Of a DNA stretch of 41,845 nucleotides, positions 1 to 41,845 are shown piece after piece; position 1 is the first letter of the stretch, and the number at the start of each line of letters is the position of its first letter. The stretch is taken from positions 1 to 41,845 of the IMG/VR virus record IMGVR_UViG_3300005529_000505; one strand, given 5' to 3'. The notes under the pieces were generated by a model. That model saw only the letters and a list, made by a program, of their open reading frames with translations. It did no database searches and had not been told where the DNA came from. Source of the stretch: a virus. Both the position numbers and the translations under genes were made by a program.

Positions 1-379
1 GGTGGTCGATGATTAGGCCGGGCCGCTCGCAGAGGGGGTATGTGGCTTTGTGCTGCTCGGCCATCTGGGCGATCCGCTCCCGCTCGGCCGCCACCGTCAC
101 CGCGATCCGGCAGCCCGTGCAGGTGACCCGGTCCGTGTTCCCAGTCCAGCGGGATCCGTCGCACATGTCTGAGCCGCAGGCGGGTGGGTGATGGGCATGG
201 GCGGTGGTGGGGCGCCTGGCGGCTGTGAGCACAGCAAGCGCGAGCGTCCTGCGCCAGCTGACCGGGTACCGCCGGATGGCACGGTCGGCCAGTTCGTGCT
301 CGGCATCCGCGATGGCCTGCGCGCCTGCGTCGACCATCGCGGGCGTGACCGTTTCGGCCGGCAGGGTGGTGTCAGGCAT
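1..379 (-). CDS. Cys-containing hypothetical protein, C-terminus outside window
   Basis: Reading leftward from an ATG at 379, the frame stays open to the window edge (about 126 residues seen). It begins MPDTTLPAETV and contains a Cys-rich segment (CGSDMC, then CTGC about 20 residues later) that could bind zinc. An alpha-helical stretch follows (VTVAAERERIAQMAEQHKA). Its start overlaps the end of the next upstream gene by 8 bases, so it belongs to the same operon. Family not recognised; small proteins of this kind are frequent in actinobacterial phages and plasmids. Confidence 0.75.
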   Translation of the reverse strand, partial: MPDTTLPAETVTPAMVDAGAQAIADAEHELADRAIRRYPVSWRRTLALAVLTAARRPTTAHAHHPPACGSDMCDGSRWTGNTDRVTCTGCRIAVTVAAERERIAQMAEQHKATYPLCERPGLIIDH

Positions 380-824
380 CGGAATCACTCTCTGGGTCGT
401 AGGGCACGCTCATGGCTGCGGTGACCTGCCGGGCTGCGTTCAGCGCCTCGTACATTGCGCCCGCTGCCTGCTTGGCGTCGTCGAGGTGCGCCTCGGCGGC
501 CATCGCCGCGGTCCCTGGCCGCCCCTGGTACGTGCCGTAGGTGACCGCGATGCGCCCGGCAGTGTGCTGCCCAGCCAGCCAGATGGCGATCTGCTCGTAC
601 AGTTGCGGCAGCCGCTGCGCCATGGTGGCCAGCTCCACCAGCACCCGGTCGACGTCGGGGGGTTCTTTCAGCGCCGAGGCGGCCTTGTAGGCGAGGGTGG
701 CGTGGTTGAGGTAGCGGATTCCTTCCGCGACCTGTGCCGCCGCCGAGCGGACAGTTTCGGGGGTGAAGGCTGGCCAGGGCTCGCTGTTGCTACCGGTCGC
801 AGAGATCTCGGGCAGGTCAGGCAT
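372..824 (-). CDS. Hypothetical helical protein
   Basis: A 150-residue, mostly helical protein with no signal peptide or membrane segment. Recognisable stretches are RYLNHATLAYKAASAL and an Ala-rich helical C-terminus. It overlaps both neighbours by 8 bases, so translation is probably coupled. I do not recognise the family. A structural or regulatory role in the element is possible, but nothing in the sequence shows one. Confidence 0.8.
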   Translation of the reverse strand: MPDLPEISATGSNSEPWPAFTPETVRSAAAQVAEGIRYLNHATLAYKAASALKEPPDVDRVLVELATMAQRLPQLYEQIAIWLAGQHTAGRIAVTYGTYQGRPGTAAMAAEAHLDDAKQAAGAMYEALNAARQVTAAMSVPYDPESDSDA

Positions 825-1380
825 TCGGTGCCTCCACGGGGGTTACGGACAGATCGCGGGCCTTCGTGCTGCACGCCCGGCCCCGGAACGGGATGGTCAC
901 GGCGTCCCAGGCGTTCGGCGGGTACACCTTGACCCAGCGGACATCGACCGGCTCACACACCGCCGGCGGCCAGTTCCCCACCTCGGCCAGGCCGAGCCGG
1001 GCCACCACTGAACCACCAGGGGCCAGGGTGACGGTGCGGGCCGGCCAGCCCGCGGACCTGGTTGCCGCCCGGCCGACCTGGTGGCCGCCCGGGCGGGACA
1101 CGAACGACACACCCGGGTAGCCGGCCAGCGTGCAGGACGCGCTCGAGGTGTTTGCCAGCCGCAGCCGGTAGTAGACCGTCCCGGCCGCCGCGCCCGAACG
1201 GGTAGCCGAGACGGCGAGCTGGCCGGTCCGGCACCTGGGAAGGGTGGAGGCGTGGGCGCTGGCGGTCCAGATCGCGAAGCAGGCAAGCAGGGCCATCGCC
1301 AGGGTGACAGCGGCGAGCGTGGCGATTCCCCTCGCGCGGCCCATGGGCGGCGCGTCCGGCACATCTTGGGGTGGAAGCAT
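817..1380 (-). CDS. DUF4232 domain protein, secreted or membrane-anchored
   Basis: 187 residues. A basic start followed by a hydrophobic segment (about residues 17-44) ending near ASAHA looks like a signal peptide or anchor. The rest fits DUF4232: an N-terminal CRTGQL, a YYRLRLANTSS strand, CTLAGYPGVSFV, a TLAPGGSVVARL segment and a late C-EP pair. DUF4232 proteins are exported beta-sandwich proteins of unknown function common in Actinobacteria. An exported protein is unusual inside this run of small cytoplasmic genes. Stop and start overlap the neighbours by 1 to 8 bases. Confidence 0.9.
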   Translation of the reverse strand: MLPPQDVPDAPPMGRARGIATLAAVTLAMALLACFAIWTASAHASTLPRCRTGQLAVSATRSGAAAGTVYYRLRLANTSSASCTLAGYPGVSFVSRPGGHQVGRAATRSAGWPARTVTLAPGGSVVARLGLAEVGNWPPAVCEPVDVRWVKVYPPNAWDAVTIPFRGRACSTKARDLSVTPVEAPNA

Positions 1381-1784
1381 CAGAATGGCGGTCCTTCCGG
1401 GGCGGGCTCGGGCTCGAAAGCATCTGGGTGGTAGTGGCCGTGCTTGTCGGCGTACCAGAGTTCGGACATGCGGCGTCCGCGCTTGCAGCCGCAGTGGGCC
1501 TCGGTGTTGTTCTCGTGGAACCGGCCCGTGTCCTTGCAGCGGTCGCAGTCGGGGGCACGCCGCCAGACGCCGACACCGAGGGCGCTGTCCGGCTCGCGGC
1601 TGATGGGCCAGACCTCCACGGGAACACCTTCGTCCAGAGACTGGGCGAGGCTGAGGCGCAGGTCGAACGCGCAGGCCGTGGCGGGCTTGAACCGGCCGTC
1701 CGGCCAGTAGAGGCGGGCCACGGCGGGCACCGGGTGCACGTGCCCCGCCTCATTGCTGCAATCAACCGGCTTGATGGTGGGCAT
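1380..1784 (-). CDS. Hypothetical protein with a zinc-ribbon-like CxxC pair
   Basis: 134 residues. The centre contains CDRCKDTGRF and, 14 residues after that first pair, HCGC, the spacing of a small zinc ribbon. The C-terminus is acidic and proline-rich. The ATG start lies 3 bases after the upstream gene's stop, and the stop abuts the next gene's start. The family is not recognised; a nucleic-acid- or protein-binding zinc fold is likely. Confidence 0.8.
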   Translation of the reverse strand: MPTIKPVDCSNEAGHVHPVPAVARLYWPDGRFKPATACAFDLRLSLAQSLDEGVPVEVWPISREPDSALGVGVWRRAPDCDRCKDTGRFHENNTEAHCGCKRGRRMSELWYADKHGHYHPDAFEPEPAPEGPPF

Positions 1785-1787
1785 CGC

Positions 1788-2144
1788 TTAGTCCTCCCCC
1801 GCCTGCGCGGCGGCCATCTCGTCGTAGCTTGCGAACAGCGGCGGCCAGCCCGGTTTGGGCTCCAGGTCCGCGGGTTCCAGCCGGCTCGTCAGCACGGCCA
1901 TCCGGATGCCAAGGTGGTCGATTCCGCAGACGGCCAGCCAGCCCGCGCAGGCAACCTCTTTGCCTTCCTGCGTCATGTGGCAGGCGAACATGGGTGCGCC
2001 GAGCGGGGCCTCGTGGCCGGGGCTCCCCGCGGTCGCGCGCAGCGCGCTGTACCGGCAGGCCGGGAACTTCCCCGGTGGGGTGTCGCTGCGGAACGGGCAC
2101 TCCCCGCAGGGCCGGTTGCGGCGCGGGAGGGGTTCTGTGCTCAT
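1788..2144 (-). CDS. DUF6283 family protein
   Basis: 118 residues opening with RPCGECPFRSDTPPGKFPA, followed by FACHMT and ACAGWLAV. This order of a CxxCPxR box, a CH motif and a CAGW motif matches the DUF6283 family of actinobacteria and their phages, whose function is unknown. The conserved Cys/His residues suggest a metal site. The start overlaps the upstream stop by 4 bases. Confidence 0.8.
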   Translation of the reverse strand: MSTEPLPRRNRPCGECPFRSDTPPGKFPACRYSALRATAGSPGHEAPLGAPMFACHMTQEGKEVACAGWLAVCGIDHLGIRMAVLTSRLEPADLEPKPGWPPLFASYDEMAAAQAGED

Positions 2145-2347
2145 GCGTCGGCGCTGCCCGGCTCGAAGTCCCCCGGTTCCGGGAGCCGCCCAAGCGTCCG
2201 TTCAGCAACCGCCAGGGCGGTGCAGAGGTAGCGGACAAGAGCCTCGGCGGGTGTCGCGGCCCAGTCCTGCCAGACCGGCGGGTGGAGACCGGGCGGGAGC
2301 GACGGCTGCGGCCGCGTCCCGGGCCGGGGCGGAATCGTGGTGGTCAC
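2141..2347 (-). CDS. Small hypothetical protein (68 aa)
   Basis: A proline-rich first third leads into one predicted helix (PAEALVRYLCTALAVAERTL) and an acidic tail. It is linked to both neighbours by 4-base overlaps and has strong GC bias at third codon positions. No family recognised. Confidence 0.75.
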   Translation of the reverse strand: MTTTIPPRPGTRPQPSLPPGLHPPVWQDWAATPAEALVRYLCTALAVAERTLGRLPEPGDFEPGSADA

Positions 2348-2637
2348 GTGGTCGCGCTCCTTTCATGCTCGGCCAGGACCGCCTCAACAGCCGCCCTGGC
2401 CGGGGCCTCGATCGCCTGGAACGCCTCGGACGCGCGTTGCCCGGCGTTGAGCCACGCAGCGATCTCATCGGCGGGGATCTTGTCGCGGGCCATGCGCGCC
2501 AGCCGCGTCTCCTTGGCCATCCGCGCCTGAGCTGGGTCCCAGATCGCGGCGTGCGCCTGGTTGGCCCGCGCCAGTTCGCCGCAGTAGACGGCCTGGGCGG
2601 CGGCCACCTCCGGCGGCCACACCCGCAGAGCGGTCAC
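2344..2637 (-). CDS. Small helical hypothetical protein (97 aa)
   Basis: Almost entirely helical and charged, with no Cys or membrane segment (segments VAAAQAVYCGELARANQAHA and EAPARAAVEAVLAEHERS). Four-base overlaps join it to both neighbours. Function unknown. Confidence 0.75.
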   Translation of the reverse strand: MTALRVWPPEVAAAQAVYCGELARANQAHAAIWDPAQARMAKETRLARMARDKIPADEIAAWLNAGQRASEAFQAIEAPARAAVEAVLAEHERSATT

Positions 2638-2822
2638 CGGCCGTCACCTTCCCCGGCCTCGAACGCCTCGATCGCGGCCCTCACCGCTTCACGCCAGTCC
2701 CGGTCCCGCTGGTGCCTGCCGTAGGTGGTGACGACCTTGCGGGTGCGGCGGCGGCCGGTCGGGTGGCCTTTCCAGGCCCGGCGGCGCTCGCGGCGGGTCA
2801 CCCGCACACCGATCGGCTGCAT
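2634..2822 (-). CDS. Small basic hypothetical protein (62 aa)
   Basis: The N-terminal two thirds are strongly basic (RRERRRAWKGHPTGRRRTRK), followed by a short acidic helix. This composition suggests nucleic-acid binding. It is coupled to the next gene by a 4-base overlap. No family recognised. Confidence 0.75.
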   Translation of the reverse strand: MQPIGVRVTRRERRRAWKGHPTGRRRTRKVVTTYGRHQRDRDWREAVRAAIEAFEAGEGDGR

Positions 2823-2824
2823 CG

Positions 2825-3331
2825 TTACCCCTCCGTGCCCAGCGCGGCCACGATGGCGTCAGCGATCCGCTCCTGGTCGCCTGGGAACAGGTGCCCGGTG
2901 CCGGGATCCACGTCGCCGATGTGGACCGAGCCGGCCGCGGCGGCGATGCGGTCACGCTGGGATGGACCCGGGACGCCCTCCACGTACCGGCGGACAGCGG
3001 TCCACTCGTCAGCACGCGGGCAGTGCCACGAACCGCCGTGGAGGATCCGCACCCGGCCCGGAGCCCAGTCAGCGGGGCCGGCGACGTCCTCGACCAGGTC
3101 CAGGCGGCCGAGGTAGATCGCCAGGTCGCCGGGCTTGACGTCCGGCCACTGGACGATCATGTCCCTCACCCCGGAGGGCGGGCAGACCGGCGCGTGAAGC
3201 TTGCCGTCCGGGCACCACAGGTCGCCGCACTCGTCGGCGTAGGCGTTGGTGCTCTCCTGGTGCTTGGTGATCGTGGCACCGCAGCGGCAAACCTTGGGCT
3301 TGGGTGCGGCTTCGGGAGTGGTGGTGGTCAT
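2825..3331 (-). CDS. Hypothetical protein with Cys clusters
   Basis: 168 residues. The N-terminus carries CRCG, then ECGDLWCPDGKLHAPVC, possibly one structural zinc site. The middle reads PDVKPGDLAIYLGRLDLVEDV, a pattern seen in small beta-barrel or SH3-like proteins. Only short gaps separate it from its neighbours. Function not recognised. Confidence 0.8.
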   Translation of the reverse strand: MTTTTPEAAPKPKVCRCGATITKHQESTNAYADECGDLWCPDGKLHAPVCPPSGVRDMIVQWPDVKPGDLAIYLGRLDLVEDVAGPADWAPGRVRILHGGSWHCPRADEWTAVRRYVEGVPGPSQRDRIAAAAGSVHIGDVDPGTGHLFPGDQERIADAIVAALGTEG

Positions 3332-3334
3332 GGG

Positions 3335-3748
3335 TCAGTCCCCCTGTGCCGTTATCAGGTGCTCTGGAATCCAGTCGTGCCCGGTGCCGTCCTGGCAGGC
3401 CCGGCAAGGGTCGCCGCAAACGGCCCGGGAGGCGCCGCACGCCGTGCAGGTCTCCCAGTCCCACTCGCTGCCACCCCGCATCACCCGCGAGCCGTCCGGG
3501 TGGTCACACTCGATGACCTTCCAGCAACCCGGGCAGTACGTGCATGAGGTGTACGGGTCGTAAGCAACCCAGCCCTCCGGGGCGCACTTCTGCGGGTGGT
3601 CCACGGTGAAGCGGACCCGGTCCATGCCGTGCGAGCGGCCAACGACGTTGGCCGCGCAGTACAGCGGGGCAGTGCCTGCGGCGGTCGCCTCGCAGCCGCC
3701 GCAGGAGAAGGTCAGGGTGATGGGCACTGGCTCTCCCGTGGTTGTCAT
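3335..3748 (-). CDS. Multi-Cys (zinc-binding) hypothetical protein, first gene of the left operon
   Basis: 137 residues from the ATG at 3748, chosen because a promoter lies directly upstream; the frame stays open further upstream but crosses that divergent control region. Several CxxC units are visible (SCGGCE, YCPGCW, TCTACG, CGDPCRAC), so two or more zinc sites are likely. No Shine-Dalgarno sequence precedes the ATG, which agrees with an almost leaderless transcript. Function unknown. Confidence 0.8.
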   Translation of the reverse strand: MTTTGEPVPITLTFSCGGCEATAAGTAPLYCAANVVGRSHGMDRVRFTVDHPQKCAPEGWVAYDPYTSCTYCPGCWKVIECDHPDGSRVMRGGSEWDWETCTACGASRAVCGDPCRACQDGTGHDWIPEHLITAQGD

Positions 3749-3790
3749 GTGGTTGACCACATTAGCCCGTGGTACCGTAATGCGCAACCA
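3738..3790. promoter_or_regulatory. Divergent promoter region with repeated GTGGTTG motifs
   Basis: On the minus strand, TTGCGC (3787-3782) and TAATGT (3764-3759) are 17 bases apart, a good -35/-10 pair whose start would fall about 4 bases before the ATG at 3748. GTGGTTG occurs at 3738 and 3750 and in reverse near 3784-3790, with a related GTGGTACC at 3770. GTGGTTGACCAC (3750-3761) is an interrupted palindrome. These could be operator half-sites. TTGACC at 3753 may serve the plus-strand gene. Confidence 0.5.
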
Positions 3791-3805
3791 CAACGCGGAG
3801 GCGAG

Positions 3806-4135
3806 ATGGCAGACAGCGACCGGCACCGGAACAAGCTCGTCGTCGGCATCAGGGGGGCCGACGAACAGCTTCGGGACGCCGCCCGCACCGCCGCCAAAGC
3901 CGCCGGGTACGCCGGCCTCTCCGACGCCACACTCGCGCACTGGCGCTGGCTCGCACGGCAGCCCGGCGCAGCCGACCCCCGCCGCCCCGACCCCACAGCC
4001 GAGGTCGCTGCGAACCTGCTGCACGAACTCGGCCAGGCCGTCGACGCCCTGGCCGAGCAAGACCCAGCGGGGGCACGGCGGATCATGAGCAACGTGTCCA
4101 GCTTCGAAACGGACTGGTGGGGCACCCACGGGTGA
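3806..4135 (+). CDS. Hypothetical protein, isolated plus-strand gene
   Basis: 109 residues starting at an ATG with GGAGGCGAG just upstream. The sequence is hydrophilic and helical (DEQLRDAARTAAKAAGYAG, then LAHWRWLARQPG). Being transcribed away from the left operon and sharing its control region makes a regulator plausible, but I see no clear helix-turn-helix. It is convergent with the gene ending at 4161. Confidence 0.75.
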   Translation: MADSDRHRNKLVVGIRGADEQLRDAARTAAKAAGYAGLSDATLAHWRWLARQPGAADPRRPDPTAEVAANLLHELGQAVDALAEQDPAGARRIMSNVSSFETDWWGTHG

Positions 4136-4160
4136 CCGGGCACCCCGCTGACCGACCCCA

Positions 4161-4385
4161 TCACCACAACCCCACCTCTTCGGGCCGGCCCGCTCCGTCG
4201 CACCCCGGGCAAAGCCGGTCCCCTTCCCGCCGCTCCACCGGAAGCCAGTTCTCCGCGCGGAGCATCGGCAGCCCGCACACAGTTGCCCCGTCCGCCGGGT
4301 CCGGGCCGGTCTCCACAGCCGGGATGGATGGGTCGGGCCGGTGCAGGACAGTGAGCACCTTGGAAGCGGGAGCGACAAAACTCAC
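4161..4385 (-). CDS. Small hypothetical protein with a C-terminal CxxC
   Basis: 74 residues from a GTG at 4385 that overlaps the upstream stop as GTGA. The frame is also open upstream to about 4565, but another well-formed small gene occupies that stretch, so the short version is preferred. It contains TVCGLPMLRAENWLPVE and ends with LCPGCDGAGRP, a half zinc ribbon. Function unknown. Confidence 0.6.
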   Translation of the reverse strand: MSFVAPASKVLTVLHRPDPSIPAVETGPDPADGATVCGLPMLRAENWLPVERREGDRLCPGCDGAGRPEEVGLW

Positions 4386-4537
4386 GGCTGGCCACCGTTC
4401 CCGCAGTAGCCGCACCGCGGCGAGCAGACGTGCCCCCACCCGCGCCCGCACGTCCAGCAGTACCGGAACCACCTGCACCCCGGGCCGGGGACTGTGACCC
4501 GGTGGCCGAGACGCTGGTGGAACCAGGCACGGATCAC
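4382..4537 (-). CDS. Micro-protein with a six-Cys cluster (51 aa)
   Basis: A GTG at 4537 overlaps the upstream stop (GTGA), and its own stop overlaps the next GTG in the same way. The product is rich in Trp and Cys: CRWFRYCWTCGRGWGHVC followed by CGYC, enough for one or two zinc sites. The competing frame here has no ribosome site or conserved look. The double overlap is the main reason to call this gene. Confidence 0.65.
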   Translation of the reverse strand: MIRAWFHQRLGHRVTVPGPGCRWFRYCWTCGRGWGHVCSPRCGYCGNGGQP

Positions 4538-4866
4538 GGGGCGGCTCCAGGGACGAACTCGTCAAGGAACGAGCCGTAGGCGGCCAGGTCTGAGGCGACC
4601 CGGCCGAGCACCCCGAGGCGTTCCGCCAGCAGCCCGATGCACTTCGGGCACCAGGTCAGGCCCTCCGGCGGCTGGTCGGGCAGCGGGTCGATGATGACCG
4701 GTTCCGAGTGCTGCACCGTCCAGGCGTGCTGGCCGCATTCCGTCTGCTCGCCCGCCTCCCACCCAGCAGGGCCGTTCTCACGGATGATGTGGACCCGGCG
4801 AACTTGGCCGGCGCGCTTGCTGCCGGTGTAGTAGCCGCGGTACACGCCGCGTGCGGGCCTCACCAT
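4534..4866 (-). CDS. Hypothetical protein
   Basis: 110 residues from the ATG at 4866. The frame extends upstream to 4974, but that part is covered by another short coding frame. Visible segments are GVYRGYYTGSKRAGQVRRVHI, TECGQHAW and LTWCPKCIGLLAERLG, so one zinc-type CxxC with a further Cys is present. It overlaps the upstream gene by 7 bases and the downstream one by 4. Function unknown. Confidence 0.7.
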   Translation of the reverse strand: MVRPARGVYRGYYTGSKRAGQVRRVHIIRENGPAGWEAGEQTECGQHAWTVQHSEPVIIDPLPDQPPEGLTWCPKCIGLLAERLGVLGRVASDLAAYGSFLDEFVPGAAP

Positions 4867-4991
4867 CGCCTCCGGGACTTCGGCAGGTCGTCGTCCAGCG
4901 GGCACCTGTCCCAGTCGAAGCTCCGCCACCTCCGCCACTTCGCAACCAGGCGGCGGAGCAGGGACGGGGGCCACAGGCCGGGGGTGATCAC
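4860..4991 (-). CDS. Micro-protein, Trp/Arg-rich (43 aa)
   Basis: Starts at a GTG (4991) overlapping the preceding stop by 4 bases and ends overlapping the next ATG by 7. It contains WPPSLLRRLVAKWRRWRSFDW, a likely amphipathic basic helix, and has GC-rich third positions. Short Trp/Arg-rich proteins like this are common in actinophage early operons. No function can be assigned. Confidence 0.55.
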   Translation of the reverse strand: MITPGLWPPSLLRRLVAKWRRWRSFDWDRCPLDDDLPKSRRRW

Positions 4992-5413
4992 GGCGTCCTC
5001 CCCGCGGCGGACGAGAGCCGGTTCCAGGCGTGCAGCAGCCCGGGATGCCAGCCGCTAGGCGGCGTGGTGCCAGCGACCGCCCCGAGAATCAGGAGGAGGT
5101 CCGCCCGGCCGACCTCTGCGAGGCCTTCTGCGGCTCTGCGTGGCGCGGACCCGCCCGCTGACACCCGGGGCGCCCCGTTAGGCGCCACAGCGGGCGCGTG
5201 GGAGCGTCCAGCCATACTCGGCGGCTGGACCTCCACCACGGAAAACGACGCCGGGAGGCAGAACCGGGTGCCGTCCGCGCCCTCGATCACCACCGAAGGG
5301 TCCGGGGCGTAGGCGATGATCCGGCCCGCCCAGCAGGAGCGGTTGCCGGGGTTGGTGACGCTCACCCAGGCACCGCGGGCGATCAGCTGCTTGAGAGCTT
5401 CGGGGCCGGTCAC
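4988..5413 (-). CDS. Hypothetical protein with a beta-rich N-terminal domain
   Basis: 141 residues. The first 65 alternate beta-like strands (AWVSVTNPGNRSCWAGRIIAY, SVVIEGADGTRFCLP), suggesting a small SH3-like barrel. A Gly/Ala/Pro linker follows, then a hydrophobic helix (ADLLLILGAVAG). Four-base overlaps at both ends. Not recognised. Confidence 0.75.
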   Translation of the reverse strand: MTGPEALKQLIARGAWVSVTNPGNRSCWAGRIIAYAPDPSVVIEGADGTRFCLPASFSVVEVQPPSMAGRSHAPAVAPNGAPRVSAGGSAPRRAAEGLAEVGRADLLLILGAVAGTTPPSGWHPGLLHAWNRLSSAAGRTP

Positions 5414-5616
5414 GGCCGGACCTCGCTTCCCAGCACGCGGCGCAGGACCGCCTCCGCCTGGACGTCCTCCAGCAGGCGGCCCTCGAACCGGCTGCCCGGC
5501 CCGGAGCCCTCAAGTTCGTAGTTGCGCTCGATGCGCTGAAGCATGTCCGCCACCTCCAGGGCCAGCGGGTCGGTGGGGCGGGGCTTGTTCGGGGAAGCGA
5601 CGGCGGTTTCCTTCAC
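5410..5616 (-). CDS. Small hypothetical protein (68 aa)
   Basis: Starts at a GTG (5616) preceded by GAGAGGACGAG. The predicted helix LALEVADMLQRIERNYELEG is followed by a second (LLEDVQAEAVLRRVLG). It is first in its sub-operon after the hairpin at 5655-5695. No known family. Confidence 0.7.
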   Translation of the reverse strand: MKETAVASPNKPRPTDPLALEVADMLQRIERNYELEGSGPGSRFEGRLLEDVQAEAVLRRVLGSEVRP

Positions 5617-5654
5617 GTCGTCTCGTCCTCTCGTCGTTGCTGATTCGGTGGGGT

Positions 5655-5695
5655 GCCACGGGGCGGCGTCAGGGGGATGGCCGCCGCCCCGTGGC
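5655..5695 (-). terminator. 14-bp hairpin between minus-strand genes
   Basis: Perfect inverted repeat GCCACGGGGCGGCG (5655-5668) and its complement (5682-5695) around a 13-base loop. It lies in the 94-base gap between the genes ending at 5711 and starting at 5616. No T-run follows on the minus strand, so it may be an attenuator or RNA-processing site rather than a full terminator. Confidence 0.5.
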
Positions 5696-5710
5696 GGCCA
5701 GGGTGGGGTG

Positions 5711-6061
5711 CTAGTCCAGCGCCGGATCGGTGGAGTGCAGCGTGGCCCGGGGTGTGGCGAGCGACACCGGCGGCCCTGCGGGGGCTGAGTCGTAGGCACT
5801 GCGGAACGGGCCGTCCTCCCACACCCGGAACCCCCCGGTGTGCTTGACGATCCAGTCGCCCTCGTAGGCGTGCTCGGCGCCGGCGAGCCCGTCGACAGTG
5901 ATCCGGCCGTCGAACTCGCCCGAGTCGCCGAGCGCTTGCAGCCCGTGATCGCCACCGCACCAGGCGGCTACCGCGTCCCAGTCGAGGTCTTCGGTGAGGT
6001 GGACCGCCTCGATCACACCCTTTGGGCGCCAGTGGGTCACGAACCTGGGAGTCTCGGTCAT
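5711..6061 (-). CDS. Phage-type hypothetical protein
   Basis: 116 residues. It contains GVIEAVHLTED near the start and EGDWIVKHTGGFRVWEDGPF later. The order VIEAV ... GDWIVK ... G-F is like a widespread family of small phage proteins of unknown role, whose usual form ends in a YPCKPDIFE-like box; that box is altered here. ATGA overlap with the downstream nuclease gene. Confidence 0.7.
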   Translation of the reverse strand: MTETPRFVTHWRPKGVIEAVHLTEDLDWDAVAAWCGGDHGLQALGDSGEFDGRITVDGLAGAEHAYEGDWIVKHTGGFRVWEDGPFRSAYDSAPAGPPVSLATPRATLHSTDPALD

Positions 6062-6480
6062 TGCTCTCCTCCGTGGTGTTGCACGGCAGCCGGACGGTCC
6101 GGCGTGCCGCAGGTCTTAGGTCCATGCGCCAGAGCAGCCAGTTCGCGGGCCACCCGGCCGGACAGCAAATCGGACGGCCGCCACACCCCGGCATCAAGGC
6201 CAGCGGCGGTGAGGATGCCCAGCCACGCCCGCTGCGCCGGGGTCGGGTCTTTCCCCTCCCGTTTGAGCTCGCGGAAAATGACGCGCCCCGACCGGCCACC
6301 ACCGATGACCAGGTCCGGCCAGCCCTGGTCGCTGCCACGCGAGTCGCGGGTGTGGTACCAGGTCAGGCCCAGCTGCTTGCACATCCCCGGTTCGCGGCGG
6401 GTGCCCGAAGTGATTTTCGACTGGAGTTCGGCTTCGCTCATCGCCGCTGCGATCCGGTCCCGGCCACTGAGGGCGGTCAC
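6058..6480 (-). CDS. VRR-NUC domain nuclease
   Basis: 140 residues from a GTG (6480) overlapping the preceding stop. It shows the VRR-NUC pattern of the PD-(D/E)xK superfamily: SEAELQSKI (helix with the first Glu), GSDQGWPDLVIGG (catalytic Asp after a Pro), RVIFRELKREG (ExK motif), then TPAQRAWLGILTAAGLDAGVW. Such stand-alone enzymes are structure-specific or Holliday-junction-type nucleases in phages and mobile elements. An internal ATG (6441) is an alternative start, but the GTGA overlap favours the longer form. Confidence 0.88.
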   Translation of the reverse strand: MTALSGRDRIAAAMSEAELQSKITSGTRREPGMCKQLGLTWYHTRDSRGSDQGWPDLVIGGGRSGRVIFRELKREGKDPTPAQRAWLGILTAAGLDAGVWRPSDLLSGRVARELAALAHGPKTCGTPDRPAAVQHHGGEQ

Positions 6481-7016
6481 GAGGCCACCTCTGCCGGGTC
6501 GTCGTCGAACAGGGTGGGCTGGCCGCCGGGCACCAACTCCGGCGCGGGCATGTCCGCGGGCAGCAGCTGGAAGACGTGCAGGCCGCTCTTGGTGAATCCC
6601 ACCTGCCGGAATCCGGCCTTGCGGTAGCACCAGCCCACGCCCTGGTCGCGGTACCGGCCGGGCTTGGCCCGGATCTTCCGGGCGTCAACCATCGTCACCA
6701 TTCCCTGCGGGGGGGGGTCGGGCCATTTGGCGAGGGTGTGCGCGACGGCGTGGCGGATCATGTCGGATGCCAGGCCGGGGCCGGTTTTGACGAACAGGGT
6801 GTTCATCCACGCGCCCGCCCAGTTGTGGAGCACGTAGTCGGCGAACGGCCAGAGGGAGGACCAGCCTGCGGTGCCGTCCTCGCTCCGGAGCACTAGGACG
6901 CGGCCGGGCGGGGTGAACTGGGCAGCTCCGATGGTCTTGCGGGAGTAGTGGCCGTCAGCGAGCCGTGCAACTACGGGGTCCGCGCGCCAGGAGAGACGCC
7001 ACGGGGTGCCCGTCAT
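6477..7016 (-). CDS. Mom-like (GNAT-fold) DNA-modification protein, putative
   Basis: 179 residues. The pattern VARLADGHYSRKTIGAAQFTPP, then WAGAWMNTLFV, GMVTMVDARKIR and WCYRKAGFRQVGFTKSGLHV resembles the acyltransferase-like family containing phage Mu Mom, which converts adenine to a carbamoylmethyl form. The HYSR box and the AGF segment are the key resemblances. This assignment is from memory of the family, not a search. The tail ends GQPTLFDDDPAEVAS, containing QPTLF, a beta-clamp-binding-type pentapeptide. The Dam-like methylase gene lies directly upstream with a 4-base overlap. Confidence 0.65.
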   Translation of the reverse strand: MTGTPWRLSWRADPVVARLADGHYSRKTIGAAQFTPPGRVLVLRSEDGTAGWSSLWPFADYVLHNWAGAWMNTLFVKTGPGLASDMIRHAVAHTLAKWPDPPPQGMVTMVDARKIRAKPGRYRDQGVGWCYRKAGFRQVGFTKSGLHVFQLLPADMPAPELVPGGQPTLFDDDPAEVAS

Positions 7017-7843
7017 GACGCCGCCTCATCGTCGTCGAACAGGGTTCCTTGCGGGAACGGGCGGTTAGACCACAGCGCCTCGGTACGGTTGCCCCACGTC
7101 TCGGCGTTCTGGCCGGTGCCCGATGCGAACTCCGTCCGGTGCCAATCGGGGAACAGCTCGCGGTCGTAGAGGTCCGAGGGGTAGCCCGACAGCACCACGG
7201 ACGCCTTGACCTGCTGGAGGGCCTTGGCGAGGTCGCGGTGGTCATCCTCGGTCATCTCGTGCCGGTAGGCCCCACTGCTCCGGGTGGAGCGCAAATAGGG
7301 TGGGTCCACGTAGAGCAGCACGTTGGGGCTGCGGCCGTACCACTCGATCAGTTCCAGCGCGGGCCGGTTTTCCAGCGACACGTGGTGGAGCCGCTCAGCC
7401 GCGTCGTGCATGCGTCCGACGTAGGCGCTCAGGTATTCCGGCATCCCATGGGCCGAACCGCCCGGCTCCACGAAGTGCCGCCACCCGGTGCTGCGGAGCG
7501 TCCCAGTGCGGCCCTGGGTGAGCCGCACCCACACGCGGCGGGCCTGCTCGAGGTCGCCGCACGGGGCGTCCACGTCCTCGGCGCCGTCGAACTCCGCGAG
7601 AGAGTGCGGGGTCAGGGCGCACATCCGCGCGAGCTCGGCAGGCTGATCCCGCAGCACCCGCCAGAACGCCACCACGGCCCCGTCGAGGTCGTTGATGGTT
7701 TCCATCCCCGATGCCCGCTTTTCCAGCAGGACCGCGAGAGAACCACAGTAGGGCTCCACGTAGTGGCCGTGCGCGGGCAGCAGGGCGGCGATCCGGGAGG
7801 CGAGGATCGACTTCCCCCCGAAGTAGATAAACGGCGGCTTCAC
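7013..7843 (-). CDS. D12-class adenine-specific DNA methyltransferase (Dam-like)
   Basis: 276 residues from a GTG at 7843. It has the D12 class architecture: IYFGGK (7-11, SAM-binding start), YVEPYCGSLAV (28-38), NDLDG (51-55) and the catalytic LLYVDPPYL with DPPY at 180-183. It methylates N6 of adenine; class members include Dam enzymes for GATC, but specificity cannot be read here. The frame is open far upstream, but the GTG overlaps the preceding gene's stop and precedes the first motif directly. The C-terminus ends QGTLFDDDEAAS, with the same LFDDD tail as the next protein. Confidence 0.93.
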   Translation of the reverse strand: MKPPFIYFGGKSILASRIAALLPAHGHYVEPYCGSLAVLLEKRASGMETINDLDGAVVAFWRVLRDQPAELARMCALTPHSLAEFDGAEDVDAPCGDLEQARRVWVRLTQGRTGTLRSTGWRHFVEPGGSAHGMPEYLSAYVGRMHDAAERLHHVSLENRPALELIEWYGRSPNVLLYVDPPYLRSTRSSGAYRHEMTEDDHRDLAKALQQVKASVVLSGYPSDLYDRELFPDWHRTEFASGTGQNAETWGNRTEALWSNRPFPQGTLFDDDEAAS

Positions 7844-8133
7844 CCGGCCCTCCCGCACAGCCCGCACCGGAACCCCTCCGGAGGTTCCCCCGCACACCTG
7901 GGGCACGGCACATCCGGTGCCCGCAGAAGCACCCACGGATCTATGCCGAGGGCCTTGGCGAGCCGTTCCAGCATCGGGAACGTCAGCCCACGTTTCCCGT
8001 TTTCGATCATCAGAACCGCGGCCGGGGTGTGGCCCGCGTCTGCCGCCAGCTGCGACGAGGACAGGTCCAGGGCCTTCCTCGCCTCGGTGATCCTGGCGAC
8101 TACGACGGGGGTCAGCGAGTCGGTGGGCATCAT
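7840..8133 (-). CDS. XRE-type HTH protein with C-terminal zinc ribbon
   Basis: 97 residues from ATG 8133 (ATGA overlap). An XRE helix-turn-helix occupies residues about 12-65 (RKALDLSSSQLAADAGHTPA, VLMIENGKRG, MLERLAKALGIDP). It is followed by CPRCAGEPPEGFRCGLCG, a four-Cys zinc ribbon. The combination suggests a small DNA-binding regulator, perhaps controlling the methylase operon in which it sits, as C-proteins do. A role is inferred only. Confidence 0.85.
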   Translation of the reverse strand: MMPTDSLTPVVVARITEARKALDLSSSQLAADAGHTPAAVLMIENGKRGLTFPMLERLAKALGIDPWVLLRAPDVPCPRCAGEPPEGFRCGLCGRAG

Positions 8134-8726
8134 GCTGGCTCCCACGGGGTGAGGTTCGTCGAGTAGGCCAGCCGCCCCGGGTGGCGCGGCTGACCCTTGG
8201 CGGTGGTCCCGAGACACTGGAAACGGACCCCGGCCAGCGACCGGGTGACCTCGCCGGCGCGGCCGGAGCCGGCACCATGCGATCCCCAGCCCGCCACGAC
8301 AGCGCCGCCGGGCTGGCACATCACGGCCAGGCACGCATCGTTGCCCGGCCCGACCGGGTCCGGGTGGCCGTCGAGCTCGCCGGGGTCGGTGGCGACCAGG
8401 GCGAACAGGTTGACTACCGCGATCGAGCCGAACCCGGCGGCCTTCGCCCGCCGCCAGCAGCGGGCGATCGTCGGGTCATCCGTCCAGGCGTCCGCGGTGC
8501 TCGGGTTGAGCATCACCCAGGTCATCACCGGCCCCGGAGCCCACCGGCGGGTCAGCAGGTACCGGTAGGTGCCGCCGGCGCCGAACACCGCCACCGAGGG
8601 GCCGTAGAGCCCTTCACGCAGGTCCGCGGCAGGTTCGGCGCCTGCCTTGTCCAGTGCTTGAAGCAGGGTGCCGAGGGTGGCCCCTTCGGTCATTGCCTGG
8701 CGCAGGTCTTCGTCGGTGGCCGTCAC
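8130..8726 (-). CDS. DUF1643 domain protein
   Basis: 198 residues. The C-terminal 140 carry the DUF1643 signature: TWVMLNPSTADAWTDDPTIARC, VVNLFALVATDP, GPGNDACL, VVAGWGSHG and CLGTTAKGQPRHP. The family is found in phages and mobile elements; its activity is unknown. The N-terminal 50 residues are helical. Coupled to both neighbours by 4-base overlaps. Confidence 0.9.
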   Translation of the reverse strand: MTATDEDLRQAMTEGATLGTLLQALDKAGAEPAADLREGLYGPSVAVFGAGGTYRYLLTRRWAPGPVMTWVMLNPSTADAWTDDPTIARCWRRAKAAGFGSIAVVNLFALVATDPGELDGHPDPVGPGNDACLAVMCQPGGAVVAGWGSHGAGSGRAGEVTRSLAGVRFQCLGTTAKGQPRHPGRLAYSTNLTPWEPA

Positions 8727-9667
8727 GCCGCCACCTGCCCAGCCGCGGCACCCTCGGCGTCGACGTCGAGGGCACCCAGCGCCTCAGCCTCAGCGACCAA
8801 CTCGGCGGCGACGGTGCCGTTGACGTGGAGCCGTTTCCCGACCAGCGACACACCCCCGCCGGTGGCGAGGATCAGCCTGGCCGCGAACAGCCGCTCGGCG
8901 GCGGTGAGCGGAACCCGCCGCTTCCCGGTGGCGACCAGCCACGCGGCCCGCTCGTCAACGACCGGGCTCTCCTTCACCAGCACCCCGGCGGGAGTGCCGT
9001 CCGGGTTGTCAATGCCGTGCGGCCCTTCGTCGTCCCACGCGCCGGGCGGTGCCCAGCCGTGCCGGGTGGCGTGCCCTCGGGCGCGGGCAGCGGAGATCCG
9101 CTCACCCCGGGTGGTCTCCGCAGGTGGCCGGTCCCACATCCGGTCGTAGACAGCGCGGGTTTTACGGGCCGTGGCGGCGGTGACCTCGTGCCGGCCACGG
9201 ACCACCTTCGTCAGGTGTGCGTGACCGATCCCAACGAACTCGGCCAGCGCCCGCTCCGACCAGCCGAGAGTGACCAGCGCCTGCAGCCTGCGCCTGGTGC
9301 CGGTCCCGTCGACCTGCACCCCGCTGGCCAGGTGCTCCTCCGCCGGCTGGACAGCGAGGATCGCCTGAGCTGTTTCGGTGCGGATCCGCCTCGCAGGTGG
9401 CAGCCCCAGGCTTGGCCTCCCGTACATGACGTGCTCAACCGTGGTGCGTGGCACGCCCGCGATCTCGGCGGCGCGGCGGTGGCTGATCCCGGCGGCGGCG
9501 AGCAACTTGATGTGCTCGCGGACGGGGGCGGCTGCGGTGAACGGCTCCCACCGGCCGTAGGCGATCAGGCGGCGGCGGCGAGCGTCGTAGGCCCGGTTCG
9601 TCTCGCGGCAGTGGGCACAGGTGCAGGGGGCACGGTGGCCGCCGCGGGTCCACTTGCGCTGGCTCAC
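8723..9667 (-). CDS. Helix-turn-helix protein, two HTH segments
   Basis: 314 residues from a GTG at 9667 overlapping the preceding stop. The N-terminus has CTCAHCRETNRAYDARRRRLIAYGRW, a CxxC followed by a basic helix. Two HTH-like segments follow: LAAAGISHRRAAEIAGVPRTTVEHV and, about 75 residues later, GWSERALAEFVGIGHAHLTKV. A coiled Ala-rich C-terminus ends the protein. Proteins with this layout are common in actinophages and are presumed DNA-binding. Specific role unknown. Confidence 0.82.
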   Translation of the reverse strand: MSQRKWTRGGHRAPCTCAHCRETNRAYDARRRRLIAYGRWEPFTAAAPVREHIKLLAAAGISHRRAAEIAGVPRTTVEHVMYGRPSLGLPPARRIRTETAQAILAVQPAEEHLASGVQVDGTGTRRRLQALVTLGWSERALAEFVGIGHAHLTKVVRGRHEVTAATARKTRAVYDRMWDRPPAETTRGERISAARARGHATRHGWAPPGAWDDEGPHGIDNPDGTPAGVLVKESPVVDERAAWLVATGKRRVPLTAAERLFAARLILATGGGVSLVGKRLHVNGTVAAELVAEAEALGALDVDAEGAAAGQVAA

Positions 9668-10038
9668 TGGGCACCGTCCCGCGCACGCCCTGCCTGCTGC
9701 GCCTCTCCGGCCCGCTGCCGCATTCCCGCGAGCAGCCGGTCTTTCACCGAGGGGTCCGCGGGCTGCGGGATGGACCTGTCCACCGGGTTGCGGGCGATGT
9801 TCAGCAGGTCGTACGACGTTGATTCGGGTCGGGCGATGTGGCGGGCCAGGGTGAGGACCGCGAACCCGGGCCGCCAGTTCGCGTTGAACATCGCCAGCAG
9901 CGCGGCCCGGGTTTCTTCCCGGTCCCAGCGTGGGCGCATCGCTATGGCCACGGTCACCATGGCTGGCAGGTCCCACTCGATCACGTCGGCGGTGGGCCGG
10001 TTCTCCTCCCCGGAAGGTCCGGGTTTACGGTCGTTCAT
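9664..10038 (-). CDS. Hypothetical protein downstream of the replication gene
   Basis: 124 residues from ATG 10038 with AGGAGCC 7 bases upstream. Helical segments RPRWDREETRAALLAMFNANW and FAVLTLARHIAR are followed by a charged tail. An 86-base gap separates it from the upstream replication-initiator-like gene, so it has its own ribosome site. It may be a replication accessory factor by position only. Confidence 0.75.
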   Translation of the reverse strand: MNDRKPGPSGEENRPTADVIEWDLPAMVTVAIAMRPRWDREETRAALLAMFNANWRPGFAVLTLARHIARPESTSYDLLNIARNPVDRSIPQPADPSVKDRLLAGMRQRAGEAQQAGRARDGAQ

Positions 10039-10124
10039 GATTCGGCTCCTTGTCCGAGAGGGAGTCGGGTCGTGGGCCTGGGCCGCGTTTGGGGCGTGGC
10101 CCGGGCCCGCTGCACGTGGGGCGG

Positions 10125-11078
10125 TCATGACGGGGCCGCTTCGTGTGCTGGACGGCACACGGGGCACCGGTAGGGGGTTCCGTCCGGCTTCTCGCGCATC
10201 CCCCGGTCGCACTCGCCGCATGGCCCCGGTTCCGGCGCAGGCTCGTCCTCGGCCGGCGGCAGGAACCGCCCCTTGGGGTTGGGCTCATTGCGGATCGCCG
10301 TGCGGATGTAGGCACCGAGGTTGTCGGGGTGTCTCTTGGCGGCAGCAAGGATGGTGCTGGCGATCGTTTTGGCATGTCCGGCGGTGACGACGCGCCCGGT
10401 CCGGTCGTTAATCAATCCAATGATCGATTTGAGAAAATCGTCATCGTCTAGCGCACGCGCGTAACGGTCCGCAGCTTGATCGATTAGATCGCTTAGATCT
10501 TTAGATCTATCTAGATCTTTAGATCCAGGATCCGCGCGCGCACGCGAAGGATTCGCACCCGATTCGGTGGTGCGATCGGGTACCGATCGGAGGTGTGATC
10601 GCTCCTGCGATCGGTTATCCGATGGGTCCTCTGATCGGTTATCCGATGAGGCGAGCAAGCAGTGGGGGCATCCCGGCTTGACCACGTTCCGCCCCTTGTG
10701 CCAGCGGAGGTGGTTGCCGAAGCTGCCGCCGTCCGACTTGCCGTCGTGCTCGGCGCGAACCTCTTCCTTCGTCGGCTGGTGCTCGAAGTAGTCATGGATC
10801 ACCCAGCCGCCTTCACTCGCTGGCCCTGGGCAGTTCTCGGACGTGCACGCCTGCTCGGCCTGGTGCCAGACACCCCGGCGCACGCACTCGGCCGCGAGGC
10901 GCTCAACGCCCCGCAGCCGTGGGCACACGAGGTCGAGGTCTTCGGTGGGGATAAAGCCGTCTGTCGTGTTGCGGAAGCACCAGAAGATCGCTGAGGTGTG
11001 CAGCCGGAACGCCGCATCGGAGAGCCCGTCGACCTTGCGGTGGATCGGGTACTGGGGGTCGAAGCTGACGGAGGGCAT
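10125..11078 (-). CDS. Replication-initiator-like winged-helix protein
   Basis: 317 residues; the ATG overlaps the upstream stop (TGATG). The N-terminal domain (about 1-105) has the look of the winged-helix domain of phage replication proteins: VDGLSDAAFRLHTSAIFWC, TDGFIPTEDLDLV, GVWH. A linker (about 135-200) has a low-complexity S-x-x-R tetrapeptide repeat. A helical domain (205-265) and a zinc pair (CGEC ... CPVC, 287-308) end it. The linker DNA holds 12-bp repeats and a GATC cluster, as lambda O carries its origin inside its own gene. Neighbour genes (HNH/winged helix, methylase) fit a replication operon. Initiator function is inferred. Confidence 0.75.
   Translation of the reverse strand: MPSVSFDPQYPIHRKVDGLSDAAFRLHTSAIFWCFRNTTDGFIPTEDLDLVCPRLRGVERLAAECVRRGVWHQAEQACTSENCPGPASEGGWVIHDYFEHQPTKEEVRAEHDGKSDGGSFGNHLRWHKGRNVVKPGCPHCLLASSDNRSEDPSDNRSQERSHLRSVPDRTTESGANPSRARADPGSKDLDRSKDLSDLIDQAADRYARALDDDDFLKSIIGLINDRTGRVVTAGHAKTIASTILAAAKRHPDNLGAYIRTAIRNEPNPKGRFLPPAEDEPAPEPGPCGECDRGMREKPDGTPYRCPVCRPAHEAAPS
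10410..10532. other. GATC cluster with AT-rich flank, candidate replication origin
   Basis: GATC occurs at 10478, 10487, 10496, 10504, 10514, 10522 and 10529, with steps of 7-10 bases, and again at 10422. Around it, 10410-10447 is unusually AT-rich for this genome (runs such as GAGAAAATCG). With the iterons on the gene-upstream side, the order iterons, GATC block, AT-rich stretch matches an origin with an unwinding element. Origin function is inferred. Confidence 0.5.
10574..10656. repeat. Intragenic 12-bp tandem repeats (iteron-like)
   Basis: Units start at 10585, 10597, 10609, 10621, 10633 and 10645, each with GAT; an 11-bp unit precedes at 10574. GATCGGTTATCC is exact at 10609 and 10633, and the following GATG makes a 16-base match. 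The 12-base step encodes a four-residue repeat, so it is invisible to reading frame. It resembles iterons bound by a replication initiator. Confidence 0.7.
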
Positions 11079-11662
11079 CAGTCGCCACTCCCCGCCGCCA
11101 CCGCGACGCCCGGCGGGTCGAGCAGGACCATGCCGGCCTGCTCGGGCGTCCTGGGACCCTTCTTGGTGTTGCACGCGGTGCAGGCGACCACGAGGTTCTC
11201 AAGGCTGTTGTCGCCCTCTGGGTCTACGTGCTCGAAGACTCCGCTGTTGGTCGCGCAGACGCCACCCCAGCGGACGGCGCAGCCGCAGTACCGGCAGAGG
11301 TCGGCGTCCCGCTCGCGGACCGCCTGCCTAATCTCTTCGTCGCGCCAGAGCGCTTGGCGGCGTGTGTTCGCCGCTCTCTCTCGCTGGACCTGCTCGCGCG
11401 TCGGATGCCACTCCGGGTGGTAGAGCCCGATGTACCATCTGTCCCCCCGGTCTTCCCACCAGCCCTTGGCAACGAGCCCCGCCGCGGCTTCGGTCGCGGC
11501 AGGCGACCCGGCGAACCGGTGCAGGTTGCGTTTGGGGACGTACAGATCGAGGCCGCGCTCGTTGGACCACATAAGCGCCTCGCCGTAAGTGCGGAACTCC
11601 GCATCGGTGAGGTCGCGGGAGTCGTAGGCGAACTCGTCCCCAAACCTGGTGTAAGTGGCCAA
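11078..11662 (-). CDS. Winged-helix/HNH endonuclease protein
   Basis: 194 residues starting at a TTG (11662); an in-frame TGA lies 8 codons upstream, and GAGAGGCGG precedes the start. Residues 1-105 resemble the N-terminal domain of the next gene (LTDAEFRTYGEALMWSNERG, LVAKGWWED). Residues 118-178 are an HNH domain: DADLCRYCGCAV (C123, C126), FEHVDPEGDNSLENLVVACTAC (H145, N157, C161, C164), NTKKG. HNH enzymes next to replication genes are common in phages; here it is fused to a replication-type domain. First gene of its operon. Confidence 0.85.
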   Translation of the reverse strand: MATYTRFGDEFAYDSRDLTDAEFRTYGEALMWSNERGLDLYVPKRNLHRFAGSPAATEAAAGLVAKGWWEDRGDRWYIGLYHPEWHPTREQVQRERAANTRRQALWRDEEIRQAVRERDADLCRYCGCAVRWGGVCATNSGVFEHVDPEGDNSLENLVVACTACNTKKGPRTPEQAGMVLLDPPGVAVAAGSGD

Positions 11663-11865
11663 CCTTCCGGCCGCCTCTCTTGGTCAATGTGCTGGTAGGA
11701 CTGCTTGGCTAACCTCGGTCATGACCTTACATCATGCAACTAGACCATGCGCAAGTCTCGTGACACCAACACGTGTTGATGTGTTATGGTGGAAGCACAA
11801 GACACGATCGCGGTCATGGCGCGAGTCATGAACGAGATCACGATCTGAGTACGTGATGTGGAATC
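11663..11865. promoter_or_regulatory. Divergent intergenic region with palindromic operators
   Basis: Low-GC stretch between the minus operon (start 11662) and the plus gene at 11866. CAACACGTGTTG (11767-11778) is a perfect palindrome between a TGACAC (11761) and a TATGGT (11785), an 18-base spacing, so a repressor there would block the plus promoter. GGTCATGACC (11717-11726) is a second perfect palindrome on the minus-operon side. GTGGAAGCACA occurs at 11789 and again at 11881, just inside the gene, a short duplication. Confidence 0.55.
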
Positions 11866-12117
11866 ATGGGAGGCATGGACGTGGAAGCACAGATCGCCGA
11901 CGCGGCAGACCGCGTGTGGCGCGGCCTCGAGGCGCAAGACGAGCTGTGGCACCTGATCCACGAGCACGGCGGCGACCCGAAGCGCGACCCCAGCAAGATC
12001 GGGGCAACGCGAATCGCCGAACTGACGGACTACCTGTACCGGACGGAACACATCAGCCGGATACCGTCCTTGGAGCCCCCCAAGCGCCGCAAGCGCAGGC
12101 GCCGCATGGCTGACTGA
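11866..12117 (+). CDS. Small hypothetical protein with basic tail (83 aa)
   Basis: Starts at ATG 11866; an in-frame ATG at 11875 is close behind a GGGAGG and may also serve. Helical and acidic in the first 60 residues (AQIADAADRVWRGLEAQDEL), it ends in a strongly basic stretch (PPKRRKRRRRMAD). It faces the replication operon across a palindromic operator and ends before a strong hairpin. A small regulator is plausible; no domain recognised. Confidence 0.65.
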   Translation: MGGMDVEAQIADAADRVWRGLEAQDELWHLIHEHGGDPKRDPSKIGATRIAELTDYLYRTEHISRIPSLEPPKRRKRRRRMAD

Positions 12118-12153
12118 CCAACGACTAGCTGCCCCTCCCGGCAGCGCCCTGGA

Positions 12154-12181
12154 CCGCCCACCGGCCTCCCCCGGTGGGCGG
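12154..12181. terminator. Bidirectional hairpin terminator
   Basis: CCGCCCACCGG (12154-12164) pairs with 12171-12181 around a six-base CCTCCC loop, followed by TTCGGTGTCT. It lies between two convergent genes (ends 12117 and 12201). Confidence 0.75.
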
Positions 12182-12200
12182 TTCGGTGTCTGGGCACACA

Positions 12201-12599
12201 TCACGACGCGGCCCGCTCTCTCCGCGCACGGGCCGCCGCAGCCCGGACCCGCTTCCTGCGTTCCGTCTCACGGTCGTCCTCGGCGGTCCCGCCCCACGTC
12301 CCGTATCGTTCGGGCCGGCTGATCGCGTAGCCGAAACACTCGGCCCGCACGGGGCACCCGGCGCAGACCGCCGCCGCCTGCTTCTCCCGCCGCTCCCTGT
12401 CCCGCTGCCGCTCCCCGTCGTGGCCGAAGAACAGCTCGAGGGGGCGGCCGCGGCACGCCGCCGAGCTCTGCCAGGCCCAGGAGGCCGTAACCGGCCGGGC
12501 CGCCACGGAGGCAACGGCCCGGCCGGCCTGCACGCTTTCCGGCGCCGCCGAGGGGGACTCCCGGCGGGGTACTCGCGTGCAGCCTTTGGTGGCCGTCAT
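12201..12599 (-). CDS. WhiB-family Fe-S transcriptional regulator
   Basis: 132 residues with all family marks: SAACRG (first Cys), VCAGCPVRAECFGYA (three more Cys with CxxC and Cx5C), then the turn ERYGTWGGTAEDDRE. The four Cys bind a [4Fe-4S] cluster. The C-terminus is an Arg/Ala-rich basic tail as in DNA- or sigma-binding members. Length is normal, with a 45-residue N-terminal extension. It is the last gene of the 12-20 kb operon, overlapping the previous one by 4 bases. WhiB-like proteins are also carried by actinophages and plasmids; target unknown. Confidence 0.95.
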   Translation of the reverse strand: MTATKGCTRVPRRESPSAAPESVQAGRAVASVAARPVTASWAWQSSAACRGRPLELFFGHDGERQRDRERREKQAAAVCAGCPVRAECFGYAISRPERYGTWGGTAEDDRETERRKRVRAAAARARRERAAS

Positions 12600-12949
12600 A
12601 GCGGCGGCCCCACGTGTGCGGGATTGTCGTTGGAGCAGTAGCCGGTGTCGTGGGCGAGCCGGTGGATCCGGTCAGCTGACCCGTGCGGGCACTGGGAGGC
12701 GCTGACCCTTTCCATCGAGCAGCCGCACGGCAGCACCAGGTGGCAGACGGGGCAGTTGAACCCGGCGAGGTGGGCGGTGACCGCGGTCTCCAGGTTGAGG
12801 CGTTTGATCCCCCATCCCTGGATGCCGATGCGGCGCAGCAGGTCGTGCTGTGCCCGGACTATGTCGTCGGTACGGCCGGCGGTTGACATGGTTCCGACGT
12901 GGCCGTCCCGGTGGACGAGCGCGAGGACGGTCTCGGGGGCGCCCATCAC
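12596..12949 (-). CDS. Cys-rich hypothetical protein
   Basis: 117 residues; start is GTG 12949 (overlap 4) or ATG 12946. It holds FNCPVCHLVLPCGCSME and QCPHG, probably a zinc site, next to a helical segment (VRAQHDLLRRIGIQGWGI). It lies between an unknown protein and the WhiB gene, both overlapping. Function unknown. Confidence 0.78.
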   Translation of the reverse strand: MMGAPETVLALVHRDGHVGTMSTAGRTDDIVRAQHDLLRRIGIQGWGIKRLNLETAVTAHLAGFNCPVCHLVLPCGCSMERVSASQCPHGSADRIHRLAHDTGYCSNDNPAHVGPPL

Positions 12950-13476
12950 GTGCCCCCGGTCTTCTCGGCGTAGTAGGCAGCAGCAGCGCGGGCGGCGGCC
13001 TCGGCGAGGTTGGCGAAGCCGTCGACCTGAAGACTGTCTTCGCCGAACGGCATCGCCCCGGCGATCCTCTTGACGAGCTCGGGGTCCGGTCTGGCGTCCG
13101 CCGCCTTCGCTGCGGCCTGGTCGGCTTCGTCAGCTTCCGCGATGAGTGTTGCGCCCAGCTCGCGAGCCGTCGCGGCGCTGAGAGGCGAGTCGCACTCGAG
13201 CCCAACCGGCAGGCCGCCCACCATGCTGCGGTGCACCCGGGCGGGGCCGATCTGGACCGATGCGTACATGGTCGGCAGATGTGCGGGCCCGTCCGCGATC
13301 ACCGGCGCCGTCAGCCCTGCGGCTTCGTAGAGCGCGCGGGCGATACCCCGGGTGACTTCCGGGACGTCGGCCGGGGCGATCTGATAGGCGGTACGGCTGA
13401 TCGCGAGTGCTGGCCGGCCATAGCCGTTGGCCCCAGCGCTGATGCTGCCGTACTCGTACTCGGAAGGCCCGCTCAT
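12946..13476 (-). CDS. Hypothetical protein
   Basis: 176 residues. The segment IAPADVPEVTRGIARALYEAAGL is helical and the C-terminus is an Ala-rich helix. Part of it (ARVHRSMVGGLPVGLECDSPLSAATARELGATLIAEA) resembles the layout of the next upstream protein, so the two may be distantly related. Four-base overlaps at both ends. No family recognised. Confidence 0.75.
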   Translation of the reverse strand: MSGPSEYEYGSISAGANGYGRPALAISRTAYQIAPADVPEVTRGIARALYEAAGLTAPVIADGPAHLPTMYASVQIGPARVHRSMVGGLPVGLECDSPLSAATARELGATLIAEADEADQAAAKAADARPDPELVKRIAGAMPFGEDSLQVDGFANLAEAAARAAAAYYAEKTGGT

Positions 13477-13856
13477 GCCGTCGCTCCCGTCTTCTCGGTG
13501 AGGTCATAGCGGGCAGCCAGCCCACGGGCGACGAACCGGGCGAGCGCCTCAGCCTCGTACGGGTCGTCGATGGCGTCGGTGGGGATGGCGTCGCAGATGG
13601 CCTGGATGAGTGCCGGGGCGGGCTTGCCGTTCGCTGTCCCGACGAGGTCCACGTGCCCACCAGTGGCGACGGCTGCCTTCAGTGCCCGGTCGATCCCAGG
13701 TGCCACCCAAGGGACGTCGCACGCCTGGATGTGGACCGTGACGACCTGGGTGATGTCGCCGCCGCATGTGGCGGTGAGTTCGACGTCGCCGGTCATGGTG
13801 GCGCGGACTTCGAGCTTCTCGCCGGGGACGTCGTACTGGAACAAGGCGATGCTCAT
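13473..13856 (-). CDS. Hypothetical protein
   Basis: 127 residues from ATG 13856, which overlaps the upstream stop. It has beta-rich strands first (ALFQYDVPGEKLEVRATMTG, DITQVVTVHIQACDV), then an acidic helical C-terminal region. The frame is open further upstream, but the overlap fixes the start. Not recognised. Confidence 0.72.
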   Translation of the reverse strand: MSIALFQYDVPGEKLEVRATMTGDVELTATCGGDITQVVTVHIQACDVPWVAPGIDRALKAAVATGGHVDLVGTANGKPAPALIQAICDAIPTDAIDDPYEAEALARFVARGLAARYDLTEKTGATA

Positions 13857-14134
13857 GACGCCAGTCCTTCCACGAGATCCCAGGTCAGGGTGAAGCTGAG
13901 TGGCTGCACCGCCAGGCCGCGGTCGAAGTCGGCCATGAAGGCGCTCACCTCGACGGGGAGTTGCGCCCGCATCCGGTGGCCGCAACTGCCGGTGGCGACC
14001 GCGTAGATGCCGCCTGCGGAGACGTCGATGAGACCCGAGGCAAGAAGCGCCAGAGCTACAGGACAGCTGCCGCACCTGCCCCGCTGGCCCTCGTCGATGA
14101 TTCGCTGGGTGACCTTGTAGGTGACAGTGCTCAT
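13853..14134 (-). CDS. Small hypothetical protein with Cys pair (93 aa)
   Basis: Starts at ATG 14134, overlapping the stop of the DUF5131 gene. Sequence features are RIIDEGQRGRCGSCPVALAL, then GIYAVATGSCGHRM and FTLTWDL. The motif order suggests an alpha/beta fold with a possible metal site. The family appears to be one of the small phage-type proteins, but I cannot name it. Confidence 0.72.
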   Translation of the reverse strand: MSTVTYKVTQRIIDEGQRGRCGSCPVALALLASGLIDVSAGGIYAVATGSCGHRMRAQLPVEVSAFMADFDRGLAVQPLSFTLTWDLVEGLAS

Positions 14135-15144
14135 GCCGGGATCGCCTCTCGCGTGGCCGGGAACTCGCGGACCCGGAGGTCTTCGGGCCATGCGTCCCAG
14201 TCGCCGCCCTTCGGGCCAGCGCCGAGGGAGCGGCCAAGCACCGAGCCAAGTTGCTTGAGGAAGAACGGGACCTCGGCGTGGTGGCAGTGGTCACGGATCT
14301 GGCGTAGCCACTCCAGATCGCAGGGGCGCGCTCCGGGACCGCTCTCGCCACCCGCTATCACCCAGTCGATGCGCCGCGGCAGCGTGCCCGCGCTCGGCCC
14401 TGGGCACCACGTCTCAGATTCGCGTTCTTGCTCGTCGTAGATCAGGCGGTCGTGACCGTTCCCGATCTCGTCCTCGAACCGCTCGTCGCCGCAGACGTCG
14501 CAGTCGACGCATGGCATGGACGGGTCGAGCAGGTGCCAGATGTTCAGCGGGCCGAGCAGCGGTTCGCAGGACAGGAACCGGGTCACGGCTGGGGTGTCGA
14601 GAAGGGCGTGGATGCGGATGTCGGCCCACTTCCGGTCCTCGACGCTGACGCCGAGCCAGACGTTGGGCAGCGGCCATGTCGCTGCCGGGACGATGCCTGC
14701 CTGCCCGTGTGCGCGCATGGTGGCGCCTTCCCCGGTGGTCACCGTCTGGGCGAAGTCGGCGGATGAGAGCAGCGAGCGCATCCGGGCGTGCCGCTTCGTG
14801 AGCAACTGGAATGTGTGCTGGCGGGCCGCGCCCATCACCGCGAACACCTGGGCGATGTAGTCGTCCGGGACGGCCTCGTGGAACAGGTCGCTCATGCTGT
14901 TTGTGAAGATGCGGCGGGGGCGCTTCCACCGGAGCGGCTGCTCTAGCCGCTCGGGCCGCAGGGTGACGTCGAAGCCGTTCTCGAAGTGGTGGCCAGGGGT
15001 ACCGCGCCAGCGCTCGGCGAACGTCTCGGCATAGCAGTGGTCGCAGCCTGGCGACACCTTCGTGCAGCCGGTGACCGGGTTCCAGGTGGCGCCGGGTGTC
15101 CCGTCGTCGCTCTGGGTCCACTCGATCTTGCTCTTGTCGCTCAT
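14131..15144 (-). CDS. DUF5131 (phage Gp37/Gp68) family protein
   Basis: 337 residues of normal family length. Hallmarks are KIEWTQ near the start, ATWNPVTGCTKVSPGCDHCYAE (Cys with Cx6Cx2C), RRIFTNSMSDLFHE, FQLLTKRHARM, NVWLGVSVED and RFLSCEPLLGPL, then WVIAGGESGPGARP and FFLKQLG. The Cys pattern and repeated beta-alpha look recall radical-SAM barrels; no activity is established to my knowledge. Common on phages and mobile elements. It overlaps both neighbours by 4 bases. Confidence 0.93.
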   Translation of the reverse strand: MSDKSKIEWTQSDDGTPGATWNPVTGCTKVSPGCDHCYAETFAERWRGTPGHHFENGFDVTLRPERLEQPLRWKRPRRIFTNSMSDLFHEAVPDDYIAQVFAVMGAARQHTFQLLTKRHARMRSLLSSADFAQTVTTGEGATMRAHGQAGIVPAATWPLPNVWLGVSVEDRKWADIRIHALLDTPAVTRFLSCEPLLGPLNIWHLLDPSMPCVDCDVCGDERFEDEIGNGHDRLIYDEQERESETWCPGPSAGTLPRRIDWVIAGGESGPGARPCDLEWLRQIRDHCHHAEVPFFLKQLGSVLGRSLGAGPKGGDWDAWPEDLRVREFPATREAIPA

Positions 15145-15875
15145 GCCTGCTCGCCGCCGTCCTGCGCCTCAGCGCTCTGCCCGGTGTCCTCTTCGGGCGC
15201 GGCCGGGACCGGTTCCCCTTCCCCGGAGTCCCCGGCCCCGGCCGCGGCCTCTTCGCCACCGTCCGGGGTGGGTGGCTGCTCTTCGTGCTCGCTGGCGCCG
15301 GTTTCCCCGGCGTCAGCGGCATCGCCGCCGTCCTCGGTGACCTCGGAGGGCTCGCCGGTGCCTGGCTGCTCTTCGCCGTCCCCGGGCGCTGTCTGTGCCG
15401 CCCGCTCGGCTGCCTGCTCGGCGTCTCTCCTGGCCTTGGCCCGGTCGAGGCACGCCAGGTTCTCGTCAGGCGGGCAGATCGCGAACCCCGGCACGGTGGC
15501 GTAGTCGAACGGCCAGGGGTAGGTGGGGGCGCCGCACACATAGCACGGCTCAGACCTGGGTGTCTGGGGTGGCGGGTCGAACGTCGCCACCACCACCGAA
15601 CCCTCGGGCGGCTCGGTGACGACCGCGAGCGCGGCCACTTCCGCCGGCCAGCCCAGTGCCCCGGGGGCGTGCACTGGCTCTGGCACGGACGGCGCGGCCG
15701 CTGGCCCGATGAGGGGGCCGGGGCCGGTGACCAGGCCGGAACGGCGCCAGGGCAGCGGCACAACACCCGGCGGTGCGGCAGGCGGCGGCTGCGGTTCCTG
15801 CTGTGCCCGCGCGGCGTGCCTGCCCGGTTCGCCGGGCCCGCGTCTGCCCCTGGGTGTTCCTCGTGATCCAGGCAT
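15141..15875 (-). CDS. Hypothetical protein with long acidic disordered tail
   Basis: 244 residues. The N-terminus is basic and Pro-rich, the middle has EPCYVCGAP and ICPPDENLACLDRAKARR (four Cys, possible zinc site). The last 85 residues are almost wholly Glu/Asp/Gly/Ala/Pro and probably disordered. Such acidic tails occur in DNA-mimic or clamp-type proteins, but no function can be claimed. Reading frame and GC bias are good throughout. Confidence 0.75.
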   Translation of the reverse strand: MPGSRGTPRGRRGPGEPGRHAARAQQEPQPPPAAPPGVVPLPWRRSGLVTGPGPLIGPAAAPSVPEPVHAPGALGWPAEVAALAVVTEPPEGSVVVATFDPPPQTPRSEPCYVCGAPTYPWPFDYATVPGFAICPPDENLACLDRAKARRDAEQAAERAAQTAPGDGEEQPGTGEPSEVTEDGGDAADAGETGASEHEEQPPTPDGGEEAAAGAGDSGEGEPVPAAPEEDTGQSAEAQDGGEQA

Positions 15876-15879
15876 GGGG

Positions 15880-16152
15880 TTAGTCCTCTCCGCCTGCGCT
15901 GGGCAGGCTGGTGCCGTCGTTGAAGTGAGCTTCGATGTGGGCGAAGATGACGCGCTCGCTGGGGCTCATGACCTGGGCCGTGTCTGGATCCCGCTGCCGC
16001 GGCACCTGCGATGCCGGGTGCTGACGCCGGGCCTTGCGCCTGGCGCTGGCCCGCCGCAGGTGGCGGCCGGCCAGGGACGGGAGCACGAACACCGCGAGGA
16101 TGATCGCGGCGGCTACCGCCAGGCACAGGTCGGCGCAGATCGAGTTGCTCAT
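15880..16152 (-). CDS. Small membrane protein (90 aa)
   Basis: One membrane segment near the N-terminus (LCLAVAAAIILAVFVLPSLAG), then a basic stretch (RRASARRKARRQ) and an acidic tail. The positive-inside rule puts the C-terminus in the cytoplasm. Its start overlaps the preceding micro-gene as ATGA. Confidence 0.75.
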   Translation of the reverse strand: MSNSICADLCLAVAAAIILAVFVLPSLAGRHLRRASARRKARRQHPASQVPRQRDPDTAQVMSPSERVIFAHIEAHFNDGTSLPSAGGED

Positions 16153-16262
16153 GCCTTGCGCCGCCGCTCTTGCCGGTGCTCCCGGACAGCCCCGATGCCC
16201 GCCGCCAGACAGAGGCCGGCGAGGACGGTGATCACGCTGAACGCGAGCAGGAAACCGGCCAT
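16149..16262 (-). CDS. Membrane micro-protein (37 aa)
   Basis: The ATG at 16262 overlaps the HNH gene's stop (TGATG), and its stop overlaps the next ATG. The product is one membrane helix (FLLAFSVITVLAGLCLAAG) followed by a basic tail (REHRQERRRKA). It probably forms a pair with the next single-span protein. It is easily missed because of its size. Confidence 0.65.
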   Translation of the reverse strand: MAGFLLAFSVITVLAGLCLAAGIGAVREHRQERRRKA

Positions 16263-16816
16263 CAGGTGTCCTTTCGGGGGCTGGCTGGACTGTCCGAGAG
16301 GCCGCCGTCAGTGGTCAGGAAGACCAGGCGGCCGTCCCACAACCTGACTGGGACGTCCGCCGGGTTCTTGTACGAGCGGACCGTCAGCCCGCGGTCCTCG
16401 TCGGCCGGGTTGCGCCGCTGGTCGATGCGGTAGTGGTGGTCCTCCGCGCCGGTGAGGCCGTTGCCCCAGCCGAGGAAGGTCACCAGGTTGGGCATCTCGT
16501 GGCGGCCGCCCTGGCTGCGGCGTTTGCGGTGGCCGATCGAGTGTGGGCGGCCTTTGACGGGGGTTCCGCAGCAGACGCAGCGCCAGCGGTCGCGTTCGTA
16601 GACCGCCTCCCGTGTCTTGGCGTCGGGCCCGGTGCTGCCCCGGCTGACGGGCGCCCGCTCCCTGGGGATGTCCGGGACCACCTGGGCTGCCCCTGACGGC
16701 CTGCGGGGGGAGTTCGCAGGCCGCCACGGAGTCTTGGGTTGCAGCGGGGTCCTGGTCACCAGGGGTGTCCTGGTCACCAGGGGTGCCGTGCGCTGCGGCA
16801 TCGGCGTGCGCTTCAC
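16262..16816 (-). CDS. HNH endonuclease with basic repeat N-terminus
   Basis: 184 residues. The first 40 are basic and repetitive (LVTRTP twice), as in many phage HNH proteins. The HNH core is REAVYERDRWRCVCCG, then PHSIGHRKRRSQGG, NLVTFLGWGNG and EDHHYRIDQRRNPADE. The Cys pair and the His after the Gly-rich turn fit a metal-binding HNH nuclease. Phages use such enzymes with terminase or as homing/host-attack nucleases; here the target is unknown. It overlaps the RDF-like gene by 4 bases. Confidence 0.85.
   Translation of the reverse strand: MKRTPMPQRTAPLVTRTPLVTRTPLQPKTPWRPANSPRRPSGAAQVVPDIPRERAPVSRGSTGPDAKTREAVYERDRWRCVCCGTPVKGRPHSIGHRKRRSQGGRHEMPNLVTFLGWGNGLTGAEDHHYRIDQRRNPADEDRGLTVRSYKNPADVPVRLWDGRLVFLTTDGGLSDSPASPRKDT
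16749..16784. repeat. 18-bp tandem repeat containing a palindrome
   Basis: GTCCTGGTCACCAGGGGT occurs twice in direct tandem (16749-16766 and 16767-16784). Each copy holds the palindrome CCTGGTcACCAGG. It codes for the LVTRTP repeat of the HNH protein. Confidence 0.8.
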
Positions 16817-17967
16817 TGGCCGTCCCAGGCGGGGTCGCCGTCGAACAGGGAACCACCCTCGGGCTCGGCCGCCGCCCCGGCCGCCGGTTCCGGGGCCCGC
16901 TGCCGGGGCTGACTGCGGCCCCGCTGCGGCGCCGGGAGTTCCATCCAGCGGGCATTGAGCAGCACCTTGAGCTCCTCGAACACCTCGGGCTCCCCGTCGC
17001 GGCTGGAGTCCACGAGGTCGTCGGCGAGGTCCGCCTCCTTGGCGCGGGCGGCGAGCTTGTCGATGTCCCCGCGGGTCTGCGCCAGGTGGGCGAGGTCCGC
17101 GATCTGCTGGGCGGTCACCGGCGCTGCTGCTGGCCTGGGGGTGGGGGTTGCGGCCGGGGGCGTCTCATCCGACTCGGTGCGCTTGGGTGCGCCGGATGTG
17201 ATCGCCTTCTGGGTCTCGCCCGCGCCAAGCTGGGCGAGCATCCCGTCCATCCCGGTCGGCAGTGCCGCGAGTTGCTCGGCGGAGGGGCTTGGGCGCAGAA
17301 CCGGTACCGGGTAGGGGTGACCGTCCTGTCCAGGCCGCCAGTGGATCAGTGCCTGTGCCGGCAGGTACACGTCCATGCCGCGTGCCCGCTCCAGAACCTC
17401 GCCAGTGTCGGCGGTCTCAACAGCGGCGTTTTTGGATCCGGTGTTGAGCCGCCACACGCCGATCACGCCGGGAAGCCAGGGGATAGCGAGGTTGATCCGG
17501 GTGAGCGGCTTGCACCCCTGCGGGGTCTTGAGCTTGGCGAGGCGTTCCCGCTCGGCTGCCGCGCGGGTGACCTGCGCCGGGTCAGCCCGGTCTTGCGGCT
17601 GGGGGCACATGCACGGCCGGCCGGACCGCTGCTCGGTGATGCCATCGCAGCGGCGCAGGCACCTCCCGCCGTCCCACATTTCCATCCAGGCGTCGACCGC
17701 CCGGCCTCGCGGCGGCACCCACACGTCGATCTTGGCGACGTCGGTGTCCACCACCCAGTAGCCCCGGCGGCGGTCCCACGGCAGCGGCCGGCCGCCGAGC
17801 CGTTCAGCGATCGCGGCGGCGGTCTCTTCGACGGGGGTGGTGAACCGGAACGCTTCAAGGCGGCGAGGCTGGCGGCCGCCGTTCTTGCCGGGGATGGAGT
17901 CGCCGATGCGGATCTCGCCCAGCGGCAGGGAGCGGCGCTGGAGGTCAAGTACTCCGGTGATAGGCAT
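16813..17967 (-). CDS. Gp3-like recombination directionality factor
   Basis: 384 residues. The N-terminal half matches the actinophage Gp3/RDF family: LDLQRRSLPLGEIRIGDSIP, RRLEAFRFTTP, GYWVVDTDVAKIDVWVPP, RCDGITE and later PCMCPQ. In phiC31, gp3 binds the serine integrase and turns it to excision. The C-terminal 180 residues are an extra helical, Pro-rich part ending GGSLFDGDPAWDG. No serine integrase is visible in the window, so the partner may lie outside. The family match is from memory of the pattern. Confidence 0.72.
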   Translation of the reverse strand: MPITGVLDLQRRSLPLGEIRIGDSIPGKNGGRQPRRLEAFRFTTPVEETAAAIAERLGGRPLPWDRRRGYWVVDTDVAKIDVWVPPRGRAVDAWMEMWDGGRCLRRCDGITEQRSGRPCMCPQPQDRADPAQVTRAAAERERLAKLKTPQGCKPLTRINLAIPWLPGVIGVWRLNTGSKNAAVETADTGEVLERARGMDVYLPAQALIHWRPGQDGHPYPVPVLRPSPSAEQLAALPTGMDGMLAQLGAGETQKAITSGAPKRTESDETPPAATPTPRPAAAPVTAQQIADLAHLAQTRGDIDKLAARAKEADLADDLVDSSRDGEPEVFEELKVLLNARWMELPAPQRGRSQPRQRAPEPAAGAAAEPEGGSLFDGDPAWDGQ

Positions 17968-19415
17968 TGGGTTAACGCAACCTTTCCGGGCGCGGTGGTT
18001 TCGGTGGCCAGGCTCAAACCGCTGGCGGCGAGCATCTGGCGGATCGTGCCGATGAGCTTGGGGCCGACGCCCCTGACGGCGCGGAGGTCGGCTGCGGTGA
18101 ACCGGGCAAGCTGCGCCAGTTCGCAGTCGCCGCCGAACGCCGCGATGACGGGGGCCAGCCCGCTGTACCCCTCGGCTGCCATGTCGCGCAGCCGCGTGCC
18201 GGGTGTGAGGGCCAGGCCGTGTTTCGCAAGCATCTCCCGCACGGTCTCGATGACCTTGGGGCCGACACCCTTGACCGCGAGGACGTCACCAGCGGTGAAC
18301 CGGGCCAGGTCTTCCAGTTCCATCGCGGCACCGAACGCCTCGCGGAGCGGGGCGAGCGAATAGCCGTACCCTTCGGCGGCCAGGTCGCACAGCCGCGGGC
18401 CGGGGACGGTGCCGTCCGGGCGGAGCGGCCGGATGCTGGTACCCGGCTTCCCCTTGCACGACTGCCGCCCGCGGAGCAGGTCGATGGAGCCGAGGAACCG
18501 CTCCCACGCCGCCTCGTCCTCGCCGGCGGAGACGAGCTGCAGCAGGTACCCGCCGGGGTACTCCGGGCGGAGGTGCAGCACCGCGCCGGCTTCGGTCGCC
18601 GGGGTCGGGTGCAGCCGGTCGTCGGTCTTGTCCGGGCGGCACTCGGGGCAGCGCCGGTAGCCGGCCAGCTGTTCCTTGACGGTGCCATCCAGGGTGCGGC
18701 CGGTTTTGAAGTCCACGCACAGCACCAGGTCGTGCCCCGGGTCGGCGACCGCGTGGGTGGCTTTGCCGGGGCAGTACGCGCCGAGGTGGCAGGGTGCCTG
18801 GCCGCAGATGTTGTAGCCGCGCAGGACCAGGATGGTGTCGAGCGTCCCGGCGATCCGCAGGTCCGGGTTGTAGACCTGCATCTCGCAGGCGAGGAAGTCC
18901 TCCGGGCGCAACCCAAAGTCGGTGATGAACTGGACGAACCCGTCCTCCATCTGGGAGGTGATCACCGGCACAAGCTCTTCGTCGTAGTAGGCGTTGCGCA
19001 GGTGGTCGGGCATCACCGGGTAGGCGATCAGGTGGCCGGTCTTCTGAGGCTCCCGTGCCCAGAGGATCAGGGCCTCGCCGACGTCGTGCAGGTAGGTGCC
19101 GGCGTCGGCTTTGACCTGGCGGCGGCGGTCGGCCTCGTCTTTGCCGAGCGCGACCGCGGCGTCCCGCCCTTCCCGCTGGAGGGTGTAGAGCAGCAGCCGC
19201 ATGTTGTCGACCGCCCACTCCATCGACGTCCGCCCGTGCCATTTGGCGATCCACGGTTTGGAGTCGGTGGCGGAGATCAGCCACGTCACCGACTCGAACA
19301 GCTGGGTGGGGTCCGGTGGGTACGGGTAGAACCGTTCGTCGGTGTGCTTGTTGGTGACCGGCGCCAGCGGGTCGGCGGCCGGCGCGGCTGGGAGCGTCCC
19401 GGCTGCGATGCTCAT
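17463..19415 (-). CDS. Cas4/RecB-like PD-(D/E)xK nuclease with two HhH repeats
   Basis: The nuclease core runs to about residue 320: TYLHDVGEAL (H110), ACEMQVYNPDLRIAGTLD (E178, D193), VCVDFKTGRT (D235, K237) and QLAGY (Q249, Y253), typical of Cas4/AddB/RecB-type exonucleases. Two copies of a 60-residue unit follow, each with a helix-hairpin-helix (VKGVGPKVIETV at 381, VRGVGPKLIGTI at 447) for non-specific DNA binding. After residue 484 the frame runs on for about 165 residues over the RDF-like gene, with shadow-like composition. The true C-terminus may be near 17967; no in-frame stop is seen before 17463. First domains are well supported. Confidence 0.82.
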   Translation of the reverse strand: MSIAAGTLPAAPAADPLAPVTNKHTDERFYPYPPDPTQLFESVTWLISATDSKPWIAKWHGRTSMEWAVDNMRLLLYTLQREGRDAAVALGKDEADRRRQVKADAGTYLHDVGEALILWAREPQKTGHLIAYPVMPDHLRNAYYDEELVPVITSQMEDGFVQFITDFGLRPEDFLACEMQVYNPDLRIAGTLDTILVLRGYNICGQAPCHLGAYCPGKATHAVADPGHDLVLCVDFKTGRTLDGTVKEQLAGYRRCPECRPDKTDDRLHPTPATEAGAVLHLRPEYPGGYLLQLVSAGEDEAAWERFLGSIDLLRGRQSCKGKPGTSIRPLRPDGTVPGPRLCDLAAEGYGYSLAPLREAFGAAMELEDLARFTAGDVLAVKGVGPKVIETVREMLAKHGLALTPGTRLRDMAAEGYSGLAPVIAAFGGDCELAQLARFTAADLRAVRGVGPKLIGTIRQMLAASGLSLATETTAPGKVALTQCLSPEYLTSSAAPCRWARSASATPSPARTAAASLAALKRSGSPPPSKRPPPRSLNGSAAGRCRGTAAGATGWWTPTSPRSTCGCRREAGRSTPGWKCGTAGGACAAAMASPSSGPAGRACAPSRKTGLTRRRSPARQPSGNASPSSRPRRGASRSPGSTSLSPGFPA

Positions 19416-19861
19416 GCGGCCACCACCGGGGCGATCCCGGCCTGCCGCATGAGGTCGTCCAGTTTGGCCCGCTGCTCTTGCAGGTCGAGCCAGGAGTCTT
19501 CCCGCGCGAACGGGTTCCCCTCGTAGCCTTCGACCTCGAGCCCGTCGTCGAGGTCCCCGACGACCGCCTCAAGATGCCCCACGGTGCGGGCGGTCTCGGC
19601 GATCAGGCCGTACAGCATCTCCGGGGTGGGCTGGTACTGGCGGGGCCGGATGACGAGCACGACCTCGGCGTTGGCGTCGAGCCGGATAACAACGGCTGAG
19701 GTGCCGACAGTGCCGGTGATGACCCGCCATTTCCCGGCGAGCGGCCGGCTGGTGGTCTCGACGTGGACGTGGCGGAACCGGCCTGCGTGGACGACGTCGC
19801 CGGGTTGTGCGAGAGAAACGTGAATGCGGCCGGCGGCCGTTCTGGGCGTTGATGTTGTCAT
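19412..19861 (-). CDS. Hypothetical protein, first gene of the central minus operon
   Basis: 149 residues from ATG 19861 with GGGAGGCAGGA upstream. Beta strands (RIHVSLAQPGDVVHAGRFRHV, WRVITGTVGTSAVVIRL) are followed by helices (LYGLIAETARTVGHLEAVV, QRAKLDDLMRQAG). It precedes the nuclease gene with a 4-base overlap and may be its partner. Family not recognised. Confidence 0.75.
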   Translation of the reverse strand: MTTSTPRTAAGRIHVSLAQPGDVVHAGRFRHVHVETTSRPLAGKWRVITGTVGTSAVVIRLDANAEVVLVIRPRQYQPTPEMLYGLIAETARTVGHLEAVVGDLDDGLEVEGYEGNPFAREDSWLDLQEQRAKLDDLMRQAGIAPVVAA

Positions 19862-19888
19862 TGCGTCCTGCCTCCCTGATATGCTCAG

Positions 19889-19968
19889 GGAGCCGAATCC
19901 CCCCAAGGGAAGCCCCCGAGTTCAAAGGCTTTGTCGGCTCCGTTGGCCCCCTGGTTGCGCAGGGGGCC
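19889..19968. other. Structured leader between operons (two inverted repeats)
   Basis: GGAGCCGA (19889-19896) pairs with TCGGCTCC (19934-19941) over a 37-base interior. GGCCCCCTG (19945-19953) pairs with 19960-19968 around GTTGCG and is followed by TACGACTTTCTT on the plus strand. The second stem sits right after the small gene ending at 19983 and could terminate that minus transcript. The first lies in the leader of the gene at 19861. Confidence 0.5.
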
Positions 19969-19982
19969 TACGACTTTCTTGG

Positions 19983-20153
19983 CTAGGCAGCTGTCGTAGC
20001 TGCCGTTGTGCGTTGCTGCTGCGCCGCCGCGATCCCAGGGCCGAACAGTGCCGCGATGGTGGCCAGCTGCCCGGGTGCGGCGGGTGGTGCGTTCGATGCG
20101 ACCTCTTGTGCCGCCATTTCGCGGAACCGCTGCTGGTCGGCTGGTGTGGTCAC
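19983..20153 (-). CDS. Small hypothetical protein (56 aa)
   Basis: Starts at a GTG (20153) overlapping the preceding regulator's stop. It is Ala/Gln-rich and helical (QQRFREMAAQEVASNAPP, then GQLATIAALFGPG). It could be a small partner of the XRE protein encoded just before it. No family recognised. Confidence 0.65.
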   Translation of the reverse strand: MTTPADQQRFREMAAQEVASNAPPAAPGQLATIAALFGPGIAAAQQQRTTAATTAA

Positions 20154-20398
20154 GCGGCGACCTTGGGCTTGCGCAGGTCCCGGGGCCGGACGCCGAGCAC
20201 CATCGCGATCGCGTAGAGCGTGGATGCGGTGGGTATCCAGCCGCCGTCCTTCTCGAACTGCGATATCTGCTGGTGGGCTACGGCTTTCCCTTCGGGGTGG
20301 TGCTGCTTGCACCGGCGCGCTAGTTCCCGCTGGGTGAGCCCCTGGTCGAGGCGCAGGTCCCGGAGCTTCCGCCGGTCGAGTGTCTCGTCTTCAGGCAT
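20150..20398 (-). CDS. XRE-family repressor-like protein (82 aa)
   Basis: From ATG 20398 the protein is a single HTH_XRE domain: KLRDLRLDQGLTQRELARRC, HQQISQFEKDGGWIP and LYAIAMVLGVRPRDL. The size fits a Cro/SinR-like regulator. No Shine-Dalgarno site precedes the ATG. A strong promoter places the RNA start at about the ATG, so the mRNA is probably leaderless. It faces a second XRE gene at 20576, with phased repeats between them, a typical genetic-switch layout. The frame is open upstream to 20509 but would cross that promoter. Confidence 0.9.
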   Translation of the reverse strand: MPEDETLDRRKLRDLRLDQGLTQRELARRCKQHHPEGKAVAHQQISQFEKDGGWIPTASTLYAIAMVLGVRPRDLRKPKVAA

Positions 20399-20405
20399 GT
20401 GACCG

Positions 20406-20448
20406 ACAGTAGCGCCACCTGACGCCACTAGCAAGCACTTGCCGCCAC
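20406..20448 (-). promoter_or_regulatory. Leaderless promoter overlapped by phased CGCCAC repeats
   Basis: On the minus strand TTGCTA (20434-20429) and TACTGT (20411-20406) are 17 bases apart; the predicted start is about 20399, next to ATG 20398. CGCCAC occurs at 20413, 20423 and 20443 on the plus strand, steps of 10 and 20 bases, so all copies face one side of the helix. Two lie in the spacer and one upstream of the -35, as expected of operators for an autoregulator. Confidence 0.65.
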
Positions 20449-20493
20449 AAGCTTGCACCGGGTGCCAGAAGGTAGTCAGATATGTGCAGGAAG

Positions 20494-20515
20494 CGCCCGG
20501 TATGAACACCGGGCG
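20494..20515. repeat. 8-bp inverted repeat in the divergent regulator region
   Basis: CGCCCGGT (20494-20501) and ACCGGGCG (20508-20515) flank ATGAAC. It lies between the two divergent regulator genes and could be a second operator or a leader hairpin of the plus gene at 20576. Confidence 0.5.
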
Positions 20516-20575
20516 GCAAGGATTGGTAAGCTACGGCAAGCGGAGTGGCACGAGTGAAGAGGTGAGCAGCCCCCG

Positions 20576-21004
20576 ATGACGACCCCCGAAGGACGCGGCG
20601 AACTGCTAGGCGAACTGCTCAACGAGCACCGGCTCACCCTCGGCCTGTCCTGGGAAGACGTCAGCCGCCGCACCGGGGTCGGCCTCTCGTCACTGCGCTA
20701 CATCCGCGCCGGCCGGCCGCCCCGCGACTACACCGCCGCCCGGATCGAACGCGGCCTCGGCCTGGCCCCCCGCGCCATCCGGCAGTTGCTCGACGGCAAA
20801 ACCACCCGCCTCCTGCTCGCTGGCGACTCCCCCCCGCCCGCCAGCGAGCTTCCACGCATCGTGGCCGCCAACATCAGCGACCCGGTCGTACTGGACGTCT
20901 GGGAGTCGGGCCTGAGCGACGCCGGCAAGATGGAGCTCATCACCCGCTACCTCGAGTTCCGCGACGCGGGAACCCCCCCGGCCGCCGCCTCGTCGCAGCG
21001 CTGA
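20576..21004 (+). CDS. HTH (XRE-like) regulator
   Basis: 142 residues. Residues about 9-68 form an XRE-type HTH: LGELLNEHRLTLGLSWEDVSRRTGVGLSSLRYI, RIERGLGLAPRAIRQLL. A helical domain follows (VVLDVWESGLSDAGKMELITRYLEF). AGAGGTGA lies upstream of the ATG at a somewhat long distance. It is divergent from the small repressor at 20398. Its last 58 bases overlap the convergent membrane-protein gene. Confidence 0.85.
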   Translation: MTTPEGRGELLGELLNEHRLTLGLSWEDVSRRTGVGLSSLRYIRAGRPPRDYTAARIERGLGLAPRAIRQLLDGKTTRLLLAGDSPPPASELPRIVAANISDPVVLDVWESGLSDAGKMELITRYLEFRDAGTPPAAASSQR

Positions 21005-21315
21005 CCGCCGCCCTGCAGCAGCCGCAGCGGCGGGGCCTGCCCCGTCCTGGCCTGCCAGCCGGCGGCGAGCGCCCGGTCGACGGCACCGACAGTCTGCGCG
21101 GTCTTGCCGATCTGGTCGGCCATCTCCGCCAGCTTCCGCCGCCGGCGGTAGCACCGGCGGGCCACCAGCAGCCCGGCGCACAGCCCGAACAGCACCAGCC
21201 CGGCATGGTCGTCGAGGTTGGCGAGCAGTGTCGGTGCGGCGAGGCAGATCCCGGCCCCGGCACCGGTGACGAGCAAGGCGGTTGTGGCGTGCTGCTCCCA
21301 GCGGTCCCGTGTCAC
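20947..21315 (-). CDS. Membrane protein with two transmembrane helices
   Basis: 122 residues from a GTG at 21315 with GGAG upstream; a longer form from GTG 21411 would add a basic Pro-rich segment. Two membrane helices (TALLVTGAGAGICLAAPTLL and LVLFGLCAGLLVA) form a hairpin, followed by RRCYRRRRK and a coiled helix. Arg-rich residues after helix 2 place the tail in the cytoplasm. Such small proteins resemble plasmid spread proteins in topology only. Confidence 0.6.
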   Translation of the reverse strand: MTRDRWEQHATTALLVTGAGAGICLAAPTLLANLDDHAGLVLFGLCAGLLVARRCYRRRRKLAEMADQIGKTAQTVGAVDRALAAGWQARTGQAPPLRLLQGGGQRCDEAAAGGVPASRNSR

Positions 21316-21478
21316 GGGCGCGCTCCGTTCCCCCCGCTGCCGCCGCGGGAGAGGCGGGCTCCGGCGGCGTTGCGGCGATCTTGCTGAGCCCTGGCCGGGG
21401 ATGTGGGACACAACGTAACAGGCCGGGCACGGGGCGTGAGCGGGAAACGGAAAGACTTGCTGGTCTAATTGGGTGGGA

Positions 21479-21548
21479 CTGCGGGCGAGGCATCTACTTG
21501 ACCCATCACCCGGCCAGGTTCAGGGTGCGGTCTCCGCCTCGCCCGCAG
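21479..21548. repeat. 13-bp inverted repeat around a 44-base loop
   Basis: CTGCGGGCGAGGC (21479-21491) and GCCTCGCCCGCAG (21536-21548) are exact complements. The stretch 21412-21682 otherwise holds no convincing gene. It is strand-asymmetric and AT-richer near 21630-21680 (AAAGGGCAAAGGAAAC). A structured RNA, a single-strand origin or an attachment-site arm are possible readings. Confidence 0.55.
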
Positions 21549-21682
21549 CCGCTGGCAGCCAAAACAGGGATCTTCCGGCCACCAGTGCGTAAGCGTGCCC
21601 CTGCCATTAGCCCATGTCAACCAAAATGGGCAGTAAAGGGCAAAGGAAACATTACGTACATGGTAAAGGGAGAGTTAAGAAA

Positions 21683-22033
21683 CTACGCCGAAAACGACCC
21701 GTACTCCGGATGCGCCTGCACCCCCGGCGTATACCGCCAGCCACTCAAGATCGGCTCATCCACCGGCTGGCCATACTCGTCCCGCATGAACACATCGAGA
21801 CTGAACTCGCCCAACTGCGTCTCCCACCCGCGCTGCTGGTAGTCCAGGCGCGTCTGCTCCATCAGCACATCGAGCAGCGTCCGCGGGTCCTCCGGGTTGA
21901 GGTTCGTCGTGCCGGAACGAACCTTGACCCGGCGGGGGAAACGGTTGCCGAACACGAACGGCAGCAGGAACCCGTCGCGGTAGACGACAACGTAGTAGTT
22001 CCCCTGGTAGCCGAGGCGCTCAACGGCGTACAT
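21683..22033 (-). CDS. Hypothetical protein
   Basis: 116 residues from ATG 22033 (a TTG at 22051 is also in frame). Rich in aromatic residues, with beta-like strands NYYVVVYRDGFLLPFVFG and SLDVFMRDEYGQPV. Length and composition look like a compact globular protein. GC content is lower than in its neighbours, a sign of separate origin. No family recognised. Confidence 0.7.
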   Translation of the reverse strand: MYAVERLGYQGNYYVVVYRDGFLLPFVFGNRFPRRVKVRSGTTNLNPEDPRTLLDVLMEQTRLDYQQRGWETQLGEFSLDVFMRDEYGQPVDEPILSGWRYTPGVQAHPEYGSFSA

Positions 22034-22075
22034 ACAGCAAGGATGCGGCAAGAACCCGCTCAGGGCAAGCGCAGC

Positions 22076-22288
22076 TCAGGTGTTGAGCGCGTCGGCGAAC
22101 CCCTCGTGCCACTCCAGGCAGTGGGGGTCGCCGCACGTCCCATCGCACTCATGAGCGCTGTGGGGAGCGATCCCGGCGCCGTGGACGAGGTACGGCGGTT
22201 CCTGCTTCTTCCGCTCGGCACGCGAGCCGCAGACGTGGGTCCGGGCGTAACGCCAGCCGAGATGGTAGGTGGTGACGGTGCGCTGCAC
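22076..22288 (-). CDS. Small Cys/His-rich hypothetical protein (70 aa)
   Basis: Starts at GTG 22288 after GGGGGA. It contains HVCGSRAERKKQ and HECDGTCGDPHCLEWHEG, so a zinc site is likely. It lies between the GIY-YIG gene and an unknown protein on the same strand. Function unknown. Confidence 0.65.
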   Translation of the reverse strand: MQRTVTTYHLGWRYARTHVCGSRAERKKQEPPYLVHGAGIAPHSAHECDGTCGDPHCLEWHEGFADALNT

Positions 22289-22317
22289 GTCAGTCCCCCG
22301 CCACCCGCTCGTGCCGC

Positions 22318-22746
22318 TCAGACATAGCGAGCACGCCCGACGTGCTGTGCATCCGGGCCGCTATTGCAGCACACCGGATAGACGACGGCGGTCCCTCCCA
22401 TACGGATGATGGCCCGGTGTGGCCCCTGCAAACGCATCCCGCCACGCCGCATGGGGTAAAGGCGTGCCCGCCGCCCCGCCTGCTGGATTGCCCCGGAGAT
22501 GTTGTACTCGGGGCACTCGTCGCGGATTGCGATGCTCTCGGCGGTCAGCGCTTCGGGGCGGGACGACAGCCACTCAATTTCCGTGGTGGCAACCTCGGCC
22601 CACCACGACTCGGACTTCTCGGCCGCGTGCGCCTTCATCCTTGCCGGCGGGTTACGGGTGATGCCCACGTAGAGCAGTACGCCGTCCTCGTCGTACAGCC
22701 TGTAGAGCGCAGTCGGTTCGTCGTCGAACTCAATCGGCGTGGTCAC
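22318..22746 (-). CDS. GIY-YIG nuclease domain protein
   Basis: 142 residues. Residues about 12-85 fit a GIY-YIG core: TALYRLYDEDGVLLYVGITRNPPARMKAH (LYR/LYVGIT in place of GIY/YIG, Arg in the NPPAR box), EIEWLSSRPEALTAESIAI with the catalytic-type Glu, and CPEYNI. The C-terminal 50 residues hold Arg-rich and Cys segments. Its start overlaps the regulator's stop by 4 bases. It may be a mobile-element nuclease; the target is unknown. Confidence 0.88.
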   Translation of the reverse strand: MTTPIEFDDEPTALYRLYDEDGVLLYVGITRNPPARMKAHAAEKSESWWAEVATTEIEWLSSRPEALTAESIAIRDECPEYNISGAIQQAGRRARLYPMRRGGMRLQGPHRAIIRMGGTAVVYPVCCNSGPDAQHVGRARYV

Positions 22747-23612
22747 TCCTCGCCCTCCCCCGTCTTCGTGGCCTTCCCGCGCCAGTAGGCGGCGGCCTTG
22801 GCGATGAGCCTCAGCGCGTCCTCGCCGACAGCGCTCTCGGCTAGGTACAGGTCTGCGGCGCGGCTCCAGTCCGCCGGGTCCTTGCGATCCCGCTTCTCAC
22901 CCTCGTAGGTTTCGACGACAACCATCTCGTCCAGCATCCGGAACGACTGGTAGGGGATGTACTCATGGGGCACGCCTTCGGCAAAGATGCCGAGCGTGAT
23001 GTTGTCGAGGGCGGTGAAGTTGGTCAGCCAGTCCATCTGCCTGAGCATCACCTGGGGGCTGCCGACCTGCTCGCGTAGAACGGTCTCCCTGATCACGAAC
23101 TCGAACGTGCGGCCCGGGTCGTACAAGGTCTCCTGGCGCCGCATGCGGCCGGCCACGGCCTCCTCGATGTCCTCGAAGCCCTTGCGCTGCATCTTGCAGA
23201 ACATCGTGATCATGTGCCGCGCGTACTCGGCGGTCTGGAGCTGGCCCGGCATGATGTCGGTCTGAATGCTCCGGATGTAGCGGGCCTTGCGCTCCTGTAC
23301 CGCTATCTCCTCCTGGATGGAGGCGAGGCCGCGGGACATCCGTTTGTCCCAGCGCCAGCTCACGGTCTCGACCTCGGCCAGCAGGTCCAGCAGTTCGGCC
23401 GTGGCTTCCGGGTGCCCGCAAGCTTCTGCCCAGTCGCTGACCTCATCGACGGACGGCTTCTGCCGCCCGTGCTGGATCTTCGACACCTTCGGCGTCGGCC
23501 AGCCGAGGCGTTCGGCCAGTTCGCCGACACCGAGCCCGGCGGCCTTGCGCATGCCAAAGAGGCGTTCGGCAAGACCGCCGGGGCGGCTGAGCATCTCTTC
23601 CGCAGGGTGCAC
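22743..23612 (-). CDS. XRE HTH regulator with DUF5753
   Basis: 289 residues from a GTG (23612). An N-terminal XRE HTH (FGMRKAAGLGVGELAERLGWPTPKVSKIQHGR, about 19-50) is followed by the DUF5753 effector region from about 105 (YIRSIQTDIMPGQLQTAEYARHM, AGRMRRQETL, FVIRETVLREQVG, MDWLTNFTALDNITLGIF, DWSRAADLYLAESAVGEDAL). This is the WhiJ-like class abundant in streptomycetes, usually paired with small partner genes. The DUF6879 gene and a small partner lie directly upstream on the same strand. It likely binds the palindrome at 24501-24522. Confidence 0.93.
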   Translation of the reverse strand: MHPAEEMLSRPGGLAERLFGMRKAAGLGVGELAERLGWPTPKVSKIQHGRQKPSVDEVSDWAEACGHPEATAELLDLLAEVETVSWRWDKRMSRGLASIQEEIAVQERKARYIRSIQTDIMPGQLQTAEYARHMITMFCKMQRKGFEDIEEAVAGRMRRQETLYDPGRTFEFVIRETVLREQVGSPQVMLRQMDWLTNFTALDNITLGIFAEGVPHEYIPYQSFRMLDEMVVVETYEGEKRDRKDPADWSRAADLYLAESAVGEDALRLIAKAAAYWRGKATKTGEGEE

Positions 23613-23629
23613 GCGGATGCCCTTCTCTG

Positions 23630-24172
23630 TCAGGCAGCGGCTATCGCTGCCGCTGGTGCTGAGTGCCGCAGCGCCACGTCCCGCATCGCGCGGTAGTGGG
23701 CTATGGCTTCCGGTTCGGTAATCAGTTCGTGGCCGGCCACTTGCCCCGCCGCCGTGAACCGGGCGACGACGACCGTGCTGTTGTCGAACAGCGACCAGTC
23801 GAAGCCCTGCAGCAGGCCGAGCCGCCCGGCTGTGCCGCGGCGCAGGTAGGTGACCTGCTCCCCGGCTTCCTCGTGCCAGTGGCTGCCGGCCAGCAGGAAC
23901 CGCTGGTAGGCGGTCGGGGGCTCATCCAGGACACGCACCCGCTGGATAACCCGCCCGGCCGCGGTGTGCCTGGATACGAAGCTGAGCCAGTCCTGCCACC
24001 AGCCGACCGCGCTGGGGGGCGGGAGTTCGCCGTCGCTGAGGAAGCGGTCGAGCATGTCGCGTTCGGCACCGATCGCGTAGGCCGGCTGGGTCTCCATCTT
24101 GAACCAGCTCGCCTCGAAGCCGTCGAGGAGCCGGCGGAAGTCTTCGCCGCTGACCGGCGTGCCCATGCTCAT
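23630..24172 (-). CDS. DUF6879 family protein
   Basis: 180 residues with SGEDFRRLLDGFEASWFKMETQPAY near the start, WWQDWLSFVSRHTAAGRVIQRVRVL, and DWSLFDNSTVVVARF. This is the usual layout of DUF6879, typically encoded beside DUF5753-type HTH genes as here. Function unknown; it probably modulates the regulator. The start overlaps the preceding small gene by 4 bases. Confidence 0.9.
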   Translation of the reverse strand: MSMGTPVSGEDFRRLLDGFEASWFKMETQPAYAIGAERDMLDRFLSDGELPPPSAVGWWQDWLSFVSRHTAAGRVIQRVRVLDEPPTAYQRFLLAGSHWHEEAGEQVTYLRRGTAGRLGLLQGFDWSLFDNSTVVVARFTAAGQVAGHELITEPEAIAHYRAMRDVALRHSAPAAAIAAA

Positions 24173-24399
24173 CCCCCCAGGTGCTCGCGCACGTCGTCGG
24201 GGATGAAAACAGCGGACTCGTGGGCGGCTGGCTGGTGCTCGAGGTGGGCGAGCTCGCCGCCGGTGATGGTCTCAAGGATGGCGATGCGGCCGGGCCGGCC
24301 GTTGCGGACGGTCTGCGGGTACACGGTGTCGCAGTCGCCGCCGACGCAGGGGCCGCCGTCGGGTGCTGAACGACGCCACGTTGCCTGGATCTTCTCCAT
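24169..24399 (-). CDS. Small partner protein of the DUF5753 cassette (76 aa)
   Basis: From ATG 24399, preceded by GGAAGGA. It contains WRRSAPDGGPCVGGDC near the start and HESAVFIPDDVREHL at the end. Its position and the early W-x-x-S ... C pattern recall DUF397 proteins that accompany these regulators, but the match is weak. It is first in the operon, about 90 bases downstream of the predicted RNA start. Confidence 0.75.
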   Translation of the reverse strand: MEKIQATWRRSAPDGGPCVGGDCDTVYPQTVRNGRPGRIAILETITGGELAHLEHQPAAHESAVFIPDDVREHLGG

Positions 24400-24495
24400 T
24401 GCTGGGTCCTTCCTGCCAGTTGGGTGGGCCCAGTCTTGCCCAGATGTTCCCCGGCCGTCCAGCGTCGGGCCGGGGAACTCCCATCTGGCTCGTTC

Positions 24496-24550
24496 ACTGT
24501 AGCAAATTTTCTCAAATTTGCTTGACTCGACCTCCGATCTGGCTAACACT
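24496..24550. promoter_or_regulatory. Divergent promoters around a 22-bp palindromic operator
   Basis: AGCAAATTT (24501-24509), TCTC, AAATTTGCT (24514-24522) is a perfect 9-bp inverted repeat in otherwise GC-rich DNA. A minus -10 (TACAGT, 24501-24496) overlaps one edge, and a plus -35 (TTGACT, 24522-24527) overlaps the other, with AACACT at 24545, 17 bases on. One bound protein would control both directions. The DUF5753 regulator is the natural candidate. Confidence 0.72.
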
Positions 24551-24590
24551 GGGCTCAGTTGTCCACCCCAGACCGACACCGGAGGACCGG

Positions 24591-24857
24591 ATGGGAGCTT
24601 CACCGCCCGCCGTGGCCGTTCTCAGCGGTCCCGTTCTGCTGAAGATCGCCCAGGCCGCGCACGTGCTGAACATCAGCGACAAGACCGTGCAGCGGCGCAT
24701 CAAGTCGCGAGACTTCCCCTCCGTCCTGATCGGCACAACCCCGTTCGTCCCGCTGGCGTGGATCAACGACCTCGTTGCCGACGCCATCCGGACACGGCGC
24801 GTCCAAGCCGAGGAGCACGGCCGGGCATGGACGGCCGCCCGGAAGGCGGCGTCATGA
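24591..24857 (+). CDS. Excisionase/MerR-like HTH protein (88 aa)
   Basis: ATG 24591 follows GGAGGACCGG. The core LLKIAQAAHVLNISDKTVQRRIKSRDFPSVLIG is a winged HTH of the excisionase (HTH_17) type, followed by PLAWINDLVADAI. It is the first gene of the transfer-like plus operon and could act as an excision factor or as its regulator. No integrase lies next to it. Confidence 0.85.
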   Translation: MGASPPAVAVLSGPVLLKIAQAAHVLNISDKTVQRRIKSRDFPSVLIGTTPFVPLAWINDLVADAIRTRRVQAEEHGRAWTAARKAAS

Positions 24858-25384
24858 TCGCCAGCCTCCTGCGCCCCCGTCCCATCCGCTCCCTCAGCGA
24901 ACTGGCGGAACTGACCGCCCAGCGCACCGAATGCGCCACCCTCGCCGCGGTCAACCGGGCAGGATTCGTCACCCGCGCCGCGCAGCACGCCGACGCCGAC
25001 GTGATCGAGGGCGTGTTCGTCAAGCAGCGCGCGTTCGTGGAGGGCTTCGTCCCCGAGGCGATGGTCCCGCTGGTGCACGCGATCCACCTGCCCAGCCGCC
25101 TGACCGTGATCGCGCACCGCACCCCGCGGCATGTGTCCCCGGACCCGTTCGGTGACGCGCACGCGGTCACCAAGGAGGGCGGCGTGACGCTCCGGTGGGC
25201 GGCCGACTTCATGGCGGTGCCGGAGATCGAGGAGGTTTACGGCCCGTCGTGTTCCCGCGGCGTGGTCGCGGAGCTGTGCTCGATGTGGCAGGTGGCCGTG
25301 ATCGCCAAGGACTGGGGCGACAACGACTTCATCTGGCCGGCGCTGGCCGAGTTCGCGGAGTCGGCTGCGAGGTGCTCGGCATGA
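24854..25384 (+). CDS. Hypothetical protein of the transfer operon
   Basis: 176 residues from ATG 24854, which overlaps the preceding stop (ATGA). No signal or membrane segment. The middle has FVKQRAFVEGFVPEAMVPLVHAIHL and RTPRHVSPDPF; the C-terminus has CSMWQVAVIAKDWGDNDFIW. It overlaps the NlpC/P60 gene by 4 bases. Possibly a coupling or regulatory factor of transfer; not recognised. Confidence 0.78.
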   Translation: MIASLLRPRPIRSLSELAELTAQRTECATLAAVNRAGFVTRAAQHADADVIEGVFVKQRAFVEGFVPEAMVPLVHAIHLPSRLTVIAHRTPRHVSPDPFGDAHAVTKEGGVTLRWAADFMAVPEIEEVYGPSCSRGVVAELCSMWQVAVIAKDWGDNDFIWPALAEFAESAARCSA

Positions 25385-25893
25385 GCCGCCGCCAGTCCAG
25401 TGGCATCGGGACGCTCAGCGCGCTGGGTATCGGCGCCTACTTCGCCTTCAGCGGCCATCTGCCCAGCGTCCACATGGACAGCGTGAAGGCCCCGACCCAT
25501 GCGGCCCGGGTGGCGATCCGCTACGCAGAGGCGCAGATCGGGAAACCGTACATCTGGGGCGGCACCGGTCCGGGCGGCTACGACTGCTCGGGATTGACCG
25601 AGATGGCGTACGCCTCCGCTGGTGTGCACGAGCCACGCACCGCTGCCGAGCAGTGGGACTGGGGCACGAAGGTCCCGCCGTCCCAGGTCAAGGCTGGCGA
25701 TGAAGCGTTTTTTGCTGGCTCGGACGGCTCGGACGTCAGCCCCGGCCACGTCGGGCTGGTGATCAACCCGCGCAAGCACCTGATGGTCGAGGCGTACGCG
25801 ACCGGGACCAATATCCGCATCTCGCACTATGGCCCGCTGGGCGCTCCCGGCGACACCAACCCGGTCGGGTTCACCCGGCCTTCAAGGCACTAA
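25381..25893 (+). CDS. NlpC/P60 peptidoglycan hydrolase
   Basis: 170 residues. A short basic start and one hydrophobic segment (GIGTLSALGIGAYFAF, residues 8-23) anchor or export it. The catalytic domain runs from about 38: IGKPYIWGGTGPGGYDCSGL with the Cys nucleophile at 69 and SPGHVGLVI with His 123. These enzymes cut peptide stems of peptidoglycan. In transfer operons such a hydrolase would open the wall locally for DNA passage. Its N-terminus closely resembles that of the lysozyme-like protein at 26705. Confidence 0.93.
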   Translation: MSRRQSSGIGTLSALGIGAYFAFSGHLPSVHMDSVKAPTHAARVAIRYAEAQIGKPYIWGGTGPGGYDCSGLTEMAYASAGVHEPRTAAEQWDWGTKVPPSQVKAGDEAFFAGSDGSDVSPGHVGLVINPRKHLMVEAYATGTNIRISHYGPLGAPGDTNPVGFTRPSRH

Positions 25894-25903
25894 GGAGCTA
25901 ACC

Positions 25904-26053
25904 GTGAAATTCCTGATCCCCATCGCAGTCGTGATAGGTGGCCTGTTGCTGGCCAGCCAGGTGCTGTACGGAACCCATGTGATCCAGGCGCCAGTCCCCG
26001 CACCGGGCAGCACGGCGGCCGCCCATCCGCATCCCAAGGTGCCCCGGCCATGA
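25904..26053 (+). CDS. Membrane micro-protein (49 aa)
   Basis: GTG 25904 preceded by AAGGAGCTAACC. It has one membrane segment (KFLIPIAVVIGGLLLASQVL) then a Pro/His-rich outside tail. The first 14 residues resemble those of the next protein (MKFL-I--VV-GGL). Four-base overlap with it. Confidence 0.75.
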   Translation: MKFLIPIAVVIGGLLLASQVLYGTHVIQAPVPAPGSTAAAHPHPKVPRP

Positions 26054-26400
26054 AGTTCCTGTTCATCATCGGCGTCGTGGTAGGCGGGCTGTTCCTGTTC
26101 AGCATGGCCAAGGGCGCCGCTGACCCGTCCACCGCGAGCCAGTCCAGCCTGACCCCGGGTGCGGCTTGCCACACCCTGGACCTGGCCCACAGTGGCTCCC
26201 TGAACGTCCCGGGCTACGCGGCCCTGCGGAACGTGGCCTCGCACATGGCGGCCAACCCCGAGGGCCGGAAGTTCGCGGCCATCGCCCGCAGCGTCGCCTC
26301 CGACGAGGCGTCCCGGTCGTTCCGGCACACGCTCCGGCTCGGCCCGGACTGGGCGGCCCTGCTGAAGGAGTGCGCCCAGGCTTCCGGAAAGGCCGCGTGA
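26050..26400 (+). CDS. Exported or anchored hypothetical protein
   Basis: 116 residues. N-terminal hydrophobic segment (MKFLFIIGVVVGGLFLFSMA) without a clear lipobox. The outside part has two Cys (ACHTLDL and LKECAQ) that could form a disulfide, and a helical region AALRNVASHMAANPEGRKF. It is a probable partner in the cell-surface complex. Function unknown. Confidence 0.75.
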   Translation: MKFLFIIGVVVGGLFLFSMAKGAADPSTASQSSLTPGAACHTLDLAHSGSLNVPGYAALRNVASHMAANPEGRKFAAIARSVASDEASRSFRHTLRLGPDWAALLKECAQASGKAA

Positions 26401-26708
26401 TGCGCGCGGTGACGGCGGTTGGCATCGCAGCAGCCACCGCCCTAACGGCAATCATCCTTCACAACTCGCACCAGCCGGACCCCGATGTCGGCGCTTGCCA
26501 GGTCATGGCCAGCGGAACACAGGTCGTCTGGGGCGGTTCCGTTGTGCCCGACGACCCGCAACTGGCCTACACCCAGGCGCACGCCACGGAACCCCTTGCG
26601 TCGATCGCCCGGCAGGTGCGTGCTGACGTGGCCGCTGGCATCCTGGCTCCCGCCGACATACGCACGCTGCATGTGGCCTGCCTCCGTGTGGGCGTGACGC
26701 TGCCGTGA
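26400..26708 (+). CDS. Exported hypothetical protein (102 aa)
   Basis: ATG at 26400 overlaps the preceding stop; a GTG at 26397 is an alternative. Signal-like N-terminus (AVTAVGIAAATALTAIIL), then a Cys (GACQVM) and a second near the end (LHVACLRVG). The arrangement resembles the preceding protein: membrane start, compact domain with two Cys. Overlaps the lysozyme-like gene by 4 bases. Confidence 0.72.
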   Translation: MRAVTAVGIAAATALTAIILHNSHQPDPDVGACQVMASGTQVVWGGSVVPDDPQLAYTQAHATEPLASIARQVRADVAAGILAPADIRTLHVACLRVGVTLP

Positions 26709-27205
26709 GCAAGCGCAGAAGCGGCGGCACCGGCATCTTTCTCGCACTGGGGGTGGGGGCCTACTTCGCCCTGCAAAGCCCCGGCGGCGTGGCCGGTCTC
26801 GCCGCTGGCTTCCACGGCCACGGCCCGCTTCCCAGCGGCCACGCCTACACCCCGGTCACATGGGCGCGGGCGTTCCTGCGCTACGACCACCTGCCGCGGA
26901 CCGGGTGCGACATGAACGCGATGGTCGCCTGGGAGCACGAAGAGGGCGGCGCCTGGGGCAACGACGCCGATGGGAACCCGCTCAACACCACCCAGCGCGA
27001 GCCGGGCTCGTGGCCCATCAACTCGGTCGGTGTCCAGGCGTACCCGTCCTGGCGCGAAGGCTTCAAGGCCACCCGCACGGCTTTGCACAACGGCCTGTAC
27101 GGCGGCGTCCTCGCCGCTCTGCGGGCTGGTGACAACGCTCAGGCAGTGGCCAGCGCTGTCGCCGCATCCAGGTGGGGAACCAAGCCGTTCTCCGCGGACT
27201 GCTAA
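26705..27205 (+). CDS. Lysozyme-like/transglycosylase-type protein, membrane-anchored
   Basis: 166 residues, GTG start. The N-terminus (basic, then TGIFLALGVGAYFAL) matches that of the NlpC/P60 protein. The domain from about 50 has MNAMVAWEHEEGGAWGND with candidate catalytic Glu 77, NPLNTTQREPGSWPINSVGVQAYPSW, then a helical end. This order resembles lysozyme-like folds. It would cleave glycan strands while the NlpC/P60 enzyme cuts peptides. The fold is inferred from pattern only. Confidence 0.75.
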   Translation: MSKRRSGGTGIFLALGVGAYFALQSPGGVAGLAAGFHGHGPLPSGHAYTPVTWARAFLRYDHLPRTGCDMNAMVAWEHEEGGAWGNDADGNPLNTTQREPGSWPINSVGVQAYPSWREGFKATRTALHNGLYGGVLAALRAGDNAQAVASAVAASRWGTKPFSADC

Positions 27206-27224
27206 CCGAAGGGGGCAACCATCC

Positions 27225-27416
27225 ATGCCCGACTACTTCCTCGACGTCGCCAAGAACCACGGCCACACCGCCACCTGGTACCTGCAGCAGGCCGGCCAGA
27301 AGATCAGCCAGATGTCCGCGCACGGCGGCGTCCTCGAAGTCGTCTTCGCCGGCTGCCTGGTCATCTTCATTGCCGGCCTGATCCTGGCTGGCATCCGCCG
27401 GGCAGTCGGCTCCTGA
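27225..27416 (+). CDS. Small membrane protein (63 aa)
   Basis: ATG 27225 after a GGGGGC. Amphipathic helix (YFLDVAKNHGHTATWYLQQ), then a membrane helix (VLEVVFAGCLVIFIAGLIL) and a short basic tail. Typical size for an accessory subunit of a membrane channel. Position before the FtsK-type gene supports a transfer role. Confidence 0.75.
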   Translation: MPDYFLDVAKNHGHTATWYLQQAGQKISQMSAHGGVLEVVFAGCLVIFIAGLILAGIRRAVGS

Positions 27417-27465
27417 CCATCCACCGCCCCAAACCAAACCCATCAGCCAGGAAGGGAATCCCGAG

Positions 27466-27795
27466 ATGGCGGTCACGAGACGAACCTCCCTCCGCGCGGC
27501 GATCCGCACGTCGGAGCACGAGGCCGCCATCCGGGATGCCCTGACCGAAGGCAGGACCGCGGACGCGCTGACCGAGGCGATCCGCGGCCTCCGGTCAGAG
27601 ACGGCGAAGCTGCGCCGCCGGCACCCCGCCGACGCCGCGCTGCTCGACGCCGTGCTCACCGGCCAGCTCCTCGCGATCGCAGCCACCGTCCACGAGTACC
27701 GCTCACCCCGCCGGCTGCGCGGGATGCCGCAGCCCACCGACCTGTTCGCCGCGTTCGACACCGCCCGCGCCGAAACCCTTGGAGAGGACATCTGA
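27466..27795 (+). CDS. Helical hypothetical protein (109 aa)
   Basis: ATG 27466 preceded by AAGGGAATCCCGAG. Charged helices dominate (SLRAAIRTSEHEAAIRDAL, IRGLRSETAKLRRRHPAD, LLAIAATVHEY). No membrane segment. It abuts the next membrane protein (TGATG) and may be its cytoplasmic partner. Confidence 0.75.
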   Translation: MAVTRRTSLRAAIRTSEHEAAIRDALTEGRTADALTEAIRGLRSETAKLRRRHPADAALLDAVLTGQLLAIAATVHEYRSPRRLRGMPQPTDLFAAFDTARAETLGEDI

Positions 27796-28283
27796 TGGCT
27801 GGCGACATTCCGCGCCTGCGCCGGATCATCAACGGCGACACCGAGCCCGAGGCCACCGAAGAAACCGCACCGGCGGAGAGCGGCAGCGGCAACGTCGTGC
27901 CCCTCCCCACCGCCCAGGCCCCGGCCACCGCCCAGGCGGGCGCGCTCGTCGGGCAGGCGTTCCGCGGTGCCCGCCAGCGCGCCGCCGACCTGAAGCGCCG
28001 CGACGGCAACGTGGTCAAGGGCCTGCGTAACTCCGCCCCGGCCACCGTCGAGCAGCAGGCGCAGTGGACCCGAGACCGCAGGTGGCGCGAGTCCGGCGTC
28101 GAAGAGGGCTCCTGGCTGGACACCGAGAACCTCCTGTACTACCACCTGGTCGGCAACCCGGCCGCCGCGTTCTGCCTGGCCTGCGCCGCACTGTTCCAGC
28201 GGCAGGCCCGGCTGCTCTCCGCGCTGCTCATCTGCGCCCCGCTCGTCCCGCTCCTCATCGCCATCATCTGGCTCGTCGTCTGA
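27795..28283 (+). CDS. Membrane protein with C-terminal helices
   Basis: 162 residues. The first 110 are soluble and Ala-rich with basic parts (ARQRAADLKRRDG). The end holds two hydrophobic segments (AAAFCLACAALFQ and LLSALLICAPLVPLLIAIIWLVV). The topology suggests a tail-anchored or hairpin protein next to the DNA pump. Family unknown. Confidence 0.78.
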   Translation: MAGDIPRLRRIINGDTEPEATEETAPAESGSGNVVPLPTAQAPATAQAGALVGQAFRGARQRAADLKRRDGNVVKGLRNSAPATVEQQAQWTRDRRWRESGVEEGSWLDTENLLYYHLVGNPAAAFCLACAALFQRQARLLSALLICAPLVPLLIAIIWLVV

Positions 28284-28304
28284 CCCTTTGAGAGGAAGAT
28301 CATC

Positions 28305-28940
28305 ATGCACGCAGCACACGGGGCGGCGCTCCTGCTGGCGCTGGTCGTCGGCGCGGGTGGCGTCACGTTCTGGCACCACGAGAAGATGCCCCGCTTCCAG
28401 GCCCTCCTCATCGGGCTCGCCGCGTTCCTGACCACCATCGGGCTGACCGTCTGGTCCGACGCCCTCGCGTCCCTGGTGCAGTCCGACCTGGCCCTGGGGT
28501 TCCTGGCGGCGACCACCGTCGTCGGCGGGATCTGCTTCTGGTTCCAGGTGGTCCGCAGGCACAAGCACCACCCGGTCCTCACGCCGCTGATCTCAGCGGT
28601 GTTCGGGACCACGCTGGTGCTGTTCTTCGGCAGCCTCGGCACCATCGCCAAGCGGGGCCTGCTCAACCCGATGGAGGCAAGCCAGGCGTTCAGCGGCACC
28701 GTGGGCCGGATCAGCTCAGGGAAGGCCGCCCAGGCGGCGATGGCGGGCCCGGGCGACCACCGCACGATAGTCCTCGCCATCGGCGGGGCCGTCATCCTCG
28801 GCCTGCTGATCCTCGGCATGAAACTGCGAGGCAGCCGAAAGAAGACCCCCTCGTTCGGCGGCCGCCCCGGCGGCAGCGTCCCGCCGCTCCCATCCACTCC
28901 CGGTGCCCGCAGGGCGCTCCCCGCTGGCAGGAGGAAGTAA
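28305..28940 (+). CDS. Polytopic membrane protein
   Basis: 211 residues, good ribosome site (GAGAGGAAG). About five hydrophobic segments: ALLLALVVGAGGVTFW, ALLIGLAAFLTTIGLTVW, LALGFLAATTVVGGICFW, LISAVFGTTLVLFFGSL and TIVLAIGGAVILGLLIL, then a basic Pro-rich cytoplasmic tail. It directly precedes the FtsK-type ATPase gene, as expected for a channel partner. No named family. Confidence 0.8.
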   Translation: MHAAHGAALLLALVVGAGGVTFWHHEKMPRFQALLIGLAAFLTTIGLTVWSDALASLVQSDLALGFLAATTVVGGICFWFQVVRRHKHHPVLTPLISAVFGTTLVLFFGSLGTIAKRGLLNPMEASQAFSGTVGRISSGKAAQAAMAGPGDHRTIVLAIGGAVILGLLILGMKLRGSRKKTPSFGGRPGGSVPPLPSTPGARRALPAGRRK

Positions 28941-28943
28941 CCG

Positions 28944-31058
28944 ATGCGAGCCGCACGGCACTGGGAAGCCCCCGAACTGCCCGAGCCCGAGCCCGAAGAG
29001 GCCCAGGCCGAGGCCCCCCCGGGGCAGCTGCGTTCGCTGGCGACAGCGCACCGTGGCCTGCTGGTCCCGTACCTCTGGATGGTCGCGGTGTTCGCCGCCG
29101 CGTGCTTCACCCGGTTCGCCGTGCGGCCCGCCGCGGGTTTCCTGCCCGCCGCCGCGTTCGCCATCCTCGCCTGCCTCGGCGTGGGCACGTGGGCGATCTT
29201 CCGCCGCAAGGCCCGCAAGCACGGCAATGTCCACGCCACCCTCACCTGGGCGGCCGGGTCGCTGTGGCTGCTACTGGCCACCGCTTGGTCCCCGCTGGGG
29301 CACGCCGGCCCGCTGTACATCGTCCCGGCGCTGCTGACGTTCGGCGCCGCGGGGGTGTCGGCGCCGCACCTGTACCTGCACCGGGTCACCCACGGCGGTC
29401 ACAAGACTGTCGCGGGCCGGGCGGTTGAGCCGGTCACCGAACCGCTCGAGGTGACCAGCCGGGGCCCGTACGTCTCGCCGGTCGTGCAAGACGAGCCCGA
29501 GCCCCCGGCCGAGCCCGCAGCCGAGAGTGGGGCCGGTAAGGAGAGCGACTACGTGGCTCCCGGCGCGGCTGTCCTCGCCGCCGGCGCCCGGCCGAAGACA
29601 CGCGGCGACGGTTCCGACCCGGCCCGCGCCGCCATCACCGGCGTGCTGGACGACTTCGAGGTCCGCGCCGACGTTCTGGGTGTTGTCCGCGGCCCCTCAG
29701 TGTCCCGCTACCTGATCGAGCCCGCCCCGGGTGTGCGAGTGCGGGCCATCACCGGCCTGGAAAAGGACTTCGCGCGGGCACTGCGCGCCGTGGACGGCGT
29801 GCGGATGCTCTCACCTGCGCCGGGGACGTCGGCGGTCGGCCTGGAGTACCCGAACCCGGAGCGGGAAACCGTCACCCTCGGCGACGTGCTCCGCTCCCCG
29901 GTGGCGGCGAAAGACACGCACCCGCTGATCATGGGCCTTGGCAAGAGCGTCGAGGGAAAGCCGGTGGTTGCCAGCCTCGCCAAGATGCCCCATTGGCTGC
30001 TCGGCGGCGCGACTGGTGCGGGGAAGTCGACGGCCGTCCACTGCGCGATCTGCTCCATCCTGACCCGCGCCACCCCGGCCCAGGTGCGGCTGATGCTGAT
30101 CGACCCCAAGCGGGTCGAGCTGGCCGCCTACGCGGGTGTGCCGCACCTGCTCACCCCGATCATCACGGACGCCCGCAAAGCGGCTGAGGGGCTGGCGTGG
30201 GTGGTCAGCGAGATGGATGCCCGCTACACCGCGATGCAGGCGGCCGGGGTCCGGCATATCGACGACTTCAACATCAACGCCCGCGCCGGGCGTGTCCGGC
30301 TGCCTGACGGGTCGCCGGCCAGGCCGTACCCGTACCTCGCGGTGATCGTCGACGAGCTGGCCGACCTGATGATGGTCGCCGCCCGCGACGTCGAGGACTC
30401 GATCGTGCGGATCACCCAGCTTGCCCGGGCCGCGGGAATCCACCTGATCATCGCCACCCAGCGGCCCAGCGTGGACGTGGTGACCGGGCTGATCAAGGCC
30501 AACATCCCGACCCGGCTGGCGTTCGCCACCGCAAGCGGCACCGACAGCAAAGTGATCCTCGACCAGGTGGGCGCGGAGAAGCTCATCGGCCAGGGTGACG
30601 GCCTGTTCCTCCCCGCGGGGGCGATGCGGCCCGAGCGGATCCAGGGCGCGTACGTGTCCGAGCGGGAGATCGACGACGTGGTGGAGCGGTGCAAGCAGCA
30701 GGGTGGCGTGCTTCTCGACCAGGTGGAGATCGTGGCGCCGTCCGCGCCGAGGGGAACCGATCCCGCGCCCCCACCCCCGGGTGGTGACGCGCCGGCGGCG
30801 GGCAAGGGCGACACCGAACTGCTCGCCCGGGCCGCCGAGATCATCGTCTCCACCCAGTTCGGCTCCACGTCGATGCTTCAGCGCAAACTCCGGGTCGGGT
30901 TCACCAAGGCGGGCTGGCTGATGGACGAGCTCGAACGGCGCAAGATCGTCGGCCCGTCCGAGGGCTCCAAGGCCCGCGATGTCCTGGTCGGGCCTGACGG
31001 CCTCCCGGGTGTGCTTGCTGCGCTGCGCGGCGAGGACGAGGGGAGTGGCGGCCAGTGA
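28944..31058 (+). CDS. FtsK/SpoIIIE-type DNA translocase, TraB-like
   Basis: 704 residues. Three or four membrane helices (about 38-145), a linker, then the motor: Walker A GATGAGKS (355-362), Walker B LAVIVDE (465-471) and IIATQRPS (502-509). A C-terminal winged-helix gamma domain (about 624-684) reads [29 protein letters not shown]. Such hexamers pump double-stranded DNA. In actinomycete plasmids one FtsK-like protein (TraB/TraSA) suffices for conjugation; neighbouring hydrolases and membrane proteins fit that. The gamma domain looks closer to chromosomal FtsK than to typical TraB, so sequence-guided translocation is likely. Confidence 0.93.
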
Positions 31059-31522
31059 TCACCATGCGACTGCTCAGCGCGCAACCCAACCGGGGCCCGT
31101 CGCACGTCACTTGCTGGACCTCGAAGGCCTGCATCGGGCACGCAGCTTGGCACGCCCTCTGGCATGACACCTGGGCGCACTGGGTGGCCGGGATCCTCGT
31201 GCTGTTCGCTGTCGTCGCGCTCATCGGCCGGCGCCTGGACAGGTCCGACGCGACGACCGTGTACGTCACCCGGGGCGGCACCCTCGGCAGCCTCGCCTGC
31301 GCCGCCGCCGCCGTCGTGATCGCGGTGCTCTACTTCCGGCACGACCACCCGGCCACCGGCCACGCGGCCCCCCGGCCGGCACCCCGGCCGACGATCACCC
31401 ACGTCACGGTGGTGCACCAGGCCGCATCAGCGGGCCCGTCGTGGCCGATCGTGGCGCTCATGGGGATCGCCTGCCTGACGGCCTTGATCGTGGTGCTCAA
31501 CATCCGAAGGGGAGATTCGTAA
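31055..31522 (+). CDS. Membrane protein behind the translocase
   Basis: 155 residues, starting at GTG 31055 (GTGA overlap). Three hydrophobic segments: [30 protein letters not shown] and [20 protein letters not shown] His/Trp-rich N-terminus ([15 protein letters not shown]) could bind metal. It shares a TAATG junction with the first of the six tagged genes. Function unknown. Confidence 0.75.
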
Positions 31523-31908
31523 TGGGACTGTTCACCAAACGCCGCGGCGAGCCCGAGGACGTGTTCGGCCCGAAGGACACCGCCTACAACTTCCGCACCG
31601 GCGAGATGGCGACCGTGCTCTCTGTTGAGGGGCCCTACCTCCGCGTTGAGGCGGGCGACGGCTGCCGGGTGCTGTTGTGGGAGAAGCCCGACGCCATGCT
31701 CGTGGTCCAGTGCGGGGCCTGCCACAGCCCAATCGGCTGGCACCGGGAGTCGGGGTCATGGTGGGCGCTCGACGTCGAGTCGAACACCTGCGCGCACGAG
31801 CCCAGCTTCACCTGCTCGTCCTGCGGCTGTCACAACTATGACGACGTCAGTTCGGACTGGGGCGCCGCCTACGAGTGCCTCACCTGCGGAGAAGTGGAGA
31901 CATTGTGA
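31522..31908 (+). CDS. MG[LI]F-tag family member 1, zinc-ribbon type
   Basis: 128 residues beginning [10 protein letters not shown]. The middle has beta-like strands (MATVLSVEGPYLRVEAGDG). It carries several Cys pairs: C64/C67, C98/C101/C103 and C119/C122 (VQCGACHSP, CSSCGC, CLTCG), enough for two zinc sites. It is first of six consecutive genes sharing the start motif, coupled by TAATG/TGATG junctions. Homologous family not recognised. Confidence 0.82.
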   Translation: MGLFTKRRGEPEDVFGPKDTAYNFRTGEMATVLSVEGPYLRVEAGDGCRVLLWEKPDAMLVVQCGACHSPIGWHRESGSWWALDVESNTCAHEPSFTCSSCGCHNYDDVSSDWGAAYECLTCGEVETL

Positions 31909-32354
31909 TGGGCATCTTCAGCAAGCGCACTGCGGCCCCGGCTGTGCCCGCCACGGGCTGGCAGCCGGACGGCAGCGGAGTCACGACCGGCGGCCCGGCC
32001 GCCGATAGTCAGCTAGGCGCGGCGTACAGAGTCCACTTCGTGAACCCGGCGGCGCCCGGCTGCCTGATCACGCTCACCTACTTCGCCGAGGAAGCCGGCC
32101 GCCGGTACGCGGTCGGGCGTGAGTGCGAGTTCCTGGTCTGCTCGGACCCATCCGACCCGCATGGCACGAAGGTCTGGTCGGACACCGACTATGACGGCGT
32201 GGCCGGCATGCTCGGCCCGTTCTCAAGCGCCACGTATGCCGAGCGGGCTGCGCTTGAGAACGCCGAGTGGTCCTTGGAGTGTGGCGAGGACATCGGCGCA
32301 TGGGCACCTGAAGGCTTCGCCGGGTGGTTCGCCGCCGGCTGGGAGGGTGCGTGA
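31908..32354 (+). CDS. MG[LI]F-tag family member 2
   Basis: 148 residues beginning MGIFSKRTAA. The body has a strand-rich part AYRVHFVNPAAPGCLITLTYF, then RRYAVGRECEFLVC, and ends EDIGAWAPEGFAGWF. These elements recur in members 3, 4 and 6. No signal or membrane segment beyond the short hydrophobic-then-basic start. GTGATG junction with the previous gene. Confidence 0.82.
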   Translation: MGIFSKRTAAPAVPATGWQPDGSGVTTGGPAADSQLGAAYRVHFVNPAAPGCLITLTYFAEEAGRRYAVGRECEFLVCSDPSDPHGTKVWSDTDYDGVAGMLGPFSSATYAERAALENAEWSLECGEDIGAWAPEGFAGWFAAGWEGA

Positions 32355-32770
32355 TGGGGCTCTTCAGCAAGCGCCGCACCGCAGCGGACCCGCAGGGCTG
32401 GCACCTGGACGGCACCGGCGTGCAGGGGTACCTGGACTCTGACGAGCTCGGCGACATCCACAGCGGCTACTCCTACAGCCTGCGCCTGGTGAACCCCACC
32501 TTGCCGGGCCGGTTCACCACGATCTCCTACTTCCCGGTCCAGTACCCGGCGTGGGGCAGCCATGAGTGGGGCGTGCTGCGGCAGGTGAAGTGGTCCATCC
32601 CAGACCTTGAGCTGGCGTGGGCCGACTCCGGTCTCGTCAACGAAACCGCGCTCAACTCGTCGGCGGAGGCTGAGGCGTACGCAGTCCAGTTCGCCAACGA
32701 GGACGCCGAAGACCCCAGCGAATACGCCGGCTGGGACGGCGAGCCGATCAACGACGCAGAGGAGATCTGA
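32354..32770 (+). CDS. MG[LI]F-tag family member 3
   Basis: 138 residues beginning MGLFSKRRTA. It has YSLRLVNPTLPGRFTTISYF, equivalent to the strand pair of member 2, then a diverged middle (VLRQVKWSIPDLELAW) and an acidic end. The overlap with member 2 is again TGATG. Strong negative net charge apart from the tag. Confidence 0.82.
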   Translation: MGLFSKRRTAADPQGWHLDGTGVQGYLDSDELGDIHSGYSYSLRLVNPTLPGRFTTISYFPVQYPAWGSHEWGVLRQVKWSIPDLELAWADSGLVNETALNSSAEAEAYAVQFANEDAEDPSEYAGWDGEPINDAEEI

Positions 32771-32772
32771 CG

Positions 32773-33222
32773 ATGGGACTGTTTACGAGACGCCGCCCGG
32801 CCGCCACCCGAGGCGGATGGACACCGCTGAGGCGCACCAGCATCCCGCTCACCGGCCCAGACGCCGACATGGGCGACGACGGCCAGGTGTTCGAGAGCGC
32901 CCACATGGTGGCGTTCGGGATGCAGCACCCCGAAGGCGCGGTGATCACCGTCTGCACGTACGCGGCCTTTGCCGAGGACGAGCAGTACACCGCGGGCCTG
33001 CGCTACCAGTACACCTCCGAGGCTTACCCCAGCTGGTCCTATACCGGCTGGGCGCCGAGCCCCTGGGACACCGCCTACTTCGAGGCCGGCCGCGCTGACT
33101 CGATGGCCCGCGACCTCGCGGACCTGCTCGCGTCGGGAACGGAGGACTTGGCTGCCTGGTACCCGCAGATCTTCGACTGGGACGGCAGCGTCTTCGCCAC
33201 TACGGAAGCCAGGGGGGCCTGA
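32773..33222 (+). CDS. MG[LI]F-tag family member 4
   Basis: 149 residues beginning MGLFTRRRPA. The body has MVAFGMQHPEGAVITVCTYAAF, GLRYQYTSEAYPSWSYTGW and EDLAAWYPQIFDWDG. The last segment parallels the C-terminal EDIGAWAPEGF of member 2. Only 2 bases separate it from member 3. Role unknown. Confidence 0.82.
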   Translation: MGLFTRRRPAATRGGWTPLRRTSIPLTGPDADMGDDGQVFESAHMVAFGMQHPEGAVITVCTYAAFAEDEQYTAGLRYQYTSEAYPSWSYTGWAPSPWDTAYFEAGRADSMARDLADLLASGTEDLAAWYPQIFDWDGSVFATTEARGA

Positions 33223-33224
33223 CC

Positions 33225-33467
33225 ATGGGGATCTTCAGCAAGCGCCGTGCGGAAGACGACGAGCCGGTCTATATCTACCACCCGCTCCTGTACCAGGACG
33301 GGGCTGTGCTCGGCAGCGACGACGACGGCTACGTGGTGGGCACGGACAGCGGCGTCACAAACTGGGGTACCGACGACGCAGTGGAGGTCGAATACTGCCC
33401 GGACTGCGGCTACATGTACACGGCCGGTTACTACTGCCCGCGCTGCGTCATCGGTGGGGGGCGGTGA
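33225..33467 (+). CDS. MG[LI]F-tag family member 5, short zinc-ribbon type
   Basis: 80 residues beginning MGIFSKRRAE. An acidic body ends in CPDCGYMYTAGYYCPRC (C58, C61, C71, C74), a classic four-Cys zinc ribbon. It lacks the beta-rich body of members 2-4 and 6. Two bases separate it from member 4. Confidence 0.8.
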   Translation: MGIFSKRRAEDDEPVYIYHPLLYQDGAVLGSDDDGYVVGTDSGVTNWGTDDAVEVEYCPDCGYMYTAGYYCPRCVIGGGR

Positions 33468-33473
33468 GGGCCG

Positions 33474-33908
33474 ATGGGAATCTTCACAAGACGCCGCCCA
33501 GCACCGCAGGTCGTGACATGGCTGCTCTCAAGCGGCCCCGAGGTCGTTGATGCCGCCGCCGTGGAGGATGACGGCAACGCCGGGAACAACGCTTTCGAGC
33601 TAACGTTCCGGTCGCCCGCCGCGCCTGCGTCCGCGATCTACGTCACGTTCTACGCCGCATGGGCGGCACCGGATGAGGGCGGCTACCTAATCGGCTACCG
33701 CTACGACCTGTTCTGCAACGCCGAGCGGACCTATGCCGGCTGGGGGAGCCTCGGAACATTGCGGGGCGATGAGCGGCCGTACGCCACCCCGGACGACGCC
33801 CTCGCCGCGGCCTACCGCGTCTCGCTCGGGTATGCGGCCGGGGGACCGCCCATCGCCGACGAGGATCTGGGCGGCCAGGTCTTCACCTGGGACGGCCAGC
33901 CATGGTGA
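33474..33908 (+). CDS. MG[LI]F-tag family member 6
   Basis: 144 residues beginning MGIFTRRRPA. It has AFELTFRSPAAPASAIYVTFYAAW, GYLIGYRYDLFC and ends QVFTWDGQPW, aligning with members 2 and 4. It is the last of the array; a hairpin-rich, non-coding stretch follows. No domain recognised. Confidence 0.82.
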   Translation: MGIFTRRRPAPQVVTWLLSSGPEVVDAAAVEDDGNAGNNAFELTFRSPAAPASAIYVTFYAAWAAPDEGGYLIGYRYDLFCNAERTYAGWGSLGTLRGDERPYATPDDALAAAYRVSLGYAAGGPPIADEDLGGQVFTWDGQPW

Positions 33909-33922
33909 CCCCGCGCCCACCC

Positions 33923-34018
33923 CTCCCCCGGGGGAGCGGTCCCGCCCGTTTCGCCGGTCCACGCATGTGTGCACCCGCACACGGGCACCCGCGCGCGTGC
34001 CCGCGTGCGCGCGTGCGC
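33923..34018. other. Hairpin- and repeat-rich non-coding stretch
   Basis: The 188-base gap holds CTCCCCCGGGGGAG (33923-33936, perfect palindrome), GTGTGC/GCACAC (33967/33977, 4-base loop), CGGGCAC/GTGCCCG (33982/33997, 8-base loop) and GCGTGCGC twice in tandem (34003-34018). Alternating purine-pyrimidine tracts could form Z-DNA. It may terminate the array transcript, or be a cis-acting transfer or replication site. Confidence 0.5.
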
Positions 34019-34096
34019 GAGGACTATCCGGTTTGTCAACACGCGGCGCCGCTCCGTAAGCGCGCCTGAGACCACAAGGTAAGGATTCGGCCCAAG

Positions 34097-35308
34097 ATGA
34101 GCGTCATGCCCCCTGAACTGAGAACCGTGGCCACCCTTGGCGCTCGCGACCAGGTGCTCGCCGGGATCGTCCTGGTGGCACTAGCAGCGCTGCTGGCCCT
34201 CGGCGCCCGTGTCACCTGGAAGGCGCTGCGCAAGCACGCAGCCGACACCCTGCTCACCTTCCTCGCCGCGTCCCTGACCAGCGGCGTTGTCGCCACAGGC
34301 ATGTGGCACTTCGCCGGGGAGGTGCTGCACTTCTCCGGCCTGGAACGGTGGCTGCTGTTCGGCATCCTAGAGATCACCGTCCTGACCTGCGCCGTCCGCG
34401 CCCGGCGGAACATCGCCGAAACCGGCGGGGCTGGCCCCGAAGGCATCGCTATCTGGGTCGTGAGTGTGATGTCGGGGGCGTTCTCCGCCACCGCCACCAC
34501 ATCGGCCCCCGAGGCACTGTTCCGCCTGGCGCTGCCGCTGCTCGCAACGTGGCTGTGGGAGCGGTCGCTGCTCCCGGCCCGCCGGGAGTCCGGCAAGGAA
34601 GGCCGCTGGCACGCCATCGCGCAACGCTTCCTGGCCCGCCTCGGGATGGGCAGCCTTGAGCAGGTCGCCGACGCCGAGGCGGTCGCCCGGTGGCGCATCG
34701 CCCAGCTCGCCCGCGCCGTGGTCCGAGCCAAGCGCGCCAGCCGCCCCATGCGGAAGTGGCGCCGCTACCGGGTGGACGTCTTGACCGTTGCAGCGAACGA
34801 GCACGCCGAACTGGCCACCCGCAAGGACCGCCGGGACCTGCTCCTGTCATACATCGGGACGCTGCTCGGGACCGGCACGCTCATTGATCTGGAGCCGCCC
34901 GCGCCGTGGGATCCGGCAGCCGTGAAGCATGCTTGGGAGCAGTCCCAAGACATGTCCGGGGACGTGTCCGAGGAGGTGCCCGAAGCAAGCTCGGGGGATG
35001 CTCCGGAGCATGACGCAGGCAACCCGCCAGACATGCCCGAGGGCGTGCCCGAAGCAAGCCCACCTGACCGGCGCAGGGTTGCCCTGAAGCTGCCCGCGAG
35101 CAAGTCCCGGAGCATGACCGCAGCCCAGCTGGCAAGGCATGTCGGGGCCATGCTCGACGCCTATGGGCACGTGTCCCAGCCGCGCATCAAGACCGATCTG
35201 CACGTCGGTACCGAGAAGGCAGCCGAGGCGCTGCGGATCGCTCTTGCCGAGCGCGGCGACGATGACGAGACCGTGCCCCCTCTGCACGTGGTTGGGAGCC
35301 AAGGGTGA
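34097..35308 (+). CDS. Polytopic membrane protein with cytoplasmic wHTH-like tail
   Basis: 403 residues. Four to five membrane segments lie in the first 155 (LAGIVLVALAALLALGA, TLLTFLAASLTSGVVATGM, WLLFGILEITVLTCAV, AIWVVSVMSGAFSATAT, LALPLLATWLW). A basic region (RAKRASRPMRKWRRYR), an acidic Pro-rich repeat segment and a final helical domain (MTAAQLARHVGAMLDAYG, KAAEALRIAL) resembling a winged HTH follow. Topology recalls plasmid spread proteins such as DUF2637-type membrane regulators, but this is only an analogy. Confidence 0.75.
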   Translation: MSVMPPELRTVATLGARDQVLAGIVLVALAALLALGARVTWKALRKHAADTLLTFLAASLTSGVVATGMWHFAGEVLHFSGLERWLLFGILEITVLTCAVRARRNIAETGGAGPEGIAIWVVSVMSGAFSATATTSAPEALFRLALPLLATWLWERSLLPARRESGKEGRWHAIAQRFLARLGMGSLEQVADAEAVARWRIAQLARAVVRAKRASRPMRKWRRYRVDVLTVAANEHAELATRKDRRDLLLSYIGTLLGTGTLIDLEPPAPWDPAAVKHAWEQSQDMSGDVSEEVPEASSGDAPEHDAGNPPDMPEGVPEASPPDRRRVALKLPASKSRSMTAAQLARHVGAMLDAYGHVSQPRIKTDLHVGTEKAAEALRIALAERGDDDETVPPLHVVGSQG

Positions 35309-35730
35309 AGGGCTACACACACGCGCTGAGCGGCCTCGCCGCCGGGGCAGCGGCAGGCGAGTACGTTAAACACCTGCCGGTGGCCAGCACGGCAACCCTC
35401 GCGGTCCTCGCCGCCGGGTTCGCCACCGTGCCGGATCTCGATCAGTGCCACTCGACCGCCGCGCGCTCGCTAGGGTTCCTGTCGCACGGCTTCGCCTGGG
35501 TCGTGCAGAAGGTCTCGGGCGGCCACCGGCACGGCAGTCACAGCGCTCTCGGTGTCGCGGTCTTCACCGTGCTCGCCTGGGCCGCCTGCCACTACCGGGC
35601 CACGGTCCCCGGCAGAGCCGGCCTGGCGTTCACTGTCGCTCTAGCCGCAGCGTCGGCGCTGCGTGCGCTGCACCTCGGCGGCCACCACGCGGATGTGGCT
35701 GGCGTCGCTGCCGGGGGCGTGGTGGCGTAG
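35305..35730 (+). CDS. YdjM-like metal-dependent hydrolase, N-terminal part before an amber stop
   Basis: 141 residues ending at TAG (35728-35730). The motifs GYTHALSG, PDLDQCHSTAARS and GHRHGSHSALG, with membrane helices between, fit the YdjM/DUF457 family of membrane-bound metal hydrolases. The same frame continues directly after the TAG with the family's remaining motif, so this is a truncated product unless the stop is read through. It overlaps the previous gene by 4 bases. Confidence 0.75.
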   Translation: MKGYTHALSGLAAGAAAGEYVKHLPVASTATLAVLAAGFATVPDLDQCHSTAARSLGFLSHGFAWVVQKVSGGHRHGSHSALGVAVFTVLAWAACHYRATVPGRAGLAFTVALAAASALRALHLGGHHADVAGVAAGGVVA

Positions 35731-35748
35731 CAGGGCTGGGGCCTGGCC

Positions 35749-35976
35749 TTGATCCCAGTGGCGTGCGCGGTCGGCGTGGCTTCGCACATCGTGGGCGATA
35801 TGGCCACGAGGGAAGGCTGCCCGCTCGCGTGGCCGCTGACCCTGCACCATTACCGTCTCTGGCCGCCACCGCTGGCATTCACGACCAATACCCGCCCGGA
35901 GCGGCTGATCGTCGCCCCCGGCCTGCTCGTGGTGCTCGGCTTCCTGGCTTGGCACGCGGTTCCCCTGCACCTATAG
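35749..35976 (+). pseudogene. C-terminal part of the amber-split YdjM-like gene
   Basis: In frame with the preceding piece; only the TAG at 35728 separates them. It starts (TTG 35749 if translated alone) with hydrophobic VACAVGVASHIVGDMATREGCPL, which carries the His and Asp expected of the last metal motif (SHxxGDxxTxxG), and ends with a membrane helix (LLVVLGFLAWHAV). No ribosome site is evident before it. Probably a broken gene; readthrough is the alternative. Confidence 0.7.
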
Positions 35977-35979
35977 ACG

Positions 35980-36057
35980 GGAGCCTCCCGCCCGTCCCGG
36001 CGGGAGGCTCCAACCAGCGCAGCGCCTCACCGCTTTGGGACCCCGGTGGGGCGCTGC
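35980..36057. terminator. Two tandem bidirectional hairpins
   Basis: GGAGCCTCCCGCC (35980-35992) pairs with 35999-36011 around six bases, a 13-bp stem. GCAGCGCC (36019-36026) pairs with 36050-36057, with an inner CACC/GGTG. They sit between convergent genes ending at 35976 and 36072 and should stop both transcripts. Confidence 0.8.
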
Positions 36058-36071
36058 TCTTGTGTGCGCGG

Positions 36072-36551
36072 TCAGGTCTCAGCCTGCCCGGAACTGCCGC
36101 CTTTCTTCCGCGACCACGTGCGGGGCATCCGGCGGCCCGGTTTCCCGCCACCCACGGGCAGGCCAGCGGCGCGGCGGGCGGCGATGCCGTCGCGGATCCG
36201 GTTCCGCTGAATCTCCCCTCCCGCCACGGCGGCCCATTCGCCGAGCGCGGCCAGCGTGCCCGGCCCGGCGGTGAGCCACCTCTCGCCGGCGAACGACCGC
36301 ACCTCACACCCGGCGGCAACCAACTGGCCCACGGCGGCGAGTGCGTCAGCGGCGGTTGACCGGGACAGCGACACCACCGAGGGGATAACCACGGTCACCC
36401 CCGCGCCGGCCTGTGCGAGCAGCGCGGCCCGGTCCGTCTTGAACGTGCCCGCCGCGGGTTCGAGCACGGTAGCCCGTGGTGCGGTGTCCCGCATCTGCCG
36501 CAGGGTCAGGCTGGGGGTGCCTTCCGGCGCCCAGATCACATACGTGGTCAT
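36072..36551 (-). CDS. Degenerate serine-recombinase-like protein
   Basis: 159 residues from ATG 36551. The middle resembles the resolvase N-terminal domain: VTVVIPSVVSLSRSTAADALAAVGQLVAAGCEVRSF, then ALGEWAAVAGGEIQRNRIRDGIAARRAAGLPVGG. The usual start (Y-x-R-V-S with the catalytic Ser) is replaced by YVIWAPEG, so it is probably catalytically inactive. The long zinc/recombinase domain of large integrases is absent. It may regulate or bind DNA sites of a true recombinase. Confidence 0.72.
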   Translation of the reverse strand: MTTYVIWAPEGTPSLTLRQMRDTAPRATVLEPAAGTFKTDRAALLAQAGAGVTVVIPSVVSLSRSTAADALAAVGQLVAAGCEVRSFAGERWLTAGPGTLAALGEWAAVAGGEIQRNRIRDGIAARRAAGLPVGGGKPGRRMPRTWSRKKGGSSGQAET

Positions 36552-36564
36552 GGCTGGCTGCCTT

Positions 36565-37926
36565 TCACACGGCCGAGACGGCATAGGACACTTCAGGCCC
36601 GGCGGGCCCCTCGGGGTAGGTGGCCGCCACCCAGGTACCGGGCCGGGTCGTGCTGGCCCGCCACACCAGCGGCTGCCCGGCGCGGTGCTGGCAGGCTCCC
36701 TGGGCGTCTTCGAGGGTCGGCCACGGCCCGAGGTTGTGCGCGGCCGGTTCCCTGCCGGGGGCCTTGGCCGCCCACGCGGCGGCGAACGTCCGCGGCCCTG
36801 GCGCCGGTGCGGGGCGGGTGGCGAGTGCGTCACGCCACGCGCCCCGTTTCGCCTCCATGCTGGCCCGCGTCACCCACTCCACCCGCGGGCGGCCACCCGG
36901 CCCGGGCGTGATCGTGAACCGTAGCCCGTCCGCGCCCTGGGTAAGGTCGTTGCCTTTCTCCATCGTGATCACCCGGTAGGCGGCGTTGACCGGGTCGACG
37001 GTCACCTCGTAGATGACCCGCAGCGCGTCCCGCAGCCCTTCCGACCCGGCGAGTTTCCCCGCTTTGTTGGGGTGACCGATGATCAGCACGGCGGGGCTGT
37101 CGAAGTCGGCGAGATCCTGGATCGGCTCAACGAACCGGCGGGCACCGGCGACGGTCTGGATCGAACCCCACCCGACCAGCGCCGTCACCGGGTCGAGAAG
37201 TACCAGCTGCACGTCGCGGGGGTCCTCCTTCCGGTCCCGCAGGTATTTGATGAACGCCCGCAGCAGCGAGATGTGCCCCTCGTGGGTCTGGTCGGCGGAC
37301 AGCTTGAACCGGGTGCCGTCGCCGAGCTTGGTCATGTTGTGCACCCGCCGCGCGTCCCCGCCGGCGGCCTCGATGCGGGCGCGGAGTTGCTCGGGGGTGT
37401 CTTCCGGCCACACCCCGACCACATCCCCGCCGGCCTGGGTGACCTGGGCTATCAGGGCGTGGGTGAGCCGGCCTTTCCCGATCCCGCCTCTCCCGTACAG
37501 CAGCGCGGCGTCCCCGCGGGGCAGGACCAGGGGGATGTCGCCGAGGTCCAGGGGGATCATGGGCCGTTCGGGTACCCGGTCCATCGACGGGATGCCGCCG
37601 AAGTCGTCGGGCCGCAGCCCGGCCTCGGGCGCACCGGCGGGCGGGCCGGCTGCGAGCGAGGGCGGCCAGCCCGACGCGGCCAGCACCGCAACGGCGGCCT
37701 CGGCCGCCGCGGGCCCGGCGGTCTCCTCGGGCTCCGGCTCCGGCTCCGGCTGCGGCTGCAGGCCCGGGCCCGGGTCCCTGTCTGCCGCTGGCTGTGGTGC
37801 TGGCGTGTCCACGGGCCCGCACGCCTGGCATGTCTCGTCCCCGGGCAGGTCCCCGAGACAAGTCCCGCAGTACCATTCCCCGTCGTCGTCCTGCTGTGGC
37901 CCTGCCGTGAGTGTGATCGTGGTCAT
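36565..37926 (-). CDS. RepA-like hexameric ATPase/helicase with N-terminal zinc ribbon
   Basis: 453 residues from ATG 37926 (GGGAGGGC upstream). Residues 20-37 form a zinc ribbon (CGTC ... CQAC), followed by a Pro-Glu repeat linker. The RecA-like core runs from about 105: LLYGRGGIGKGRLTHALIA (Walker A at 145-152), VWPEDTPEQLRARI, LVLLDPVTALVG (Walker B) and VLIIGHPNKAG. This matches RSF1010 RepA-type phage/plasmid ATPases (AAA_25). The Walker A ends GKG instead of GK[ST], which is odd. The C-terminal 80 residues may bind a partner. Likely a replication helicase. Confidence 0.85.
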   Translation of the reverse strand: MTTITLTAGPQQDDDGEWYCGTCLGDLPGDETCQACGPVDTPAPQPAADRDPGPGLQPQPEPEPEPEETAGPAAAEAAVAVLAASGWPPSLAAGPPAGAPEAGLRPDDFGGIPSMDRVPERPMIPLDLGDIPLVLPRGDAALLYGRGGIGKGRLTHALIAQVTQAGGDVVGVWPEDTPEQLRARIEAAGGDARRVHNMTKLGDGTRFKLSADQTHEGHISLLRAFIKYLRDRKEDPRDVQLVLLDPVTALVGWGSIQTVAGARRFVEPIQDLADFDSPAVLIIGHPNKAGKLAGSEGLRDALRVIYEVTVDPVNAAYRVITMEKGNDLTQGADGLRFTITPGPGGRPRVEWVTRASMEAKRGAWRDALATRPAPAPGPRTFAAAWAAKAPGREPAAHNLGPWPTLEDAQGACQHRAGQPLVWRASTTRPGTWVAATYPEGPAGPEVSYAVSAV

Positions 37927-37946
37927 TGCGAAGCCCTCCCGCTCCG

Positions 37947-38657
37947 TTACTGCCTGGTCTGGCCGTTCCATGGCCGGGCGCGGTGCGCGCCGCACCCGAC
38001 GCAAAGCCGGTCAGGCCGGGTGCACGTCGTACGCGCAGAGCCAGTCCTCGTTCCCGGCCGGGTCGGTGATCTTGTAGGCGTCGTGCACCTGCTCCCTTGC
38101 GCCGTCCGTCTCGCAGGGCCGGGTGTCCTGTACGTCCATGACGAAGCCGGCATCAGGTCGTGCTCAATCTTGTCGCCCGCCTTGACATCGCTGGCGGGTG
38201 CGGTGGTCCCGTTCATCCGTTTCCCCGTTCTCTTGTGCGGCCGGTCTTTCCGGCCGGTCAGTGGGTGGTGACAAGGCTGGCGGTCCGGCGCGGCGGCCGC
38301 CCGCAGCGCGGCCAGTTCGCCGCTGATCTCCCGCACGCGCCTCTGGTGCGGCGCCAGCCGGGTCTTGATGAAGCTGTCGACGGCGTCCCGGCGCAGGAGC
38401 TCCAGCCCGTAAACCAGTTGCCGGCGCGCTTCGGGGTTGAGGAACGTGACCCGCTCGCCCCGCGAGGTGTACCGCTGGGTGAACTCGCCGAGCCGACAGA
38501 GGAACACCTGACCGGCGACCATGCCGCCGCCGCGCCACCGGACGTCATCGTGCCAGTAGGCGAAGAACTGCACGCGCCCCTGAGCGTCCACCTTGCCCGT
38601 GATCTCGATGGCGACCTCTCCGGGCTCCATGGCCTCCGGCATCATGCGAGCGCTCAT
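37947..38657 (-). CDS. Hypothetical protein; frame change suspected near 38150
   Basis: Starts at ATG 38657 (4-base overlap). Residues 1 to about 140 look genuine: EVAIEITGKVDAQGRVQFFAYW, GMVAGQVFLCRLGEFTQRY, FIKTRLAPHQRRVREISGEL. The segment SDVKAGDKIEHDL near residue 155 also has strong third-position GC. After about 38150 the good codon bias moves to another frame (see 38011-38139), while this one runs on to 37947. A frameshift, or two genes with a lost stop, is likely. Confidence 0.65.
   Translation of the reverse strand: MSARMMPEAMEPGEVAIEITGKVDAQGRVQFFAYWHDDVRWRGGGMVAGQVFLCRLGEFTQRYTSRGERVTFLNPEARRQLVYGLELLRRDAVDSFIKTRLAPHQRRVREISGELAALRAAAAPDRQPCHHPLTGRKDRPHKRTGKRMNGTTAPASDVKAGDKIEHDLMPASSWTYRTPGPARRTAQGSRCTTPTRSPTRPGTRTGSARTTCTRPDRLCVGCGAHRARPWNGQTRQ
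38011..38139 (-). CDS. Small protein in the alternative frame (42 aa)
   Basis: From ATG 38139: MDVQDTRPCETDGAR, then VHDAYKITDPAGNEDWLCAY. Nearly all its third codon positions are G or C, unlike the overlapping frame. It is either an independent micro-gene or the true C-terminus of the preceding gene after a frameshift: joined, it reads AGDKIEHDL followed by this segment. Confidence 0.5.
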   Translation of the reverse strand: MDVQDTRPCETDGAREQVHDAYKITDPAGNEDWLCAYDVHPA

Positions 38658-38758
38658 TTCGTGCCCTCGTTGTCTTCCGCTGTGGTGGTGTCTACTGGCC
38701 GCCCCTTGCGCAGTGCGGCGTTCGCTTCTTTGGTGGCTTCCCGCAGAGCCCCGTTCAC
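38654..38758 (-). CDS. Micro-protein (34 aa)
   Basis: GTG 38758 overlaps the upstream stop (GTGA), and the TGA overlaps the next ATG. Charged helix (LREATKEANAALRKGR) with an acidic tail. The fit of both overlaps supports a real gene. Function unknown. Confidence 0.55.
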   Translation of the reverse strand: MNGALREATKEANAALRKGRPVDTTTAEDNEGTK

Positions 38759-39270
38759 CGGGCACCGGCCGTCTGTGCGCGCTGGATGTCGCCAGCGCAG
38801 CCACGGTGCAGGACAGCCGCGAACGTGCCGGACTCGTCGCTGCCCAGCGCCGTCACGCCGTGGTGTGCCCGCACCGGGAACGAGCAGGCAGCGCACGGGC
38901 TGTCGGTGACGTTCTCCTCCGGCGGGAACAGTGCGAAGTCGGCCAGCGCCGCGATCAGCCGGGGCAGGTTTTCCGCCCGGTGCGCGTCTGCCGCCGCCTG
39001 CCGCTTGGCATTGCGTGCCTGCTCGGCCGCCACATCGGCGTACGGGCGCCAGCCGGCGGGGGTCTGCCCCGCGAACCAGCGGCCCTCCCGCTCGTACAGC
39101 GCGACCAGTGGCCCGCTGGTTCGAGCCTCCTCGGCGCCCTTGCGTGTGGGGAAGGTCCCGGCCACGCTGCCGCCTATCAGCAGGTCCCAGGCCCGCTCGG
39201 CGCGCTTGGTGACTTCCCACGCGCTGGGCGGCTCGGCCTGGTGCTGCTCGGGCGTCTGGTGCAGGCTCAT
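38755..39270 (-). CDS. Hypothetical protein with CxxC
   Basis: 171 residues from ATG 39270. N-terminal part: AWEVTKRAERAWDLLIGGSVAGTF, REGRWFAGQTPAGWRPYADV. A coiled Ala-rich region follows, then CAACSFPVRAHHGVTALGSDESGTFAAVLHRGC, with a Cys pair, HH and a later Cys, perhaps a zinc site. Four-base overlaps to both sides. Family not recognised. Confidence 0.78.
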   Translation of the reverse strand: MSLHQTPEQHQAEPPSAWEVTKRAERAWDLLIGGSVAGTFPTRKGAEEARTSGPLVALYEREGRWFAGQTPAGWRPYADVAAEQARNAKRQAAADAHRAENLPRLIAALADFALFPPEENVTDSPCAACSFPVRAHHGVTALGSDESGTFAAVLHRGCAGDIQRAQTAGAR

Positions 39271-39629
39271 GCCGCCGCCGCCTTCCTGGCTTTCCGTGCC
39301 CGGCAGAACTGGGTGAACGCGAGCAGGAGAATTTCGTCCTGCGGCCCGGGGATGGCCAGGCAGACCGCGCACAGCGCCACCTTGACCGGCCACGGGCCGG
39401 GCAGCCCGTCCCAGGTTTCCCGCGTGTAGTGCCTGGCCAGGAACACCGGCCAGCTGTGCCACACGCCCGTAGCGGTGGCCCGCGCCTGGCGGGTTTTCGG
39501 CCGGGCGGCCCGTTCGGCGGCCCGTGTGAACGCTTCGGCGAGCCTCGCGTCTATCTCGCTCGCGGCCATTGCTGGCAGCGTGCCCAGGGTGAGCGGGAAA
39601 ATCCCCGCGCCGTTAGTCTCGTGTTGCAT
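39267..39629 (-). CDS. Hypothetical protein (120 aa)
   Basis: ATG 39629 with GGGAGG upstream in the loop of a small hairpin (39633-39648). It contains ASEIDARLAEAFTRAAERAARP (helical, basic) and a hydrophobic Cys-containing part VKVALCAVCLAIPGPQDEILLLAF. A promoter-like element and hairpins precede it. Function unknown. Confidence 0.75.
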   Translation of the reverse strand: MQHETNGAGIFPLTLGTLPAMAASEIDARLAEAFTRAAERAARPKTRQARATATGVWHSWPVFLARHYTRETWDGLPGPWPVKVALCAVCLAIPGPQDEILLLAFTQFCRARKARKAAAA

Positions 39630-39632
39630 CCT

Positions 39633-39741
39633 GAAGCCCTCCCGCTTCGGGTTGCACGGCCCTCCGGTTGGGGGGCCGTGGTCCCTGGGGGTGCGTCACC
39701 ACCCCCGGGGACCGCTGTGTAATGAACACTACCCTACTAGG
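39633..39741 (-). promoter_or_regulatory. Promoter and structured leader before gene 39629
   Basis: TTCCAC (39754-39749) and TAGTGT (39731-39726) are 17 bases apart on the minus strand. The element CTACCCTACTAGG (39729-39741) recurs at 41644. Between promoter and gene lie a 14-bp stem (39680-39693/39700-39713), an 8-bp stem (39655-39662/39673-39680) and a hairpin whose loop is GGGAGG (39633-39648), the ribosome site. RNA-based control is possible. Confidence 0.55.
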
Positions 39742-39760
39742 CGTGTGGGTGGAAGCTTAT

Positions 39761-40135
39761 TCACCCCGTGGCCTGCGAAGATCCGGCCATCTCAGCCAAG
39801 GTGCGGGCGACGTGGGCGCCGATAGGCGCTGCCCGCTGGAACCTCGCGCCCAGCTTCGCCCGCACCACCAGCCGGTCTTTCTTCAGGCGCCGCTGGTACT
39901 CGCGCCCGGCGTTGCTGCCACCTTCGGCCCGCTCGGTGATCTCGATGAACTTCGCCGACGCCTCACGGATCGCGGTCACGGTGTAGACAGCGCCGCCGTT
40001 CCACATCAGCCGGTCGCCCACCTCAAGGTCGCCCGCCGGCGTGCCGGGCATCTCGCCGACGTACTGGAGATGCACCAGCCCGGCCTCGCGCCGTACCTGC
40101 CGCTCGATCGCCTGCATCATGCTTGACGTGCTCAC
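39761..40135 (-). CDS. Hypothetical small-barrel-like protein (124 aa)
   Basis: Starts MSTSSMMQAIERQVRRE. The centre AGDLEVGDRLMWNGGAVYTVTAIREASAKFIEI resembles small SH3/KOW-like barrels where a turn precedes xVGD. Basic helices (REYQRRLKKDRLVVR) end it. It may bind nucleic acid. Function unknown. Confidence 0.78.
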   Translation of the reverse strand: MSTSSMMQAIERQVRREAGLVHLQYVGEMPGTPAGDLEVGDRLMWNGGAVYTVTAIREASAKFIEITERAEGGSNAGREYQRRLKKDRLVVRAKLGARFQRAAPIGAHVARTLAEMAGSSQATG

Positions 40136-40148
40136 TGTGCGCCTCCCG

Positions 40149-40823
40149 TCAGGCTGCGGCGCCGGTCATGGTGAACAGGACGCCAAGCTCCTCGGCCGCG
40201 CCCGCGGCGGGCTCAGGCTCGGCCACCTCGGCAGGCTTGCGCTTACGCCCGGTGGCGAGGATGGCGGCCGCGGTGCAGTCCACCGGCTCGCCGTGGTGGC
40301 GCCCCTTGCAGTCGATCTCCGTCACGCGCCGGTCAGACTGCGCCAGCTTGTGATGCGCCTCCCGTTCCAGGTCGTCGATCAGCGACGACCGCAACGCCTC
40401 GTAGTGCTCCCGGGTACCCGCCCACTGGTCACGGCGGCCAGGGAACGCTACACCCCACATGCGGGCGTACAGCCCGGCGGCCGTCTCGGTCAGGGGCGCG
40501 AGCATGCTGGCGTCGCAGCAGGCGATGCACACTTCGGCTGCCGTCCCGGGCCGGGTGTCGTGCCCGGCGGCCACCCGCTCCAGCAGCTCCCGGCAATGCG
40601 AGCGGTAAACGAACTCCGTGCCCATCAGGTCGCGTGTCGGCGTGAGCAGCTTGAAACTGTGGTAGATCAGGTCCGCGCGGTCCGGGTGGCGCCGCTTCGC
40701 CTTCTCGATCTCGTCCTCGGCCCATTCCATCTGCTCGAACAGTCCAGCGAGCCCATCCACTAGGCCCGCGCCCAGGATCTCTGTGAGAGCCCCGGTTTTG
40801 TCCGTGCTGATCGTTGCTGCCAT
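40149..40823 (-). CDS. Hypothetical protein (224 aa)
   Basis: ATG 40823 after GAGGGGGAAACC. Soluble, helical: GLAGLFEQMEWAEDEIEKAKRRHPDRADL, LLERVAAGHDTRPGTAAEVCIACCDASML, and WGVAFPGRRDQWAGTREHYEALRSSLIDDLE. The Cys triple (C-IACC) could bind metal. Basic tail GRKRKPAE precedes an acidic end. I do not recognise the family; several similar-sized proteins occur on actinobacterial plasmids. Confidence 0.78.
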   Translation of the reverse strand: MAATISTDKTGALTEILGAGLVDGLAGLFEQMEWAEDEIEKAKRRHPDRADLIYHSFKLLTPTRDLMGTEFVYRSHCRELLERVAAGHDTRPGTAAEVCIACCDASMLAPLTETAAGLYARMWGVAFPGRRDQWAGTREHYEALRSSLIDDLEREAHHKLAQSDRRVTEIDCKGRHHGEPVDCTAAAILATGRKRKPAEVAEPEPAAGAAEELGVLFTMTGAAA

Positions 40824-40848
40824 GACTTGGTTTCCCCCTCGTTGTTGT

Positions 40849-40870
40849 GGCCAGCCCCTCCCGGCTGGCC
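40849..40870. repeat. 8-bp hairpin with CCTCCC loop
   Basis: GGCCAGCC (40849-40856) pairs with 40863-40870 around CCTCCC, which is GGGAGG on the minus strand. It lies 26 bases upstream of the start at 40823, in the 98-base gap before the gene ending at 40922, and may be an attenuator. Confidence 0.55.
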
Positions 40871-40921
40871 GTGACACCCCCCGCGCGGGTACCGGGCGCG
40901 GGAAGCATCACGGCCGCCGGG

Positions 40922-41377
40922 TCAGCGCACCGTCAAGCCGATGGCCCCCGCCAGGCCGGCCAGTGGGCTCGGCGCCTTGCTGTACCCGCGCCGGTACGTC
41001 TCCCGGCAGAGCCACTGAAGTGCAGCCATGCGCGGCATCGCCCCAAGGTCGGGGATCTCCGTCTTGCGGCTGCGCACCTTGTACGTGTTCCCGTCGTAGG
41101 TGACGGTTGGCATCGGGCCTGCTGGCACCGGAGGCGCGACCGTGCCGAGAATCGTGTCCGGCGATAGGTACACCGTGCGCCCTGCGCTGTGCTGCTTCAC
41201 CACGTAGGCGTTGCAGCCGTCGCGGTTAATCAGCTTGGTTGCCATCCCGAACGCCGCCGAGGCGTAGAAGGTAGTACCGGCCCATCGCGCCCCGCCTGCA
41301 CCGAGGCAAACAACGGCGTATTCGCCGGAGTCGATGTCGCCGGCCGCCTTGGCGACTGTCCGTAGTAGTGACCTCAT
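40922..41377 (-). CDS. Hypothetical protein (151 aa)
   Basis: ATG 41377. The N-terminal half contains EYAVVCLGAGGARWAGTTFYASAAFG and INRDGCNAYVVKQHSAGRTVYL, alternating beta and Gly-rich turns. The C-terminal half is TVTYDGNTYKVRSRKTEI and helical MAALQWLCRETYRRGYSK. It may be the second gene of a short right-end operon. Unknown family. Confidence 0.78.
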   Translation of the reverse strand: MRSLLRTVAKAAGDIDSGEYAVVCLGAGGARWAGTTFYASAAFGMATKLINRDGCNAYVVKQHSAGRTVYLSPDTILGTVAPPVPAGPMPTVTYDGNTYKVRSRKTEIPDLGAMPRMAALQWLCRETYRRGYSKAPSPLAGLAGAIGLTVR

Positions 41378-41405
41378 GACGCCTCCCGCTTGCTCGCGTA
41401 TCCGC

Positions 41406-41600
41406 TCACTGTCCTGCCTCCTGTGCCTGTGCGTAGGTCAGCCCGCCACTGTTGCGCGCTGCGGTGATGGCGTCGCCGACGCTGCCGCGCCATCCGCCGC
41501 CGGCGTCGAACTCGATACCGCGGAAGCCCACCCGGCGCTGAATCCAGAAGACTCGGCCGGTGGCCTTCTCGCGCAGCCTGTGCGACGTTGCCTGGTGCAT
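41406..41600 (-). CDS. Small hypothetical protein (64 aa)
   Basis: ATG 41600 with a G-rich stretch GGGGGGCG upstream. It reads KATGRVFWIQRRVGFRGIEFDAGGGW and DAITAARNSGGLTYAQ; a compact beta-then-helix layout. First gene behind the promoter at 41641-41669. Unknown. Confidence 0.75.
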   Translation of the reverse strand: MHQATSHRLREKATGRVFWIQRRVGFRGIEFDAGGGWRGSVGDAITAARNSGGLTYAQAQEAGQ

Positions 41601-41640
41601 CCCGCGCCCCCCTGGCGTCTCTGCTTACATCCTGTAGTGG

Positions 41641-41669
41641 ACTCTACCCTACTAGGGATGTGAATGCAA
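41641..41669 (-). promoter_or_regulatory. Promoter with shared CTACCCTACTAGG element
   Basis: TTGCAT (41669-41664) and TAGAGT (41646-41641), 17-base spacer, minus strand. The spacer contains CCCTAcTAGGG, a palindrome also present (shorter) near 39731. It would drive the genes from 41600 leftward. Confidence 0.62.
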
Positions 41670-41845
41670 CACGAAACAGCGCGCCACCAGCACTTTCCCC
41701 GCCCCCGCCACACACCGCGCGGCCCCGGCCGTCCCCGCCTCCGGCGCGCTCCGCCCCCTGGCGCTGCTCTTACGTCCCCGCCCCCAACAGCCCCGCACCA
41801 ACCAACCGGGGCACCCTTCCACCCCCACCAGGGCACGGACCCCAG
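41670..41845. other. C-rich right-end stretch without a recognisable gene
   Basis: The plus strand is strongly C-rich (runs such as CCCCGCCCCC) and the minus strand therefore has many G-runs that could form quadruplexes. No frame shows the usual codon bias or a ribosome site, so I call nothing coding here. Confidence 0.5.

Follow-up and report, generated by a model that had tools for sequence, protein, structure and literature searches.

In lambda and the lambdoid phages, including the Stx phages P27 and 933W, the origin (ori lambda) lies within the O gene, the middle of which holds iterons bound by the initiator together with an AT-rich tract (PMC7466680). Similarly, at oriL of SPP1 the protein gp38 binds direct repeats within its own gene 38, beside an AT-rich unwinding element (PMC6316719). 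Among actinobacteriophage initiators, the RepA of mycobacteriophages is of plasmid type and serves prophage maintenance; an experimental study of RepA replicons found no origin repeats, and its authors suggested a possible lambda-like location of the origin, either within repA or upstream of it (PMC7157519). Finally, the origin of V. cholerae chromosome II contains six tandem 12-mers, each with a GATC, although these lie outside the initiator gene, are used by a different initiator (RctB) and are Dam-dependent (PMC2865523).

The locus described here is found in a 41,845-nucleotide stretch of viral DNA (positions 1 to 41,845 of IMG/VR record IMGVR_UViG_3300005529_000505; hereafter the window). 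It resembles the lambda O gene in having candidate iterons, and in the window itself also AT-rich DNA, midway along an initiator gene, and SPP1 gene 38 in having repeats inside the gene of the predicted origin-binding protein. It differs from lambda O in that a Pfam scan of the encoded protein returned no family at E ≤ 0.1, the lambda O family (Phage_rep_O) included, in that the second element of its relatives is a C/A-rich array of 5-7 bp units, and in that the whole array is non-coding in many lineages of the family. Lambda iterons are also longer than the 11-12 bp units found here. The phages compared whose initiators belong to PHROG 3926/2447 (Arthrobacter TripleJ and DrYang, Mycobacterium Dori, Gordonia Catfish and Microbacterium Phonegingi) have the N-terminal domain of the window's initiator in common and carry an array directly after it, but several of these genes end after that domain, so that the array is non-coding, and the iteron sequences differ. 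No origin annotation was seen in these phages.

Table 1. Features of the initiator locus and other annotated features of the window.
Feature	Position	Strand	Description	Basis
Initiator gene	10125-11078	-	317 aa	PHROG 3926 and PHROG 2447 matches, AlphaFold2 model
Layout of the initiator protein		-	DNA-binding-type domain at the N terminus, then a disordered linker, a helical C-terminal domain and a Cys motif at the C terminus	AlphaFold2, PHROG
N-terminal domain	10644-11078	-	Kept through the family; predicted iteron binder	Alignments A1, A3 and A4
Iteron array (i)	10573-10648	-	About seven units, core CGATCR or CATCGG, 11-12 bp steps, linker-coding	TRF, codon test
GATC block	10478-10532	-	Seven GATC, 7-10 bp steps, (AGATCTA)-like	Codon test
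C-terminal helical domain	10230-10517	-	Helices at residues 188-263; C-terminal half missing in short homologues	AlphaFold2
AT-rich hairpin segment	about 10415-10445	-	Stem of about 10 bp, one bulge, 4-nt loop	G+C dip, DNA fold
HNH endonuclease gene	11078-11662	-	Initiator-like domain in the N-terminal half	PHROG 2447
Possible regulatory region	11740-11900		AT-richer; palindrome ACACCAACACGTGTTGATGT; four GATC, including CGATCG at 11805
D12-class adenine methyltransferase	7013-8278	-	N-terminal extension of about 150 residues	Best PDB match DpnM, E = 5.5e-6
DUF5131 protein	14131-15144	-
Exonuclease	17463-19415	-
FtsK/SpoIIIE protein	28944-31058	+	Alpha and gamma domains
AAA_25 primase/helicase-like protein	36565-38004	-

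The initiator-like gene named in the preliminary description proved to be real, and its product matched the profiles of PHROG 3926 ('replication initiation protein', E = 5.3e-17) and PHROG 2447 (E = 7e-15) over the N-terminal domain. Although the reading frame is open upstream to 11174, we placed the start at 11078 because homologues begin at M(P/S/T)WV, which corresponds to this position. In the AlphaFold2 model, residues 1-140, comprising the N-terminal domain, have pLDDT values mostly above 90, and the linker (residues about 145-190, pLDDT 41-66), which spans the part encoded by the iterons, is predicted to be disordered. A Foldseek search of the PDB with the N-terminal domain gave no significant match, the DnaD N-domain and Rep initiators being weak hits (E 0.2-1.2, target TM 0.44-0.48). 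The matches among viral folds were phage proteins annotated as DUF1376, helix-turn-helix proteins and replisome organizers, the best of them a DUF1376-annotated protein (E = 5.6e-9). The C-terminal domain probably provides contacts for partner proteins, for example a helicase or helicase loader. When viral contigs were searched, the full-length initiator as a protein query found no match, but the family alignment as a query did.

The HNH endonuclease gene lies just upstream of the initiator gene, and the N-terminal half of its product matched PHROG 2447 (E = 6.8e-7) and is 27% identical to the initiator N-terminal domain (E = 3e-5); a domain of this type may direct the enzyme to sites of the origin type. 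The candidate regulatory region is situated upstream of both genes. No capsid or terminase gene was identified among the open reading frames scanned, and the window may therefore come from a phage or from another mobile element. Compared with phage records at the nucleotide level, the right half of the window gave no match.

Direct repeats are located inside the initiator gene, between the portions encoding the N- and C-terminal domains. Along the gene strand the units read TCATCGGATAAC CGATCAGAGGAC CCATCGGATAAC CGATCGCAGGAG CGATCACACCTC CGATCGGTACCC, with CGATCG following 11 bp on, and TRF assigned this array a score of 78 with a 24-bp unit and 52 with a 12-bp unit. The preliminary description had reported six 12-bp steps at 10585-10656. 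The array is indeed present, but it consists of about seven units at steps of 11-12 bp and its limits had been misplaced by up to 12 bp, with 10649-10656 falling outside it. The AT-rich segment and the GATC block of that description were both recovered.

In a codon test, the encoded peptide was kept fixed and codons were drawn from the window's other genes in 20,000 recodings. Over the array and the GATC block together, 12 GATC were observed compared to 1.48 expected, and 7 CGATC compared to 0.36, with 0 of the 20,000 recodings reaching the observed count in either case. The GATC block alone accounted for 7 GATC, where 1.16 were expected from its peptide. GC3 was 0.55 in the array and 0.22 in the GATC block, compared to an expectation of about 0.88, and codon use in the linker was, by this test, shifted from that of the window toward making GATC. 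The 12-bp periodicity by itself did not exceed what the repeated peptide implies (P = 0.17), and since the repeated peptide explains it, the lag-12 autocorrelation was dropped as proof; an unbiased 6-mer repeat test on the window gene alone gave a modest P of 0.024. What argues for repeats at the level of DNA is the GATC motif together with the relatives, rather than periodicity.

Homologues were collected from annotated phages, IMG/VR and genome contigs (the last by alignment A4), yielding a first set of 68 lineages and a main comparison set of 103 non-redundant homologues/loci, and the HDY motif (HDYxxHQxS) of the N-terminal domain was used as an anchor. The homologues have the N-terminal domain in common, and a repeat array follows directly after it. 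The repeats are specific to lineages, for example GACGCGTCT, TAACGCCGTTAG, GTCACGCCGTGAC, TTCGCCCGAACG, CGAAGCAAAAC, TTAGCAAACG, TGCGATCACA and GACAAGTGCCAT, and the linker peptides that they encode show no relation between lineages. The anchor, lags, motifs and all of the following tests were set after part of the data had been inspected. In 56 of the 103 loci, compared to 5.5 expected, periodicity in the 5-24 bp range was stronger 30-330 nt past the HDY motif than anywhere else in the locus. In the same 103 loci, TRF detected arrays of 10-13 or 22-25 bp in 60% of post-motif regions and in 7.6% of control windows, arrays of 5-7 bp in 53% versus 0.9%, and either class in 86% versus 8.2%. Where a locus had both arrays, the iteron-type array came first (29 of 31). 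Peptide-preserving recoding of the 76 coding members revealed repeats in excess at P ≤ 0.05 in 32, compared to a single gene when the N-terminal domains of the same 76 were used as a control.

The gene ends before the array, leaving it non-coding, in 24 of the 68 lineages of the first set and in 19 of the 103 members (about a fifth) of the larger, more stringently thinned set. For instance, L063 translates GTCACGCCGTGACTC plus a (CCCGA)n array, and L067 and L073 have a stop before a closely similar array. Units of the CGATC type at 11- or 12-bp steps were observed in L119, L137, L141, L142, L143, L147, L149, L153 and L154, and non-coding repeats of this type come after the short genes found in DrYang, PrincessTrina and Dori, with related non-coding CGATC repeats in L008, L010 and L002. 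The CGATC/CGATCG units of relatives use frames 0, 1 and 2, which, with steps of 11 or 12 bp, implies that the step is set by the DNA, at about one helical turn, and not by codons. The codon test, the non-coding arrays and the frames all point to selection on the repeats at the DNA level rather than the peptide level, and these comparisons indicate that evolution keeps the DNA repeats and not the piece of peptide encoded by them. The preliminary description had named homologues that conserve the peptide without the DNA repeat as a finding that would count against it; we found the opposite, with the DNA array kept at its position and the peptide not, and the untranslated arrays run against conservation for the peptide's sake as well. 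Its view that the repeat unit is four codons long, for which the protein pays with an S-x-x-R linker, holds for the window gene but not as a rule, given the three frames used by relatives.

In most relatives, the element after the iterons is not AT-rich, but is an A/C-rich, often GC-rich, array of 5-7 bp units such as CCCGT, CCCGA, CCCAG, CCCGGT, CAGAGA, CAGAATA and ACCATTA. Hairpins with a stem of at least 7 occur at 3.9 per kb in the post-motif region, compared to 0.54 per kb elsewhere, and the loops C(TAAC)G, C(TAC)G and C(TTC)G, a pattern spotted after the fact in one locus set, were encountered 17 times in the region and 0 times elsewhere in those loci, on stems that are unrelated. These conserved-loop hairpins are perfect, lie on the sense strand of the gene at +160 to +310 nt past the HDY motif, and are present in L007, L079, L082, L087, L103, L111, L137, L148, L152, L161, L163, L166 and others. 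The C(TAAC)G loop is similar to the UNAC tetraloop of RNA. In Arthrobacter-type loci (L003, L005, L020, L025-L028, L030 and L144-L146), a conserved non-coding stretch about 60-200 nt past the iterons contains inverted repeats of the CTCACCTAAGTG ... CACTTAGGTAACGCG type. An Rfam search with the window and 12 relatives returned no match, and in the loci searched this stretch therefore corresponds to no known RNA family.

The window departs from this pattern in its second element. The GATC block stands roughly where relatives have the 5-7 bp array, and the GATC and AT-rich blocks are either private to the lineage of the window or weakly common with L119, its closest relative (60% identity in the N-terminal domain). 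G+C content reaches a minimum of 0.515 at 10400-10599, compared to about 0.70 in the surroundings, and 13 GATC fall in the 250-bp interval that starts at 10401, where no such interval outside the cluster holds more than 6. AT-rich DNA next to the iterons is thus present in the window, but most relatives instead carry C/A-rich arrays there. Folded as DNA, the hairpin on the gene strand has a z of -2.2, with 4 of 200 shuffles folding as well, and the AT-rich segment is a candidate unwinding or structured element. We read the window as carrying the second element in a variant, GATC/AT-rich form, plus a hairpin weaker than that of its relatives.

Tentatively, and at slightly less than even odds, we propose that a large family, mostly of actinobacterial phages, has a three-part origin directly after the N-terminal domain of the initiator, in coding or non-coding DNA. 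Such an origin would comprise lineage-specific iterons of 11-12 bp, a strand-biased A/C-rich array of 5-7 bp units in place of the classical AT-rich unwinding element and, for many lineages, a hairpin whose loop is conserved and whose stem varies freely, and its DNA would be coding or non-coding as the C-terminal domain was gained or lost. A literature search, which took in few subscription papers, found no description of an arrangement in which iterons precede an A/C-rich array of 5-7 bp units, often with a hairpin after it.

For the window itself, we estimate a probability of about 0.8 that 10573-10648 is an iteron array recognised by the N-terminal domain of the very initiator in whose gene it lies, and that the iterons, together with the GATC/AT block and hairpin at 10415-10532, constitute a phage replication origin. 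The sequences support the existence of the array, its constraint at the DNA level, and its fixed place beside the initiator domain throughout the family; from these we infer protein binding, unwinding, helicase recruitment and origin activity. What weighs against this reading is that AT-rich DNA is no feature of the family and that, taken alone, the window gene gives a modest result in the unbiased repeat test and a 12-bp periodicity explained by its peptide. In the mechanism envisaged, for which lambda O and SPP1 gp38 serve as models, the 11-12 bp CGATCR units would be bound by the N-terminal domain, the initiator probably acting as a dimer because the CGATCR core is palindromic. The bound initiator would distort and open the DNA alongside, and the replicative helicase would be recruited by the C-terminal domain or by a partner protein. 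The initiator homologues of Catfish, Phonegingi and DrYang adjoin genes for a DnaB helicase, a helicase loader or RecE/RecT. The lambda O-like origin of initiator-binding iterons inside the initiator gene, as put forward in the preliminary description, appears to be the best explanation of the locus, and the best reading is an embedded iteron origin of a known kind in a family arrangement for which we found no description.

It is also conceivable, if unlikely, that the array binds the initiator for a purpose other than replication initiation, such as autoregulation through an operator in the gene, incompatibility or handcuffing, or partition. Initiator-bound repeats also work in plasmid copy control, and, upstream of the operon, additional GATC/CGATCG sites are found at 11800-11900. 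However, the array has a fixed place, inside the initiator gene or immediately behind it, and is accompanied by a second array and in many cases a hairpin, which resembles the layout of known embedded origins.

Another explanation, which we consider very unlikely, is that the repeats serve the protein as a flexible S-x-x-R linker, and that the repeated peptide gives rise to repeated DNA as a side effect. This would be in keeping with a linker that is of low complexity, predicted to be disordered and of four-residue period, and with a 12-bp autocorrelation that by itself lies within expectation from the peptide. The persistence of arrays that are not translated largely refutes it, and the use of all three frames, the unrelated linker peptides of different lineages and a codon choice strongly off window usage are likewise at odds with it.

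We also give little credence to a methylation-controlled origin of the P1 or Vibrio oriII type, in which the GATC 12-mers and the GATC block would be methylated by the D12 (Dam-type) enzyme of the phage and initiator binding would depend on methylation. The tandem GATC 12-mers of V. cholerae oriII are bound well by RctB only when methylated (PMC2865523), and the window does encode a MethyltransfD12 protein. However, with the window itself as the positive control, in which the D12 methyltransferase was found, PF02086 passed the Pfam cut-off in 0 of the 12 other records with GATC iterons, L119 among them, and GATC is neither avoided nor enriched window-wide (230 observed, 235 expected). The locus is GATC-dense, but these relatives lack the association with a D12 methyltransferase, and we did not class it with the Dam-regulated GATC origins of the P1, oriC and oriII kind. 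Least credible is a low-complexity segment kept as a recombination-prone joint for the exchange of swappable domains, with no origin function, which would fit the wide variation of domains downstream of the arrays among homologues but leaves unexplained the palindromic 11-12 bp units, the arrays after genes that have ended, the fixed order of the second array (29 of 31) and the hairpin.

To our knowledge, few replication origins have been mapped in actinobacterial phages. The reading of the locus as an embedded origin would supply a rule for predicting origins in many phages, namely that iterons lie 60-330 nt past the HDYxxHQxS motif of the initiator, and the C/A-rich array and hairpin raise the question of how such GC-rich origins open. 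Moreover, the pairs of coding and non-coding arrays would amount to a natural experiment, in which origin DNA dictates the codons of a protein.
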